Positions 1-64,000 of a stretch of 64,000 nucleotides of DNA are shown here, in pieces. Origin of the DNA: Janthinobacterium sp. GTDB taxonomy: Bacteria; Pseudomonadota; Gammaproteobacteria; Burkholderiales; Burkholderiaceae_D. A model generated the notes under the pieces. That model was given only the letters and a program-made list of their open reading frames with translations, searched no databases and was not told where the DNA came from. Every line of letters begins with the position of its first letter. Positions within the stretch are counted from its first letter, which is position 1. The translations under genes and the position numbers were made by a program. The stretch lies in assembly GCA_003133225.1 (NCBI GenBank), contig PKWL01000013.1:1-64000 (forward strand), written 5' to 3'.

Positions 1-2
1 CG

Positions 3-50
3 AAAGAGCATTTCGGCATCGGCGGCAAGAGCGCCGGCGACGGCAGCTGA
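3..50 (+). CDS. 3' end of an unidentified gene (partial)
   Basis: The third frame is open from the window edge and ends in TGA at 48-50; the 15 visible residues end in GGKSAGDGS. The Gly/Ser-rich tail and G/C-ending codons look coding, but too little is present to name a family. The two other frames give Arg-rich or Ala-rich strings that look less like protein. The body of the gene lies outside the window. Confidence 0.4.
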   Translation, partial: KEHFGIGGKSAGDGS

Positions 51-413
51 GTTCTAGCCAAACCAGTTGCCAACGGTTTTGGCGGTCTCGAAGTTATGGG
101 AATTGGACGGCCGTGGGCGCCAATGCCGGTAGCCGCGAGATTGCCGATGTGCGCTAGATCCGGATCCGGGCGGGGGTGGTCATCCGTTCTGATTTTCTAA
201 TCAGACGGGTTGGTCACGCACCCGATTGGCGATCAATCTAGCGCGTAGGACGGCGGGTGCTGAAAGCGACACGTTTATCGAATTTTCCAACGAGGAAAAA
301 CCAAGAAAACGAATAGCAACGATGAACCTGCTGAGGTTGGTAGCAACATCCGGGCAGGGCCCAGCCTACCGGCGAACTAAAAAATAAAAATTCAATCAAC
401 ATAGGGGACAGCA
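51..413. other. Intergenic region with a hairpin
   Basis: No credible ORF. An imperfect inverted repeat at 184-208 (CCGTtCTGATT, loop TTCT, AATCAGACGG) could fold in either transcript, but no clear T-run follows it, so it is only a weak terminator candidate for the upstream gene. The segment just before the next gene is AT-rich and ends in the ribosome binding site AGGGGAC ahead of the ATG at 414. Confidence 0.3.
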
Positions 414-1310
414 ATGAAAAGCAAAATGTGGGTTCGTAAGGCATTAATAGTTGCCGCGGTGGCAACGACGAGCGGTACGGCATTTGCGACCGAAGGGGGC
501 GGTTCGATTTACCCGAACGGGGCCGAAAATTATCTAGTGGCAGCTATTCCGCCGCCAGGCGTGTACGTGCTTGAATATTTATCCGGTTATAGCGCGGACA
601 AATTGTTAGATAACAATGGCAATCCGGCCCCGATAAATTTCGACTTAAATGTGACAGCGGCGGCAACGCGTCTAATTTGGGTGACGGATCAGCAAATATT
701 AGGAGGCCAACTCGCGTTTCACGCGATCGCCCCATTGGTTCATGTGAGTGCAAGCGTGAACGGCGCAGGCCAGACTAAAAGCGGTCTCGGCGATATTACT
801 TTCGGTCCTGCTCTGGGTTACCACGCTTCGGAAAATCTGCACTACTTGTATGGTCTCGATTTTAATGCTCCCACCGGGCAATATAACAAGAACGACATGG
901 TCAATTTGGGGCGCAATTACTGGAATTTGGAGCCGGTCTTCGCCGTTACCTACACCCAGCCAAGTGGGCTCAATGCTGATCTGAAAGTGATGTACGACTT
1001 CAACGGTATCAACAATGAGACGAACTACCGCTCGGGGCAGGAGCTGCACGCTGACTATGCTCTGGGCTGGGGTTTCGGCAACGGTTTCGTTGCGGGGATT
1101 GGCGGCTATCTCTATCAGCAGACTGATGACGACAAGGTGGGCGGAATCATCGTTCAGAATAATCGCGGCAGGGCGTTTGCGCTCGGGCCTTCGTTGAAGT
1201 ACGACAATGGCAAGCACTGGTTTATCACGGCCAAGTATGAAAGAGAATTTGATGTGAAAAATCGTCCTGAAGGCGGCGGCTTAAATATCAAGATGATCAT
1301 TCCGATCTAA
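414..1310 (+). CDS. SphA/MetA-family outer-membrane protein
   Basis: Predicted 298-residue secreted protein. Residues 1-25 form a signal peptide (Lys/Arg start, hydrophobic core, cleavage after TAFA). The mature part has alternating aromatic and Gly-rich strands, with stretches such as GLGDITFGPALGYH and LHYLYGLDFNAPTGQY that are typical of the 'phenol degradation protein meta'/SphA family (Pfam Phenol_MetA_deg), thought to be outer-membrane beta-barrels. The start is set by AGGGGAC about 6 bp upstream. No partner gene is adjacent and the substrate cannot be told. The family call rests on motif appearance; the outer-membrane location is inferred from the signal peptide and strand pattern. Confidence 0.7.
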   Translation: MKSKMWVRKALIVAAVATTSGTAFATEGGGSIYPNGAENYLVAAIPPPGVYVLEYLSGYSADKLLDNNGNPAPINFDLNVTAAATRLIWVTDQQILGGQLAFHAIAPLVHVSASVNGAGQTKSGLGDITFGPALGYHASENLHYLYGLDFNAPTGQYNKNDMVNLGRNYWNLEPVFAVTYTQPSGLNADLKVMYDFNGINNETNYRSGQELHADYALGWGFGNGFVAGIGGYLYQQTDDDKVGGIIVQNNRGRAFALGPSLKYDNGKHWFITAKYEREFDVKNRPEGGGLNIKMIIPI

Positions 1311-1856
1311 CGCCATTGTAGTTAAGGCACGTTGGGGCGCAAAGCGTAGCGGTTTCCCCCGCATGGCGCTTGCGCTTTTTCCCGTTTTCCACTTCGGCGC
1401 AGCCACCGCGAGCACTCGGGAAACGTCGCGGGCGGCGCTTTTCCGCGATCGGCGGCCAGTGTTAGTGCCGCCGCGCCTGCAACAGCAAATTTTTTTCTAA
1501 CCGTCGGGAAAATGATGGTGGGCGTCAGCCGACATCCGGTTTTTCAAAGTTTCTTCATTTCATCATGCCATGGCCAACGATTGCAACCATCCATCTTGAT
1601 GGAACTTGCGGGTCGCGCTTCCGACCCTATTTGTTGCCCCGGCCCCAGTTTTGCCCTGTCTTGCCATCCCCATTTTCTGACAGAGGCTGGCCAACGCGCT
1701 TTTGGCCGCCCGCGCCGCGGCCTGAACGCGCTTGCGTTGCCAGGGGGGCGTCCATGTATGAGGTATCATGCCGGGATTAGACAGCGTGCTCCGCCTGTTG
1801 CGCCATGGCACAACAGCGCCGCATCGACTGGCGCCGGCTTTTATCATTGGAATTAC
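1311..1856. other. Long intergenic region, nothing assigned
   Basis: About 545 bp between the outer-membrane protein and the rlmI remnant. Several frames stay open by chance in this GC-rich DNA, but none has a ribosome binding site or recognisable protein. A short GCGC-TT-GCGC stem followed by five T near 1365-1380 could be a weak terminator for the upstream gene. The in-frame extension of the next ORF back to 1512 is low-complexity and is not taken as coding. Confidence 0.3.
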
Positions 1857-2486
1857 ATGCTGATTATCACCATTAAACAGGGCAAGGAAAAGAGCTTGCT
1901 GGACGGCCAACCCTGGATTTACGCGTCGGCTATCGAAAAAGTCGACGGCAAGCCGCAAGAAAAAATGAAGCCGGGTTCGACCGCGATCGTTCAGTCGTCC
2001 TCGACTAAATTTCTGGCACGCGCAGCCTATAACTCCAAGTCACAAATCCGGGCCCGCGTCTGGAGCTTCGATCAAAATGAGCCGGTCGATCATGCCATGA
2101 TCAAGCGGCGCGTTGGCGCTGCGCTGGCGAAACGCGCGCCGAGTCGGGCGCAAGCCGGCAACCGCCAATTGGTGGCTTTGATCAAAGCGGAGGAAGACGG
2201 TTTGCCAGGCTTGCTAGTCGACTCGTTTGGCGGCGCCGACGGCTATCTGATCTGCCAGTTCCAGGCCGGCGGCGTCGATGCTTGGAAGGTGCCGATCGTG
2301 CAAGCCCTGATCGCTCAGACCGGTTGTCGCAACGTCTACGAACGGTGCGATGCCTTGATACGCAAGGGGGAGGGCTTGCCGGTCATCTGTGGCGCCCTGT
2401 CTGGCGTTGCGCCGCCCGATGAAATCGAACTGACCGACAACGGCGTACGCTATATCATGAATTTGAAGACGGGGCACACGCGCTAA
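1857..2486 (+). pseudogene. Truncated RlmI-like 23S rRNA methyltransferase
   Basis: The 209 residues from MLIITIKQGKEKSLLDGQPW match the N-terminal half of the RlmI family (23S rRNA m5C methyltransferases of about 390-400 residues): a PUA domain (about 1-75) and the following EEHEAD-type domain (RARVWSFD; EEDGLPGLLVDSFG; VYERCD). The frame then runs NGVRYIMNLKTGH and ends at TR-stop. In intact members this point leads into K-T-G-F-x-L-D-Q-R and the SAM-binding Rossmann domain. None of that domain is found in any frame downstream, where the convergent exonuclease gene begins within 75 bp. The start at 1857 has GGAA five bases upstream. The remaining protein cannot bind SAM as RlmI does, so it is called a remnant; a retained PUA-only RNA-binding role is possible but unsupported. 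Confidence 0.75.
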
Positions 2487-2559
2487 GGTTGTGGCGCCTT
2501 GTTTTGCCCGCGCCGAGCTGCATGGCCGAGTGGTATCGGCCCCGGCGACAGCCGTAAGC

Positions 2560-3159
2560 TTAGCCGGGTGGCGGCGTGGCCGTGGCCGCGTTGCCATGGG
2601 CGAGCCAGTGTCGGTACACGCGCAAGGCCACTTGCGCATCGTCGGCGGCATACAAAATCTGGCGCTCCGTCAGGCGCGCATTGGCCCAGTTGGTGGTTGA
2701 AATTTTCTTCGATTTTTGCAGGCGCACGCCGAAAAACTTGGCCACCGCCGTCTTAGCGCCCAGATCGTTACGCTGGCCGCCGCGCAATGCCACTGACAAA
2801 TCGAGCACTCCGGCCATAGTGATGCCGAGTTTGCCGCGCAGGCGCTTGATGTCGTCGGACAGGCCAAAACCCACTTTTAACGTTGCGCTCGACTCCAAGA
2901 TCGCCTTTAGCTCATTGAGCGCGGGGCTGGTCCCGATTTGGAAAAGATAGGCCGTGTTGTCGGTGGCAAACTGGATCAGGTGCGGGCCGTTCGACGTTTC
3001 ACCCTTATGAAAGGTCGGCTTTGACTCAGTGTCGAAGCCGATCACATCGGCCGCAAGAAGGGCGCCCAGCGCCGCGGCCGCATCTGCGCATGATTGAACG
3101 AGGCGAACATCGGCCAAAGTGATGCCGTCGTAAGGCGGCAGTTGTGACTCTAGCACCAT
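2560..3159 (-). CDS. DEDDy-type 3'-5' exonuclease (RNase D-like)
   Basis: A 199-residue single-domain protein with the DEDD exonuclease motifs: IGFDTES (Exo I, residues about 40-46), VGFGLSDDIKRL (Exo II, about 97-108) and ILYAADDAQ (Exo III, about 168-176, with Tyr four residues before the Asp). It should remove nucleotides from RNA or DNA 3' ends. It lacks the HRDC domains of RNase D and is the short form often annotated '3'-5' exonuclease domain-containing protein'. It starts 10 bp downstream of the ProQ-like gene on the same strand, so the two probably form an operon, giving an RNA-chaperone/nuclease pairing. Its 3' end faces the truncated rlmI. The substrate is unknown. Confidence 0.8.
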   Translation of the reverse strand: MVLESQLPPYDGITLADVRLVQSCADAAAALGALLAADVIGFDTESKPTFHKGETSNGPHLIQFATDNTAYLFQIGTSPALNELKAILESSATLKVGFGLSDDIKRLRGKLGITMAGVLDLSVALRGGQRNDLGAKTAVAKFFGVRLQKSKKISTTNWANARLTERQILYAADDAQVALRVYRHWLAHGNAATATPPPG

Positions 3160-3169
3160 AGCTGCCCGC

Positions 3170-3649
3170 TTAGCCTTTGCGGGCGAATTTGGCGGTCAGC
3201 TGGTTCAACTTGTCGGCGTGCACTCGGCTCGCTTCTTCCGCTGCCGCTAGGTCGCGCTCCGCTTTTTTACGTTCCGCTTCTTTACTCAAGCGCTGCTGCA
3301 ATACCAGCGTCGCATGGGCGCGGTGGGTGCTAGTTACGGCCGCACCGGGTGTCCCGTCGAGGTCGTATCTGAGCACGGCCTTTTCCATCACGCGCAAATA
3401 ACGCATGGAGCCCGTGTGTACGCCAAGCGCCGTGCGCATCAGCTTGCGGTTCAAATCGGGCAGGTGCGCCACGATTTGCTTGTCGATCCCGATCGATAGC
3501 GGCAGACAATCGCGAAACGGAGGAAATTGTTTGTAGAACTGTTTTAATAAGGAGCGCGCGGTCAAGGCCGGAGCGGGCGTGGCAGTAGACTGAGAGGCAG
3601 GCTGAGGGGCAAGCTGAGGGGCAAGACTAGGCGTGTTCATCGACTTCAT
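3170..3649 (-). CDS. ProQ/FinO-family RNA-binding protein
   Basis: 159 residues. A Pro/Ala/Gln-rich flexible N-terminus (about 1-30) precedes a ProQ/FinO domain (about 30-115) with the family signatures FPPFRDCLPLSIGID, LPDLNRKLMRTALGVHT and YLRVMEKAVLRYDLDG. A charged coiled-coil-like tail (AERKKAERDLAAAEEASR) follows. ProQ/FinO proteins bind structured RNAs and 3' ends and act in sRNA regulation. Two Met codons (3649 and 3640) are possible starts. It is the first gene of a likely two-gene operon with the exonuclease. The specific RNA targets are not visible from sequence. Confidence 0.85.
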   Translation of the reverse strand: MKSMNTPSLAPQLAPQPASQSTATPAPALTARSLLKQFYKQFPPFRDCLPLSIGIDKQIVAHLPDLNRKLMRTALGVHTGSMRYLRVMEKAVLRYDLDGTPGAAVTSTHRAHATLVLQQRLSKEAERKKAERDLAAAEEASRVHADKLNQLTAKFARKG

Positions 3650-3861
3650 TGGTTAATCTGAAAATGGGAAGCATAGCATGCGAGAGCAGCGCCTGCCGTC
3701 TTTCAGACAACATCTAGTTGTCGATATAACAGGCTGGGCAGCCAGCCAGAAATGGTGTACTATGAGGCTTGCGCCAGTTTTAGACTTGCGCAAGTTCACT
3801 GTGGAAAAGCGGCGGAAGTTGGATTATTCGATTTATCGATGTCTGGTATTTGATTTATGAA

Positions 3862-3891
3862 TTGTCTATATATCTTGTTGTAAGGGATAAT
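3862..3891 (+). promoter_or_regulatory. Candidate sigma-70 promoter upstream of rpoD
   Basis: TTGTCT (3862-3867) and GATAAT (3886-3891) lie 18 bp apart in an AT-rich stretch. They would start transcription near 3898, just before a terminator-like hairpin at 3925-3951 and about 270 bp before rpoD. Other AT-rich boxes lie nearby, so this is one plausible reading only. Confidence 0.35.
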
Positions 3892-3924
3892 CGATCCTTT
3901 TATTTTTCACTGAACTATAGATTC

Positions 3925-3951
3925 AAGCCCGTTTGGTAGCGGGCTTTTTTT
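3925..3951 (+). terminator. Intrinsic terminator before rpoD
   Basis: The stem AAGCCCG / CGGGCTT with an 8-nt loop is followed directly by a run of T to 3951. It works only in the plus direction. No gene ends just upstream on this strand, so it ends either a small RNA from the 3.7-3.9 kb gap or a rpoD leader transcript. Confidence 0.7.
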
Positions 3952-4167
3952 CATTTCCGCAATGGATATCGTCAATTTGTCTACATCATCTTCAACGCGG
4001 ACGCGCCCTCGCCGGGCTGCGCGCGGTTCGAATGCCCCTATAAATTATCGGCGGCGCTGCCCTTAACCTGCAGCCAAACATACGCTCCATCGAGTCCAGT
4101 TTGCAGGCTTAGGTGGCACCATTTACTTTGCGCCATGACCATTTGGTTTGGCATTGAGAGATTTTTA

Positions 4168-6624
4168 ATGAACGACACGCCCAAAACATTAACCTTATCG
4201 GCCAAAGCGCCGCGCCCAAGTTCGGCCCAGCTGGTGGTGCCCAAAACGACTTTATCTTACTTTATCGATAGTACGCAAGCGCCAACCAAGGTCACCGTCG
4301 TCAAAAAGTCACGTTCCCGTCTGACCGGCGCGGCGCTAACTGATGCGCTGGCGGTCGGGCTTGTGGGCGAAGTCGTGGCGGCCGCCGCGCCGCTGGCGAA
4401 AGGACCAGCTCTCGCACGAAAGGCCGGCGAGAGCGTCGCCGTGGCCAAGGTGGCGGTCAAAGCGCGCGTCGCCAAGGAAAAATTGGAGCCCGAGCCGGTC
4501 GTGATCATGACCGCCGGCCTCGCCGTGAGCCAGACCACCGATGCCGCCGCCCTCGCTGCCATTGACACGTCCAGCTATTTTCTGCCGACCATCAAAGTGC
4601 CTGGCCGGCGCGGCCGCAAGCCCAGTGAATTCACGCCTGAAAACGACGAAGTCGCCGCATTGAACGCGGTCGAACGCGCCGAATTGAAAGCGGTGTCCAA
4701 GCTCAAGGACCGCAAGGCGAAAGGCTTGCCGGCCGACGTGCTTGGGACCGACGCCGCGGCCAGCGCCGCCGACTTGGAGCGGCGCCGTCAGCAGATCAAG
4801 GGCTTGATCAACATGGGCAAGGAGCGGGGCTTCCTGACCTATGCCGAGATCAATGACCAATTGCCGGAAAACATTATCGATCCGGAAGCGATTGAGGGCA
4901 TCATCGCGACCTTTAACGACATGGGCATTGCCGTCTACGAGCGCGCCCCGGATGCGGAAAACGTGCTGCTCACTGATGGCGTGGCCACCGTCGCTAGCGA
5001 CGACGAGGTCGAGGCCGCGGCCGCGACGGCGCTATCGACCGTCGATTCCGATTTTGGCCGCACCACCGATCCGGTGCGCATGTACATGCGCGAGATGGGC
5101 GCCGTGGCGCTGCTCACGCGCGAAGGCGAGATCGAGATCGCCAAGCGCATCGAAGGTGGTTTGAAAGACATGATCCAGGCGATCTCCGCTTGCCCGACAA
5201 CGATCGCCGAGATCGTCGTCTTGTCGCAAAAAATTTCAAGAGACGAGATCAAGGTCGATGAAGTGGTCGATGGCTTTGTTGACCTGAACGATGCGGGCAC
5301 CGCGCCGGTCGCGCCGGCGCCGGCGCTGGCCCACGACGGCGAAGACGAGGGGGAAATCGAAGAGGAAGAGGGTGATGCCAATGGCGGCGCAGCCGGCTTT
5401 TCCAGCGAACAACTGGTGCAGTTGAAAAAAAGCGCGTTGGAAAAATTCGCCATCATCGCAACCCAGTTCGATAAGATGCGCAAGGCGCCTGAAGGGTACA
5501 ATTCGAAACCCTACATCAAGGCCCAGGAAGCCATTTCCGCCGAACTGCTGGGGATCCGCTTCACTGCAAAGGTGGTCGAAAAGCTGTGCGACACCCTGCG
5601 CGGCCAGATGGAGGAAGTGCGCCATATCGAACGGGCCGTGCTCGAGCTATGCGTTAGCAAATGCGGCATGCCGCGCGCCCACTTCATTAAGGTGTTTCCT
5701 GGCAATGAAACCGACTTGGACTGGGTCGATGGCGAAGTCAACGCGCGCTACCCCTACAGCGCCATCCTCGGACGCAATGTGCCGGCCGTGAAAGAGATGC
5801 AAAGGAAGATGATCGATTTGCAGGCGCGGGTGGCGCTGCCGTTGGCCGACCTGAGAAAGATAAACAAGCAGATGGCGGCCGGCGAAAGACGGGCCCGACA
5901 CGCCAAGCGCGAAATGACGGTGGCCAACCTGCGTCTGGTCATTTCGATTGCGAAGAAATACATCAACCGCGGCTTGCAATTTCTGGATCTGATTCAGGAA
6001 GGCAACATCGGCCTACTGAAGGCGGTTGATAAATTCGAATACCGGCGCGGCTACAAGTTCTCGACCTATGCCACCTGGTGGATTCGCCAAGCCATCACGC
6101 GCTCGATCGCCGATATGGCGCGTACCATCCGGGTGCCGGTGCATATGATCGAGACGATCAACAAGATGAACCGTATCTCGCGCCAGGTCATGCAGGAAAC
6201 GGGCAGCGAGCCGGACCTGGCCACTTTGGCACTGAAAATGGAAATGCCGGAAAACAAGGTGCGCGAGATCATGAAAATCGCTAAGGAACCTATTTCCATG
6301 GAAACGCCAATGGGCGAAGACGGCGATTCGCAACTGGGCGACTTTATTGAAGATAACTCGACCCTGGCGCCGCTCGATGCCGCGCTGCATGCATCGATGC
6401 GCAATGTGATCAAGGAAGTGCTCGATTCGCTCACCCCGCGCGAAGCGAAAGTGTTGCGCATGCGTTATGGCGTCGAAATGTCGAACGACCATACGCTCGA
6501 AGAGGTTGGCAAACAGTTTGACGTCACGCGCGAGCGTATCCGCCAGATCGAAGCGAAGGCGATGAGTAAGTTGCGTCAGCCGTCGCGCTCCGACAAGCTC
6601 AAATCCTTCCTGATCGCCAACTAA
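4168..6624 (+). CDS. rpoD: RNA polymerase sigma-70 factor RpoD
   Basis: Primary sigma factor, directing RNA polymerase to housekeeping promoters. From the chosen start it has 818 residues. An Ala/Lys-rich extension of about 210 residues precedes region 1.1 ([20 protein letters not shown]). Region 1.2 follows ([20 protein letters not shown]), then a non-conserved region with an acidic patch ([12 protein letters not shown]). Region 2 has [20 protein letters not shown] and [14 protein letters not shown]. Regions 3 and 4 follow ([31 protein letters not shown]). The ATG at 4168 has GAGAG eight bases upstream, while the in-frame ATG at 4135 has none. The gene stands alone here; dnaG is not next to it. 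Confidence 0.97.
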
Positions 6625-6771
6625 GGACAGGTGCGCGCCGCCCCGACGCGCTCCTATGGAAAGCGGGACGACCGTCAGGGCGCGCCCGAAGCGCTTGCGT
6701 CCTTATGCTGGCCGGGAATACTCGCGGCGCTCTCCGGCGCCGAACTGGCGCACCTTTTAAAGACCCAGAAA

Positions 6772-6809
6772 AACGGCACCGTTCGTGGCCCGCCGCGAAC
6801 GGTGCCGTT
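6772..6809. terminator. Perfect 14-bp inverted repeat between rpoD and ppc
   Basis: AACGGCACCGTTCG (6772-6785) and its exact complement (6796-6809) flank a 10-nt loop between two convergent genes. On the minus strand the stem runs into five T, so it is a good intrinsic terminator for ppc. On the plus strand the T-run is short, so for rpoD it may only block 3' exonucleases or readthrough. Confidence 0.75.
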
Positions 6810-6823
6810 GCCTGCGTTGCGGC

Positions 6824-9652
6824 CTAGCCGGTATTGCGCAAGCCCGCTGCCACGCCATTGATAGACAAATGGATGCCGCGGTGGACGCGCTCATCGATCT
6901 TGCCTGCCTCCTGAGACAGCGTGCGATGGCGCTTGATCAGCTCGACTTGCAAATGGTTTAGCGGGTCAAGGTAGGCGAAGCGGTTCATGATAGAGCGCGC
7001 CAGCAAGGGGTTGGCGGCGAGCCGTTCGCTCTGGCCGGTGACCGTCGCCAAGCACTGCAGTGTCGCGGCGTGCTCGTCCCTAATGCGCTTGAAGATGCGC
7101 TCGCGCAATTCTTGGTCTGGTACCAGGTCGGCGTAACGGGAAGCGATCGCCAAATCGGTCTTGGACAGCACCATGTCCATGTTGGACAGCAAAGTGGCAA
7201 AAAAAGGCCACTGCCGATACATGGCGCGCAAAGTCGCCACTTTCTGCTCCCTGGATGGGCCGGCGGCGTCCTCGATCCAGGCGCCAATGGCACTGCCAAA
7301 GCCATACCAGCCCGGTAGCAGCAGGCGGCACTGGCCCCAGGAAAAGCCCCAAGGAATGGCGCGCAAGTCTTCGATGCGCTTGGTCGATTTGCGTGACGCC
7401 GGACGCGAGCCTAAATTGAGCTCGGCGATTTCGGCGATCGGCGTGGCGGCAAAAAAATAATCCGTAAAGCCCGGGGTCTCATACACGAGCAGGCGGTAAG
7501 CTCGGTAGGCGCGCTCCGAGATGTCGGCCATGACGGCCTCAAATTGGGTTAGTTCTTGGGCGCCAGCACCTTCGGCCGCGGTCGGCATCAGGCTCGCTTC
7601 CAGGGTCGCTGCCACCAGCAGCTCCAAATTACGGCGGCCGATCTCGGCATTGGAAAACTTGGAGGCGATGATTTCTCCTTGCTCCGTCAGGCGGATCTGG
7701 CCGTTGACCGTGCCCGGCGGCTGCGCCAGGATCGCCTCGTAGCTCGGTCCGCCGCCGCGCCCAACTGTGCCGCCACGGCCGTGGAACAGGCGCAGCTTGA
7801 CCCCGGCCCGTGCGAAGACCGTAACTAGGTGGGTTTCGGCCTTGTACAATTCCCAGTTGGACGTTAAAAAGCCACCATCCTTATTCGAGTCCGAATACCC
7901 GAGCATCACTTCTTGCAAGCGGCCCTGTTGCGAAATGAGTTGTTGGACTGGCGCTAGCGCCATCACGGTCTCCATAATCTGGGCTGCGCGCTGCAAATCG
8001 GGGATGGTCTCGAAAAGGGGGATGACCATCAGGTCGAGTTTGCTGTCGGCGCAACCGAAGGTGCCGCGCAAGAGGCCGGTCTCTTTTTGCAACAGCAGCA
8101 CTTCGAGCAGGTCGGACACGGTTTCCGTATGCGAGATGATGTAGTTGCGGATCGCGCGCGCGCCATAACGCAGGCGAATGTCCTTGGCCGCGCGCAAGAT
8201 CGCCAGCTCCGAGTTGGTCTCGTCGCTGTAGGCGATGTAAGGCGAGTACAGTAAGCGCGGCTGCGCCAGTTCGGCCAGCAGGAGGCGCTGCTTGAGTTCT
8301 TCGCTAAGGGCGCCATAATTGGCTTCAACGGCGCTCTTGGCAAACAGTTCGATGAGTACGCGTTCGTGGACGTCGGAAGTTTGACGCATGTCGAGCGAGG
8401 CCAGATGGAAGCCGAAGATATCGGCGGCCCGTTTCAGGGTCGATAGGCGCGGCTTGATCAGGGCGCTGCCGTGGTGGCTTTGCAGCGATGCGACGAGCAC
8501 TTGCAGGTCGGCGCAAAACTCGCTTGCATCGGAGTAGGGCGCGGCCGGTCCCACTTCCTTGCGCAAGATGTTGGTGCCGCCCAGATGGCGCGCGGTGGCG
8601 GCCAAGCGGGCATAAATGCCGATCAGGGCGCGCCGATAAGGCTCATCGCTGCGGTGCGGGGATGTGTCAGGCGAGTGCTCGGCCAGCGCTTGCAAGTCCG
8701 GGCTGACATCGACCATGAGGGTCGAGACTGACAATTCGGCGCCCAGTGCGTGCACTTCGTCCAGATAAAAGTCGAGAATCGTGGTCGCATGACGCACCAG
8801 GGCATGCTGCATGGTGGCGGCGTTGACGTTCGGGTTGCCGTCGCGGTCGCCGCCGATCCAACTGCCCATCTGAAGATAGGACGTGGTGCCGTGCCCGAGC
8901 TCAGCGCCATAGTGGGTCGCGATATCGTCCTCGATGTCGTCGTACAGTCCAGGCAGCTCGCGCAGGAAGGTGATGCGGTAGTAGGACAGGGCGTTCTCGA
9001 TTTCATCGGCCACCGTCAGCTTCGAATAGCGCAACATGCGCGTCTGCCACAGGGCGGCGATGCGCGCGTGCAGCAGATGCAAATTGGTGGCGCGCTCCTT
9101 CGGCGTTAGGATCAGGTCGCGTTCGGCGAGCAGGCGCGCGATGTCGTGCTCGGCGTCCAGGATACTTTTGCGCTGTACTTCGGTCGGGTGTGCCGTGAGG
9201 ACGGGGGCGATCAGTGCATCCTTAAAAAACGTGTCCACCATTTTCTTGCTCACGCCCGCCTGTTTCAGCTTGCAAAGGGCAAAGCTAACGCTGCCTGGCT
9301 GCGGCTTCGAGCCGGCCAGATAGTGGGCGCGGCGGCGCCGATTGTGGTGCTGATCTTCGGCGATGTTGGCCAGGTGCGAGAAATACGAAAACGCGCGCAC
9401 GACAGAGATAGTTTGCTCGCCGGTCAGTTTTTTGAGCATGCCGTCTAGTTCCTCGGCCGCGCTGGCATCGGCTTCGCGCCGGAAGCGCACGGCAGTTTGG
9501 CGGATCGTTTCAACCACGGCAAAGACATCGTCGCCCTCGCGGTCGCGCAGTACATTGCCCAGCAGGCGCCCGAGCAGGCGGATGTCTTCCTTAAGAGGCG
9601 CGTCTTTATCGGCGGTAGCCTGGCCCTCTGTTGCGTTAGCGTCGTTTATCAT
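6824..9652 (-). CDS. ppc: Phosphoenolpyruvate carboxylase
   Basis: Adds bicarbonate to phosphoenolpyruvate to give oxaloacetate, refilling the TCA cycle. About 942 residues, normal for bacterial PEPC. Family motifs are all present: VLTAHPTEVQRKS with the catalytic His, GYSDSNKDGG, FHGRGGTVGRGGGPSYEAI (glycine-rich loop) and the C-terminal NTG. The start at 9652 (MINDAN) is preferred over the upstream in-frame ATG at 9712, whose extra residues look non-conserved. It is divergent from hemC across about 150 bp and convergent with rpoD, from which it is separated by a strong hairpin. Allosteric control is expected from the family; no operator was recognised. Confidence 0.97.
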   Translation of the reverse strand: MINDANATEGQATADKDAPLKEDIRLLGRLLGNVLRDREGDDVFAVVETIRQTAVRFRREADASAAEELDGMLKKLTGEQTISVVRAFSYFSHLANIAEDQHHNRRRRAHYLAGSKPQPGSVSFALCKLKQAGVSKKMVDTFFKDALIAPVLTAHPTEVQRKSILDAEHDIARLLAERDLILTPKERATNLHLLHARIAALWQTRMLRYSKLTVADEIENALSYYRITFLRELPGLYDDIEDDIATHYGAELGHGTTSYLQMGSWIGGDRDGNPNVNAATMQHALVRHATTILDFYLDEVHALGAELSVSTLMVDVSPDLQALAEHSPDTSPHRSDEPYRRALIGIYARLAATARHLGGTNILRKEVGPAAPYSDASEFCADLQVLVASLQSHHGSALIKPRLSTLKRAADIFGFHLASLDMRQTSDVHERVLIELFAKSAVEANYGALSEELKQRLLLAELAQPRLLYSPYIAYSDETNSELAILRAAKDIRLRYGARAIRNYIISHTETVSDLLEVLLLQKETGLLRGTFGCADSKLDLMVIPLFETIPDLQRAAQIMETVMALAPVQQLISQQGRLQEVMLGYSDSNKDGGFLTSNWELYKAETHLVTVFARAGVKLRLFHGRGGTVGRGGGPSYEAILAQPPGTVNGQIRLTEQGEIIASKFSNAEIGRRNLELLVAATLEASLMPTAAEGAGAQELTQFEAVMADISERAYRAYRLLVYETPGFTDYFFAATPIAEIAELNLGSRPASRKSTKRIEDLRAIPWGFSWGQCRLLLPGWYGFGSAIGAWIEDAAGPSREQKVATLRAMYRQWPFFATLLSNMDMVLSKTDLAIASRYADLVPDQELRERIFKRIRDEHAATLQCLATVTGQSERLAANPLLARSIMNRFAYLDPLNHLQVELIKRHRTLSQEAGKIDERVHRGIHLSINGVAAGLRNTG

Positions 9653-9803
9653 ATGATGTTGAACCAAAAATGTGATTGAATTAGCGCAAAGGCCGATGGC
9701 CATGGTTCGCAAGGAAGGTGCATGATAAAATTTGTGATCTTAGGACATGAGCAAAATTACCGACTGACCCCGGGTAAGCTTAACGACAGCGAAAGAACTT
9801 GTT

Positions 9804-10799
9804 TTGAAAACATCAAAATTGACGCAGAATATCCCATCCAAATTAGTGATTGCTTCACGCGAGAGCCGGCTCGCCATGTGGCAAGCTGAGCATGTACGCG
9901 CGCGTTTGTCCTCATTATATCCGCAGTGCAGCGTTGAAATTCTGGGCATGACGACGCGCGGCGATCAAATCCTCGACCGCGCTTTGTCCAAGGTGGGCGG
10001 CAAGGGTTTGTTTGTTAAGGAATTGGAAGTGGCCATGGCCGAAGGCCAAGCCGATCTGGCCGTGCATTCGCTCAAGGACGTGCCGATGGATATGCCGGAA
10101 GGCTTCGCCCTAGCAGCCATCCTCGAACGCGAAGATCCGCGTGACGCCTTCGTCTCCAACGATTATGCCAACCTGGCCGAGTTGCCAGATGGCGCCGTGG
10201 TCGGCACCAGCAGCCTGCGCCGCCAGGCGCTCATCGCGGTACGTTATCCGAAGCTGGTGATCCGTCCTTTGCGCGGTAATCTCGACACGCGTCTGGGCAA
10301 ACTCGACCGCGGCGAATATGCGGCCATCATCCTCGCTGCAGCCGGCCTCAAGCGGCTCGGCTTGGCGCAGCGGATCCGCGCCCTGCTCGACCCTGAGCAG
10401 AGCCTACCGGCTGCCGGTCAGGGCGCGATGGCCATCGAAATAGTGTGCGCGCGCGCTGACGGGGTTGATTTGCTGGCGCTCCTGGCGCCGCTCAACGACG
10501 TGCCGACCGCCCAAGCCGTGCGCGCCGAACGCAGGGTGTCCAAGCTGTTCGGGGGCAGCTGCCAGGTACCGCTGGCGGCGTTTGCCACAGTCGATGGCGC
10601 TGCCATGCGCTTGCGGGCGATGGTCGCAACGCCAGACGGCAAACGCATGGCCAGTGCCGATGTGATGGGCACGGCGGAGGCGCCCGAGCAGTTGGCAGAA
10701 CAGGTGGCCGAAGTGCTGCGCCAGCAAGACGCCGTTGCGATTCTGGCTTCTTGCATGGTCGAGCCGGAGCCGCAGCAAGGGCTCACGCCGGATGCCTAA
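9804..10799 (+). CDS. hemC: Porphobilinogen deaminase (hydroxymethylbilane synthase)
   Basis: Polymerises four porphobilinogens into hydroxymethylbilane for heme and siroheme. 331 residues. [19 protein letters not shown] is the family N-terminus. [18 protein letters not shown] holds the catalytic Asp region, [10 protein letters not shown] the substrate-binding Arg residues, and [14 protein letters not shown] the Cys that carries the dipyrromethane cofactor. The start at 9804 is the first in-frame ATG before the conserved core. It heads the tetrapyrrole operon hemC-hemD-hemX-hemY, and its last 8 bases overlap hemD, which suggests translational coupling. Confidence 0.97.
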
Positions 10800-11583
10800 T
10801 ACGGTCGTCATTACGCGGCCGCTGGCGCAGGCCGGACCGCTGGCCGGGCGCCTTGCAGCGGCCGGCCGGCCGGTGGTGCTGCTGCCGTTGCTGGAAATTT
10901 GTCCGCTGGACGATGCAGCGCCCTTGTTGGCGGCGTTGGCCGAGTTGGGCGCATATGCCATGGTGGCCTTCGTTTCGCCCAACGCGATCGATGCCGCGTT
11001 CTCCCACATTAGCGCATGGCCGGGCGCCGTGGCCGTGGCCGTGATGGGCGACGGCAGTCGCGCGGCGCTGGCCGCGCATGGCGTCACGCCCGCTACGGCG
11101 ACCATTATCAGTCCGCTTGACGCGGCTTGCAGCGATTCCGAACATTTGCTGAAAACGCTGGACCTAGATGCCTTGCGCGGGCGGCGCGTGCTGATCGTGC
11201 GCGGCGAAAATGGGCGCGAGTTGCTGGCCGAGGGCTTGCGCGCGGCCGGTGTGTTGGTGACGCTGGTGGCCGCTTACAGGCGCAGCGTGCCGCGCCTGAC
11301 TGCGGCGCTGGGCGCCACTTTGCGCGTTCTGCTGGCGCAGGAGAACGACTGGATCGTGACGAGCTCAGAAGCCTTGCGCGGCCTGGTGGGCCTGCTGCAG
11401 CAACTCGATGCCGCAGGGGGCGCGGGGCCGCAACCGAGTTTTGTTGTAAAAATGCAACAGCAACATGTGATCGTGCCCCATGCGCGTATCGCGCAGACGG
11501 CAAACGGACTGGGATTTAGCCGGCTCACCCTGACCGGATCAGGCGACGAACGTCTGCTCGCGGCGTTACAATTGCAGCCATGA
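10792..11583 (+). CDS. hemD: Uroporphyrinogen-III synthase
   Basis: Cyclises hydroxymethylbilane with inversion of ring D to give uroporphyrinogen III. 263 residues from the ATG at 10792, which overlaps the hemC stop by 8 bp; the protein begins [19 protein letters not shown], the usual HemD N-terminus. Other typical segments are [31 protein letters not shown] and [13 protein letters not shown]. Sequence conservation is low in this family, but the position between hemC and hemX makes the call secure. It ends in a 4-bp ATGA overlap with hemX. Confidence 0.95.
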
Positions 11584-12716
11584 ACGAATTGCCTACCTCA
11601 CCTGATGCCAACACGCCTGTCGGCACTGCTGCGCCCCACGCTGGCGCGGCGCCACGAGCGCGCTCACTAGCGCCACTAGGCGACCTGCTGCAGCGGCCCC
11701 TGAACATCGCCGTGATCACGCTGGCGGTGCTGCTGGCGCTGCAGAGCTGGTCGTCGCATACCCAAGTCCGCAACTTGCGCGAAGAAGTGGCGCGACGTCT
11801 TCAAAAAAGCGACGTGAGCAACTCCGACACCAGCGCCTTGGTCAATGCGGTGCAGGAGCAAAACAAGGAATTGCAGGCCAAGGTCGGCGCTCTGGAAAAC
11901 CGCCAAAGCGAGGCTCAAAGCCAGCAATTGGCGCTTGAGCAGTTGTACCAGGATCTGTCGAAGAACCGCGACGAATGGGCGCTCACGGAAATCGAGCAGG
12001 TGCTCTCCACCGCAAGCCAGCAGTTGCAGCTGGCCGGCAACGTGTCGGGCGCGCTGATCGCCCTGCAAAATGCCGATCGCAGCCTGTCGCGGGCGGACAA
12101 GCCGCAATTTATCACGATCCGGCGCGCCATCGCCAGAGACATGGAGAAGCTGAAGGCGCTGCCGAGCGTGGATTCGACCGGCGTCGCCCTGCGCCTAGAT
12201 GGCGTGATCGCCCAAATAGACAGCTTGCCGATGCTGGCCGACGAAAAGCCGGTGTTGCCGGCAGCCCCTTTCAATGGCCATGAAGGGGCGGGCAGGGAGG
12301 GCGCCGCGCCGCTTATGCTTGAGTCCGCCAGTCCGTGGCTGCACCGGGTACAAGAAACTTGGCGCCGCTGGAGCGGCGCCATGTGGGACGACGTGCGCCA
12401 GCTGATCCGGGTCCGCAGCGTCGAGACGCCGGAAGCGTTGATGTTGTCGCCATCGCAAGCCTACTTTTTGCGCGAGAACGTGAAATTGCGCCTGTTGAAT
12501 GCCCGTCTGGCGTTGCTATCGCGTAATGAAACGGCGTTTCGCAGCGACTTGATCGCGGCGCAAGATGCGCTGGTGAAATATTTTGATACGCGCGCCAAGC
12601 CAACCCAAACCGCGCAAGCCATGTTGCGGCAAGTGCAGGGCAGCAATCTTGCAGTTGAAATGCCCACCTTGTCGGAAAGCCTGAACGCCGTGCGCAATTA
12701 CAAATCGAAGCCTTAG
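11580..12716 (+). CDS. hemX: HemX-family membrane protein of the heme operon
   Basis: 378 residues. A Pro/Ala-rich cytoplasmic N-terminus (about 1-40) precedes one transmembrane helix (about 42-60, PLNIAVITLAVLLALQSW). A Gln/Glu-rich coiled coil (about 65-135) follows, then the HemX domain with the typical segment WALTEIEQVLSTASQQLQLAGN. The family is often labelled uroporphyrinogen-III methyltransferase, but no SAM-binding motif is visible, so an enzymatic role is doubtful; a scaffold or regulator of heme synthesis is more likely. Its start overlaps the hemD stop (ATGA), and hemY follows after 4 bp, so the genes are co-translated. Confidence 0.92.
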   Translation: MNELPTSPDANTPVGTAAPHAGAAPRARSLAPLGDLLQRPLNIAVITLAVLLALQSWSSHTQVRNLREEVARRLQKSDVSNSDTSALVNAVQEQNKELQAKVGALENRQSEAQSQQLALEQLYQDLSKNRDEWALTEIEQVLSTASQQLQLAGNVSGALIALQNADRSLSRADKPQFITIRRAIARDMEKLKALPSVDSTGVALRLDGVIAQIDSLPMLADEKPVLPAAPFNGHEGAGREGAAPLMLESASPWLHRVQETWRRWSGAMWDDVRQLIRVRSVETPEALMLSPSQAYFLRENVKLRLLNARLALLSRNETAFRSDLIAAQDALVKYFDTRAKPTQTAQAMLRQVQGSNLAVEMPTLSESLNAVRNYKSKP

Positions 12717-12720
12717 CCCC

Positions 12721-13917
12721 ATGCGTTTATTTCTCTGGTTACTCGCCTTGATGGCCGCGGCCATTGGCATCGCCGTGACGGCGCGCTTCAATCCGGGCAA
12801 CGTGGTGCTGTTTTACCCGCCTTACCGGCTCGATTTGTCGCTCAATTTTTTTATGGTGCTGCAAGTTCTGCTATTTGCCCTGCTCTACGTGCTGATCCGG
12901 GCCTTTCGCAGCACCTTGAAGATGCCGGTTCGGGTCGCCGCCTACCGCCAGCGCAAGCGCGAGCGGGATGGCAATAAAGGGCTGCGCGAGGCCTTGAAGG
13001 CGCTGTTCGAAGGGCGTTTCGGACACGCTGAAAAGGCTGCCCTGCGCGCTGCCGAGTTGCCGGAAAACGCTGGTTTAGCGGGCTTGATCGGCGCCCGCGC
13101 CGCGCATCGGATGCGTCAGACCAGGCGCCGCGACGACTGGCTAAACAAGGTGGCGGCCGACAATTCCCTGAAAACCGCGCGTCTGATGACGATCACCGAG
13201 CTGCTCGTCGATGCCCATCAGCCGGAGGGCGCGCTAGAAGCGGTGCATGAATTGAACGCGAGCGGCACGCGCCATATCCATGCGCTGCAATGGTCGCTCA
13301 AGGCGCAACAGCAAGCGAAGAACTGGCCGGAAGTGCTGCGTTTGGTGCGCTTGCTCGACAAGCATCGGGCCCTGCATCCGGCCTTGTCATCGCGCTTGCG
13401 CGAACTCGCTTACGACGATCTGTTGTCGGACCGCTCGCACGACGCAGAATCCGTGCTGCGGGTTTGGTCGGCCATTCCGGGCGCCGACCGCATCAAGCCT
13501 TTTGTGGCCTGCCGCGGGGCGACCGCCTTGAATGCGCGCGGCTTGCATAATGAAGCGCGGCTGGTGGCGGAAGAGGCGCTCAATGCCAACTGGGACGAGC
13601 GCGTCGTGCGCACTTACCGCGAGGCGGCGGCGCCGGCGGGCTCTAGCGCCTTGCTGGCCCAGATCGAACATTGCGAACAATGGATCAAGGCGCGCCCCAA
13701 CGATCCCGAACTAGCGCTCACTTTGGGCGCCTTGTGCTTGAAACAGAAACTGTGGGGCAAGGCCCAGCGTTATCTGGAGCTGGCCCTGTCGGACGCGAGC
13801 GAAGCGCAGATGGTGCGTGAAGCCCATTTGAAATTGGCCCAATTGCACGACGCCTTGATGCAACCGGAAGAGGCCGCGTCTCATTACCGGCAATGCGCGC
13901 AGGCGACGATTTTTTAA
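12721..13917 (+). CDS. hemY: HemY-type TPR membrane protein
   Basis: 398 residues. Two N-terminal transmembrane helices (about 1-20, MRLFLWLLALMAAAIGIAV, and about 37-62) are followed by a cytoplasmic alpha-helical array with TPR-like repeats, such as AALRAAELPENAGLAGLIGA and LALTLGALCLKQKLWGKAQR near the C-terminus. This is the proteobacterial HemY, not the unrelated protoporphyrinogen oxidase of the same name in Bacillus. It is the last gene of hemCDXY. The precise function is unsettled in the literature; co-occurrence with HemX suggests assembly or trafficking of tetrapyrrole enzymes at the membrane. Confidence 0.92.
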   Translation: MRLFLWLLALMAAAIGIAVTARFNPGNVVLFYPPYRLDLSLNFFMVLQVLLFALLYVLIRAFRSTLKMPVRVAAYRQRKRERDGNKGLREALKALFEGRFGHAEKAALRAAELPENAGLAGLIGARAAHRMRQTRRRDDWLNKVAADNSLKTARLMTITELLVDAHQPEGALEAVHELNASGTRHIHALQWSLKAQQQAKNWPEVLRLVRLLDKHRALHPALSSRLRELAYDDLLSDRSHDAESVLRVWSAIPGADRIKPFVACRGATALNARGLHNEARLVAEEALNANWDERVVRTYREAAAPAGSSALLAQIEHCEQWIKARPNDPELALTLGALCLKQKLWGKAQRYLELALSDASEAQMVREAHLKLAQLHDALMQPEEAASHYRQCAQATIF

Positions 13918-14024
13918 AACGCTTCGGACAGCGGGGAAGCCCCGTTGCCGTAGCGCGAAAAGCCGAACGTACTTCGTTATGATTTCAAAGTGAATTTACA
14001 TTATCAGCCCAACGAGGAAACCCT

Positions 14025-14573
14025 ATGAGTTTGAATAAAGTGCCATCCGGACGCGACTTGCCGAACGATTTCAACGTGATCATCGAAATCCCGATGAATG
14101 CCGATCCGATCAAGTACGAAGTGGACAAAGAGAGCGGTGCGATTTTCGTCGATCGTTTCATGGGTACGGCCATGCATTATCCGTGCAACTATGGCTACGT
14201 GCCAAACACCCTATCTGACGATGGCGATCCAGTTGACGTTCTGGTCATCACCCCGTTTCCCCTGATCCCGGGCGTGGTGGTGCGCTGCCGCCCGATTGGC
14301 GTGCTAAAGATGACCGACGAGGCTGGCCAGGACGCCAAGGTGCTCGCCGTACCGGTGGATAAGGTGCTATCGATCTATAACCACTGGCACGAGCCGAAAG
14401 ACCTAAATGAATTGCGCTTGCGCCAGATCCAGCACTTTTTCGAACATTACAAAGACCTCGAAAAAGGCAAATGGGTCAGGATCGAGGGCTGGTTCGGTCC
14501 GGAAGACGCGCGCGCGGAAATTCTGAACGGCGTCGCGAGTTACAAAAAATCGAACGAAGCAGCCGCATCCTAA
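14025..14573 (+). CDS. ppa: Inorganic pyrophosphatase (family I)
   Basis: Hydrolyses pyrophosphate to phosphate, pulling biosynthetic reactions forward. 182 residues, the usual size for soluble family I enzymes. Visible signatures include [17 protein letters not shown], the segment [20 protein letters not shown], and the metal-binding core [16 protein letters not shown] with its three Asp residues, then KVLAVPVDK. The ribosome binding site GAGGAAA lies about 7 bp before the ATG. It stands alone after the hem operon. The short stem GCAG/CTGC followed by five T just after the stop could be a terminator. Confidence 0.97.
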
Positions 14574-14725
14574 GCGCAGCAGCATCTGCTTTTTCGTTGC
14601 AGCGAGGGCATCCCAGGGCAGCTAGCGGCGCGTGTGGCGCATGCCGGCGGTAGGAGCGCAGGCCATCCGCATGCGCTAGTGGCGGCGTTGTCGCCATGCC
14701 TGCGGCGCCCGATGGGCGATGGGCC

Positions 14726-15859
14726 TTACGAGCGAAATGGGTTGCGTTCGTTGAGTTCGTCAATATAGAGTTCGATCCCGCCGCTCTCGCGCTCTAGGAA
14801 GCGGGCGACGGCACCGGCGAAGGCGGGGTGGGCCAGCCAGTGCGCCGACCAGGTTTTTTGTGGCAGGAAGCCGCGCGCCATTTTATGTTCGCCTTGGGCG
14901 CCGCCTTCAAAAGTGGCAATTTTTTGCTCGATGCAAAATTCCAGCGGCTGATAATAAGCGGTCTCGAAGTGCAGACAGGGGACATATTCGAGGGCGCCCC
15001 AGTAGCGACCATAGAGCGCTTGTGGCGTGTGCACCAGCAGCGAGGCGGCGATCGCCTTGCCGCCGCGCTCGGCAATGACGAGCAAGATATTGTCCGGCAT
15101 GGTGCGGCCTATGCGCAGGAAAAAATCCAAGTTGAGATAGGGTGACGAGCGATGCTCGGCGTAGGTGTTGCAATAGCAACTGTAAAACAAGTTCCAGTCG
15201 GCCGCGCTGACCTCGCGGCCGCGCACGCGGCGCATCGTGATGCCTTCCTTTGCCACCTGGCGCCGCTCGGCGCGGATGTTTTTGCGCTTTTTGAACTCCA
15301 ACGTGGCCAAAAATTCGTCGAAGTCGCGAAATCCCCCATTAGTCCAGTGAAATTGGACGCCGCAGCGCAGCATAAAGCCGGCTTGTTGCAACTGCAATGC
15401 CTGTTCTTCCGGCAGATACAGGATATGGCTAGACGACGTGGCGGCGCCGTCTTGTTGTGCGAGCAATAGCCTAATTAAAGCGGCGCGCGCGTCGGCGTCC
15501 CGTGCCAGGAGGCGCGGGCCAGTGACGGGGGTGAACGGGATGGCCGACAGCAATTTCGGATAATATTCAAGTTGGTGCTGTTGATACGCCTCGGCCCAAG
15601 CCCAGTCGAACACATACTCGCCAAAGGAATGCGATTTTACGTAAAGCGGCATGGCCGCGGCCAGCGCGCCGTCCTGCGTCAGCGTCAGATAGCGCGCTTG
15701 CCAACCGGTGTCGGCGCTGACGCATCCCGATTCGTGCAGCGCATGCAAGAAGGCATACGAGAGGAAGGGATTGGCATTTCCTTGTAGCTCGAGCAGCGCG
15801 CTCCACGCGGATTCGCCAATTTCGGCCAGAGAAGAAACGATACCCGTGCGATAATTCAT
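14726..15859 (-). CDS. FemAB-like GNAT-fold protein (former DUF482)
   Basis: About 377 residues. Segments NPFLSYAFLHALHESGCV, WAWAEAYQQHQLEYYPKLL, FKKRKNIRAERRQVAKEGI and HFETAYYQPLEFCIEQK are typical of the FemAB_like family (Pfam PF04339), cytoplasmic proteins with two GNAT-like halves often labelled 'peptidoglycan biosynthesis'. No substrate has been firmly assigned to this family. The start MNYRTG at 15859 is preferred; MPKMNY at 15868 is also possible. It faces ppa convergently and is divergent from nadE, with no operon partner. Confidence 0.85.
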   Translation of the reverse strand: MNYRTGIVSSLAEIGESAWSALLELQGNANPFLSYAFLHALHESGCVSADTGWQARYLTLTQDGALAAAMPLYVKSHSFGEYVFDWAWAEAYQQHQLEYYPKLLSAIPFTPVTGPRLLARDADARAALIRLLLAQQDGAATSSSHILYLPEEQALQLQQAGFMLRCGVQFHWTNGGFRDFDEFLATLEFKKRKNIRAERRQVAKEGITMRRVRGREVSAADWNLFYSCYCNTYAEHRSSPYLNLDFFLRIGRTMPDNILLVIAERGGKAIAASLLVHTPQALYGRYWGALEYVPCLHFETAYYQPLEFCIEQKIATFEGGAQGEHKMARGFLPQKTWSAHWLAHPAFAGAVARFLERESGGIELYIDELNERNPFRS

Positions 15860-15973
15860 TTTTGGCATTCATCAGTCTTTAACGGGCAGCAGTTCGCCCT
15901 TGGATTTAGCCGCGCGCATGTGGTACCAGCGCGCCTCGACCATATTTTCTCGTATTTACTCATTATCGCTATC

Positions 15974-17951
<1,978 letters not shown>

Positions 17952-17968
17952 TCGGGTTGGAAGCGGCG

Positions 17969-18616
17969 TCAGCGGCCAAGCCGCATGTCGAATTTCCAGG
18001 TCAGCAAGCGCAGCCCGGTGATGGCCGTGGCGCTGCTCCACAGAGCAAAGTCATGGGCCACGCCAAAATACTTTTGCAGCAAGTACATCCAGCATCCGAT
18101 GAAGGCGCAAATCGCATACGGTTTGCCGTCCCGAAAGACCATCGGCACTTCATTGCAGACGATGTCGCGCAACACGCCGCCAAAGATTCCCGTAATCACC
18201 CCCATCATCGAGGCGATGAAGATTGGCATGTGCGCGTGCTGCGCCTCGGCCACGCCGGCGATGGCGAACAGGCCGAGGCCGATTGCATCGGCGATCACGA
18301 TCAGGCGCTCGGACACGATCTGGCGCAAGGTTCGGATCAGGGGCGTGGCGATCATGGCCAAGACGAAAATGAGAATCACGTATTCCTGGTGCTCGACCCA
18401 GAACAGGGGACGCTTGTCGAGCAAGATGTCGCGTAAGGTGCCGCCGCCAAATGCCGTGATGAAGGCCACCGTGAACACGCCGACTAAGTCCATGCGTTTG
18501 CGCCTGGCCTCGATGAAGCCGGAAAAAGCTCCGACCAAAATCGCCATTATTTCGATGACCTTGATTAATGATCCGGGATTAATTGGCGGTGGCGTCATGG
18601 GCGATGATCGATTCAA
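17969..18616 (-). CDS. UPF0126/TRIC-family inner-membrane protein
   Basis: 215 residues, almost entirely hydrophobic, about seven transmembrane helices. Two internally repeated UPF0126 units carry the matching signatures GGGTLRDILLDKRP and GGVLRDIVCNEVP. Members of this fold have been related to trimeric intracellular cation (TRIC) channels; a glycine or other small-solute role has been proposed for YicG-like members, but no substrate is clear here. The first Met (18616) and Met7 (18598) are both possible starts. Convergent with glnB, 17 bp apart. Confidence 0.85.
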   Translation of the reverse strand: MNRSSPMTPPPINPGSLIKVIEIMAILVGAFSGFIEARRKRMDLVGVFTVAFITAFGGGTLRDILLDKRPLFWVEHQEYVILIFVLAMIATPLIRTLRQIVSERLIVIADAIGLGLFAIAGVAEAQHAHMPIFIASMMGVITGIFGGVLRDIVCNEVPMVFRDGKPYAICAFIGCWMYLLQKYFGVAHDFALWSSATAITGLRLLTWKFDMRLGR

Positions 18617-18700
18617 TTGCGATGGTAGCGGTGCTGGGAGCGGTGGGCGCCTGAGTGCCGTTGGTGGAATCGAGCGAGGGCGCCCAAGCGGGCGCGCGCC

Positions 18701-19351
18701 CTAACGGGGGCCAGTTTGCAGGGCAGATTTCAGCAGCACGATGAGGGCGCCGTCGCCGCCAGCGGCGGGGCCGGCTGCGCAAAACGCGATCACTTCGTCC
18801 TTTTGCACCAGCCAGCTGTGCACCATCGATTTCAGCACCGGCTCTTGGTCCTTTGAACCTAGGCCCTTGCCATGGATTACGCGCACGCAGCGGTAATTGC
18901 GGCGCGTGGCCCGGTGCAAAAATTCACCGATGCGCTCGCGCGCATCGTCGCGCCTCAAACCGTGCAAGTCGAGTTCGTCCTGGACCGGCCAGCGCCCCTT
19001 TCGCAGCTTGCGCACGACGTCGGCGCCGACGCCGCTACGGGTGTAACTGAGGGCGGGGTCCTCTTCCATCAGCGCTGCGACGTCAAACAGGTCCGACAGC
19101 GATTCGCGCAGCACGGCCGTGTCCTCATCTTCCTGCTGGCGCGGCGTCAGCTGCGGCGCCGCGGGCGCTAGCTTGTCTTGCGCGGGCATCGGCTTGACCG
19201 CGCCTACGCTATGGCGAAACAGATTCGTTTCCTGTGACGCCACCTGCTCCTTCTTGATGCGCTCGGCGCGCGCGCGCTCTTTCGCCTCGTTCTGTTCTTT
19301 GAGCGCCTTGCGCAAGATGCTCAGGTCGGCAAAGTCTTTTAGGGGCAACAT
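18701..19351 (-). CDS. Smr-domain protein
   Basis: 216 residues. A charged helical N-terminus (KEQNEAKERARAERIKKEQ, about 18-36) and a linker precede a C-terminal Smr domain (about 125-210) with LDLHGLRRDDARERIGEFL and the HGKGLGS motif. Stand-alone Smr proteins of this type (YdaL/SmrA-like) are nucleases or nickases, or act in ribosome-collision rescue in the SmrB branch; which applies is not decidable here. The start MLPLKDFADL is the usual N-terminus in Burkholderiales. It lies between trxB (upstream, same strand) and the UPF0126 gene and may be co-transcribed with trxB. Confidence 0.88.
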   Translation of the reverse strand: MLPLKDFADLSILRKALKEQNEAKERARAERIKKEQVASQETNLFRHSVGAVKPMPAQDKLAPAAPQLTPRQQEDEDTAVLRESLSDLFDVAALMEEDPALSYTRSGVGADVVRKLRKGRWPVQDELDLHGLRRDDARERIGEFLHRATRRNYRCVRVIHGKGLGSKDQEPVLKSMVHSWLVQKDEVIAFCAAGPAAGGDGALIVLLKSALQTGPR

Positions 19352-19446
19352 AAAGAGAGTTTCCTAATGCTAAAAGGGGCAAGCCTTGACACGGTCAATT
19401 GATTGCCATTTTTGACTTCCGCTGATCGGCAACCGGCATGCCAGTT

Positions 19447-20439
<993 letters not shown>

Positions 20440-20638
20440 TCATGCCAAACTGCCCTAAGGGCGGGCAAGTGCAGGATGGTCCTGTGCGCATTGCGTTCGC
20501 GCAAGTACAGCTAAGATTATAGTCGAAGCGGCGACACCGGAGGAATCACTGGGCCCGTGCGCCCGTTATGGCTTAGAATATCCAGGTCTTGCAATTCGCT
20601 TGGCGCAACATATGCAAAGTCGCAACGTTTTAGAGAGT

Positions 20639-22984
20639 ATGACTAAACCAAGCCAACCTACCACATCGAGTTATACGCGCAGCGTTGACGCCCGCCCGCC
20701 CTTGCCGAACCGCCTCGTGCGCCTGCTATCGGAGGCGCGTTGGTTGGCGCTGGCCGCCCTCGGTTTGTATTTTGTGCTGATCTTGCTGAGCTTTAATAAG
20801 GGGGATCCCGGCTGGTCGCACGCCAATGTGGTGCCAAAGGTGATCAATCTGGGCGGCCGCGCGGGCGCTTGGCTGGCCGATTTGCTGTTGTTTATTTTTG
20901 GCTTTTCGGCCTGGTGGTTGTGCGTCTGTCTGTTGCGTCTGATCTGGAGCGGCTACTGTCGCCTGACCCGGGCGGAGTTAGACCAAGAAACCGACCCCGA
21001 GCATCAAGTCGAGCTCGTGATCCGCGGCGTCGGTGTGATGCTGTTATTCATCGGCAGCGTTGGCCTGGAAAATTTGCAAATGCACTCATTGCACGTGCAA
21101 TTGCCGGGGGCGCCAGGCGGCGCTCTGGGAAAGACGATTGGGCAGGCAGCCCAGGTCGGGCTCGGCTATACGGGCGCCACCTTGTTGATGCTGCTGCTGT
21201 TCGGTCTGGGATTTAGTTTGTTCTTTCACGTGTCGTGGCTAGCGGTAGTCGAGCGCATCGGCGCCAGCATCGAAGTGGCGATCGACTGGTTCCGCCTGCG
21301 CTACCAGGACCGCGAAGACCGTCGCCAGGGCGAGGTGGCCGCCGTGAAACGCGATGAAGTCGTGGTGATCGAGCGCGCCAAGCATGTCGAAAAGCATGTC
21401 GCGGCGCCACCCATCAAGATCGAGCCGCAGATGGTCACGGTGGTGAAGTCGGAGCGGGTGGAGAAGGAAAAACAAGCGACCCTGTTCCACGAGATGCCTG
21501 ACAGTAATCTGCCGCCGCTGTCCTTGCTAGACGAAGCGCCACCGGTGCAAGAAACCGTTTCGATCGAGACGCTGGAATTTACCAGCCGTTTGATTGAGAA
21601 AAAGCTGTCCGACTTTGGTGTCGACGCCAAGGTGGTGGCAGCTTACCCGGGGCCCGTGGTGACGCGTTACGAGATTGAGCCAGCCACCGGCGTCAAGGGC
21701 AGCCAGATCGTTGGCCTGGCGCGCGACCTGGCCCGTTCGCTGTCGCTAACGTCGATCCGGGTGGTCGAGACCATCCCCGGCAAGAATTACATGGCCTTAG
21801 AGTTGCCCAATCCGAAGCGCCAGATCGTGCGCTTGACGGAAATCCTCGGCTCCAAGGTGTATAACGACGGCGTGTCGAGCCTGACCATCGCACTCGGCAA
21901 GGACATTGCCGGCAAACCGGTGGTGGCCGATCTGGCCAAGATGCCGCACTTGCTCGTGGCCGGCACCACCGGCTCGGGCAAGTCGGTGGGCATTAACGCG
22001 ACCATTTTGTCCCTGTTGTACAAGTCCGATCCGCTTGACGTGCGCTTGATCTTGATTGATCCGAAGATGCTGGAAATGTCGGTCTACGAGGGCATTCCGC
22101 ACTTGCTGGCACCGGTGGTGACCGACATGCGCCAGGCTGGCCACGCCTTGAACTGGGCCGTCAACGAGATGGAGCGGCGCTACAAGCTCATGAGCAAGCT
22201 GGGCGTGCGCAATTTGGCCGGTTACAACACCAAGATTGCCGACGCGCACAAGCGGCAGGAGCATATTGCCAATCCGTTTAGCTTGACGCCGGACTCGCCG
22301 GAGCCTTTGGAAAAGTTGCCCACCATTGTCATCATCATCGACGAGCTGGCGGACCTGATGATGGTAGTTGGCAAGAAGGTCGAAGAGTTGATCGCCCGCA
22401 TCGCGCAAAAAGCGCGCGCCGCCGGTTTGCACTTGATTTTGGCGACGCAGCGTCCATCTGTAGACGTGATCACGGGCTTAATCAAGGCCAACATCCCCAC
22501 CCGAATCGCGTTCCAGGTCTCGTCTAAGATTGACTCGCGCACCATTCTCGACCAGATGGGCGCCGAAGCTTTGCTGGGGATGGGCGACATGCTGTATATG
22601 CCCCCTGGCACGGGGCTTCCCATGCGCGTACACGGCGCCTTTGTCTCGGACGAGGAAGTGCACCGGGTCGTCAAATACTTGAAGGCGCAGGGCGAAGCGA
22701 ACTACATCGACGGCATTTTGGAAGGCGGCGTGTCAAGCGAGGGCGGCGCCGACGGCGCGGTGGTGGGCGAGCCCGGCGGCGAGGCTGATGCCTTGTATGA
22801 CCAGGCCGTTGCCATTGTGTTGAAAAACCGCAGGGCGTCGATCTCGCTGGTGCAGCGTCACCTGCGTATCGGCTATAACCGCGCGGCCCGCCTGCTCGAA
22901 CAAATGGAGCTAAGCGGTGTCGTCTCGATCATGCAATCGAATGGCAATCGGGAAATCCTGGTGCCGGTTGCGAACGCTGAGTAA
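20639..22984 (+). CDS. ftsK: DNA translocase FtsK
   Basis: Septal DNA pump that clears and aligns chromosome termini at division. 781 residues from MTKPSQ, a compact form with a short linker. Four transmembrane helices lie in about 35-210. The linker is charged (about 230-310). The alpha/beta motor has Walker [14 protein letters not shown] and Walker [12 protein letters not shown]. The C-terminal gamma domain ([20 protein letters not shown]) recognises KOPS sequences. The start at 20639 has AGAGAG just upstream; the in-frame start at 20600 is weaker. lolA follows after 10 bp. Confidence 0.96.
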
Positions 22985-22994
22985 GGATAACGGC

Positions 22995-23630
22995 ATGACC
23001 CATTTCAAAACGTATGCGGCGCTGATGGTCGCTGGCAGCTTTTTTCTGGCCGACATGGCCGGCGCGAGCGCGCTCGCGCAGTTCAAATCGTTTGTCGCAA
23101 GCACGAAGTCGGCCAAGGGCGAATTCACCCAACGCCAAGTCAAGAAGATGGATGGCAGCAACAAGGTGTCGACCCCGGCAACGGGCAATTTTGTTTTCGC
23201 GCGCCCGGGCAAATTCATCTGGACCTATGTGAAACCGTACGACCAATTGCTGCAGGCCGACGGCGAGCAGCTGTTTATTTATGACAAGGACTTAAATCAG
23301 GTCACGGTCAAGAAATTGGGCGGTGCATTGGGCTCTTCGCCGGCAGCGATCCTGTTCGGCAGCAATGACCTGGAAAAAAACTTTAGTCTCGCCGAAGCGG
23401 GCACGCGCGATGGTCTGGAATGGCTGAAGGCGACGCCGAAGGCAAAAGACTCCACCTTCGAGGAGATCAACATAGGCTTGCGCAACGGCGTGCCAGAAGC
23501 AATGGAATTGCGCGACGCTTTTGGCCAGACATCGGTGCTGTCGTTTAAGAACTTCCAAAAAAATCCGTCACTTAGCGCCGCCTATTTTAAATTTGTCGTG
23601 CCCAAGGGCGCTGACATATTCAATAATTGA
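22995..23630 (+). CDS. lolA: Outer-membrane lipoprotein carrier LolA
   Basis: Periplasmic chaperone moving lipoproteins from LolCDE to LolB. 211 residues with a signal peptide (about 1-26, ending AGASALAQ). Conserved stretches include [37 protein letters not shown] and [16 protein letters not shown], and the protein ends [11 protein letters not shown]. The start at 22995 follows AAGGATAA. In-frame extension back to 22917 would overlap ftsK and is rejected. Part of ftsK-lolA-rarA. Confidence 0.95.
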
Positions 23631-23673
23631 ACATTCGCAAACGCCCGCTCCTGCGCCCGACCAAGCTGCCGCC

Positions 23674-24969
23674 ATGACATCTACTCCCCTTGCTGAACGG
23701 CTGCGCCCGACTAAGCTGCTCGACGTGATCGGGCAGGAGCATTTGCTCGGCCCCGGCAAGCCCTTGCGCGTCGCATTCGAATCGGGCCAGCCCCATTCAA
23801 TGATCCTGTGGGGCCCGCCGGGCGTGGGGAAAACCACGCTGGCGCGCCTCATGGCCGACAGCTTCAACGCTGAATTTATCGCGCTCTCGGCGGTGCTCTC
23901 CGGCATCAAGGATATCCGCGAGGCGGTCGAGCGGGCGCTCGTGATCAAGGCCAATTCCGGTCGTCGCACCATTTTGTTCGTCGATGAGGTGCACCGCTTT
24001 AACAAAAGTCAGCAGGATGCTTTTCTGCCGCACGTCGAAAGCGGCTTGTTTACTTTCATCGGCGCCAGCACGGAAAACCCGTCGTTTGAAGTGAACGGCG
24101 CTTTACTGTCGCGCGCTTCCGTCTACGTGCTCAAGTCGCTTACCGACGCGGACCTTGCCCTTCTAGTCGCGCGCGCCGCGGCCCAGGAGTTAGCGGGCCT
24201 GAGCTTCACGCCGGAGGCCCATTCGATCCTGATCGCCAGCGCCGACGGCGATGGCCGCAAGCTTCTCAACAGCCTGGAAATCGTGGCCCGCGCCGCAGCA
24301 GCGAAGGAGCAAACCGAGGTCGATGCGATTTTGCTGGGCGCCTGTCTGGGCGAAGCATTACGCCGTTTCGACAAAGGCGGCGACGCCTTCTACGACCAGA
24401 TTTCAGCCTTGCACAAGTCGGTGCGCGGCTCCAGTCCTGACGCCGCGCTGTACTGGCTGGTGCGCATGTTCGATGGCGGCGCCGACCCGCGCTACCTGGC
24501 GCGCCGCATTATCCGTATGGCCAGCGAAGACATCGGCCTGGCCGACCCGCGCGCCTTGCGCCTGGCGCTCGATGCCACCGAAGTCTACGAGCGGCTCGGT
24601 TCGCCGGAAGGGGAACTGGCATTAGCTGAGGCGGTAGTCTACCTGGCCTGCGCGGCCAAGTCGAACGCGCTCTACAACGCCTACAACGCGGTGCGCGCTT
24701 TCGTTGCCAAAGATAAATCGCGCCCTGTGCCAGAGCACCTGCGCAACGCGCCAACCAAGCTAATGAAAGAGCTTGGCTACGGCAGGCTGTACCGCTACGC
24801 GCATGACGAGCCCAATGCCTACGCCGCCGGCGAGACCTATCTGCCCGATGGCATGGCGGCGCCACGCTGGTACTACCCGACGGAGCGGGGCTTGGAAGGC
24901 AAGATTGGCGATAAACTGGCCTATCTGCATGGGCTCGACCAAGGCGCGCGCGATAACGGCAAGAAGTAG
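23674..24969 (+). CDS. rarA: Replication-associated recombination protein RarA (MgsA)
   Basis: Clamp-loader-like AAA+ ATPase acting at stalled forks and SSB-coated DNA. 431 residues. [21 protein letters not shown] is the family N-terminus. Walker A is [13 protein letters not shown], Walker B is [20 protein letters not shown], sensor 1 is [14 protein letters not shown], and the C-terminal domain contains [20 protein letters not shown]. The start at 23674 overlaps nothing; the open frame to 23521 lies within lolA. The near-identical 19-mers at 23651 and 23701 mean that the DNA before the start is partly a copy of codons 10-16. Confidence 0.95.
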
Positions 24970-25168
24970 GGCGATGCCGTTCACCCTGGATTGACCCGTT
25001 CGCTTTGCATGAGGGCTGCGCAAGGCAGGCCACGCAGCCCGTCCCGACACCAGGAAACCGTGGGCGTCGGGCTCGCCTTTGCTGTGCGCCGGCGCCGCCG
25101 ATGATCCGCACTGCGCAAAACCCGCAAAGAAAGAGGCGCCACTTGGTACAATTGCGATTTCGATATAG

Positions 25169-26482
<1,314 letters not shown>

Positions 26483-26485
26483 GCG

Positions 26486-26519
26486 CCAACGGTTGGGGCG
26501 GGCCGTTGGGGGAATTTTT
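26486..26519 (+). terminator. Terminator after serS
   Basis: The 7-bp stem CCAACGG / CCGTTGG with a 10-nt G-rich loop is followed by GGGAATTTTT. The T-run is offset from the stem, so efficiency is uncertain, but the position between serS and the tRNA promoter fits. Confidence 0.55.
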
Positions 26520-26562
26520 GCTGAAATCTTCTATTTTTTTCTCCGTTTTTTTTACAGCCTGC

Positions 26563-26568
26563 TATAAT
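26563..26568 (+). promoter_or_regulatory. -10 box of the tRNA-Ser promoter
   Basis: A perfect TATAAT lies 41 bp before the tRNA 5' end in a T-rich stretch. No good -35 hexamer stands at the usual distance; T-rich DNA around 26538-26550 may serve. Confidence 0.55.
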
Positions 26569-26609
26569 CTCGTTCTCGCGCAGAAAGCACAAGAAGCGAG
26601 GCAGTATCA

Positions 26610-26700
26610 GGAAAGGTGGCAGAGTGGTCGAATGCGCTGGACTCGAAATCCAGTGTACATCTTTGGTGTACCGTGAGTTCGAATCTCACCCTTTCCGCCA
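26610..26700 (+). tRNA. tRNA-Ser (anticodon CGA)
   Basis: The acceptor stem GGAAAGG pairs exactly with CCTTTCC near the 3' end. The anticodon arm is CTGGA-CTCGAAA-TCCAG, giving CGA at 26644-26646, which reads UCG. A long class II variable arm (GTACATCTTTGGTGTAC) and the T arm GTGAGTTCGAATCTCAC follow. G73 and an encoded CCA (26698-26700) complete the gene. The long variable arm and G73 are both serine identity elements. Confidence 0.97.
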
Positions 26701-26726
26701 TGAATTCAAGAAGTTGGCAGCAAACG

Positions 26727-26752
26727 AAAAGCTCCTTAATGGGAGCTTTTTT
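26727..26752 (+). terminator. Terminator after tRNA-Ser
   Basis: The 9-bp stem AAAAGCTCC / GGAGCTTTT with a 6-nt loop runs into six T. It sits 27 bp after the tRNA CCA end and is a textbook intrinsic terminator. Confidence 0.85.
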
Positions 26753-27364
26753 GTTGGGGGTCGGGCAGAAATCTGCCATCCGTCAGCGGCTGTTGCGAGG
26801 TCAGCCAAGGTCTTTTGCGCCTCCAGGCCCAGGCGCAAAACTCTGGGAAATCAGCTTTATTTTCAAGACCAAATTGCCCGGTTTCGTACGCCCTTGCCGT
26901 TCAGCCAGAACGATTAGCCGCGAATTCAAGCGCACCGGCGGCGCCGGCGTCTACGATGCCAACTTGGCACATCTAGAGTGCCCGCCGCATAGCGCCGCGG
27001 CCCATCCCCAAGCTGCATGCGGACCGTGTCTTGTGTCAGGTCGTCCGGCATCAGCTCGGCTCTGGTCGCCGCAGCAAATTGCGTGCAAAACTCAAGGCCT
27101 TGCGGCCCAATAATTCTGAAAAATCTGGGCCTCGCGAAACCATCTGCAACGCCGTCTATGTGCATCCAAGCGGCGAGTTCAAACGCGAGCTGAGCGCCGG
27201 CCTGCGACACCAAAACCACGTACGCAAACGGCGCAGCCGTGGCACTGATCGTCGCGGCCAGACCTATGACCAGGGCCGCGAGACGCCCCCGGGATCATGA
27301 ATTGCCACTCGTCGTCTATACTCAGCAGCACATAGCGCGACTGCAACACCCAGTCGATATCGTT
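26753..27364. other. Gene-poor stretch with a possible broken minus-strand gene
   Basis: No intact gene. On the minus strand two frames look partly coding. One, from 27403, contains WVLQSRYVLLSIDDEWQFM. The next frame carries a signal-peptide-like LAALVIGLAATISATAAPFA, then a segment with FRIIGPQGLEFCTQFAAAT. The change of frame near 27290 and the stops suggest a decayed reading frame, not a functional gene. I do not recognise the family. Confidence 0.25.
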
Positions 27365-27401
27365 CATTAACCCAGTATTGCGCTTGCTACTTGAAACCGC
27401 C
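27365..27401 (+). repeat. Imperfect 37-bp direct repeat, copy 1
   Basis: Matches 28443-28479 at 32 of 37 positions by hand alignment; shared blocks are CATTAACCC, TTGCGCTTG, TACTTGA and ACCGCC. Together the two copies bracket the AT-rich orphan gene at 27477-28217. They may be remnants of a duplicated coding segment, an interspersed element, or the footprint of an insertion. Confidence 0.55.
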
Positions 27402-27476
27402 ATCCTAACCTCTGCGTCCGGGCCGGCACATGGCGCACCGCTGGCAACGCTTCAAGAAAATTAATCGGCCCACCCA

Positions 27477-28217
27477 ATGAAATCTATTATATTTGGCACC
27501 AGTTTTATCAAAGATATTCACTCGTGGGAAAATCGATATCAACGCTGGTTCGACTATTACCAGGACATACCAATCAATGCGGTTAAAAAAATACTGATTG
27601 ATGACGGATCACCATTTTTGCCACCGGCCAGAATCATAAATACCATTCCTCATGATGAGCCCTTATCATTGAATAACGACGAAAACCTCATCATCAGGTT
27701 CGATGACAACTTGGGGCGGCAAAGTGTGTCGGTTTATCCCGGATGGTGGCGTAGCTTCCTCCACTCTATCGAAATTGCCAAGGCGTTGGGTGTGGATAAA
27801 ATTATTCACATAGAATCTGACGCCTATATCTTGAGCCAGCGCCTGGTAGATTTTATTAATGAGACGGAATCAGGATGGCATGTCCTGTGGGCAGAACGCT
27901 ATAAGTTCCCGGAAACGGCGATTCAGATTATTTGCCGCGATCAATTTGATATATTTGAAAAATTCAAAGATAATCATCTTGAATTAGACTTCCCAGATGT
28001 TGCTGAAAGGTTGTTGCCTTTTAGTTCCATTCGCCGAGAATTTAAAGGCGATCGATACAGCGAATTCGATAGAAATAGGGGAATATTCCGCTCTCGAAAA
28101 TTTAATCGCATTCCCATTTTTCAGTGGGATTTTTTCTTGGAGCAGGTTCCAGGCGACGCCGATTTTGTCACTCAAGGCGTCAGCCGCCAAAGTTTTGAAT
28201 TTCGCCGCCACGGATAG
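27477..28217 (+). CDS. AT-rich orphan gene, possible GT-A-like protein
   Basis: 246 residues of unknown function. No signal peptide or membrane segment. The central segment VDKIIHIESDAYILSQRLVDF has a hydrophobic strand followed by E-S-D, reminiscent of the nucleotide-sugar/metal site of GT-A-fold glycosyltransferases, and the N-terminus KSIIFGTSFIKD looks like a first beta strand. That is suggestive only. Base and codon use are visibly richer in A/T than in the neighbours (many AAA, AAT, ATT, GAT codons), and an imperfect 37-bp repeat flanks the gene, so recent transfer is likely. No neighbour hints at a pathway; a cell-surface sugar role would be a guess. Confidence 0.65.
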   Translation: MKSIIFGTSFIKDIHSWENRYQRWFDYYQDIPINAVKKILIDDGSPFLPPARIINTIPHDEPLSLNNDENLIIRFDDNLGRQSVSVYPGWWRSFLHSIEIAKALGVDKIIHIESDAYILSQRLVDFINETESGWHVLWAERYKFPETAIQIICRDQFDIFEKFKDNHLELDFPDVAERLLPFSSIRREFKGDRYSEFDRNRGIFRSRKFNRIPIFQWDFFLEQVPGDADFVTQGVSRQSFEFRRHG

Positions 28218-28442
28218 CTTTGGTACCTGGTGTTGCAGCCGGCCTGGCCAGCTACCGCCGCATCGCGCTTGGGGAGCCGGCCAGCGATCGATGTCGCCGA
28301 CGCGGGTGTTCGTTTAGTCGCCAGCGTTGCGACTGGTGGCCGCACGAGGCCGACTCCTTAGCGTTTTGCGTAGGTAGCGTTTCGAGGACCCGGGCCATGC
28401 TGATCCCTGCTCGATATGGTGGCCGCGAAATAAATTTTCCTG

Positions 28443-28479
28443 CATTAACCCGGGGTTGCGCTTGGTACTTGATACCGCC
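28443..28479 (+). repeat. Imperfect 37-bp direct repeat, copy 2
   Basis: Second copy of the repeat at 27365-27401, about 1.08 kb downstream in the same orientation, ending 6 bp before the stop of the outer-membrane barrel gene. The 225 bp between the orphan gene and this copy hold no recognisable ORF. Confidence 0.55.
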
Positions 28480-28484
28480 GGGGA

Positions 28485-29102
28485 TTAAAATTTGTAGCCT
28501 AAGTCAATCGTCCATACAGTATTGTGATTCGAAAAATTTGAATTGCCGATTTGGTAGCTGTCCACATCCGCTCGCAGAAAAACAGCATTGGGAAAAGTAT
28601 ATTGCGCGCCAATACCGTAAGTGACGTCGCTTTTATAACTATTGAGAGAAGCGGAGATGTTGGCCCCCGTCGGGGTGGCTTTTTCTTCCATATCGGCGAC
28701 GCCTAACCTGGCCAGCAAACTGAATTCATTAGCAATAGGCAATATGCCGACCGCAACCAAATTCCAGCCTTTAATGCTGACCGACGTACTAGCTCCTCCC
28801 ACCAGGCTCCCTCCGCTGGCGGCGTAGTTCTCAGTCTTTGAGCCTAAGTAACCGCCTTCGACCGCCCAATTTCTATTGACTAGGTAACCAACTTCCAACC
28901 TGCCGACGCTGGGATTGCTCATGCTGGATGAAAATCCACTTGCTCCCGCCCCGAGCAGCGCGTCGTCCACCGTTGAGCGAGCATTGCTGCCGCTCGCTTG
29001 TCCAGCCCCAACCAGTCCATACCAGCCATCCTCACTCGCAGATGCGGCGGCTGCGCCAACCAAACTAGCAATTGCCATTACCGCCAAAGTAATTTTCTTC
29101 AT
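28485..29102 (-). CDS. Outer-membrane beta-barrel protein (OmpA-like porin fold)
   Basis: 205 residues. Clear signal peptide at 1-22 (MKKITLAVMAIASLVGAAAA, then SAS). The mature part has alternating strand pattern: GWYGLVGAGQASG, VGRLEVGYLVNRNWAVEGGY, WNLVAVGILPIANEFSLLAR, and it ends WTIDLGYKF with the C-terminal Phe needed for BAM-dependent assembly. The size fits an eight-stranded barrel of the 'outer membrane beta-barrel' class. Ligand and role are unknown. The long region upstream may hold its promoter. The two copies of the 37-bp repeat lie just past its stop. Confidence 0.8.
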   Translation of the reverse strand: MKKITLAVMAIASLVGAAAASASEDGWYGLVGAGQASGSNARSTVDDALLGAGASGFSSSMSNPSVGRLEVGYLVNRNWAVEGGYLGSKTENYAASGGSLVGGASTSVSIKGWNLVAVGILPIANEFSLLARLGVADMEEKATPTGANISASLNSYKSDVTYGIGAQYTFPNAVFLRADVDSYQIGNSNFSNHNTVWTIDLGYKF

Positions 29103-29373
29103 GATCCGACGCTCCTGACTTGAAATTTAAAGTTGTTGCACCTGGCAAGCACTAGTTGACACCTATAGGCACACTGTTACCCAAGCTCATGCAATGCAAC
29201 GTTGTATTGGTAACGACCAGGCATCTCGAACAAGTTGCTCTCCGTGTCGACGTTACAGAGCCATCCATAACGCAACTGTTAATCGACTCGTTCATTATTG
29301 CCACCCGTTTCGAATTCGAATGACATGCCATTGAAGTTCAAACTCAGGTTTAGCTAATGCGCGGCAAGACGAT

Positions 29374-29387
29374 TTGACGATCATCAA
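29374..29387. promoter_or_regulatory. FNR/Anr-like site
   Basis: TTGAC-GATC-ATCAA differs from the consensus TTGAT-N4-ATCAA at one base. It lies between the divergent beta-barrel gene and frdABCD. Its centre is about 118 bp upstream of the predicted start of the 29464-29492 promoter, too far for classical class II activation, so it may act from a distance, serve the minus-strand gene, or be chance. Confidence 0.35.
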
Positions 29388-29463
29388 AGCACCACCTAGT
29401 CCCTCAGATTTCAGTCCTCCCAGGGGAATTTTGTCGTGAATTTGTTACTCGCTTGTGACATTT

Positions 29464-29492
29464 TTGCACGTTGCGCAAGCAATTCTTACAAT
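29464..29492 (+). promoter_or_regulatory. Sigma-70 promoter directed toward frdA
   Basis: TTGCAC (29464-29469), 17-bp spacer, TACAAT (29487-29492). Transcription would begin near 29499, leaving about 550 nt before the frdA start. No other gene start lies between, so a long leader or a small RNA is implied if the promoter is used. Confidence 0.5.
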
Positions 29493-30052
29493 AGCGATTT
29501 TTTGCAAATCCTGTGCGCTGATTGCCATCGACTTAATTACCGCCACCGCTAGCGTCGTAGCTAAAGGGGCAGGGCAGCCCGCGTTCGCTTAAATCGGGTG
29601 GCGCCATGCTTGAATATGGGTGCTGCCCACGGGTGGTGTCCTCGTTTTGTTGTGCCTCAGCCCGCCCCTAGTCTGCCACAACGTGTCGGCCGAACTATTT
29701 GGCCTGGAACTTGTTGCTCCACGATTACCTAAATACCGGTAGAGAGAATACCCGGATTGCGGTATTTCCAGCAGATAAGTCTTCACGCACAATTAAGCCG
29801 ACAACGAGGACGTGATAGAGACGGAGGACGAAGAGCCCTAGAGAAGCCCGCAGGGTACGCGCATGCGGCAGAGTTCGTCGATTGATCAAGGGGCAAGTCG
29901 ATGGCGAGGCAATGGTTCGGTGCGCCGACTGCCGCCTTTGCCCTCGCAAACTAGGGCTAGAACGTGGGGTGTCCAGCATGGAGCGGGCACCGTGATCGTG
30001 ACCAGATTGCTTGCCCTCAAGGCGAGTTACTGCGGTGAAGGAAATGGGAAAA

Positions 30053-31810
30053 ATGGAAATAATCAATACTGATGTCGCGATCATTGGCGCCGGAGGTGCC
30101 GGGTTACGCGCAGCCATCGCACTAGCCGAAGGCAACCCGAAACTGCGCATTGCCTTGATTTCTAAGGTGTACCCCATGCGCAGCCACACCTGCGCAGCAG
30201 AAGGCGGCGCGGCCGGGGTTATCAAGCCGGACGACAGCTTCGATATGCACTTCGACGATACGGTGGGCGGGGGCGACTGGCTGTCCGATCAAGACTGCGT
30301 GGAGTACTTCGTCAAGGAGGCGCCCAAGGAATTGACGCAACTAGAGCATTGGGGTTGTCCTTGGAACCGTGAAGCCGATGGCTCGGTGGCGGTGCGGCCT
30401 TTTGGCGGCATGAAAAAGCAGCGCACCTGGTTTGCGGCCGACAAGTCGGGCTTTCATATATTGCACACGCTGTTTCAGACGACGCTTCAATATCCGTCCA
30501 TTATCCGCTTTGACGAATACTACGCGTTAGACCTCTTGGTGGACGATGGCCGCTGCCAGGGCCTCACCGCCATGGAAATGCGCAGCGGTATGATCAAGCA
30601 GTTCCATGCCAAGGCGGTGATCATTGCCGGCGGCGGGGCGGGGCGTATGTTCCCGTTTAATACCAACGGTGCCATCAAAACTGGCGACGGCATGGCCATG
30701 GCCTACCGTGCGGGCGTGCCGCTCAAAGACATGGAATTTGTGCAGTACCATCCGACCGGGCTACCCAATACGGGCAGCCTCCTGACGGAGGCCTGCCGCG
30801 GCGAAGGGGGCGTGCTCCTCAACAAGAATGGACGCCGTTACTTGCAGGACTATGGTATGGGTCCGGAAACTCCGCTTGGCAAGCCGCAACTCAAGACCAT
30901 GGAATTGGGGCCGCGCGACCGCGTCAGCCAGGCATACTGGCACGAACTGCAAAAGGGCAACACGGTCACCACCCAGTGGGGGGAGTGCGTGATGCTAGAC
31001 ATGCGCCATCTGGGCGAAAAGACCATCATGGAGCGCTTGCCTTTGGTGCGCGAGTTGGCCATTGCCTACTTGGGCGTGGACATAGTCAAGGAGCCAGTAC
31101 CGATCCGTCCGGTGGTGCATTATATGATGGGCGGTATTTCTACCAATAGCCAAGCGGCCACCACGTTGCCTGGGCTGTTCGCTGCAGGCGAATGTGCCTG
31201 TGTCAGCCTCAACGGCGCCAACCGCCTTGGCTCTAACTCGCTGGTCGAATTACTGGTGTTTGGCAGGAGCGCCGCCCTGTCGGCCATGGAGTATGTGCGG
31301 GATCTGCCTTGCCCCAACACGGCCGCACTTGAGATTCGCGCGCAAAAATCCCAAGCCCGCATCCGTCAGCTCTTTACGCGCGTGGACGGCAACGAGTCCA
31401 TGTCCGGCTTGCGTAAAGAGATGACCGACACCATGGAGAAAAACGTTGGCATCTACCGCACCGAGGCCGGCTTGCAAGAAGCGGTGGATAAGATCGATCA
31501 GTTGCGTCAGCGTTACCAAAAAGTGGTGCTCAACGACAAGAGCAATGTGTTCAATACGGATCTGTTCCAGGTGCTAGAGCTGGGCTGCATGCTCGATTGC
31601 GCCTCGGCGCTGACCGTGGGCGCACTGGCCCGCAAGGAATCGCGCGGCGCCCATCAGCGCCTAGACTACGCAGAGCGCGACGACGAAACCTATCTGCGCC
31701 ACAGCATGGCACATTACCAGGGGCTGGAAATGCCACGTTTAGATTACCTTGACGTGGTGATTACCAAGTCGCCGCCTGGCGTGCGTGACTATTCGGGAGC
31801 ACACAAATGA
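30053..31810 (+). CDS. frdA: Fumarate reductase flavoprotein subunit
   Basis: Catalytic FAD subunit of a quinol:fumarate reductase / succinate:quinone oxidoreductase on the inner face of the inner membrane. 585 residues. The FAD-binding motif VAIIGAGGAGLRAAIA is near the N-terminus; MRSHTCAAEGGAAG carries the His that covalently holds FAD; VQYHPTGLP and the active-site segment RPVVHYMMGGI follow, and AGECACVSLNGANRLGSNS is the second FAD-contact motif. It resembles the E. coli FrdA type, since separate FrdC and FrdD anchors follow. The start at 30053 has GAAGGA ten bases upstream. Its stop overlaps frdB by 4 bp. Confidence 0.93.
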   Translation: MEIINTDVAIIGAGGAGLRAAIALAEGNPKLRIALISKVYPMRSHTCAAEGGAAGVIKPDDSFDMHFDDTVGGGDWLSDQDCVEYFVKEAPKELTQLEHWGCPWNREADGSVAVRPFGGMKKQRTWFAADKSGFHILHTLFQTTLQYPSIIRFDEYYALDLLVDDGRCQGLTAMEMRSGMIKQFHAKAVIIAGGGAGRMFPFNTNGAIKTGDGMAMAYRAGVPLKDMEFVQYHPTGLPNTGSLLTEACRGEGGVLLNKNGRRYLQDYGMGPETPLGKPQLKTMELGPRDRVSQAYWHELQKGNTVTTQWGECVMLDMRHLGEKTIMERLPLVRELAIAYLGVDIVKEPVPIRPVVHYMMGGISTNSQAATTLPGLFAAGECACVSLNGANRLGSNSLVELLVFGRSAALSAMEYVRDLPCPNTAALEIRAQKSQARIRQLFTRVDGNESMSGLRKEMTDTMEKNVGIYRTEAGLQEAVDKIDQLRQRYQKVVLNDKSNVFNTDLFQVLELGCMLDCASALTVGALARKESRGAHQRLDYAERDDETYLRHSMAHYQGLEMPRLDYLDVVITKSPPGVRDYSGAHK

Positions 31811-32550
31811 AACAACGCTTGGTTCAATTGGAGGTGCTGCGCTACGACCCGGAGAGCAACGTCGAACCGTATTTTCAACGCTATGAAGTCCTGTGCAAGG
31901 AAGAGTGGGTGGTGCTCGATGCGCTCAACGCGGTCAAGGAAAGCATCGATCCCACGTTGACCTACCGCTGGTCTTGCCACATGGCGGTATGCGGCAGTTG
32001 CGGCATGATGGTCAACGGCGAGCCCAAGCTGTCCTGCCACTCGTTTTTGCGCGATTACGAAGGCGTCATTCGGGTCGAGCCGCTGGCCAATTTTCCCATC
32101 GAGCGCGACCTGGCCACCGTGTCGGACGACTTTATCGATAAGCTAAAGCGGGTCAAGCCCTATCTTATCCCCAAAGAAAAGAAGAGCATCGAGCAAGGGG
32201 AATATAAGCAAACTCCAGCACAGCTGATGAAATATCGGCAGTTTTCCATGTGTATCAACTGCATGTTATGTTACGCTGCCTGCCCCGAATACGCCTTGCA
32301 ACCGAAATTTCTCGGGCCCGCGGCCATCACGCTAGCGCACCGTTACAACCAGGATTCGCGTGATGGCGGCCGCGCCGAGCGTCAGGAAGTCATTGCCACG
32401 GATGAAGGGGTGTGGGAGTGCTCCTTTGTCGGCGCCTGCTCCGAGGTGTGCCCCAAGGCCGTGGATCCATCGGGTGCGTTGCAACAGGTCAAAGTCGCCA
32501 GCACTCTGGACTGGTTCAAGGAACATTTGCTACCGGGAGCATCAAAATGA
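31807..32550 (+). CDS. frdB: Fumarate reductase iron-sulfur subunit
   Basis: Carries electrons between the quinone site and FrdA. 247 residues. The N-terminal ferredoxin domain has the [2Fe-2S] ligands in CHMAVCGSCGMMVNGE and the later Cys in KLSCHSF. The C-terminal domain has CINCMLCYAACP and CSFVGACSEVCPKAVDP, the ligands of the [4Fe-4S] and [3Fe-4S] clusters. ATGA overlaps on both sides (frdA stop, frdC start) indicate translational coupling within frdABCD. Confidence 0.95.
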   Translation: MKQRLVQLEVLRYDPESNVEPYFQRYEVLCKEEWVVLDALNAVKESIDPTLTYRWSCHMAVCGSCGMMVNGEPKLSCHSFLRDYEGVIRVEPLANFPIERDLATVSDDFIDKLKRVKPYLIPKEKKSIEQGEYKQTPAQLMKYRQFSMCINCMLCYAACPEYALQPKFLGPAAITLAHRYNQDSRDGGRAERQEVIATDEGVWECSFVGACSEVCPKAVDPSGALQQVKVASTLDWFKEHLLPGASK

Positions 32551-32939
32551 GCCGAAACCCCTACGTTCGGAAAGTTTCCAAGACCGGCTGGTACCTCACG
32601 CAGCCGCGCTACCTGCGCTACATGTCGCGCGAAGTGACTTGCATTTTTATTGGCGCTTTCGCGTTGCTCATGCTGTGCGCGCTACAACATTTGTCCGAAG
32701 GGCCCGCTGTCTACGCCTCGTTCATGGCGGCCCTTGCGGGGCCGTGGAGCGCTCTGGGGCTGTTGGTCATATTGATTTTTGCCATCCACAACGCGACCAG
32801 CTGGTTTAACGTCACACCCAAGGCCTTGCCGGTGCAAATAGGCGAAGAATTCTTGCCCGGCAAGTACATCATTGGCGTGCACTACGTCGCATGGGCCGTC
32901 GTGTCGCTGCTATTGCTGTTTTTTGCAGGAGTACTGTAA
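32547..32939 (+). CDS. frdC: Fumarate reductase membrane anchor C
   Basis: 130 residues with three transmembrane helices (about 30-50, 65-85 and 105-128). The N-terminal YVRKVSKTGWYLTQPRYLRYM and the segment IHNATSWFNVTPKALPVQIG match the FrdC family. FrdC and FrdD together bind quinone and hold FrdAB at the membrane without heme. The start at 32547 overlaps the frdB stop; the longer frame from 32412 lies inside frdB and is rejected. Confidence 0.92.
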   Translation: MSRNPYVRKVSKTGWYLTQPRYLRYMSREVTCIFIGAFALLMLCALQHLSEGPAVYASFMAALAGPWSALGLLVILIFAIHNATSWFNVTPKALPVQIGEEFLPGKYIIGVHYVAWAVVSLLLLFFAGVL

Positions 32940-32941
32940 CC

Positions 32942-33283
32942 ATGGCCAAGTCCAATAAGCCGATTTTCTGGAGTTTGTTCGCCGCAGGCGGCACCTTGGC
33001 CGCCCTGTTTGCACCGGTGCTGGTGTCGCTGTTTCTGCTGGTGGCGATCGGCCATGCGCCGGACCTGTTGAGCTACACGAATCTGCATGCGCTTGCCGCA
33101 AACTGGATTGGCAAAGCGTTCTTATTTGGTGTGATCACCTTGTTCCTATGGCATGCCGCTCACCGTTTGCGCGTGACGCTGCATGATTTCGGGATGCGCC
33201 AAGACCGGAGCATCGCCGTCGTCGTGTATTTCGTGGCGGCGGCGGGCATGGCGTTGTCGGTTTTGTACCTGTGGCGGATATGA
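32942..33283 (+). CDS. frdD: Fumarate reductase membrane anchor D
   Basis: 113 residues, three transmembrane helices. KPIFWSLFAAGGTLAALFAP and LWHAAHRLRVTLHDFGM are family hallmarks, the latter with His residues near the quinone site. It starts 2 bp after frdC. The presence of the four-subunit, heme-free anchor type separates this enzyme from the housekeeping succinate dehydrogenase sdhCDAB, which is not in this window. Confidence 0.92.
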   Translation: MAKSNKPIFWSLFAAGGTLAALFAPVLVSLFLLVAIGHAPDLLSYTNLHALAANWIGKAFLFGVITLFLWHAAHRLRVTLHDFGMRQDRSIAVVVYFVAAAGMALSVLYLWRI

Positions 33284-33454
33284 CTGGTTCATAAAGCGTG
33301 CCTAAATGCTCACTTTGGGAAAAGGACTGTAAAATGCAAGCCCGGCCGCAGGCGGCCGGCAGTCGAACGGCCCGGTCCACATTAAAAAAACGTCAATCCG
33401 CGGAAATCGCAGGGCGGATTTAACTTTATACTAACTTGAGCATCAGACGACACT

Positions 33455-34258
33455 ATGCCAGCATGGCTGTTATATACTCTCTTGTCCCCTTTTTTCGTTC
33501 TTGCCAGCACGGCCGCCTTCTTCTTCACGCTGACGCGGGGGACCTTGATCATGCGCGGCGCCTTCGGTACTTCGCGGCAAGATGCGGCTCACGTCTATTT
33601 CATTTACTCGAACATGCGCTTGATCAAGCTGGTCGATTTTCAACCGATCATTGCCGCAATTTTGCTGTTTCAGTACGATCGACTGGTATCGTCCATCACC
33701 GACGGGCTGCGCCGCACAAACTTGGACGGCAAGAAGGTGCTGATCACCTCCTGCGCCTTTGGCAATGTGATACCGCGCATCGTCGCGGCGGCCGTCGAAT
33801 CGGGAGCGCGTCGGGTGCTAATCGCCGACATCATCACCAACGAGCTGATGCACGCGCAGGGCAAATTGAACGAATTCTCTGGAAAAGTGGAATTTCTGGA
33901 AGAAGATGCCAGCGCGATGAAGCAAGAAGATGGCTCGGTTGATGTCAATGTTATTTTTTTCCTGCTGCATGAACTTCCCCATCATCTCAAGGACAAGGCA
34001 TTACGCGAGGCGGCGCGGGTGCTGGCACCGGGCGGGAAGCTTTATCTGGCTGAATTTCACCGCCCGGATGCGTGGCTGCTGCGGGCCTTAAGCTGGACTT
34101 ACTTCAAGGTTTTTGAACCCTTGGGTCTGGCGCTTTGGAATAGCCACGATCCGCTCAAGCAGATTGATGCGCTGGGGGGATTCACTTGTGAACACCATAC
34201 GGTTTTTTTCGGCAATTTCCAGATCATTGTAGCGACCAAAAATCTAACCGCTTGTTGA
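33455..34258 (+). CDS. RquA-like methyltransferase-fold protein (rhodoquinone synthesis)
   Basis: 267 residues. A hydrophobic N-terminus (about 1-30) could be a membrane anchor. A UbiE/UbiG-type class I methyltransferase fold follows, but motif I reads VLITSCAFGNVIPRI: the usual acidic residue and G-x-G-x-G are replaced, as known for RquA, which turns ubiquinone into rhodoquinone using SAM as amino donor. VNVIFFLLHELPHH, PGGKLYLAEFHRP and FEPLGLALW also recall RquA as I remember it. The gene lies 171 bp downstream of frdD on the same strand, a fitting context because rhodoquinone feeds fumarate reductase. Another divergent methyltransferase remains possible. The start ATG at 33455 has no strong ribosome binding site. 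Confidence 0.6.
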   Translation: MPAWLLYTLLSPFFVLASTAAFFFTLTRGTLIMRGAFGTSRQDAAHVYFIYSNMRLIKLVDFQPIIAAILLFQYDRLVSSITDGLRRTNLDGKKVLITSCAFGNVIPRIVAAAVESGARRVLIADIITNELMHAQGKLNEFSGKVEFLEEDASAMKQEDGSVDVNVIFFLLHELPHHLKDKALREAARVLAPGGKLYLAEFHRPDAWLLRALSWTYFKVFEPLGLALWNSHDPLKQIDALGGFTCEHHTVFFGNFQIIVATKNLTAC

Positions 34259-34295
34259 GTCCTGCGCCTTGGGGCGCGGGACATGGCTGATTTTT
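34259..34295 (+). terminator. Hairpin after the RquA-like gene
   Basis: GTCC-t-GCGCC / GGCGC-g-GGAC with loop TTGG forms a strong stem with one opposed mismatch right after the stop codon. Five T at 34291-34295 follow at a distance of 8 nt. It lies between convergent genes (this one and dnaE2). Confidence 0.55.
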
Positions 34296-34449
34296 CCGGC
34301 CGCATCGTGTTGCGGCCGCGATCTGGCCGCCGCTGTCACTTTAGCCGATATCCGGTTAACAGTAGAGGCAGCGAGGCTGACGCTTCCGGCGCGAGCGAGT
34401 GTTCCAACGCCCCCATTTTCCCGGCGCGGCTGCCGTTTGGAGCTTCCCG

Positions 34450-37400
34450 TTAAGAAAAATCACGACTGCGTGTATCCAACTCGCCCAAAAGATGGGATAG
34501 GTCGACCAGGCGCTTCGCGACAAGATGGCGCACCTGACTTTGGCATTGCCACACGCCATAAACACCGAGTAGAGACGCCCCCATCACTTCCTTGCGTTGC
34601 TGCTCGACTAAGCTAGGCCATACGATGACATTGACGTTCCCGGTTTCATCTTCAAGCGTCACAAATACGACACCGTTGGCTGTTGCTGGGCGTTGGCGCA
34701 CGGTGACAATTCCACAACCGCGGGCGAGCTGTCCGTCGCTAAACGAATTGAGGTCGCGCGCCGGGATAAAGCGCATCTTGCTCAGCCTGTCTCGCAGCAA
34801 TGACAGAGGATGCCGACCCAGCGTGAGACCAAGGTGTCGATAGTCTGCCAAGATATTTTCTGCTTCCGATGGCCCCGCGAGCTGGAGCGCGTCTTCGACG
34901 ATGGTAGCGAAGCGGAGAAGGCCCTTGTCGGGTACGCTTCCGACCGCTTGCCACATTGCCTGCCGGCGATTGCCTGCCAATGATTCAAGTGCATTTGCGC
35001 TTGCCAAAATGTTCAGCTGCCCACCCGTTAACTGGGCGCGTCCCGCCAAATCGTTGAGATCAGAGAATGCTTGAATCGAGCGCGCTTCCTCGATTCTCCA
35101 CGCCGCCTCCTGCTCCATTCCGCGAACGTTATTTAGGCCTAGTCGAACGGCCGATTGCCGGCCTTCGATCGGTTCCAATTTCGCTTGCCATGCGCTGACA
35201 CTGACATCGACGGGCCGCACTTCGATACCATGCCGCCGTGCGTCTTGAACTAGCGATGAAGGCGAATAAAACCCCATAGGCTGAGAATTTAGCAGCGCTG
35301 CCAAGAACGCGGCGGGTTCGTGGCATTTAAGCCAACTGGACGCGTACGCAAGCAGTGCGAAACTTGCCGCATGCGATTCGGGAAATCCATATTCGGCGAA
35401 GCCACGGATCTGGCCGATGATGGAAGTAGCAAATTCGTCGGTATAGCCACGTTCGGCCATTCCTCTCATCAGTTTTTCTTCGAACTGCTCCAAGCCGCCT
35501 TTGCGTTTCCAAGCCGCCATCGCGCGCCGCAGCTGGTCGGCTTCGCCGGCAGAGAATCCAGCGGCAACCATCGCAATTTGCATCACCTGTTCCTGGAAAA
35601 TTGGGATGCCGAGCGTACGAGAGAGTACGGCTTCCATTTCTGGGCTGGGGTAGGTGATAGGGTCAATTCCTTCCCGACGTCTCAAAAACGGATGAATCAT
35701 GCCGCCCTGAATCGGGCCGGGCCGAATAATGGCAACTTCAATTACGAGGTCGTAAAACACACGTGGCCGCAGCCGCGGCAGCATCGACATCTGGGCGCGG
35801 CTCTCAATTTGAAAGACGCCTATGGTATCGGCTTGGCAAATCATTTCATACGTCGCGGCGTCTTCGGCTGGAATGTCGCGCAACTCAAATCGTTCGCCAC
35901 GCTGTTCCGAAACAAGGTCTAGGGCCCGGCGAATACAGCTCAGCATGCCGAGTGCCAGGATGTCTATTTTGAGCAGGCCAACCGCATCAATGTCATCCTT
36001 GTCCCATTGTATGATTGACCTTTCGGCCATGCTCGCATTCTCGATGGGCACCAGGCGCGAGAGCTTCGAATGTGAGATGACAAAGCCCCCCGGGTGTTGT
36101 GACATATGCCGAGGGAAGCGCATCATTTGCTCAGCTAACTGGGCCCATTTTTTCGCGATGGGCGAGTCGGGGTCAAACCCACAGGCTTGCAGCCGTTGTT
36201 GCAGGTCCGCCTTCCCACCCCAGCTGTGACTGGCCTTGGCCACCTGGTTGACGATAGACAGGTCGACGCCGAGCGCAGTGCCGACGTCACGCAACACGCT
36301 GCGGGGGCGATAACTGATGACGACGGCAGTTAGCGCGGCGCGCATGCGTCCATATTTTCTGTAAATATATTGGATGACTTCTTCCCGCCGCTGATGTTCA
36401 AAATCGACATCGATATCCGGTGGTTCATTGCGCTCTTTTGAGATGAAGCGCTCAAATAAAAGCGTGCCGCGGGCCGGGTCCACTTCAGTGATGCCCAGGC
36501 AAAAACAAACCGCGCTATTTGCAGCAGAGCCCCGTCCTTGGCAAAGGATATGCTGGGACCGCGCAAACCGCACGATGTCATATACGGTCAGGAAATAGCT
36601 CTCGTACACCATTTCAGCAATGAGTCCCAATTCGCGCTCTAACAGCGCCTGCACCAGGTCAGGGATGCCCCCCGGATACCGCCAATGGGCGCCGATGTAG
36701 CTCTCGGAGCGCAGGTAGCTGCTGGCCGTTTCGCCTTTTGGAACAAGCTCCTGAGGATATTCGTAGCGAAGCTCATCGAGCGAAAACCGGCATAGGTCAG
36801 CAACGCGCACCGACTCGTCTAGAGCCTGTCTCGTGTACAGGTTTCCGAGCCTCACTCGCGAGCGCAAATGCTGCTCTGCGTTCGGCGCGAGTCGATATCC
36901 ACATTGGGCGACAGGGATACCATGGCGTATGGCGGTCATCGTGTCTTGTAGCGGCTTGAAGGAGCGGACATGCATGCATACGTCACCCGCGGCGACGATG
37001 GGCAAACCAAATTTTTCGGAAACTAGCGTCACAAGCGCCTTATGTTTTTCATCCCTCGCACGATAATGGAGCGTCATGGCGATGCGCGCGCGTCCAGGTG
37101 CCCATTGCAGTAGCCAAGCCGCCTGTTTTTCCAGCTCGTCATGCGTGGCGCCGTATTTCGGAGCGAGAATGAGTTGGCAGTTCGGCATCCCGCGCAGATG
37201 CGACAAATCGCCAGTGGGGTTGGCGATATCGCGCGGCCGGACGAGATAGGAGCCTTTTTCTGCGCGCGTACGCGCGAGCGTGATGAGCTCGCTCAAATTT
37301 CCATATCCGTTCTTGTTCATGGCGAGAATGAGCAGCGTAAACGCGGGACTTCCATTTTCTGGCGTCAGCAACATCTGACTGCCTATGATCAGCTTCATAC

Positions 37401-37596
37401 CCACGCTTTTTGCAGCCACGTGAGCTTTAACGACCCCAGCTAGCGTGCACTCGTCGGTGATGGCTAAGGCGTGATAGCCGAGCGTTAGAGCGCGCTGAAC
37501 AATCTGCTCAGGCGATGAGGCTCCACGCAAAAAAGTGAAGTGCGTAAGGCACTGAAGCTCGGCGTAGGCCGGTAGGATGGAAGGTATTGTTGGCAT
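34450..37596 (-). CDS. dnaE2: Error-prone DNA polymerase DnaE2 (ImuC)
   Basis: Translesion polymerase of the C family, SOS-induced. 1048 residues. The N-terminal PHP domain begins AYAELQCLTHFTFLRGAS, with AITDECTLAGVVKAH and LIIGSQM. The palm contains PPDIDVDFEHQRREEV with catalytic Asp residues. FQEQVMQIAMVAAGFSAGEA and an OB fold near the C-terminus (VVFVTLEDETGNVNVIVWP) complete the layout. It lacks the tau- and beta-binding tail of DnaE1. It is the third gene of imuA-imuB-dnaE2, 5 bp after imuB, and works with ImuB as clamp adaptor. Confidence 0.95.
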   Translation of the reverse strand: MPTIPSILPAYAELQCLTHFTFLRGASSPEQIVQRALTLGYHALAITDECTLAGVVKAHVAAKSVGMKLIIGSQMLLTPENGSPAFTLLILAMNKNGYGNLSELITLARTRAEKGSYLVRPRDIANPTGDLSHLRGMPNCQLILAPKYGATHDELEKQAAWLLQWAPGRARIAMTLHYRARDEKHKALVTLVSEKFGLPIVAAGDVCMHVRSFKPLQDTMTAIRHGIPVAQCGYRLAPNAEQHLRSRVRLGNLYTRQALDESVRVADLCRFSLDELRYEYPQELVPKGETASSYLRSESYIGAHWRYPGGIPDLVQALLERELGLIAEMVYESYFLTVYDIVRFARSQHILCQGRGSAANSAVCFCLGITEVDPARGTLLFERFISKERNEPPDIDVDFEHQRREEVIQYIYRKYGRMRAALTAVVISYRPRSVLRDVGTALGVDLSIVNQVAKASHSWGGKADLQQRLQACGFDPDSPIAKKWAQLAEQMMRFPRHMSQHPGGFVISHSKLSRLVPIENASMAERSIIQWDKDDIDAVGLLKIDILALGMLSCIRRALDLVSEQRGERFELRDIPAEDAATYEMICQADTIGVFQIESRAQMSMLPRLRPRVFYDLVIEVAIIRPGPIQGGMIHPFLRRREGIDPITYPSPEMEAVLSRTLGIPIFQEQVMQIAMVAAGFSAGEADQLRRAMAAWKRKGGLEQFEEKLMRGMAERGYTDEFATSIIGQIRGFAEYGFPESHAASFALLAYASSWLKCHEPAAFLAALLNSQPMGFYSPSSLVQDARRHGIEVRPVDVSVSAWQAKLEPIEGRQSAVRLGLNNVRGMEQEAAWRIEEARSIQAFSDLNDLAGRAQLTGGQLNILASANALESLAGNRRQAMWQAVGSVPDKGLLRFATIVEDALQLAGPSEAENILADYRHLGLTLGRHPLSLLRDRLSKMRFIPARDLNSFSDGQLARGCGIVTVRQRPATANGVVFVTLEDETGNVNVIVWPSLVEQQRKEVMGASLLGVYGVWQCQSQVRHLVAKRLVDLSHLLGELDTRSRDFS

Positions 37597-37601
37597 GATT
37601 T

Positions 37602-39074
37602 TTACGCATACAAACCGTGCAGAAACCAGCGGGCTTCTTGAGTTCGTTCAAGATAAATCCAGTAACAGCTGGCGTCGGATCCTTGAGCTACGAAATAATC
37701 CCGCGCCGCCGTTTGGTCATTCCACCATCCAGCTTCGATCCGTTCGGGGCCGGCAATCATTTTCAACGGCGAACCGTAAAATGGCCGGTCGTCTCGCATC
37801 AGCAGTGCAATCGGTTTCGGAAGGATCCAAAATGGACGTTCCAGAGTCTCTCCCTCGGCGCTTTTCTTGGCTGGTTTATCAGCCGCCGGCACCCAGGCAT
37901 TGCACACTTCAGGCCGATGGTCGGGAGAGGCGGCTGGCGTGAGAACATTCTCTGCCCCAAGCCTGGCCGTCAGAAGCTCCAACAAGCGGTAAAAATCGGC
38001 CGGCGAACCGCCGGGCTCCGGAAATAATGACTCGGTGGGGGGCCGCATCGGCACCAGCTGCCGGGCATCAAGCCGTATGCCAATGACGGGCGCGATCAGT
38101 TCTACTTTGCTCAGCCGCTCCTGGAGCAAGCGAATCAGATGCGTCTCTTTCCAAGCCGGTTCAGCTAACGCAATCTCGAGTGTTGTCGGGGGTATTGCCG
38201 AGCGCCCACGCTCATGCTCCAGTGACAGTGTAAATACCGTCACTGCCAGCTGCTGCGATACGAGCCAGCCGATCATCTGTAAAATCAGCCGTGTCGCTCC
38301 AAACATCAAGGTTTCGGCATGCTCAATCCGGTCGAAGGTTTCGATGCTCGCCGAGAACGTCGAGGGTACCTTTATCCATTCAATCAGCTCGGACAGGTTG
38401 CCATAGGCGCGGTCCAGATCTTCCAATAGCTGCTTACTGGTGCGACGCATGAGTCCTGCTCGAGGAAGCCGGCGTATTGCGCCAAAATTCTTAGCTCCTA
38501 TGCCGTTTAGCCACTCATGATGGGGCAGAGTCGTTGGCAAAAGGTGGCAAGGCAAACCGTCAAGCCGGCGCGTGAGCGTGTCCATTTTAAGTACGCGGCG
38601 GCGCAGCGGCAGTTCTTTATTGCGGGAACTCCGCGCCAATATCCATGCCCCCTTTGCCGTTGGCGCGGCACCCAATTCGGCCGTAAATCCGAGCGCCGCA
38701 ATACTGGCAGCGACGCGTCGGCAAATTGCCAATGGCCCTTCGAACAATTGCAGGCTTGCACTTACGTCCATCAGAATGCTGAAGTCATCGGAAAAGGCCA
38801 CTTCGGGTGTGTATTGCAACAACGCCATCGCGATGGCAGCCAGCGCCAACTGCTCTTTTTTTGGGTTCCGCTCCAGCATCTCAGTAGCCGGCGAAATTGC
38901 GGACACGCCGCCCGCACGCATGCCGGACCTGACTCCACTAAATGATGCCTCGCGAGATGCAACGAGCACCTGATCGAGATGCATAACCGCGTAGCAAGCG
39001 CCAGGTTCAGACCAAGAGGGACGTAGTGTCTCGAGCGGTAACAAAGGCAGGTGTATGCTCAACAACAGTTGCAT
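37602..39074 (-). CDS. imuB: ImuB, inactive Y-family polymerase homolog
   Basis: 490 residues from MQLLLSIHLPLLPLETL. It has the Y-family fold, but where active polymerases carry the first catalytic Asp (V-D-x-D) the sequence reads SIHLPLLPLE, and the second site (ILMDVSASLQLFEGP) lacks the adjacent acidic pair, as is standard for ImuB. In known systems it is a scaffold linking DnaE2 to the beta clamp and to ImuA. The start at 39074 overlaps the end of imuA by 68 bp; the frame back to 39125 has no family similarity. Regulated from the LexA box upstream of imuA. Confidence 0.93.
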   Translation of the reverse strand: MQLLLSIHLPLLPLETLRPSWSEPGACYAVMHLDQVLVASREASFSGVRSGMRAGGVSAISPATEMLERNPKKEQLALAAIAMALLQYTPEVAFSDDFSILMDVSASLQLFEGPLAICRRVAASIAALGFTAELGAAPTAKGAWILARSSRNKELPLRRRVLKMDTLTRRLDGLPCHLLPTTLPHHEWLNGIGAKNFGAIRRLPRAGLMRRTSKQLLEDLDRAYGNLSELIEWIKVPSTFSASIETFDRIEHAETLMFGATRLILQMIGWLVSQQLAVTVFTLSLEHERGRSAIPPTTLEIALAEPAWKETHLIRLLQERLSKVELIAPVIGIRLDARQLVPMRPPTESLFPEPGGSPADFYRLLELLTARLGAENVLTPAASPDHRPEVCNAWVPAADKPAKKSAEGETLERPFWILPKPIALLMRDDRPFYGSPLKMIAGPERIEAGWWNDQTAARDYFVAQGSDASCYWIYLERTQEARWFLHGLYA

Positions 39075-39747
39075 TTTTTTGGTCCAATAAGTGTCGCCCG
39101 GCAGGCATGTCAGCGAGCGGCACAAAAAGTGGGGTATCGGAACGCGGGCCGCGGCGCTTAATTATTTCGACAGAGACGCCCCCTAGTGCTGGCCGCAGCG
39201 CCAACCGGAGCGGTGCCGGGGACGAATCGCTGGCACAAGCTAGTGGCCGCATGAGCCAGAACCATGTATCTGTCGTTTGAGCAGCCAGATTTAGTCGCCG
39301 CAACGACTCTGCGCGCATATTGGATTGCCACAAGATGATAACGCCGCAGCTGCCATTCTTGAGTATCTGCTCGGTTGCCCATAGCGCGTCACCGGTATTT
39401 TTCGTTCGTATCCATAACAGCTGGCTAGTATCGATCCCCCATGTTTGGCAAGCCATCGCATGGGGGATATAGGGCGGCTGCACGAGCGTGATTCTCTGAT
39501 TTTGTGACAGCTTAGTTAGTACTGGCTTGAGCAGTTGCATCTCGCCTATGCCGCCTTGCTGTAAAAGGAGCTCAACGAGTGTTGACCTCGGCCACCCCTT
39601 ATTTGGCAGTTCACCATTTAGCGCGCAGTGCCCGGTCGAGCAAGTTGTTGCTTGGGACACAGCCAGCTCGCTGGCGCGCCAAACCTCCGGAAACGGCAGC
39701 AGGAGCGAGCGAGCAGAATCGTTTAATGTGGGGGGTGGTGCCAACAT
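39007..39747 (-). CDS. imuA: ImuA, RecA/SulA-like protein of the SOS mutasome
   Basis: 246 residues from MLAPPPTLND. A degenerate RecA-like fold: LPNKGWPRSTLVELLLQQ stands where RecA has its P-loop and is incomplete (no GKT/S). RITLVQPPYIPHAMACQTWG and SLRRLNLAAQTTDTWFWLMR are typical of the ImuA family ('translesion DNA synthesis-associated protein ImuA'). The start at 39747 lies 42 bp from the LexA box; the open frame back to 39897 would run through the operator and is rejected. First gene of the imuA-imuB-dnaE2 operon. Confidence 0.9.
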   Translation of the reverse strand: MLAPPPTLNDSARSLLLPFPEVWRASELAVSQATTCSTGHCALNGELPNKGWPRSTLVELLLQQGGIGEMQLLKPVLTKLSQNQRITLVQPPYIPHAMACQTWGIDTSQLLWIRTKNTGDALWATEQILKNGSCGVIILWQSNMRAESLRRLNLAAQTTDTWFWLMRPLACASDSSPAPLRLALRPALGGVSVEIIKRRGPRSDTPLFVPLADMPAGRHLLDQKNATVVEHTPAFVTARDTTSLLV

Positions 39748-39788
39748 GGTTTCTTCCACGATTATGGGTGGCAGGCGGAGTGAAATAC

Positions 39789-39808
39789 TACTGTATAAAA
39801 AAACAGTA
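39789..39808 (-). promoter_or_regulatory. LexA (SOS) operator of imuA-imuB-dnaE2
   Basis: TACTGTATAAAAAAACAGTA matches the consensus TACTGT-N8-ACAGTA exactly in its palindromic arms (CTGT at 39791-39794, ACAG at 39803-39806). It lies 42 bp upstream of the imuA ATG, where a repressor would block the promoter. This supports DNA-damage control of the cassette by LexA of the gammaproteobacterial/betaproteobacterial type. Confidence 0.92.
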
Positions 39809-40252
39809 TATGCATGAAGGAGGAAGTCGTCAAGAATCAATCTGCCCGCAACCGGACATGCTTGGAAGTGCGGCGTCACCCGGTCGTCTTCAGGCATTGG
39901 TGTCGCGTGCCAGCACTTTGCTGGTCAGACTTTGCCATGGTCGGGCTGGGCGCCGCGGGGCCACTGCCACGCCGTGGCACCGCGCATGCCTGCCTCGGGC
40001 AGCCTGCCGGAGGCCAACGCCAAAGGCGCTTTGACAACGCCCGCCCCGCGCCCAATGCGCGCGATGTTTTTCCCGGGGCACATCTTGACTCGAAATACGC
40101 GCTCTACGCCCCTACCTGTGGCACCGCCCGCTCGCCGGCCGGTAACGCGGACAAATTAGCCGCACTGTTTGAGTAATGTCAAAGCCCAGTCTATGGTGAG
40201 GTGATATTGTTTTGGCCTATAGTTTGTTGTAAGACAGGAGGGAAGAGACAGG
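39809..40252. other. Intergenic region, no gene assigned
   Basis: About 440 bp. Three plus-strand frames and one minus-strand frame stay open, which is expected in GC-rich DNA; none has a ribosome binding site or recognisable motif. The tail of one plus frame (ending ADKLAALFE just before 40176) looks mildly protein-like and could be the end of a decayed gene. The AGGAGGG near 40236 belongs to the next gene. Confidence 0.25.
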
Positions 40253-40501
40253 ATGGAAAGCAAAATAAAACAGAAATGCCCGCATTGCCGACAGAACAGT
40301 GGTGTGGATATCATCTATGGCAGCATCGATACCTTAAGCGAAGTCCTTTGCAATGCCGTTAAAGACGGCGATATTGTGCTAGGAGGCACTAATTGTCAGT
40401 GGGATTGGGAAGAAGAGTTACTCAATACCAAGTGCCTTCGTTGTCAGCACAAGTGGCATGAGTGGCATAAAACGCTAAGAAATGACTTAATGATCCAGTG
40501 A
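40253..40501 (+). CDS. Small zinc-ribbon protein of unknown function
   Basis: 82 residues with two Cys pairs, CPHC (residues 9-12) and CLRC (about 60-63), plus a His-rich tail (HKWHEWHK). The spacing suits a zinc ribbon, with a D/E-rich insert between the pairs. A strong AGGAGGG lies about 15 bp upstream and GACAGG directly before the ATG. Codon use is less GC-biased than in the core genes, which suggests accessory DNA. No partner gene is evident; nucleic-acid binding is possible but not shown. Confidence 0.6.
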   Translation: MESKIKQKCPHCRQNSGVDIIYGSIDTLSEVLCNAVKDGDIVLGGTNCQWDWEEELLNTKCLRCQHKWHEWHKTLRNDLMIQ

Positions 40502-40625
40502 GCCAGCAGGAGTACGGCGCCAGCCAACGCTTGTCCTTGTGAGGATGTCCACAATTATTCGTCGATCCGGTCATCAAATATTTCAAATTCGCGCAACACC
40601 AATGCTCTCCATGGTCGGTTAATCT

Positions 40626-41282
40626 ATGAGTGTGAAAATTTATCTTGATACCGTCATTCCGTTGCTGCACAAGACCACTTTTGGCGTCTTGGCGACGCAA
40701 TCGACGCAGTTGGCAGGATACCCATTTGCATCGATTTTGCCATTTGTGCCCGATGAGCGGCATCGCCCAGTATTTCTCATTAGCGCTCTGGGCGAGCATA
40801 CAAAAAATCTCTTGGCGGACCATCGTGCCAGTTTTCTTGTCTCCAGTCCGGACGGGAAAAATGCCTTGACGGGGTCGCGTCTGACATTTGTAGGCGACGT
40901 GACGCCCGTTGACGCCTCACCGAATTTGGTGGCGCGTTACCTTCGCTATCAGCCGGATGCGAAGCAATACCTTGAACTGGGTGACTTTGCATTTTTCCGC
41001 CTCACTCCACGGCGCGCCCGATACGTTGCTGGTTTTGGTGAAATGGGCTGGATGGAAGAGCGCGACTGGGAAAATGGAGTCGTGCTGCCACTGGCCGACG
41101 AGGCGAAGTTTTACCGGGAGCTTGTGGATGTTTTACCCATGGGCATTCGATTGCTCGGCCTTGACTGCTACGGGGTCGACATCGAGCGCCAGGGCAAGCG
41201 CGAACGACAGCAATTTCCGAATGTTCTGGTGACGGCGGAAAATGTTGGTGAAGTGATAAAACGCTTTCTGGTCGCCTTATGA
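40626..41282 (+). CDS. HugZ/pyridoxamine-oxidase-fold FMN protein
   Basis: 218 residues. An N-terminal split-barrel domain reads FGVLATQSTQLAGYPFASIL, then a basic turn, FLISALGEHTKNLLADHRASFLV, with RLTFVGDV later. A C-terminal helical domain has RLLGLDCYGVDIER. The layout matches the HugZ family ('pyridoxamine 5'-phosphate oxidase family protein'), whose members bind FMN or heme; some release iron from heme. The His that binds heme in HugZ cannot be placed confidently. It stands alone between unrelated accessory genes. Confidence 0.75.
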   Translation: MSVKIYLDTVIPLLHKTTFGVLATQSTQLAGYPFASILPFVPDERHRPVFLISALGEHTKNLLADHRASFLVSSPDGKNALTGSRLTFVGDVTPVDASPNLVARYLRYQPDAKQYLELGDFAFFRLTPRRARYVAGFGEMGWMEERDWENGVVLPLADEAKFYRELVDVLPMGIRLLGLDCYGVDIERQGKRERQQFPNVLVTAENVGEVIKRFLVAL

Positions 41283-41472
41283 CGGCCGATGTGACTTGCC
41301 TCTGACATGGTCGCTTCCGCCGCAGCAGCACCGCGTGCTGCAAGGAGCTGGTAAATCGAGTAGCCGGAGGCAACCAAAACATTGTCACATCGAATGGCTG
41401 CGCTCCGCCAGGCTATGCCCACGCAATGCATGCAACTTCATCAAGGCCCGGCACGGCTACACGGGGGGGCAA

Positions 41473-42018
41473 CTAGTTTTTATCGCAGTTTCCTGGCCCG
41501 GAAATAAACATGTTGAAGGACGTAGCATGTTTCCAGGCGAATTTTCTGAATAAAGAAGTGACATCTCTTTCGTGCGGCTCCGCTGTGTCTGAGTCCGAAA
41601 CCCCGACATCATCGGCGTGTTTCCAAGGTGTCAGAGGCTTTCCGCTGGCATCAACTAGCTGGATATCCAAGTAGGCCGCGTTATTACTACTGGGAGCGCA
41701 CTCCTTATCCGTCGCATACGCACTAAAGCTCAGCGTTGCGGTACAGTCTTCAAGATCCAAGGTGGCGTTGTCGACCTTTGTCACCGGGTTGCCTTGCCAT
41801 AAGCCACCTTCCACTGATTCGGTGTTCGCTCGCAGTTGTACTTCTGCGTCTGATTTTGCCAGGCGATTCGATTCCGAGCATGATTGGGCGATAGCGGAAC
41901 TTGCAAAAACGGCCATAGCGACGAGCGCACTTAAAGTACCTAAAGTACCTAAAGTACGTAACGTACTGAGAACTGGAGCGACTTGCAGTACGATTTCGCT
42001 GTGGGTCGATTGTTTCAT
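41473..42018 (-). CDS. Secreted protein of unknown function with a repeat-bearing signal peptide
   Basis: 181 residues. The N-terminus is a long signal peptide (about 1-44, cleavage likely after AIAQ) whose hydrophobic part includes the repeated tripeptide in TLRTLGTLGTL. This is encoded by a 9-bp tandem repeat. The mature part contains four Cys (SCSESNR, EDCTATL, DKECAPS, GNCDKN), suggesting two disulfides, and an immunoglobulin-like strand pattern (ATLDLEDCTATLSFSAYATD). I do not recognise the family. It is isolated, with no operon partner. Confidence 0.6.
   Translation of the reverse strand: MKQSTHSEIVLQVAPVLSTLRTLGTLGTLSALVAMAVFASSAIAQSCSESNRLAKSDAEVQLRANTESVEGGLWQGNPVTKVDNATLDLEDCTATLSFSAYATDKECAPSSNNAAYLDIQLVDASGKPLTPWKHADDVGVSDSDTAEPHERDVTSLFRKFAWKHATSFNMFISGPGNCDKN
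41932..41958 (+). repeat. 9-bp tandem repeat inside a signal peptide
   Basis: Three units of TAAAGTACC (the last ends in G) followed by a degenerate copy TAACGTACT. As the unit is a multiple of three, gain or loss would add or remove three residues in the signal peptide of the minus-strand gene without shifting frame. Confidence 0.75.
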
Positions 42019-42568
42019 GATGGCCTCCTTTTAGTTGACGTTGGTTTTTGAAATTTTCCAGCACGCGCTGGTTCGACATGCACCCTCGGGTACGGATTCT
42101 TGAAGCATAGTGTGGTGCCAAATGCTATCTCTGCGGGACATCAACGTATTAGCTTGCTAACATGGAAATAATACGATGCCGGTTTACCGTTGGCGAAGGC
42201 CTAACAATTAGGGACGGTTTTTAAACGACCGGGCGTCGATAAATGGGTCGCTTTGCGCCCTAGTGCTGCTCATAATGGGTGCCCATGCGGCAACGTTGGC
42301 TGCCAGAAACCGGGGCAAAGTGCTGGCCGTCGTGAACCGAGACCGCCCCTGCTGCGACGCTTAACAGGGGTGTTTGGGGGGCTCGCCTGGTGAGTGCGAG
42401 CCGATGTCCTCGCGCACCGGCCGCACCTTCGAACGGGTCGATTCGTGACTGGCACGTCAAGGTGTTGCAGGCAATCCAAGAGCTTGGAATGGGGGGGAGC
42501 GGTACAGGACGTATTCCTTCGGCAATGCTGGCCGTCAATTCGGCGCTTCAGGCCAACTTTTTGCGTAA
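42019..42568. other. Intergenic region, nothing assigned
   Basis: About 550 bp between the secreted-protein gene and the hydrolase gene. The ribosome binding site AAAGGAGG for the former sits at about 42024-42032. Elsewhere only overlapping short frames without start signals are seen. Near 42177-42230 is an AT-rich patch that could hold a promoter, but no convincing pair of hexamers stands out. Confidence 0.25.
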
Positions 42569-43414
42569 TCACCGGGCACCGGGATCCTTAAATTGTGCGC
42601 TAAAAAAATCGGCGATCTTATCTTGGGTCGATTCTAGATAGGGGATATTACGGTGGTCTGAAAATGGGATGGTCTCATCGCGGTGAAGGTGCGCTAGTTT
42701 GGCCACCAGAAGGTCAGTATGTGAGTGTGGAACGACATCATCTGTCGCTGCGCGCAAAACATAAGTCGGCGCTTTCAATAACGAGGCATACTTCACCGAT
42801 TCAAATCGGTGCCGTAGCACGAACCCTATGGGCACGGCCCTGAAGCGTTTCTGCGCAATCGCCAATATCGAATCATACGGGGTGATGAGTACGATGGAGT
42901 GCACCGCTCGCTCCATCGCGACCTGTACCGCGACCCCTGAGCCCAAGCTGCGACCCACCACCGCAACTTTAGTGGAGTCGACATGGTTGCGCTCGGTTAA
43001 CCAGTCAAACAAGACTCGCCCATCGTCCACCATGTGGCGCTCGTGTGGTACCCCCAACGACTCGCCATAGCCCCTGTAATTGACAGCTAGGACTGTCATT
43101 CCAGGAAACATGCGTCCGGCATCGCGGGCCACCCACGACACTTCCTCTGAACGACCGCCAAAATAGATGACGGCGGGGTGCGGGCCGACAATAACTGGCG
43201 TCATCAACCAACCGGCTAGCCGCGTTCCATCCTTTGCGCGCAGCACGACGGACCGCGTTCGGTGACCGCTACTGCGGGGCGACGGCACTTTCCGCTCGAG
43301 CTCTGGATCGAAGACGAGCCTGCGCTGGGTTGCCGCAATCAGAGCGGTTATGCCAACCCACAAAAGACCTACAACGCCGGCCGCTCCTGCCATTTTTTTT
43401 GAATTTTTCAACAA
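42569..43414 (-). CDS. Membrane-anchored alpha/beta hydrolase
   Basis: 281 residues. The N-terminal helix (about 8-28) is a membrane anchor or uncleaved signal. The hydrolase core has HPAVIYFGGRSEEV (oxyanion region), the nucleophile elbow GRSLGSG, an acid in AATDDVVPHSHTD and the catalytic His in SDHRNIPY, so the Ser-Asp-His triad is intact. The family resembles 'alpha/beta hydrolase' proteins related to the BEM46/ABHD13 group. The best start is the TTG at 43414, with GGAG six bases upstream; the first ATG downstream (Met8) lacks this. It lies immediately after the open frame at 43408-43788. Substrate unknown. Confidence 0.75.
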   Translation of the reverse strand: MLKNSKKMAGAAGVVGLLWVGITALIAATQRRLVFDPELERKVPSPRSSGHRTRSVVLRAKDGTRLAGWLMTPVIVGPHPAVIYFGGRSEEVSWVARDAGRMFPGMTVLAVNYRGYGESLGVPHERHMVDDGRVLFDWLTERNHVDSTKVAVVGRSLGSGVAVQVAMERAVHSIVLITPYDSILAIAQKRFRAVPIGFVLRHRFESVKYASLLKAPTYVLRAATDDVVPHSHTDLLVAKLAHLHRDETIPFSDHRNIPYLESTQDKIADFFSAQFKDPGAR

Positions 43415-43788
43415 AATTTGCTCCAGGAAATAAGGCTTTCTGGTGTGGCTGGGAACGGCGCCAACCGCAACGTTGCCGCTTCAATACCGATCTGGAGGCT
43501 GCCCGTCATGCGAATTGGTCCAACCGTCGGCAGCTGAAATGTCGATCCTTCGATGACATGATCGAGCTCGCGCCAACAGAACGCAATCTGACGCCTCGCG
43601 CGAGCGGGCTCGAGCAGCAGGCCGGTCCATGCCCATGGGCTCATCGATAAATATCTTTTCTTGCCCGGTAATACGGCCACTTCGATTCCTTCTTTGTCAT
43701 GCGCCACAGAAACTGGGCCGCTACGCTTATGCGGGTCCGCGCCGTAGCGTGCCTGCAACCGCAACGATATTTGCCATGGTAAGCGCAC
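43408..43788 (-). CDS. Hypothetical protein, possibly a decayed gene
   Basis: 126-residue open frame with a GTG start whose stop lies just past the TTG start of the hydrolase gene, which suggests coupling. The middle (VSVAHDKEGIEVAVLPGKKR) looks protein-like, but no family is recognised. An ATG in another frame near 43778 opens MANIVAVAGTLRRG and stops after 16 codons, so a frameshift near the 5' end is possible. Low confidence that it is expressed. Confidence 0.3.
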   Translation of the reverse strand: MRLPWQISLRLQARYGADPHKRSGPVSVAHDKEGIEVAVLPGKKRYLSMSPWAWTGLLLEPARARRQIAFCWRELDHVIEGSTFQLPTVGPIRMTGSLQIGIEAATLRLAPFPATPESLISWSKFC

Positions 43789-44138
43789 GCCTCAGTCTTC
43801 TTATTTCAGTGTCGCATATTTTTCAGAATGTAGTTTGTCGGCAAACATTGATTGACCTCGCGTGCGTTTTCGCCGAGACTTGGCTCAGATTTGGTGATCC
43901 AACGCATTGTTGGCGGGCTTCCCACCCGATTTCCGGCCATTTGCTCTGGAGCAATGACTGACCCTCCAACCGCGCCGCTGCGCTTGCCTGGCAGAGCCTG
44001 CAGAGCCCGGCCAAGACTCGCACTTGGGCGCGAGTCCCAAGGCAAGCCTAAAATCTGATTTGGTGGAACTTTTTTCGGATTTTCTTGCCTAATTATGTTG
44101 AGCTCTCTGCCAAGCTCGGCCGTATAAACGAGGGACAC
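43789..44138. other. Intergenic region before the ThiF-like gene
   Basis: About 350 bp with chance frames on both strands and no recognisable gene. AT-rich DNA at 43800-43850 and 44066-44100 could carry divergent promoters for the flanking genes; no operator is recognised. GAGGG at 44129-44133 is the ribosome binding site of the next gene. Confidence 0.25.
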
Positions 44139-45008
44139 ATGACAGACACTTTTTCTTATCCGGCCGCGTTTGCTCGCAACATTGGTTGGGTCGTGCCGGC
44201 CGAGCAGGAAACGCTGCGTCGCAAACGCGTCGCCATCGCTGGTATGGGTGGGGTTGGCGGCAGTCACCTGCTAACGCTGGCCCGGCTGGGTATTGGCGCC
44301 TTTCACATTGCCGATTTCGACCGTTTCGACATTGCCAATTTTAACCGGCAGGCGGGGGCCATGATGTCGACGCTGGAGCGGCCCAAAGTAGATGTCCTTG
44401 CCAACATGGCCAAGGACATCAATCCGGAACTGGATATAAAACGGTTTCCTGAAGGCGTCAATCGTGACAACTTGGAGGCTTTTTTTGAAGGCGTCGATCT
44501 CTATGTCGATGGCCTCGATTTTTTCGCCTTTGAAGCGCGCCAAGCAACGTTTGCGGCGTGCGCCCGGCTCGGTATTCCGGCGATCACCGCCGCACCATTG
44601 GGGATGGGCGCTGCCTTGCTCAATTTTATGCCGGGGAAAATGACTTTTGAACAGTATTTTGGCTGGGGTGTTTTGCCCGATGACGAAAAAGCCTTGCGCT
44701 TTCTGGTGGGATTGGCGCCGGCTGGCTTGCATGGTTCCTATCTGGTCGACCCGACTGCGATCAATCTCAAGGAGCAGCGCGGCCCATCGACCGTGATGGG
44801 ATGCCAGCTGTGCGCGGGCGCCGCAGCCACCGAGGCTCTCAAGATCTTGCTCAAGCGCGGCAAGGTGCTGGCCGCGCCGCATGGTGTCCAATATGACGCC
44901 TACCGCAACAAACTGGTGCGCACTTGGCGTCCGGGCGGAAATAACCATCCGCTGCAGCGCCTCCTGATGATGCTGGTGAAACGCCGCAGAGCGGCACCAA
45001 GGAATTGA
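44139..45008 (+). CDS. ThiF/E1-like adenylyltransferase-fold protein
   Basis: 289 residues. Rossmann-type nucleotide-binding motif AIAGMGGVGGSHLLTLARLG (about 32-51), then the E1 signature region FDIANFNRQAGAMMSTLERPK with the Arg and Lys that contact ATP phosphates, and DGLDFFAFEARQATFAACAR. A late MGCQLCAGAAATEALKILL is the family's C-terminal helix; the two CxxC zinc pairs of MoeB/ThiF are not present. GAGGG precedes the ATG at 44139. The nitroreductase gene starts 2 bp after its stop. The two proteins correspond to the halves of Rv1355c-type (MoeY) fusion proteins. The molecule it activates is unknown. Confidence 0.82.
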   Translation: MTDTFSYPAAFARNIGWVVPAEQETLRRKRVAIAGMGGVGGSHLLTLARLGIGAFHIADFDRFDIANFNRQAGAMMSTLERPKVDVLANMAKDINPELDIKRFPEGVNRDNLEAFFEGVDLYVDGLDFFAFEARQATFAACARLGIPAITAAPLGMGAALLNFMPGKMTFEQYFGWGVLPDDEKALRFLVGLAPAGLHGSYLVDPTAINLKEQRGPSTVMGCQLCAGAAATEALKILLKRGKVLAAPHGVQYDAYRNKLVRTWRPGGNNHPLQRLLMMLVKRRRAAPRN

Positions 45009-45010
45009 CC

Positions 45011-46090
45011 ATGCCGCTTGACAACACTCTCGAAAGCATTCTCGATCTAGCGCGGTGGGCGCCCAGTGGTGACAATACCCAGCCGTGGCGCTTTCAAATC
45101 ATCGACGCGCGTCACATCGTCGTGCACGGTTTTGATACGCGTGACCATTGCGTGTACGATTTGGACGGCCACCCGAGCCAGATTTCGCTTGGCGCCTTGT
45201 TGGAAAGCATGGCGCTGGCCGCTAGTGCGCGCGGCATGCACATGCATGCTGCGCGGCGCCTGGCCATGCCGGATACTCAACCGACCTTCGACATCGCGTT
45301 CGAGCTAGCGCCCCAGCCCGCCGATCCTCTGGCCGCATACATCATGCAGCGCAGCGTGCAGCGCCGTGCACTGAGCACGCATGCGCTGACGGCGCCCGAG
45401 AAATCCGCGCTGGCGGCGTCGTTGCCCGATCATTACCAGGTCCTCTGGCTAGAAGGGCTCGGCAAGCGCATGGCTACGGCCCGCCTCATGTTCAACAACG
45501 CCAAACTGCGCCTCACGATGCCCGAAGCCCACCAGGTTCATAGCGCCGTCATCGAATGGAATGCCCGCTTTAGCGAGGATCGAATACCGGACCAGGCGCT
45601 GGGGGTCGATCCAATGACCGTCAAGTTGATGCGTTGGATCATGCAGAGCTGGCGGCGGGTCGAATTTTTCAACACCTATCTGGCCGGTACCCTGGTCCCG
45701 CGGATCCAGATGGATCTCATTCCCGGCCTGGCCTGTGCGGCGCATTTCGTTCTCGTGGCGGACGTCCGACCACGATCGATAGACGATTATGTCGCCGCTG
45801 GGCGCGCCATGCAACGTTTCTGGCTCACGGCGACCCAACTAGGCCTGCAGGTGCAGCCCGAGATGACGCCGCTGATCTTTGCCCGCTACGTGCGTGAAAA
45901 AAGAGATTTTTCAAAAACCAGCGGCATGCACGAGCGCGCGGCCGTACTGGCCGCACAATGCGTTCGCCTGATTGGAGAGGACAATAGCGAACGGGCCGTC
46001 TTCATGGGGCGCATCGGGGCCGGTGCGCCCGCCGCGGCCCGCTCTACCAGGCGTGCGTTGAAGCAATTGATTGTGCCGCATGCAGCTTAG
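45011..46090 (+). CDS. Nitroreductase-family protein paired with the ThiF-like gene
   Basis: 359 residues. The N-terminal LARWAPSGDNTQPWRFQI is the FMN-phosphate-binding signature of the nitroreductase fold. A middle part (YIMQRSVQRRALSTHALTAP) gives the second conserved Arg cluster. The C-terminal half has GRAMQRFWLTATQLGLQVQP, the usual last helix region. The length is greater than simple nitroreductases (about 200) and closer to Acg-like or MoeY-type C-terminal domains. Start ATG at 45011, 2 bp after the ThiF-like stop. A redox step following adenylation is a natural guess but unproven. Confidence 0.8.
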   Translation: MPLDNTLESILDLARWAPSGDNTQPWRFQIIDARHIVVHGFDTRDHCVYDLDGHPSQISLGALLESMALAASARGMHMHAARRLAMPDTQPTFDIAFELAPQPADPLAAYIMQRSVQRRALSTHALTAPEKSALAASLPDHYQVLWLEGLGKRMATARLMFNNAKLRLTMPEAHQVHSAVIEWNARFSEDRIPDQALGVDPMTVKLMRWIMQSWRRVEFFNTYLAGTLVPRIQMDLIPGLACAAHFVLVADVRPRSIDDYVAAGRAMQRFWLTATQLGLQVQPEMTPLIFARYVREKRDFSKTSGMHERAAVLAAQCVRLIGEDNSERAVFMGRIGAGAPAAARSTRRALKQLIVPHAA

Positions 46091-46214
46091 TTCTGGCCGA
46101 CGCGATGCGGGCGCAGGCGGGGCGCCACCTGTGCGGCGTAAAACTGCCTCTTGATAATTCAAAAACACCCCCGATCTCTGCCACGTAACAGGCTTCCTAC
46201 TAGGGAGGATTGCG

Positions 46215-46523
46215 ATGAAAGTCACGGTCAACGTGCCGCAGCTGGCGAACGGGGATTGCGCCGCGGCTGAGAGCGTCATTACGCGGCAGCGAACTCACTC
46301 GACGCCCGAACCGGACGACATGCCGCCCGAGCCAGCTCAAGCCCCGGAAGATGCGCCCGAGCCTGAGCCACCCCCGGTGCAGGAACCCAATCGGCCCCAT
46401 TCGCCAATTAGCGCGGCCCCAGGCTGCGAACAAACGCCTTTAGCCTGTCGGGCTGGCGTGCTTTTGGCGCCCGATCATTCTTGCTCGGCGCGCTATTTCC
46501 ATGTTGAGGGCGAGTCCATGTGA
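46215..46523 (+). CDS. Small proline/glutamate-rich protein
   Basis: 102 residues. An excellent GGGAGG lies 6 bp before the ATG. The start MKVTVNVPQLANGD is followed by a low-complexity Pro/Glu stretch (EPDDMPPEPAQAPEDAPEPE). The C-terminal third, from about residue 66, has different composition with four Cys and may be a frame-shifted or readthrough tail. No family recognised; probably intrinsically disordered. Confidence 0.5.
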   Translation: MKVTVNVPQLANGDCAAAESVITRQRTHSTPEPDDMPPEPAQAPEDAPEPEPPPVQEPNRPHSPISAAPGCEQTPLACRAGVLLAPDHSCSARYFHVEGESM

Positions 46524-46674
46524 GGGGACGCGCAACCACTTCCACCGCTGCGTACGAGCTCGTCCTTCAGAAGCTTGGTCGCCCTGCGCATGCCAGTGAT
46601 GGTGCGGCGTTGCGTGTTTTCCACAAAACATGACGTCTATGTTGCCTGTCACACGGACGACATGATTCCCTTTC

Positions 46675-46680
46675 TATAAT
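46675..46680 (+). promoter_or_regulatory. -10 box before a small membrane-protein gene
   Basis: TATAAT lies 33 bp upstream of the ATG at 46713. No clear -35 hexamer is found at 16-18 bp. Confidence 0.4.
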
Positions 46681-46712
46681 GTGGAATCAATATTTTTTTG
46701 TTCACGGAGAGC

Positions 46713-46850
46713 ATGATGGGCAATTCCTTACACAATAAGATCTACCTTGGCCGCAGCTCCCTCGTATTCGGTTCCAAACGCTTGCAAGTCTTGTTCATTC
46801 TCGGCGCCGTTGCCTGTGTTGGCCTGGGCTGGCTGGCGATCCGCTCGTAG
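46713..46850 (+). CDS. 45-residue single-span membrane protein
   Basis: Short ORF beginning MMGNSLHNKIYLGRSSL and ending LAIRS. Residues about 25-43 form one transmembrane helix (VLFILGAVACVGLGWLAI). Support comes from the GGAGAG ribosome binding site 2-5 bp before the two Met codons (46713 and 46716), a TATAAT box upstream, and a clean basic-then-hydrophobic layout. I do not recognise a family. A role as a small stress or regulatory membrane peptide is only a guess. Confidence 0.55.
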   Translation: MMGNSLHNKIYLGRSSLVFGSKRLQVLFILGAVACVGLGWLAIRS

Positions 46851-47180
46851 ACATGGCCGTGCAAGATGCGCGAATTCAAAGTGCCGGCACGACAGTCACG
46901 CGCCTCCTGTAGTGCTCGAAAGCGCGAGCCTTGACAGTTCCTGTCGTGATGCCGCGCTGAGCATTGGGAGCCGCTTCCCGTGTCGGTAGGTCCGTACGGT
47001 CGACCTGGCTGCCGAAGCCACGCTTGGTATTTTTTTTGCGCGGGGTGCCCACAGCAGCATGGCAGTTATGCGCGAAACAAAGCACCCCCGGGAGCCAAGC
47101 TTACTTCTCCTCGTTTGCCTGTTGCCGGCGCCGTGCCGGACGCGTACTATGATGGCCGACGCACCTCACGGAAGATGGCT
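46851..47180. other. Intergenic region, nothing assigned
   Basis: 330 bp with no supported gene. The frame of the next gene remains open back to 46980, but that stretch is Cys/Arg-rich and lacks a ribosome binding site, so it is treated as non-coding. Confidence 0.25.
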
Positions 47181-47549
47181 ATGAAGAACGAAAAATTAAC
47201 GGCAGATGAATTCGACGCGCTGGAACGGATCGCGCACGGGAACAAAAGTGAGCGCGTGAGCGCCTGCGTTGCGCGCAACACGAAGCATCTGTCCGGCCTA
47301 AAACTGGTCAGTTACGGCAAGGACGGCAAACTGTCCATCACGGATAAGGCGCAGCAGATCATGTTCGTGCGCCGTTGCATCACCGGTTTGCGCGCCGTGG
47401 CCAGTGATTCGCTGACCAACTTGGAAGCGGACGTGGCCCATTTCCTTGGCAAGAAAGCGCATATCCTGGCGCGCGCGCCCGATGAAGGCTACGACATTAC
47501 CGAAAAGGGCCGCGAATCGCTGGCGGACATGGACGCTCTTGGGAATTAG
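47181..47549 (+). CDS. Hypothetical protein with a winged-helix look
   Basis: 122 residues. Predominantly alpha-helical, with KLTADEFDALERIAHG at the start, then SACVARNTKHLSGLKLVSYG and KLSITDKAQQIMFVRRCI, and YDITEKGRESLADMDALG at the end. Two 'L-x-x-Y/D-x-I-T-x-K-G/A-x-x' units resemble the wing ends of winged-helix DNA-binding domains, so a small regulator is possible. GGAAG lies 6 bp before the ATG at 47181. No neighbour clarifies its role. Confidence 0.6.
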   Translation: MKNEKLTADEFDALERIAHGNKSERVSACVARNTKHLSGLKLVSYGKDGKLSITDKAQQIMFVRRCITGLRAVASDSLTNLEADVAHFLGKKAHILARAPDEGYDITEKGRESLADMDALGN

Positions 47550-48075
47550 GGCGGCGCCGCTCGGCGCATGAGAATCAAATAAGCGCTGCTGGCAGGTTTA
47601 CTTCCATGACGCTGCCAGCGCCAACCTCAACCAACATCGCCAACATCGCTAACATCGCTAACCTCCGTGTTATTTTAGTGCCACAGTTCTACTCGAGCGG
47701 CCGCCCCCCGGCTTGATCCTCCCGGCCCTGAGCGTTACCCAGTTTTTTGGACGAGGGTGCGCTGGCGGCGGCAAGGCAACGGTTTGTGCGCCCGCCCCTT
47801 GCAGGTCCACTTGGCCCCATCTGTTTTGGCGCCGTCAGCCTAAGAGCTGGCTCTGCTCGCCCCGATAATTGACAGTGGCACCGCCATTTACCGAGCCGTC
47901 ATGAAGGCGGCTGCGCGCAGAAAAAATAGCGTCAGCAGCGTGGAAGAGGCCGCTATTTGGCAAGCGAGCGTAAAATTCTGATAAGCTGCCTGAAGGCTGC
48001 GTTGCATGCGCGTCCTTCGCAAAATGCGTATGCATGGCCGCAAAGTCTATGCTCGCCTACCATGGAGATGAGGAT
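47550..48075. other. Intergenic region with a short tandem repeat
   Basis: 525 bp. A 9-bp repeat, CCAACATCG twice then CTAACATCG and CTAACCTCC, runs at 47631-47666. A minus-strand frame at 47835-48035 is open but has no start signal or known motif. No RNA gene seen. Confidence 0.3.
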
Positions 48076-48351
48076 ATGTTTTTGGACCACCCTAACATTA
48101 CCGCAACCAACGGTTTTACCGAGCCCGACCGGATCGAACGGCTGAGCCGGATTTACGGCTATGTGGCGGCGCTGGCCGACCAGGCCTCCCTTACGGGATT
48201 TATCGAAAAAGTGGCGCAAATACACGACCACAAGGGCACCCTGATCGTGTTCTGGCGCGATGCGCCCAGCGACGTGGAGAAGGATTTTTTTGCGCAGGCG
48301 TGGGCCAGCAAGATCGGCGACGGCAGCAGCCACGTCGAACATGAAATATAG
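48076..48351 (+). CDS. Hypothetical small protein
   Basis: 91 residues from the ATG at 48076, which follows GAGATGAGGA. Soluble, with helices DRIERLSRIYGYVAALADQ and LTGFIEKVAQIHDHKG, a strand TLIVFWRD, then VEKDFFAQAW. No family recognised. The same frame extends to 48034 without a ribosome binding site. It is followed 72 bp later by the diguanylate cyclase-like gene on the same strand. Confidence 0.6.
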   Translation: MFLDHPNITATNGFTEPDRIERLSRIYGYVAALADQASLTGFIEKVAQIHDHKGTLIVFWRDAPSDVEKDFFAQAWASKIGDGSSHVEHEI

Positions 48352-48423
48352 CGGGTTGCGCCAAGCGCGGGCAAGTTCGGGCGCGGCAGCGCGCGGTGCA
48401 TCTTTTTATTGAGCGGCATCGGG

Positions 48424-49587
48424 ATGGACATCAAAACACTCGTACTGGCTTTGGCGCTGGGCAATTTGAGCCTGTGCGCCGCGCTTTTTTTCTTCGACTA
48501 CGACAGCAAAAAACCGCCGAGCCTATCCACCTGGGCCGTTGCCAAGCAATGCCAGGCGGCCGCCTGGTTGCTATTTTATCTGCGCGGCATTGTTCCCGAT
48601 CTGTTGTCTATCCCGCTTGCCGATGCGTTGCTGTTTGCCGGCATGGCACTGGACGCGGGCGCCATGTGGGAAGCGGCCGGCCGGCCCGGCTGGCGCCGTT
48701 TCATCTTTCCGCTGCTGGGCCTGGCCATCGCTGTGTTCTTGCTCTGTTATGTCCTCAATGTCGCGCCCGGCTTGCGCGTGGCCAGCGGTGCCTTGATCGT
48801 CAGCGGCTTTATGCTAGCGGGCGTTGTTGCGCTGGCGCTCGGCTGGTCCGGTGCCACCATGCTGCGCCGCTGCATGGTGGTAACGATGGCCGTGCTCACC
48901 GTCGTGATCGGCGCAAGGGGGGTGCTGTCGGCCGTCATGCCTGAGGGCTGGTCTTGGGTTAGCAGCAACCTAATCCAGGTGACGGGCTTTGGCGCGCTGT
49001 ACCTGATGATGCTAAGTAATGGCTTTGGCTGCCTCCTGCTCGAGCGCGAACAGCAGCAGCGCGCGATGGCGCGGCAAGACGGCATCGATGCGCTAACTGG
49101 CGTGCCGAACCGGCGCGGTTTTTACCATGCGCTGGCGCCTTGGATGGCGCTGGCGTGCCGCCCGGGCCCACCCACTGCCTTTATCATCCTGAAACTCGAT
49201 CATTTTAAACGGGTCAACGACAGTTACGGCCACCTGGTCGGCGATACGGTCTTAAAGGCCATGGTCGATATTTGTCGAAAGCAATTACGCGGCAGCGACC
49301 TGATGGGGCGGATGGGCGGCGCCGAGTTTGCCGTTCAATTGCCGTGCACGACCTTGGCGGACGCCCTTTTGGTGGCCGAGCGCATTCGCAGTTCGGTGGC
49401 CAAGATGCCGGTCAAGACGGAGCGCGCCGTGATTACGCTGACCGCCAGCTTGGGCGTGACTACGATCCGGGCCGAAGACAGCAAGGTCAGCTTGTTTCAG
49501 CGCGCCGACGACGCCTTGCAAGAAGCCCGGCGCGGCGGGCGTAACCAAGTGGCCAAGGCAGCTCCGGCCAGCGCGCTCGAAGCCTAA
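48424..49587 (+). CDS. Membrane GGDEF protein with degenerate motif (GGAEF)
   Basis: 387 residues from MDIKTL. Six or so transmembrane helices (about 1-205) form a membrane sensor module, followed by a GGDEF domain (about 225-380): DALTGVPNRRGFYHAL, DHFKRVNDSYGHLVGDTVL, then RMGGAEFAVQL. The third residue of the GG(D/E)EF signature is Ala, so the metal-binding acidic residue is missing. The protein is probably not an active diguanylate cyclase; it may bind GTP or c-di-GMP as a receptor. No clear RxxD inhibitory site is seen five residues before the motif. Followed 94 bp later by ppx. Confidence 0.85.
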   Translation: MDIKTLVLALALGNLSLCAALFFFDYDSKKPPSLSTWAVAKQCQAAAWLLFYLRGIVPDLLSIPLADALLFAGMALDAGAMWEAAGRPGWRRFIFPLLGLAIAVFLLCYVLNVAPGLRVASGALIVSGFMLAGVVALALGWSGATMLRRCMVVTMAVLTVVIGARGVLSAVMPEGWSWVSSNLIQVTGFGALYLMMLSNGFGCLLLEREQQQRAMARQDGIDALTGVPNRRGFYHALAPWMALACRPGPPTAFIILKLDHFKRVNDSYGHLVGDTVLKAMVDICRKQLRGSDLMGRMGGAEFAVQLPCTTLADALLVAERIRSSVAKMPVKTERAVITLTASLGVTTIRAEDSKVSLFQRADDALQEARRGGRNQVAKAAPASALEA

Positions 49588-49681
49588 GCGCCGCTTTGTA
49601 ACGCGGCTGTCATACTGGGCGCTTATAATATGGGGCTTTCCGCGAAAGCCTTCGTGATGGCGACCAAAATGAGAGGCCGGA

Positions 49682-51154
49682 ATGTACGCAGCGGTGGATT
49701 TGGGATCGAACAGTTTTCGCGTGCACATCGGTCAGCATGACGGCGAGGCCATCCGCGTCTTGAAAAGTGTGCGCGAACCGATCCGGTTGGCAGCGGGCCT
49801 GGACGTTAACGGTAATTTGACCGAGCCCGCCATGCAATCGGCGCTGTCATGCCTGAATAATTTTCGCTTGATCCTGGCCGCCTATCCGCTCGATTCGGTA
49901 CGGGTGGTGGCGACCTCGACCATGCGGGTGGCAAAAAACGCAGCCACCTTCTTGCCGGCTGCCGAGGACGCAATCGGCTACCCGATCGAGATCATCTCGG
50001 GCGAGGAAGAGGGGCGCCTGATCTACATGGGCGTGGCCAATGCACTGGGCGCCTCGGGCGAGCGGCGCCTGGTGATGGATATTGGTGGCGGCTCAACGGA
50101 ACTGATCTTGGGCCGCGGCATGGAGATCGAGCGCGTCGAATCTTTCGGCATCGGCACGGTCAAGCAAAGCCTGTCATTTTTTGTCGGCGGGCGCGTTGAC
50201 GGCCCCTCGTTCGAGGCGGCGATCCTGTCGGCGCGCAGCCATTTCGAGGACGCCGCGCCACCGTACCACCCGCAGCACTGGAAGAATGCGTATGGATCTT
50301 CTGGCACGATCCGCGCCATCGCCGACATCATCAGCAGGAACAATTTAGGCCGCTGCGACTTGTCGGGGCCCAGCCTGGACGCGCTCAAGCGCCGTTTCAT
50401 TCAGTTCGGCCACGTCTCCAAGATCGACATGCCGGGCTTGCGGCCGGACCGCGCCGCCACCATCATCGGTGGACTGGCGATCCTAATTGCCCTGGTCAAG
50501 GAGCTCGACATCGTTGTCATGATGCCAGTGGATGCCGGTTTGCGTATGGGCGTCATGTGGGACTTGTACCTGCGCTCGACTCGGCGCGACCGGCGCGAGC
50601 AGTCGGTGCGCGATTTTGCGCAGAAATTCCATGTCGACGAGAACCGCGCCAACCGGGTTGCCGACAATGCAGCGGCCTTGTTTGCGCAGTTAAGGCCGGC
50701 TTCCGACGGCCACACGAAATACCTGCGCTGGAGCGCCTTGTTGCATGAAGCCGGATTGGTGGTGTCACAGACGAGCTACCATAAACATGCCGCCTACTTG
50801 ATCGAGAATGCCGATTTGCCGGGGTTTACGACGCGCGAACAGAAGTTGATGAGCAAGCTGATCTTGGCGCAAAAAGGCAATCTGCGCAAGGTCGGTGAGG
50901 CGCTGGCCGACCCCGATTTCGTCAAGGCTGTGTTGGCCCTGCGGCTGGCTATCTTGTTCATGCATTCGCGTATCGAGGTCGGCGTCGGCGAACTGAAACT
51001 GCGCATGAAGAGCCGGATTGAATTGGAAATCAGGCGCGACTGGGTGGCGCACCATCCGACGGTGGCGTACTGGATGGAAAAAGAACAGGAAATGTGGGAC
51101 GAAGTGGGCGTCGATTTCAGCATCAAGGCAAACGCGAACTCAGCCTTGGCTTGA
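49682..51154 (+). CDS. ppx: Exopolyphosphatase (Ppx/GppA family)
   Basis: Removes terminal phosphate from polyphosphate, or from pppGpp in the GppA type. 490 residues. The ASKHA fold shows phosphate 1 motif AAVDLGSNSFRVHI, RVVATSTMRVAKN, the conserved IISGEEEGRLIYMGV, and phosphate 2 motif VMDIGGGSTELILG. The C-terminal HD-like helical domain (about 310-490) is present, so it is the long Ppx form. No ppk is adjacent. The next gene downstream encodes a Lys/Ala-rich histone-H1-like protein. Confidence 0.93.
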   Translation: MYAAVDLGSNSFRVHIGQHDGEAIRVLKSVREPIRLAAGLDVNGNLTEPAMQSALSCLNNFRLILAAYPLDSVRVVATSTMRVAKNAATFLPAAEDAIGYPIEIISGEEEGRLIYMGVANALGASGERRLVMDIGGGSTELILGRGMEIERVESFGIGTVKQSLSFFVGGRVDGPSFEAAILSARSHFEDAAPPYHPQHWKNAYGSSGTIRAIADIISRNNLGRCDLSGPSLDALKRRFIQFGHVSKIDMPGLRPDRAATIIGGLAILIALVKELDIVVMMPVDAGLRMGVMWDLYLRSTRRDRREQSVRDFAQKFHVDENRANRVADNAAALFAQLRPASDGHTKYLRWSALLHEAGLVVSQTSYHKHAAYLIENADLPGFTTREQKLMSKLILAQKGNLRKVGEALADPDFVKAVLALRLAILFMHSRIEVGVGELKLRMKSRIELEIRRDWVAHHPTVAYWMEKEQEMWDEVGVDFSIKANANSALA

Positions 51155-51515
51155 TCGATCATCCGCTGGCGGCGACCATGATATCTCATTCGCGGCGATG
51201 CTTTCACAGCCCGCAATGGCGCCGGGGCTGCCTGAACCGCAAGCGCGCCACCCAACAGGACAGGAATTGCCTGCGCTGGAAGTTCATTTTGCCGCTAACT
51301 TCCTGTATCTGCCAATTCCCGGTGGACCAAGCAGCACGCTTTCATCGCCGCGACTGGTCGGCGAGCGCCGGACTGCGCGCTCTCCCGCGGGATCTATAAA
51401 TGGACGTCCAAAGGCGCCGCGCCACGGCGGCGGATGGCATAATTTGAGATAGTTCAAGCGCTACCTTTTTAAATGGTATATATTGTTTATATTATTCTTG
51501 AAAAAAGAGGCAATC
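51155..51515. other. Intergenic region after ppx
   Basis: 360 bp. Frames on the plus strand are remnants of shadow reading; none has start signals. The last 80 bp become AT-rich (ATAATTTGAGATAG, then TATATATTG near 51478) and probably hold the promoter of the H1-like gene. Its ribosome binding site AAAGAGG is at 51504-51510. Confidence 0.3.
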
Positions 51516-52139
51516 ATGAACAAGTCAAACGCACCTGGGGCCGCTGGCAACGGCCCCGTCTCATCGTTCCCGACGTCGGCCGCGATTCAGGCTCCGCCCA
51601 AACCAGTCCCGGCAAAGAGCGCGCCGCGGGCCAAAGCTGCGGCCGTCAATCCGAGGGCGTCCGTTGTGAAAACCAAGCCCCTGGCCGCCAAGGCCAAAGC
51701 GGGCCCCGTCAAAGCTGCCGTCGGCAAGCCAGCTGCCGCCAAAGCTAAAGCGGCCGCTGTCAAAGTCACCAAACCAGCCGCACCAGCGCGCGCCGGAGCC
51801 GTGCCGGCGGCACGTAGCGCCGCCAAGCCCGTGGCCGCCCAGGCCAAGATGCGCCGCATCCCCATTTTGGCGGCCGATACCGCGGCCAAAGACAAAGCCC
51901 GCAAGCCAAAATTGGTGCGCGACAGCTTCACCATGCCGGAGCAGGAATATGCCGTACTAAGCCAGGTGAAAAAGGCCTGCCTGAAGGCCGGTTTTGAAAT
52001 TAAAAAAAGCGAACTGCTGCGCATCGGCGTGGCGTTAATCAGCCAGATCGATCTGGCGACGCTGCAAACGGTACTGTCGGCCTTGCCGCAACTGAAGACG
52101 GGAAGGCCCAAAAAATCTAATTCGACGCTGCCTAACTGA
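51516..52139 (+). CDS. Histone-H1-like Lys/Ala/Pro-rich protein with C-terminal domain
   Basis: 207 residues. Residues about 20-125 are low complexity, dominated by A, K, P and V (for example PAAAKAKAAAVKVTKPAA), like bacterial histone-H1 homologs or AlgP-type tails. The C-terminal 75 residues are structured and conserved-looking: RDSFTMPEQEYAVLSQVKKA, KSELLRIGVALISQIDLATL, ending LKTGRPKK. The latter half resembles ribbon-helix-helix or other small DNA-binding domains. A nucleoid or polyanion-binding role is inferred from charge. It is near ppx but separated by 361 bp with its own AT-rich upstream region. Confidence 0.7.
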   Translation: MNKSNAPGAAGNGPVSSFPTSAAIQAPPKPVPAKSAPRAKAAAVNPRASVVKTKPLAAKAKAGPVKAAVGKPAAAKAKAAAVKVTKPAAPARAGAVPAARSAAKPVAAQAKMRRIPILAADTAAKDKARKPKLVRDSFTMPEQEYAVLSQVKKACLKAGFEIKKSELLRIGVALISQIDLATLQTVLSALPQLKTGRPKKSNSTLPN

Positions 52140-52407
52140 CGCTCCGAAAAAGGCGTTGGGGTCACTGGTTGAGGGCGCTTCACGCGCCACTGGAGTCGGC
52201 CGCGATGGGTGCCGTCAACTGACGTCGGTGGCGGCGCGCCTTGAGCCGCGCCCTAGCAAGCTTAGGAATGGAGATTTTGAGGCGGGAACCAAAGGGGATG
52301 GTAGTTTGGCGGAGCGTTGGCAGAGCGCAGGCGGCGCGTTCGCGTCGGCCGCGAGCGTTCCGCTGCCGGTCCGGCAAGATCAGCGCGAGCTGATCGGCGG
52401 ATACTAA
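52140..52407. other. Intergenic region, nothing assigned
   Basis: 268 bp between two convergent genes. Only chance frames; no clear terminator with a T-run is seen. Confidence 0.2.
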
Positions 52408-52668
52408 TTAGTGCATGGACGCAATCGACAGTTCCTTCAGTTCGCGGATACTCATCTCCGACTTTTCATGCATGCGCAGTAAAATGGTTGCGCCGACGGC
52501 AAGCTTGCGGTGGCGAATTTTGCTGATGATGGGCGGCTGCACTTCAAGCTTGCGGCACAATTCCGCATCGTTTTTCAAGTTCATTTTCGTAATTAATGTG
52601 TCGAGCAGCTTGTTGGGCACAAAACTGGATGGCTCAAGTGCGCGCGCGCGGTTCATCGCCTCGATCAT
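52408..52668 (-). CDS. Small HTH (XRE-like) protein
   Basis: 86 residues from MIEAMNRARALEPSSFVPNK. The core LLDTLITKMNLKNDAELCRK, then LEVQPPIISKIRHRKLAVGA, reads as a helix-turn-helix of the lambda-repressor type, ending LRMHEKSEMSIRELKELS. Small proteins of this kind are common in Burkholderiales genomes and often present in several copies; their targets are unknown. The open frame back to 52818 is Arg/Pro-rich and unlikely. The ribosome binding site GGAA lies just before the start. Confidence 0.7.
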   Translation of the reverse strand: MIEAMNRARALEPSSFVPNKLLDTLITKMNLKNDAELCRKLEVQPPIISKIRHRKLAVGATILLRMHEKSEMSIRELKELSIASMH

Positions 52669-52900
52669 TTCCAATTTTTTTGGCGTACGTTCATGGACTC
52701 CTCCAAGGGCATCGGGATGGATAGGGGTAGGTTGCCGGACCAATTCCGGTCGCCGCGTCAAGCGGGCAGCGCGGGCCGGGCATAGCCATGCCATTTTTTC
52801 CAATAATACTACGATCATAATATCGAAGGAGCATGATGGGAAAAATTAACTAAATGGCTATGCAAAAATGCCAAATCGGTGTTTAAGGACAGACCGCTTG

Positions 52901-53578
52901 TCAAAGGGCGGGTGCGATGGGCGCATCGTTCAGTCCGGTTTTGCTGAGGATCAGGATGCGATCGGCCATGGCCGCCGCTGCGTGCGAGTGGGTGACCATG
53001 ATGGCGCAGCTGCCATTGGCTTTGATTTCGTCACGCAGCAGGCGGAGGATGGCGTGTGCCGTATCAGGGTCGAGGTTGCCTGTCGGCTCGTCGGCAAGCA
53101 GCAAGGCAGGGCGGTGCACCAGCGCTCTTGCGATCGCAACGCGCTGGAGTTCTCCGCCCGACAGTTGATGGGGAAAGTCGGCGCCGCGCCCGGCGAGGCC
53201 GACCACGTCTAACATGACTTGTGCGCGCGCCAGCGGCAAGCCGTTTAGGAGCAAGGGCAAGGCGACGTTTTGCAACAAGGTCAGATGCGGCAACAAATGG
53301 AAGGCTTGGAAAATGAACCCCATCCGGGCGCGCCGCAGGCGAGTCGCGGCGTCGTCGTTCAAGCTCGACATGCCAATGCCATCGATCCGGATCGGGCTCG
53401 GTTCGTCGCCGCTGTCCGGACTGTCGAGGCCAGCAATCAGGTTCAGCAAAGTCGATTTGCCAACGCCGGATTCGCCCATAATGGCGACGAATTGGCCGGC
53501 GTGGAAACGGTGGGACAGGTCAGCTAGCACCGCCGGTCCGTTGGGATAGGACTTGGAAAGATGGCGAAGTTCAAGCAT
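52901..53578 (-). CDS. ABC transporter ATP-binding protein, LolD/MacB-like
   Basis: 225 residues from MLELRHLSKSYPNGP. Walker A is GESGVGKSTLLNLIAG, Q-loop GFIFQAFHLLPHLT, signature LSGGELQRVAIARAL, Walker B PALLLADEPTGNLD and H-loop IMVTHSHA. The pattern (LLPHLTLLQNVALPLLL; DEPTGNLD) is that of LolD/MacB/FtsE-type ATPases, which normally pair with FtsX-like permeases. None is here; instead it follows a PhnE-like permease by 11 bp in the same operon. A longer frame reaching 54436 is a shadow through the permease gene. It may be a second ATPase of the PhnCDE-like transporter. Confidence 0.85.
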   Translation of the reverse strand: MLELRHLSKSYPNGPAVLADLSHRFHAGQFVAIMGESGVGKSTLLNLIAGLDSPDSGDEPSPIRIDGIGMSSLNDDAATRLRRARMGFIFQAFHLLPHLTLLQNVALPLLLNGLPLARAQVMLDVVGLAGRGADFPHQLSGGELQRVAIARALVHRPALLLADEPTGNLDPDTAHAILRLLRDEIKANGSCAIMVTHSHAAAAMADRILILSKTGLNDAPIAPAL

Positions 53579-53589
53579 GGGCGGGTCCT

Positions 53590-54393
53590 TTAGCGCGTCA
53601 GGTTGCGGCGCAAGGCAAAGCTGACGGCGTCGACCAATCCCACCATGAGCAGCATGGCGATGATCACCGTGGCGGCCTTTTCCATCTGGAACAGGGACAG
53701 GTGGTACTTCAACATCTGGCCCAAGCCGCCGGCGCCAACCACGCCCAAAATGGCGGCGGCGCGGATATTGTTCTCCCATCGGTACAGGGTGTATGACAGC
53801 ATCTGTGGCAGCGTTTGCGGCAGGGTCGCGTAAAAAAATGCCGCCATTGGCGTCGCGCCATTGATGCGCAAGCTCTGTTCGGCATGCGGCGCGGCGTTTT
53901 CGAGCGCATCGGCGAACAATCGACCCAGTACGCCGGCAGTGTGGGCAGCCAGCGCCAAGGTGCCGGCGAAAGGCCCTAGGCCGCACGCAATCAAGAGAAT
54001 CGAAGCCCACACCAGTTCCGGAATCGAGCGCAGGACGTTGAGAAGCAAACGCGTAAGGGCGCGCGCCGGCGCGCTGAAGCGGCCGGCTGCCGGCAGCGCG
54101 AAGACCAGTCCGGCGATGGCGGCAAGGACGGTGCCCAAGGCCGACATCGCCAGCGTTTCCGAGGTTGCCGCGGCGCACTTGAGCAAGAAGGACGGAGACA
54201 GGTCGGGCGGAGCAAATCCGCCCAAAAATTCGGCGATGCTGCGCGCCGCTGACGTCGTGAAAAAGGCGCTCCATTGTAGCGGCAGCGAAGCGAAGCTGGC
54301 CAGCACCAGCACGACCAGCGCTAGCAGCAGTAGTGCCGTGGCGATTGGCCGGGCCGGGGCCGGCGGCAGGCCGGGATGCGGCGCGCTCTTCAT
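53590..54393 (-). CDS. PhnE-type ABC permease, second copy
   Basis: 267 residues from MKSAPHPGLPP. About six transmembrane helices. The permease EAA-like loop region reads LRINGATPMAAFFYATLPQTL and the family segment YTLYRWENNIRAAAILGVVG precedes GAGGLGQML. Typical of phosphonate/phosphite/selenate PhnE permeases. Its ATG overlaps the stop of the first permease (ATGA, 54393-54390). Two homologous permeases probably form a heterodimeric channel. The frame back to 54573 overlaps the other permease and is rejected. Confidence 0.88.
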   Translation of the reverse strand: MKSAPHPGLPPAPARPIATALLLLALVVLVLASFASLPLQWSAFFTTSAARSIAEFLGGFAPPDLSPSFLLKCAAATSETLAMSALGTVLAAIAGLVFALPAAGRFSAPARALTRLLLNVLRSIPELVWASILLIACGLGPFAGTLALAAHTAGVLGRLFADALENAAPHAEQSLRINGATPMAAFFYATLPQTLPQMLSYTLYRWENNIRAAAILGVVGAGGLGQMLKYHLSLFQMEKAATVIIAMLLMVGLVDAVSFALRRNLTR

Positions 54394-55232
54394 ACCAGTT
54401 TGCGCAACATCTTGGAGAACGCATCGGCGGCGGCAACTAGCAGCACGAATACCAGTAGCATCGAGGACACTTCGCCGCCGGCCAACATTTTCATCGATTC
54501 GTCCATGCGCTGTCCGAGGCCGCCGGCACCGACAAACCCCATGACCACCGAGCCGCGGATCGCGCATTCCCACCGATACACGGTATAGGACAGCAATTCA
54601 GATGCCGAGGCCGGCAGGGCGCCATACAACAGGGCGGTCAAGCGCCCGCTGCCGTTACGCAACAGGGCGTCGGTGGCTTGCGGGTCGGACGATTCGAGGA
54701 TTTCAGCATAAACCTTGCCCAACATACCGCAATAGCTTAAGCCGATCGCCAGGACGCCGGCCGTGGGCCCAAGCCCGATGATGCGCACGAACAGCAAAGC
54801 CCACACCAGTTCCGGCACGCTGCGCAATAACACCAGCAGCCAGCGCACGCCTTGACGCACGCATGCCGCTGTCAGGCGCATGCGGCCGGTACCCAGGCGC
54901 GAAATGGACAGCCGCTCCGTCACTAGAATGGCGGCCGGGATCGCGCCGAGCAGGGACAGGGTCAAGCCGGCGCTGGCGATGGCCACGGTTTGCCACGTCT
55001 CGTGCACCAGCATTTGCAAAAATTCCGCCGAATGGGCCGGCGGAATGAAGTCCGCCAGAAAACGCCCAGTGGCCGCGAGGCTTTGCCGGTCGAACAAGAT
55101 GGACGGCTTAAATTCGCTGGCCACGAGCATCGGCCACAGCACGAGCAGGGCCATCACGGCCATCGTCACCCGCCCCGGCCAAGCGGGGTCAGGATGGCGT
55201 TCGATGTCGCCCGTTTGGGAAGCGTGTTTCAT
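54390..55232 (-). CDS. PhnE-type ABC permease, first copy
   Basis: 280 residues, about six transmembrane helices. SIPELVWALLFV-like segment reads LRSVPELVWALLFVRIIGLG; later SYTVYRWECAIRGSVVMGFV and GAGGLGQRMDESM, the same pattern as the second permease, so the pair arose by duplication. It starts 3 bp after the ATPase gene and overlaps the next permease by 4 bp. Imports an oxyanion, judged from the binding protein; which one is discussed with that gene. Confidence 0.88.
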   Translation of the reverse strand: MKHASQTGDIERHPDPAWPGRVTMAVMALLVLWPMLVASEFKPSILFDRQSLAATGRFLADFIPPAHSAEFLQMLVHETWQTVAIASAGLTLSLLGAIPAAILVTERLSISRLGTGRMRLTAACVRQGVRWLLVLLRSVPELVWALLFVRIIGLGPTAGVLAIGLSYCGMLGKVYAEILESSDPQATDALLRNGSGRLTALLYGALPASASELLSYTVYRWECAIRGSVVMGFVGAGGLGQRMDESMKMLAGGEVSSMLLVFVLLVAAADAFSKMLRKLV

Positions 55233-55235
55233 GAA

Positions 55236-56054
55236 TCAAAAACCGGCGCCGTTGCCAAGCCGCGGCGCCGTATCAGGCATGGGCGCGGCTGCAGCGTTGC
55301 GATACAGCGCGTTCACCATTGCGTCGCCCACCGCTTCGCGCGGCAGGTCGAACACGATGCGACCATCGCGCAGGCCGATGATGCGGGGAAAATGGACGCG
55401 CGCCACTTCCACTTGGTGCAGGCTGCAAATTAGGGTCGCGCCGCGCGCCGCCGCTTCTAGTTGTAATGTGGCAATCACTACTTGCGACAGCGCCGGGTCG
55501 AGCGCCGATAGTGGCTCATCGACCAGGAAGGCTTGCGCCTGCGACAGCAGCAGACGTGCTAAGCCGCAGCGTTGCCGCTCGCCGCCCGACAGGCGATCCA
55601 CCCGAGCATACAATTTATCGCCCAACTGAAAGCGCGACAAGGCCTCGTAGGCAGCCTGCGGATCGGCTGGCTTCACCAGCGAGGCCAGCGCGCGCCACAG
55701 GCTCCATTGCGGCAGACGCGCCGCCAGCACGGCCGTAACGACGCGCTGGCGCGGCGGCAAGGGCGGGGTTTGCGGCGCCAGGAACAGCCGGGCGCGCAGG
55801 CGGTGGCGCGCGGCTTCCGCTAGGAGCCATGGATTAAAGCCAAAGGCATAGAGGCAACCGCTGGCGGGACGATGGGCGCAGGCAAGGGTCGCGAGCAGGG
55901 TGGTCTTGCCGGCGCCCGACGGTCCGATGATCGCGACCTGTTCGCCCTGCTCTATGACGAGTTCGATGTCGCTGAGGGCCGCGGTATTGGCCGCACCCGG
56001 ATGGCGCACCGTCACGTTTTCCAAAACATAGCCAGCTTGACGTGAACGAAGCAT
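55236..56054 (-). CDS. PhnC-type ABC transporter ATP-binding protein
   Basis: 272 residues. Walker A IIGPSGAGKTTLLATLA, signature LSGGERQRCGLARLL, Walker B QAFLVDEPLSALDP and H-loop LICSLHQVEVARVHF. The SLHQVE- type H-loop and spacing match the PhnC family. The region after Walker A (RLFLAPQTPPLPPRQRVVTAV) replaces the usual Q-loop wording but retains Gln. It lies 3 bp after the binding-protein gene and 3 bp before the first permease, in an operon of five. Confidence 0.88.
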   Translation of the reverse strand: MLRSRQAGYVLENVTVRHPGAANTAALSDIELVIEQGEQVAIIGPSGAGKTTLLATLACAHRPASGCLYAFGFNPWLLAEAARHRLRARLFLAPQTPPLPPRQRVVTAVLAARLPQWSLWRALASLVKPADPQAAYEALSRFQLGDKLYARVDRLSGGERQRCGLARLLLSQAQAFLVDEPLSALDPALSQVVIATLQLEAAARGATLICSLHQVEVARVHFPRIIGLRDGRIVFDLPREAVGDAMVNALYRNAAAAPMPDTAPRLGNGAGF

Positions 56055-56057
56055 CGG

Positions 56058-56930
56058 TTATTTTTTCAGCAAACCCGCATTTTGCGCCGCCGCTTCGATC
56101 GCCGCGTAGTTCTCCCCTTTGGTCGCAATGAACTTGCTGGCGCGTTGCAAGTCGAGAATCATCTTGTCTTGCGGATTTTTGCTGTCGAGCGCGAGGAAGG
56201 CGTCGGTCAGTTTTTGGCGCAGGTCGGCACTCATGTCCGAACGGACGCTCCAATTGTAATCGTAGTAGCCGGGCGTGGTGTAGAACACGCGCACGACGGC
56301 CGGATCGACCTTCTTCTCGACGACCAGCTTTTCCCAGACCGACATATTGAGCGCACCGGCGTCGACCTTTCCGCCGGCGACGGCGGCCACGGTGGCGTCA
56401 TGCGCACCGGAAAAAGCGATGCGCTTTAGGTCGGTGTCCGGATTGATTTTCGCGGCCAGCAGGTAGGAACGCGGCATCAAATGGCCGGACGTCGACGACT
56501 CGGAACCGAAGCAGAGAGTTTTGCCCTTCAGGTCTGCCAGCTTGTTGATGCCCGGGTTGGTGGTGATGAAGACGGATTTGAATTTCTCGTCTTCCGCGCG
56601 CTGGACGAGCGGCGTGACTTGGTTTTTGCTGCGGTGCTTGGCTTGCACAAAGGTGAAGCCGCCGAACCAGACCATGTCCACTTTGTTATTGATCAACGCT
56701 TCGACCGCTGCCGCATAGTCCGTTACTGGGGTGAATTCGACCTTCATGCCAATTTTCTTGGCCAGGTACTCGCCTAGCGGCTTGAACTTGCGCTGCAACT
56801 CGGTTGGCGCTTCATCCGGAATGGCCGACACGCGTAACACGTTGGGCGTTTGCGCCGACGCGCCGGCTTGGATCAGGCCGGCAGCAAAAAATAAAATCAA
56901 AAAAGATTTAATGGCGGAAAATTTGATCAT
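56058..56930 (-). CDS. PhnD-type oxyanion-binding protein, selenate-transporter branch
   Basis: 290 residues from MIKFSAIKS. Signal peptide about 1-26 (LILFFAAGLIQAGASA). The mature start LRVSAIPDEAPTELQRKFKP and then LGEYLAKKIGMKVEFTPVTD are features I associate with the TIGR family 'putative selenate ABC transporter periplasmic binding protein', a branch of the phosphate/phosphite/phosphonate (PhnD) group named for its genomic link to selD. MVWFGGFTFVQA and FGSESSTSGHLMPR follow, the latter forming the anion pocket. selD lies about 4.6 kb away in this window. Selenate, selenite, phosphonate or phosphite all remain possible. The gene is divergent from egtD with 190 bp between starts. Confidence 0.75.
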   Translation of the reverse strand: MIKFSAIKSFLILFFAAGLIQAGASAQTPNVLRVSAIPDEAPTELQRKFKPLGEYLAKKIGMKVEFTPVTDYAAAVEALINNKVDMVWFGGFTFVQAKHRSKNQVTPLVQRAEDEKFKSVFITTNPGINKLADLKGKTLCFGSESSTSGHLMPRSYLLAAKINPDTDLKRIAFSGAHDATVAAVAGGKVDAGALNMSVWEKLVVEKKVDPAVVRVFYTTPGYYDYNWSVRSDMSADLRQKLTDAFLALDSKNPQDKMILDLQRASKFIATKGENYAAIEAAAQNAGLLKK

Positions 56931-57120
56931 GGTCTTGCCCTTATTCTTAGGGATATGGCTGCGCGGGGACAAAGTATTCGTCGGCGCGCTACGCGCAGCG
57001 TGTCGCGCAACTTGCATAGTCGGCTATGATAACAAAAATGTCTTCACCCGCTGCGCCGACGTCGTTGATCAGGGCACCGCCATGGCAATGGCGGCCTTCC
57101 TAACTCACTCTTTGTGCCTT

Positions 57121-58092
57121 ATGCCTATTTTCCGCCGCCCGGAATCTGCTATGGTGCCTGCGGCCGCTTGTGGCGCCGCCCTCGCCGACATCAAAGCCGG
57201 CCTGCTGGCCCGAAACGCGGTTGCCGCGCCCAAATACTTATACGACGCGCTCGGCTCGAAGTTGTTCGAGGCCATTTGCGAACTGCCTGAATATTACCCG
57301 ACTCGCACCGAAGCGGGTATTTTTGCCGAGCACGGTGCCGACATGGCGCGCGCCGCCGGCGCCGGCATGACGCTAATCGACTTGGGCGCGGGCAACTGCG
57401 CCAAGGCGGCCAAGTTGTTTCCGCTCCTTCATCCGGCGCAATATGTGGCGATCGATATATCCCACGATTTTCTGCACGAATCGCTAGAGCGCTTGCAGCA
57501 GCGTTTTCCGCACATTGAAATGACCGGGCTGGGGCTGGATTTTTCCAGCCAGTTCGAGCTTCCCGGTACGGTGCGCATGGACCAGCGTCTGTTTTTTTAC
57601 CCCGGCTCCTCGATCGGAAATTTTGCGCCGAACGAGGCCCTCGAATTCCTAAAGCGCCTGCGCGCCAACTCGCTTAGCGACGGCGGCCTCTTGATCGGCG
57701 TCGACTTGATCAAGGAAGCGGACCTGCTGGACGCCGCCTACGATGATGCGCTGGGTGTGACGGCCGCCTTCAACCTCAACCTGCTGCGCCACCTCAACCG
57801 TTTGCTGGGCGCCGATTTCGATGTGCGCGAGTGGCGGCATCGAGGTTTTTTTAATGCCGCCGAGCGCCGCGTCGAAATGCATCTGGAAGCGCGCAGCGAC
57901 CTGACGGTAACCTGGCAAGGTGGCGTGCGCCGCTTTGGGCGCGGCGAACGGATCCACACGGAAAGCAGTTATAAATACACGATAGCGGCCTTCGTCGGCC
58001 TGCTTGAGCAGGCCGGGTTTCGCGCCACCAGCATCTGGACTGACGCGGCCGAATGGTTCGCCGTGATTTACAGTGACATCATCAACGATTAA
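57121..58092 (+). CDS. egtD: L-histidine N(alpha)-methyltransferase (ergothioneine synthesis)
   Basis: Trimethylates histidine to hercynine with three SAM. 323 residues from 57121, or 313 from the ATG at 57151, which has GGAA upstream; the long frame back to 56731 is a shadow over the binding-protein gene. Hallmarks: PKYLYDALGSKLFEAICELPEYYPTR at the N-terminus (read as KYLYDALGSKLFE and LPEYYPTRTEAG), SAM motif LIDLGAGNCAKAAKL, FFYPGSSIGNF, and near the C-terminus HTESSYKYTI, which holds Glu and Ser for histidine. egtB starts 2 bp downstream, so the two are co-translated. Divergent from the transporter operon. Confidence 0.93.
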   Translation: MPIFRRPESAMVPAAACGAALADIKAGLLARNAVAAPKYLYDALGSKLFEAICELPEYYPTRTEAGIFAEHGADMARAAGAGMTLIDLGAGNCAKAAKLFPLLHPAQYVAIDISHDFLHESLERLQQRFPHIEMTGLGLDFSSQFELPGTVRMDQRLFFYPGSSIGNFAPNEALEFLKRLRANSLSDGGLLIGVDLIKEADLLDAAYDDALGVTAAFNLNLLRHLNRLLGADFDVREWRHRGFFNAAERRVEMHLEARSDLTVTWQGGVRRFGRGERIHTESSYKYTIAAFVGLLEQAGFRATSIWTDAAEWFAVIYSDIIND

Positions 58093-58094
58093 CC

Positions 58095-59330
58095 ATGCCA
58101 ACACACGACATCGCCACCACTTATGAGACGGTGCGCAAACGGTCCCTGAGGCTGGCCGAGCCGCTCTGCGACGAGGACTGCGCGGCTCAATCAATGTCCG
58201 ACGCGAGCCCCGTCAAATGGCATCTGGCGCACACGACCTGGTTTTTCGAGACATTTGTCCTAGAACGCATGGAAGCCGACTTCCGGCCTTTCCATCCGGT
58301 CTTCCGCATGCTGTTCAATTCGTATTACAACGGCATCGGTGAAAAGTATCCGCGCGCGCAGCGCGGTTTATTAACGCGCCCTACCATGGCGCAGGTGCGG
58401 GCCTACCGCGCCCAGGTGGATGAGCGCATCGGCCAGCTGCTGGCCACGCGGCGCGACGGCGGGCGGGAACACCTGTCGTTGCTGTTGGCGCTGGGCCTGC
58501 AGCACGAGCAGCAGCACCAAGAATTGATGCTGACGGACGTCAAGCATCTGTTGGCGCAAAACCCCTTGTTGCCCATCTATTTCGAGGCGCCGTTCACGGC
58601 CGCGGCCGCGGCCGCGTCGCAGTCGTGGATCGCGTTCGATGGCGGCCTGCGGGACATCGGTTTTGCGGGGGACGGCTTTTGTTTTGACAATGAGCTGCCG
58701 CGTCACCTTGAATATGTCGCGCCGTTCGCACTGGCCTCGCGCCTTGTGACGAACGGCGAGTATCTCAATTTCATGGCAGCTGGCGGCTACTCGAAGGCCG
58801 CCTTGTGGCTGGCCGAGGGCTGGGACTGGGTGCGCGCCCAGGCCTTGCAATGCCCAGTCTACTGGCGGCGCGACGGGGCCGGGCAGTGGCTGGAATTCAC
58901 GCTGATGGGGCAACAGCAGCTCGACTTGCAGCGGCCGGTTTGCCACTTGTCTCTCTTCGAAGCGGACGCGTATGCTAACTGGGCCGGCGCACGCTTGCCA
59001 ACGGAAGCGGAATGGGAGCTTGGCGCGCGCGATGCGGCGGTGGTGACGGGCGATTTGCATCCGGCCGGCCGAGGTGAACTGGCTGGACTGACGCAAATGT
59101 ATGGCCACTGCTGGCAATGGACTAGCAGCAGTTACGCGCCTTATCCCGGGTTTCGCGCGGCGCCCGGCGCGCTCGGCGAATACAACGGCAAATTCATGCT
59201 GAACCAGTACGTGCTGCGCGGATCGTCATGCGCGACGCCGCCCGGACATGCGCGCTTTAGTTATCGCAATTTTTTTCCGGCCGGCGCGCGCTGGCAATTT
59301 TCCGGGATCCGTCTGGCGCGCCAGGATTAG
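58095..59330 (+). CDS. egtB: Hercynine oxygenase EgtB (sulfoxide synthase)
   Basis: Iron(II)-dependent joining of hercynine with a thiol donor (Cys or gamma-Glu-Cys) during ergothioneine synthesis. 411 residues. N-terminal DinB-like helical bundle with WHLAHTTWFFETFVLE and the metal site HEQQHQELMLTD (H-x3-H-x-E). C-terminal FGE-sulfatase domain: LASRLVTNGEYLNFM, RLPTEAEWELGARD, EYNGKFMLNQYVLRGSSCAT and FSYRNFFPAGARWQFSGIRL. It looks like EgtB; the related SenA (selenoneine) cannot be excluded by eye, but no SenB-like selenosugar synthase gene is in the window. No egtA, egtC or egtE is present, as in the two-gene egtBD layout of many proteobacteria. Confidence 0.92.
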   Translation: MPTHDIATTYETVRKRSLRLAEPLCDEDCAAQSMSDASPVKWHLAHTTWFFETFVLERMEADFRPFHPVFRMLFNSYYNGIGEKYPRAQRGLLTRPTMAQVRAYRAQVDERIGQLLATRRDGGREHLSLLLALGLQHEQQHQELMLTDVKHLLAQNPLLPIYFEAPFTAAAAAASQSWIAFDGGLRDIGFAGDGFCFDNELPRHLEYVAPFALASRLVTNGEYLNFMAAGGYSKAALWLAEGWDWVRAQALQCPVYWRRDGAGQWLEFTLMGQQQLDLQRPVCHLSLFEADAYANWAGARLPTEAEWELGARDAAVVTGDLHPAGRGELAGLTQMYGHCWQWTSSSYAPYPGFRAAPGALGEYNGKFMLNQYVLRGSSCATPPGHARFSYRNFFPAGARWQFSGIRLARQD

Positions 59331-59367
59331 ATAGCCTAAGGCACTTGCGCCTTGCAAGAGTTGCCAA

Positions 59368-61071
59368 TCAAGCGGACTTGACGGCGGCGCAGGGCGCCGC
59401 CGCAGCGATTTCCTCGTTTTTCAGCTGGCGGTTTACGGCGCACAGTACGGCCTTGAACGAGGCGGTGACGATATTACGATCGATCGCGGCTCCAAAAATA
59501 GTCGGTCCATTGGCCAGGCGCAACTCTACATAACAGGCCGCCTGCGCATTGGCGCCTTTGCCGATCGAATGCTCGTGGTAATCCATCAGCTTGATGTCGA
59601 GGCCGAGCGCATTGACGAACGCGTCGATCGGGCCGTTGCCGCCCCCCTGCAGGGCCAGCGTCGATTGCCGGTGCGCCACGGTGATGTCGATCTGCACCGG
59701 TTCGTCATTGTTGGTGTCTTCCGTCAGTCGATGCGAACCGTAGGCATAGGGCGCAGTCTGTTCGAAATATTCGCGGCAAAAAATGGCGTGGATCGCATGC
59801 GCCTCCACTTCGCGGCCGCTGGCGTCCGCCACCGCCTGCACCGCGCGGCTAAACTCAATTTGCAGACGGCGCGGCAGCACCAAGCCGTATTCTTTTTCCA
59901 GCAGGTAGGCAATGCCGCCCTTGCCTGATTGGCTGTTGACGCGGATGACGGCATCGTAGCTGCGGCCGAGATCGGCTGGGTCGATAGGAAGGTAGGGGAT
60001 TTCCCAGATCGCGCCAGGCTGCTGCTGGGCGAAGCCCTTCTTGATCGCGTCCTGGTGCGAACCCGAGAACGCGGTAAAGACCAGGTCGCCCACATAAGGA
60101 TGACGCGGATGCACCGGCAACTGATTGCACTCCTCAACGCACTGGCGTACGGCTTCGATGTCGGAAAAATCGAGGCCTGGATGCACGCCCTGGCTGTACA
60201 GGTTCAAGGCCAAGGTGACCAAGTCGACGTTGCCGGTGCGTTCCCCGTTGCCGAACAGGCACCCTTCGACCCGCTCGGCGCCGGCCATCATGGCCAGTTC
60301 GGCGGAGGCGACGGCGGTGCCGCGGTCATTGTGCGGGTGCACGCTGATAATGAGCGCATCGCGCCGCGCCAACTTGCGCGACATCCATTCGATCTGGTCA
60401 GCATAGACGTTCGGCGTGCTGCATTCTACCGTCGAGGGCAGGTTGATGATCATCTTGGCGTGCGAAGTCGGCTGCCAGATCGCCGTTACGGCGTCGCAAA
60501 TATCCTTGGAAAAATCGAGTTCGGTGGTGGAGAACGATTCCGGCGTATATTCAAAGCCCCACTCGGTTTCCGGGTGTTCGGCCACGAGTTGCTTGACGAG
60601 AGCCGTGCCGCTGGTGGCGATTTGCGTGATCTGTTCGCGCGACATGCCGAACACCACCTTGCGGAACACGGGCGCCACCGAGTTGTATAGGTGGACAATA
60701 GCGCGTTTGGCGCCGGCGGCGGCGTCGATCGTGCGCCGGATCAGTTCATCGCGCGACTGGGTTAGCACGATGATGGTGACGTCGTCCGGAATGCGGTGTT
60801 CGTCGACCAATTTGCGTACGAAATCGTAGTCAGTTTGGGACGCGGACGGGAAGCCCACTTCGATTTGCTTCAAGCCGATCTTAACTAGCAGCTCGAAAAA
60901 AAGCATTTTTTTCTCTGCGCTCATCGGCTCGACCAAGGCTTGATTGCCGTCGCGCAGATCGGCGCTCATCCATATCGGCGGGCTTGAAATCACACGGTCG
61001 GGCCACTGGCGGGCACTCAATTGGACGGGCGGGAAAGCGCGATATTTAGCGGCTGGGTTGTGCAACATCAT
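59368..61071 (-). CDS. leuA: 2-Isopropylmalate synthase (type 2, long form)
   Basis: First step of leucine synthesis: acetyl-CoA plus 2-oxoisovalerate to 2-isopropylmalate. 567 residues. [20 protein letters not shown] holds the metal-binding Asp and catalytic Arg; [33 protein letters not shown] (metal His pair) and [18 protein letters not shown] follow. The C-terminal LeuA_dimer regulatory domain senses leucine. The start at 61071 has AGGAG six bases upstream; Met at 61068 is the alternative. Upstream lies a Leu-codon leader peptide and alternative hairpins, pointing to attenuation. Convergent with egtB, 37 bp apart. Confidence 0.96.
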
Positions 61072-61116
61072 GAAATACTCCTGGGCATAGGGTGGATAGC
61101 CGAATAAAATTTTTAG

Positions 61117-61167
61117 GTGGCGACCGGTTGCCGGGCGGCCACGTCGCGCTAGGCCGGGCAACCGATC
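61117..61167 (-). promoter_or_regulatory. Leucine attenuator hairpins before leuA
   Basis: On the minus strand two exclusive structures share one arm. Structure A pairs GATCGGTTGCC (61167-61157, end of the leader peptide) with GGCAACCGGTC (61132-61122), 11 pairs with one G-U. Structure B is the hairpin GTGGCCGCCCGG / CCGGTCGCCAC (61142-61117, loop CAA), with one bulge and one mismatch, followed by CTAAAAATTTTATT. B could end transcription and A would prevent it. The T-run is broken by A bases, so termination strength is uncertain. Confidence 0.6.
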
Positions 61168-61265
61168 AGTAGGTTTAGCAGCAGGCGCTTGAAGGCGCGC
61201 GCTGCGCCCGCCGGCACTAACGTATCGATTTGGCTGTGGTGTGTGTGGGTGGCGGTGAAAAACAT
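61149..61265 (-). CDS. Leu-rich leader peptide upstream of leuA
   Basis: 38-codon ORF (ATG at 61265, TAG at 61151-61149) beginning [16 protein letters not shown] and ending [14 protein letters not shown]. Near its end are five Leu codons in six (CTG CTG CTA AAC CTA CTG), as in amino-acid leader peptides. Ribosome stalling there at low charged tRNA-Leu would expose or hide the arms of the hairpins that follow. It lies 77 bp upstream of leuA and downstream of a strong promoter. No clear ribosome binding site is seen beyond AAAAG about 10 bp upstream. The His-rich N-terminus is unexplained. Confidence 0.65.
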
Positions 61266-61297
61266 CGATTATTACTTTTCCCTGGGGGTTTGAAACA

Positions 61298-61314
61298 GCG
61301 GCCTGAAGGGCCGC
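61298..61314 (-). other. Hairpin in the leuA leader
   Basis: GCGGCC / GGCCGC with a 5-nt loop lies between the promoter and the leader peptide. No T-run follows; it may pause polymerase or protect the leader RNA. Confidence 0.4.
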
Positions 61315-61407
61315 AGCAACGCGGAAAACGGACTAAGCGTATGCCAGGTGCCGCGTCGATAGCGACGGCAGGGAAGGAAATAGATGTTTATTGGAGGACA
61401 TAGGCTA

Positions 61408-61437
61408 ACTGTACGAGATCGCGGCGTGGCTTGTCAA
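61408..61437 (-). promoter_or_regulatory. Sigma-70 promoter of leuA
   Basis: On the minus strand TTGACA (61437-61432) and TACAGT (61413-61408) are 18 bp apart, next to an A-rich stretch. A start near 61401 gives a leader of about 330 nt before leuA, enough for the leader peptide and its hairpins. Confidence 0.7.
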
Positions 61438-61524
61438 GTTTGTTTTTTTTGTTCATGCCCCGGGCCGCATGCGTTTGAAATTCCACTCCGATGACGCGGC
61501 CTGATCACGCCGCCCATATTATTT

Positions 61525-62595
61525 TCAGGCGGCGACGTCTATGCGCGCAGCACCCGCCGTCATGTGGCCGATCACGGCAGCGTCGCCAAAGCCTTCGCGC
61601 ACGAACAGTGCCAACACTTCCTCGACGCTGGCCGGGTGGCACGACAGCAGCAGGCCACCCGAGGTTTGCGGATCGGTCAACAGCGTGTGCTGCGCTGTCG
61701 AGATCGCCGGCGAGAGCGTGACGTCGGCACCGTAGGCATCCCAATTGCGTCCGGATGCGCCCGTGAAAAAGCCGTCATGCGCCAGTTGCTCGACGCCCGG
61801 CAGCAAGGGAATTTGCGTCATGCTGAGATGCGCCGTCAGGCCGGCACCGCGCGCCATTTCCAACAAATGACCGAGCAAACCGAAACCCGTGACGTCCGTC
61901 AAAGCATGGACGCCGGTCAATTCCGCGAGCGCCTTGCCCGGCTTGTTCAATTGGGTGGTGACGGCGATCATGGCAGCGTAGCCTTCGGGCCCGAGCGCGC
62001 CCTTTTTCAGCGCGGCCGACAGCACGCCGACCCCGAGCGGTTTGCCCAAAATGAGCACATCGCCGGCCTTGGCGTCGGCGTTGCGTTTCACTTTAGATGG
62101 GTGTACCAAGCCTAGAACGACCAGACCGTAAATCGGCTCGACCGAGTCGATCGTGTGACCGCCGGCGATGGGGATGCCGGCGGCGGCGCAAATCGTTTCG
62201 CCGCCGCGGATGATCTGGCCGATGGTCGCGAGCGGCAGTTTGTTAATGGGCATTCCAACCAGTGCTAGCGCCATGATCGGCGTGCCGCCCATGGCGTATA
62301 CATCGGAAATGGCATTCGTCGCTGCGATGCGGCCGAAGTCGAATGGGTCATCGACGATGGGCATGAAAAAATCGGTAGTGGCGATCAGCGCCTGCTCGTC
62401 GTTGAGTTGGTAGACGGCGGCGTCGTCGGCTGTTTCAATCCCGACCATCAGCTCTTTTGGCAGCGGGAAAATGGAGGAATTTTTTAGAATCTCGGCGAGG
62501 ACGCCGGGCGCTATTTTGCAGCCGCAGCCGCCGCCGTGAGAGAAAGACGTGAGTCTTATGGCTTGCGGGGCAACTATGTTCAATGTGTTTTCCAT
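61525..62595 (-). CDS. selD: Selenide, water dikinase (selenophosphate synthetase)
   Basis: Makes selenophosphate from selenide and ATP, the selenium donor for selenocysteine, 2-selenouridine and selenoneine. 356 residues. RLTSFSHGGGCGCKIAP has the catalytic Cys (not Sec) and Lys; TTDFFMPIVDDPFDFGRIAA and LTDVTGFGLLGHLLEMA are the AIRS-fold signatures, and DPQTSGGLLLS the C-terminal ATP region. No selA, selB, selU or senB is adjacent, so the product's use is not visible here. The selenate-type transporter lies about 4.6 kb away on the same strand, with leuA and egtDB between. Confidence 0.95.
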   Translation of the reverse strand: MENTLNIVAPQAIRLTSFSHGGGCGCKIAPGVLAEILKNSSIFPLPKELMVGIETADDAAVYQLNDEQALIATTDFFMPIVDDPFDFGRIAATNAISDVYAMGGTPIMALALVGMPINKLPLATIGQIIRGGETICAAAGIPIAGGHTIDSVEPIYGLVVLGLVHPSKVKRNADAKAGDVLILGKPLGVGVLSAALKKGALGPEGYAAMIAVTTQLNKPGKALAELTGVHALTDVTGFGLLGHLLEMARGAGLTAHLSMTQIPLLPGVEQLAHDGFFTGASGRNWDAYGADVTLSPAISTAQHTLLTDPQTSGGLLLSCHPASVEEVLALFVREGFGDAAVIGHMTAGAARIDVAA

Positions 62596-62919
62596 TTTGT
62601 TCCTTAGGACTGAGGATGCCGTTACAGCAGATTATCCGCTAACTGCGACAATGGCGCCTCTTTCGCTTGGATGGGCCGTGGCGATCGCAGCGCATGGGGC
62701 CGCCAGGCGCGCTCGGCCAGTCTCAACTGCGCTTAAACGGATTGAAACCAATTGAAACCGCTGGACCGGCCTAGGCGCCATGCATAGGCGCGATTGCGCC
62801 GGCAGCTCCCGCCTAATTTAAGGGGGCGTCGCTATCGAGGCTCTGGGCCGCGCATTGCCAGTTAGCGCCCGGCAGTCGTGGCGCGCATCCAAACGCTTCT
62901 CGTCTCTTGCTGCAAGCCA
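62596..62919. other. Intergenic region before selD, nothing assigned
   Basis: 324 bp. No ORF with start signals. Two near copies of a GATTGAAACC/AATTGAAACC decamer lie in tandem at about 62740-62760, probably chance. The selD promoter must lie here but no convincing hexamer pair is seen. Confidence 0.25.
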
Positions 62920-64000
62920 TCACGCGACAACTTCAAGCTCGTTCGGATAGGTGCCTAGCTTGCTGCGCACTAATTTCTCGAAGTCATCAACGGGCAGTGG
63001 CCGGCTGAAGAAATAACCCTGATAGGCATGGCAGCCTGAGCTGGCCAGGAAATCTCTTTGCGTTGCCGTCTCCACGCCTTCGGCGATGACCCCCAGCCCA
63101 AGGCTCTGGGCCAACGCTACGATGGTCCTGACAATGGCCGCGTCGTTGGGATCGGTAAGCACGTCGCGCACAAACGACTGGTCGATTTTCAATTGGTCTA
63201 GCGGCAGTCGCTTCAGGTAGGAAAGCGAGGAATACCCGGTTCCAAAGTCGTCTAGCGAGAAGCCCACGCCGCGCGCTTTCAGCGCGAACATTTTTCCGAT
63301 GACGTCTTGCACATTGTCCACCAGCAGACTCTCCGTTAGTTCCAGCTTCAGCCGATTTGGGTTGGCGCCGCTTCGGCTAATGGTCGCTAACACCTTGTCG
63401 ACGTAGTCACGTTCGCGAAATTCCTGGGCGCTGACATTGACGGCAATCGTGAGATGGGCCATTTCTGGCCGGATTGCCCAGCGCGCCAGCTGGGTGCAAG
63501 CGCTTGCCAGCACCCAGTTGCCCAATGGCAGGATCAAGCCCGTTTCTTCGGCCCTGGGTATGAACTCGGCAGGCGAGACCATGCCGCGCTGGGGATGCTG
63601 CCAGCGCACGAGCGCTTCGGCACCGGTGACGCGGCCCCCGTCGACCACTTGAGCTTGATAGTGGAGGAGGAACTGGTTGTCCGCGATGGCACTGCGCAAA
63701 CCCGCCTCCAAGGCGGCCCGTTCGACAACGATGGTCTGCATGGCCGGATCGAAGAAACGCAGGGCATTGCGTCCCGTTTCCTTGGACTTGTACATGGCGA
63801 GATCGGCCTGTTTCAGAAGTTCGTCGATGGACGTTTGCTGTCCGCTAAATAAGGTGGCACCGATGCTCGCCGTGCTGCGGTATTCCGTTCCATGAAACTG
63901 ATACGTGCTTTTAAGGGTGGCGAGGATTTTTTCCCCTATGGCTTCGGTCTGGGTGGCAGCTTCCTGAAGACTCCCTTTCAGGCTTCCCAGCACCACCACG
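62920..64000 (-). CDS. GGDEF-EAL protein, C-terminal part
   Basis: The window edge cuts this gene; 359 residues are visible. Residues 1-80 are the end of a GGDEF domain, starting just after the GG(D/E)EF motif (VVLGSLKGS; QADLAMYKSKETGRNALRFF). An EAL domain follows (about 90-345) with GAEALVRWQHPQRGMVSPAEFIP, NVSAQEF, LELTESLLVDN, DDFGTGYSSLSYLKRLPLDQLKID and EGVET. All the main metal-binding and catalytic residues, E in EAL, N, E, DD and K, are visible, so c-di-GMP phosphodiesterase activity is likely. Sensor domains lie outside the window. Confidence 0.9.
   Translation of the reverse strand, partial: VVVLGSLKGSLQEAATQTEAIGEKILATLKSTYQFHGTEYRSTASIGATLFSGQQTSIDELLKQADLAMYKSKETGRNALRFFDPAMQTIVVERAALEAGLRSAIADNQFLLHYQAQVVDGGRVTGAEALVRWQHPQRGMVSPAEFIPRAEETGLILPLGNWVLASACTQLARWAIRPEMAHLTIAVNVSAQEFRERDYVDKVLATISRSGANPNRLKLELTESLLVDNVQDVIGKMFALKARGVGFSLDDFGTGYSSLSYLKRLPLDQLKIDQSFVRDVLTDPNDAAIVRTIVALAQSLGLGVIAEGVETATQRDFLASSGCHAYQGYFFSRPLPVDDFEKLVRSKLGTYPNELEVVA

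Follow-up and report, generated by a model that had tools for sequence, protein, structure and literature searches.

Rhodoquinone enables anaerobic fumarate respiration in cells that make ubiquinone, and the gene rquA, reportedly named in a 2012 paper, is used to predict where it occurs. The formation of rhodoquinol by a complex I-type dehydrogenase is established in rhodoquinone systems. The ubiquinone C-methyltransferases UbiE and Coq5 share the class I SAM fold with the protein described here; UbiE retains a glycine-rich motif I and lacks the RquA-specific residues. RquA has a non-canonical SAM motif I, as described in PMC5953543 and PMC9814641; multiple rquA genes in ciliates are the subject of PMC7813818.

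The window, that is the whole stretch of 64,000 nucleotides of Janthinobacterium sp. DNA that was analysed, has a quinol:fumarate reductase operon, frdABCD (30053-33283, + strand, assigned by family match), followed by a gene whose product resembles RquA (Table 1). This product is probably a divergent membrane-anchored rhodoquinone synthase of the RquA type that serves FrdABCD, to judge from its sequence, its relatives and its neighbours. It belongs to a group of proteins here named clade 1. No description of this group was found in the RquA literature at the level of titles, abstracts and passages; the RquA trees in PMC5953543 and PMC11707229 may include clade-1 sequences.

The frdABCD operon and the gene that follows it

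Table 1. Coordinates of the fumarate reductase genes, the RquA-like gene and its protein features in the window.
Feature	Position	Strand	Basis
frdA, fumarate reductase flavoprotein subunit, 585 aa	30053..31810	+	NCBIfam equivalogs, Pfam
frdB, iron-sulfur subunit, 247 aa	31807..32550	+	NCBIfam PRK12385, 370.4 bits (cut-off 333)
frdC, membrane anchor subunit, 130 aa	32547..32939	+	Pfam PF02300
frdD, membrane anchor subunit, 113 aa	32942..33283	+	NCBIfam PRK05470.1-1, 89.7 bits (cut-off 60); Pfam PF02313
Gap between frdD and RquA-like gene, 171 bp	33284..33454	+	no notable RNA fold
Clade-1 RquA-like protein, 267 aa, proposed rhodoquinone synthase	33455..34258	+	NCBIfam, trees, shared residues
N-terminal membrane helix, residues 3-37	33461..33565	+	AlphaFold helix; hydropathy peak
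Altered SAM motif I SCAFGNVIPRI, residues 99-109	33749..33781	+	sequence; aligned with canonical-type RquA
FFLLHELP, residues 168-175, with RquA-specific H172, E173 and P175	33956..33979	+	residue comparison

The four Frd subunits are encoded in one operon, in the order usual for the E. coli type of FrdABCD, and all score above family cut-offs (FrdC via Pfam only), which bears out the complete operon reported in the sequence-only reading. FrdA exceeds two NCBIfam equivalog cut-offs (PRK09231, 961.5 bits against 854; TIGR01176, 933.6 bits against 932.7) and features the Pfam domains FAD_binding_2 and Succ_DH_flav_C. FrdA, FrdB and FrdD resemble the E. coli type in passing the NCBIfam cut-offs, whereas FrdC is divergent, with 71.3 bits against the NCBIfam FrdC model (cut-off 143) and 110.9 bits against PF02300 (cut-off 24.2) when scanned from 32544, one codon early. 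The frdC start overlaps the frdB stop in an ATGA. The family of FrdC and FrdD predicts a heme-free enzyme. The locus differs further from the E. coli type in that a putative quinone-modifying gene follows the operon, in a genome without matches to MenD and MqnC.

All five genes lie on the + strand, and the spacing after frdD is as first described. We infer that frdABCD and the RquA-like gene are co-transcribed. The RNA fold of the gap has a z-score of 0.20, and neither the promoter and terminator scans nor the intergenic RNA fold yielded anything useful; a pattern scan marks a weak terminator-like site at 33237-33259, within the end of frdD. Control by FNR was considered because the sequence at 29374-29387, some 670 bp before frdA, departs from an FNR site by one mismatch; it was rejected, as the two such sites present in the 64 kb are what chance would give. 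The G+C content from frd to the clade-1 gene is not unusual within the window, no PLSDB plasmid matches at a threshold of 1e-10, and the tRNA and Rfam scans of the window found tRNA-Ser only. Four names used in this sequence context, lolA, rarA, ImuA and AEC type, are presumptive.

Relation of clade 1 to RquA

The best NCBIfam match of the protein is RquA (NF038261), with an E-value of 1e-34 and 120.2 bits against a cut-off of 175. The margin over the next family, of UbiE type with 54 bits, is wide, which speaks for a rhodoquinone synthase; the best UbiE equivalog gives 46.3 bits and does not reach its cut-off of 216. The original assignment to RquA holds in that this is the nearest known family, but the protein is not a curated member of it and falls in a distinct, membrane-anchored clade. 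Clade-1 members as a group score 95-123 bits with the RquA model, and their identity to canonical-type RquA is low, with a median of 24.6% that only slightly exceeds the 20.2% to three UbiE/UbiG proteins.

Motif I is altered in the fashion of RquA, as had been noticed, with SCAFG where UbiE-type proteins have AGGTG. Twelve positions common to clade 1 and RquA are near-invariant (Y51, F168, L170, H172, E173, P175, H202, E221, P222, W228, F251 and Q256), being kept in 84-86 of 86 clade-1 proteins, 101-109 of 109 canonical-type RquA and 0-1 of 13 UbiE-type proteins. Six divergent RquA sequences lack H202 and Q256, so the set of twelve is not in full diagnostic of RquA as a whole. D125, deduced from the motif to be the equivalent of the SAM-binding D118 of R. 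rubrum, is present in every clade-1 and canonical-type sequence (86/86 and 109/109); it is also found in 13/13 UbiE-type proteins and is therefore not RquA-specific. Residue 151, the presumed equivalent of R. rubrum D143, is Asp in the window's protein and in 103 of the 109 canonical-type RquA (Asn in the other 6), whereas 81 of 86 clade-1 members have Asn. Other differences between the two groups are fixed near conserved sites, for example Glu versus Gln at residue 130 and Phe versus Tyr at residue 102. The N-terminal hydropathy peak separates them completely (86/86 clade-1 proteins, 0/109 canonical-type RquA). The protein has a class I methyltransferase fold. Ranked by E-value, its Foldseek matches are headed by the structure with SAM of yeast Coq5, which methylates a quinone ring; this resemblance is not specific, since 1287 PDB chains match at E 0.001 or better.

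The best tree places clade 1 outside RquA (support 91/88), on a long stem branch; the NCBIfam RquA model, in place of the R. rubrum RquA sequence, serves as its anchor. Phylogenetic placement, proposed with the first assignment as its check, gives a divided answer. AU tests do not reject trees in which clade 1 is held with one canonical subgroup (p-AU 0.655) or with divergent RquA (p-AU 0.221), and reject its union with another canonical subgroup (p-AU 0.0225). They weaken the view that clade 1 stands clearly outside RquA.

Genomic context, distribution and quinone routes

The order frd then clade 1, with the same strand and close spacing, recurs in L037 (gap of 86 bp) and L099 (39 bp). None of the window's other searched flanking genes was found in the fetched flanks of these two loci, which argues that the adjacency is more than chance. 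A general linkage of clade 1 to frd was expected and was not found: conservation of the linkage, also put forward as a check, extends to these two genomes but not to the clade. Of the 80 named clade-1 loci, part of which lie on short contigs, 3 have frd at a distance of 10 kb or less. Many clade-1 genes have housekeeping genes as neighbours, for example priA/hemE or serS/trxB/ftsK. In G128 a gene for a DcuA/DcuB C4-dicarboxylate transporter comes about 20 bp after a clade-1 gene.

Seven frd operons of the window's type, searched only among clade-1 genomes, form one clade with support 100/100. Their frdD is followed by a clade-1 gene in the window, L037 and L099, by canonical rquA (313-320 bits) in L194, L195 and L196, and by neither in L197. 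The three clade-1 cases may share one origin.

Canonical RquA is also encoded by 41 of 59 clade-1 genomes, so clade 1 is not simply the RquA ortholog, and in those genomes another enzyme with the same function would seem superfluous. Rhodoferax antarcticus ANT.BR has both genes. In 17 of the 59 no RquA match besides clade 1 was found at 1e-20; these genomes include the near-complete G000 (98%), G195 (100%) and G019 (98%). Within one genus (n=89), 50 genomes have both genes, 10 clade 1 only, 6 RquA only and 23 neither (odds ratio 19).

The window's genome has clade 1 without RquA over cut-off, a UbiV match and a separate UbiE-like protein (L003). Menaquinone routes were searched for through MenD and MqnC, with 0/59 clade-1 genomes positive for MenD and 0/59 for MqnC over cut-off, the window's included; rhodoquinone is for this reason the likely donor for FrdABCD. 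UbiV is present in 54/59, counted within clade-1 genomes only. Across 245 genomes of the family, RquA or clade 1 occurs in 8/8 with FrdC over cut-off versus 23/237 others (Fisher p 2.8e-8), and among those eight only the window's genome is without RquA over cut-off. Its genus contributes 18 further genomes to this sample, and these have neither FrdC over cut-off nor RquA or clade 1. No FrdC over cut-off was found in 36 of the 59 clade-1 genomes. Genes can escape notice in incomplete MAGs.

Proposed pathway and alternatives

At low oxygen, ubiquinone would be supplied by the oxygen-independent (UbiUV) route and converted by the clade-1 enzyme to rhodoquinone. A dehydrogenase, for example complex I, would form rhodoquinol, which FrdABCD would re-oxidise while reducing fumarate to succinate; reaction, product and complex I as partner are predictions from the genes. 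Clade 1 may thereby represent a second bacterial way to this low-oxygen electron carrier. With somewhat less assurance, it is taken to be a second family of membrane-anchored synthases of low-potential quinones below the RquA cut-off, giving RquA-independent rhodoquinone or another SAM-derived amino-quinone and extending quinone-based fumarate respiration.

Synthesis of rhodoquinone by the clade-1 protein is favoured, besides the family margin, by the twelve shared positions and the Coq5 match, the interchange of clade 1 and rquA after frdD, the co-occurrence with FrdC, the presence of UbiV without MenD or MqnC, and the Dcu neighbour in G128. Against it count the sub-cut-off score, the long stem branch and low identity, Asn at residue 151 in most of the clade, the coexistence with RquA, the few frd-linked loci, the many genomes without FrdC over cut-off and the unspecific fold match. 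A divergent rquA of Desulfobacterota yielded no rhodoquinone in E. coli (PMC13386864), which also weighs against it.

The coexistence with RquA and the association of the two genes within one genus would suit a protein that assists RquA at another rhodoquinone step, removing, further modifying or balancing the quinone, and so would the fixed differences at residues 130 and 102. Such a role is unlikely, given the clade-1 genomes without RquA and the three clade-1 genes that occupy the rquA slot of related operons. Coexistence could equally mean a different product: an undescribed low-potential quinone made from ubiquinone and feeding FrdABCD would fit RquA-type residues combined with clade-specific fixed changes. 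The slot interchange is most simply explained by the same product, and this alternative is rated a little lower still. An ordinary UbiE/UbiG-type quinone methyltransferase, or another methyltransferase, placed beside frd by accident would agree with the class I fold and the housekeeping neighbours of many clade-1 genes; it is the least probable of these explanations, as motif I is altered, the RquA-specific residues are kept, the genome has its own UbiE-like protein and the adjacency to frd is seen in three genomes.

If clade 1 makes rhodoquinone, its natural interchange with rquA in one operon type offers matched pairs for study of an unusual SAM amino transfer, and the genomes encoding both proteins pose the testable question of why both are kept. 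Rhodoquinone capacity would be under-called in some Burkholderiales, since a distinct clade that scores below the RquA cut-off replaces rquA after frd operons. Fumarate respiration would then reach organisms scored as lacking RquA at the curated cut-off, that of the window included.

The frd operon and its RquA-like neighbour

The sequence-only reading had described frdABCD beside an RquA-like gene, possibly serving rhodoquinone-based fumarate respiration. The coordinates that it gave agree with the gene reading of the window, and its motif for the RquA-like protein is also right.

Genes around the RquA-like ORF in the window
Feature	Position	Strand	Remarks
serS (seryl-tRNA synthetase) and tRNA-Ser	25184-26700		further upstream, beyond the beta-barrel gene
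246-aa ORF	27477-28217		lies between the tRNA-Ser and beta-barrel genes; matched no Pfam family at 0.001
outer-membrane beta-barrel gene	28485-29102	-	upstream of frd
frdA	30053-31810	+	passes NCBIfam cut-off
frdB	31807-32550	+	passes NCBIfam cut-off
frdC	32547-32939	+	passes Pfam cut-off only, not NCBIfam
frdD	32942-33283	+	passes NCBIfam cut-off
clade-1 RquA-like ORF, 267 aa	33455-34258	+	starts 171 bp after frdD
DNA polymerase III alpha-type and ImuB-like genes	within 34450-39897		downstream, convergent to the clade-1 gene

The best family of the protein is RquA (NF038261, E 1e-34), whose score of 120.2 bits lies below the cut-off of 175 and is more than twice that of the second-best one, UbiE-type (54 bits). 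A similarity search of 245 genomes of the same family gave matches at 1e-15 in 31 genomes. The window's own match aside, these form two sets, 56-67% (clade 1) versus 27-35% identical to the window protein, and 11 of 11 sequences sampled from both match RquA (best 3.1e-91). The RquA model splits 59 clade-1 genomes cleanly, canonical RquA scoring 257-321 bits and clade 1 95-122; these genomes are all nine from the 245-genome search and 50 of 80 named loci, chosen with preference for named or longer contigs. Many of the genomes are MAGs. Over the whole sequence the identity of clade 1 is low, with a median of 24.6% to canonical-type RquA versus 20.2% to three UbiE/UbiG proteins.

Fold, conserved residues and phylogeny of clade 1

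A hydrophobic N-terminal helix is found in 86 of 86 clade-1 sequences, while none of 109 canonical-type sequences has it; three more clade-1 rows outside the 86 feature it too. The 109 comprise 21 taken by similarity from the 245-genome search, 60 from RquA-model searches of the 59 clade-1 genomes and of a 399-genome sample of the order, all over the cut-off, and 28 taken by similarity from searches that include a phylum sample. In the predicted model of the window protein (pLDDT 83.7, pTM 0.81) the helix spans residues 3-37. The catalytic domain has a class I SAM fold with yeast Coq5 bound to SAM as first PDB match, a match that is unspecific (1287 PDB chains at E 0.001 or better). At twelve positions clade 1 and canonical-type RquA share a near-invariant residue that 0-1 of 13 UbiE-type sequences have; six divergent RquA sequences lack two of these residues, H202 and Q256. 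H172, E173, H202 and E221 might bind a metal. Every sequence compared has the ribose-binding Asp. A second Asp, which would correspond to R. rubrum D143 (numbering mapped by motif, not via the R. rubrum sequence), is Asn in 81 of 86 clade-1 sequences and Asp in the window protein.

Clade 1 forms a single group in an 81-row tree (99/94), where canonical and divergent RquA group together to its exclusion (91/88). Joining clade 1 with one canonical subgroup was rejected by the AU test (p 0.0225). Two other placements, with the divergent RquA (p 0.221) and with another canonical subgroup (p 0.655, likelihood slightly above that of the free tree), were not, so that clade 1 would be either a sister of RquA or a fast-evolving lineage that arises deep inside it.

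Distribution and gene neighbourhoods

FrdC exceeds its cut-off in eight of the 245 genomes, and six more match below it. RquA or clade 1 is present in 8/8 FrdC-positive versus 23/237 other genomes, counted as independent; seven of the eight carry RquA over cut-off, the exception being the window's genome. The sample holds 18 further members of the window's genus, and these have neither FrdC nor RquA/clade 1, a pattern suggesting joint gain of the frd/clade-1 unit in the window's genome, with loss elsewhere as the alternative.

Seven of the 59 clade-1 genomes have an frd operon of the window's type, and these operons form one clade (100/100). The position after frdD is occupied by clade 1 in the window, L037 (Polaromonas MAG, gap 86 bp) and L099 (Burkholderiales MAG, 39 bp), by canonical rquA (313-320 bits) in L194, L195 and L196, and by neither in L197; these tallies count operons, not separate exchanges, as the order inside this clade lacks resolution. 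Among the 80 named loci frd lies within 10 kb of clade 1 in three, L037, L099 and L069; at the last, clade 1 is found together with canonical rquA and with an frd of a different type in convergent orientation. In the other frd operon type, canonical rquA immediately precedes frdA in the same orientation at four loci (L198, L199, L200, L202) and comes after frdD at L201. A DcuA/DcuB transporter gene follows a clade-1 gene in genome G128, the only case among 91 loci, of which 87 surround clade-1 genes and four surround frd.

Elsewhere clade 1 sits in stable housekeeping contexts, with PriA in 24/80 and SerS in 15/80 named loci. In the former (L063-L110, e.g. L074) PriA (-) follows clade 1, with HemE (-) in 23/80 and an upstream Mem_trans-family transporter gene in 22/80. 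In the latter serS lies just upstream, and trxB, ftsK and a presumed lolA are downstream in 8/80. Since the window also has serS and tRNA-Ser, about 7 kb upstream, an ancestral position beside serS is possible. Relatives of window gene 39007-39897 and of ImuB lie upstream of clade 1 in L100 and L111, possibly by coincidence.

Canonical RquA over cut-off accompanies clade 1 in 41 of the 59 genomes, against a background of 35/399 in the order sample. Clade 1 is alone in 17, the window's included, and one has a likely canonical fragment at a contig end. Only two of the 399 order genomes have clade 1, the window's and one also carrying RquA; the phylum sample (398 genomes) yielded no further member, its best full-length match besides the window's own being 32% identical. 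Of 89 genomes in the genus of Rhodoferax antarcticus, with partial hits counted, the two proteins occur together in 50, clade 1 without RquA in 10 and RquA without clade 1 in 6; the other 23 lack both. The Fisher tests run on such co-occurrence counts treat genomes as independent, with relatedness uncorrected. Clade 1 is present in two copies, beside canonical RquA, in three of the five clade-1 genomes of genus g23 (G128, L204/L205; G162, L206/L207; G215, with three canonical copies).

Proposed function

RquA of R. rubrum is described as transferring the amino group of SAM to ubiquinone with Mn2+ present (PMC9814641). That rquA can lie close to complex II genes is already reported (PMC5953543), so the linkage by itself is not new; in the parts of the literature covered by our search no description was found of a clade set apart from RquA, of the membrane helix that it carries, of its occurrence alongside RquA or of the slot interchange. 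R. ferrireducens is reported to make rhodoquinone (PMC6529003). Since a MAG of this species (L072, G264) has both genes, as does R. antarcticus (L074, G266), neither can separate the contribution of clade 1 from that of RquA.

UbiV, of the oxygen-independent ubiquinone route, is present in 54 of the 59 clade-1 genomes, a count taken in clade-1 genomes only; this is consistent with the 73 of 84 RquA genomes reported to have that pathway (PMC11707229). For the menaquinone routes, MenD was found in none of the 59 (7/14 control genomes were positive), nor was MqnC over cut-off, three weaker matches lying outside the window's genome. FrdC exceeds its cut-off in 23/59: 5/17 with clade 1 alone and 18/41 with RquA.

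The clade-1 protein of the window would most simply be a rhodoquinone synthase, because it keeps RquA-specific residues, its predicted membrane anchor places it where ubiquinone is, clade 1 takes the place of rquA after related frd operons, and the genome has no MenD, MqnC or canonical RquA match but does have UbiV.
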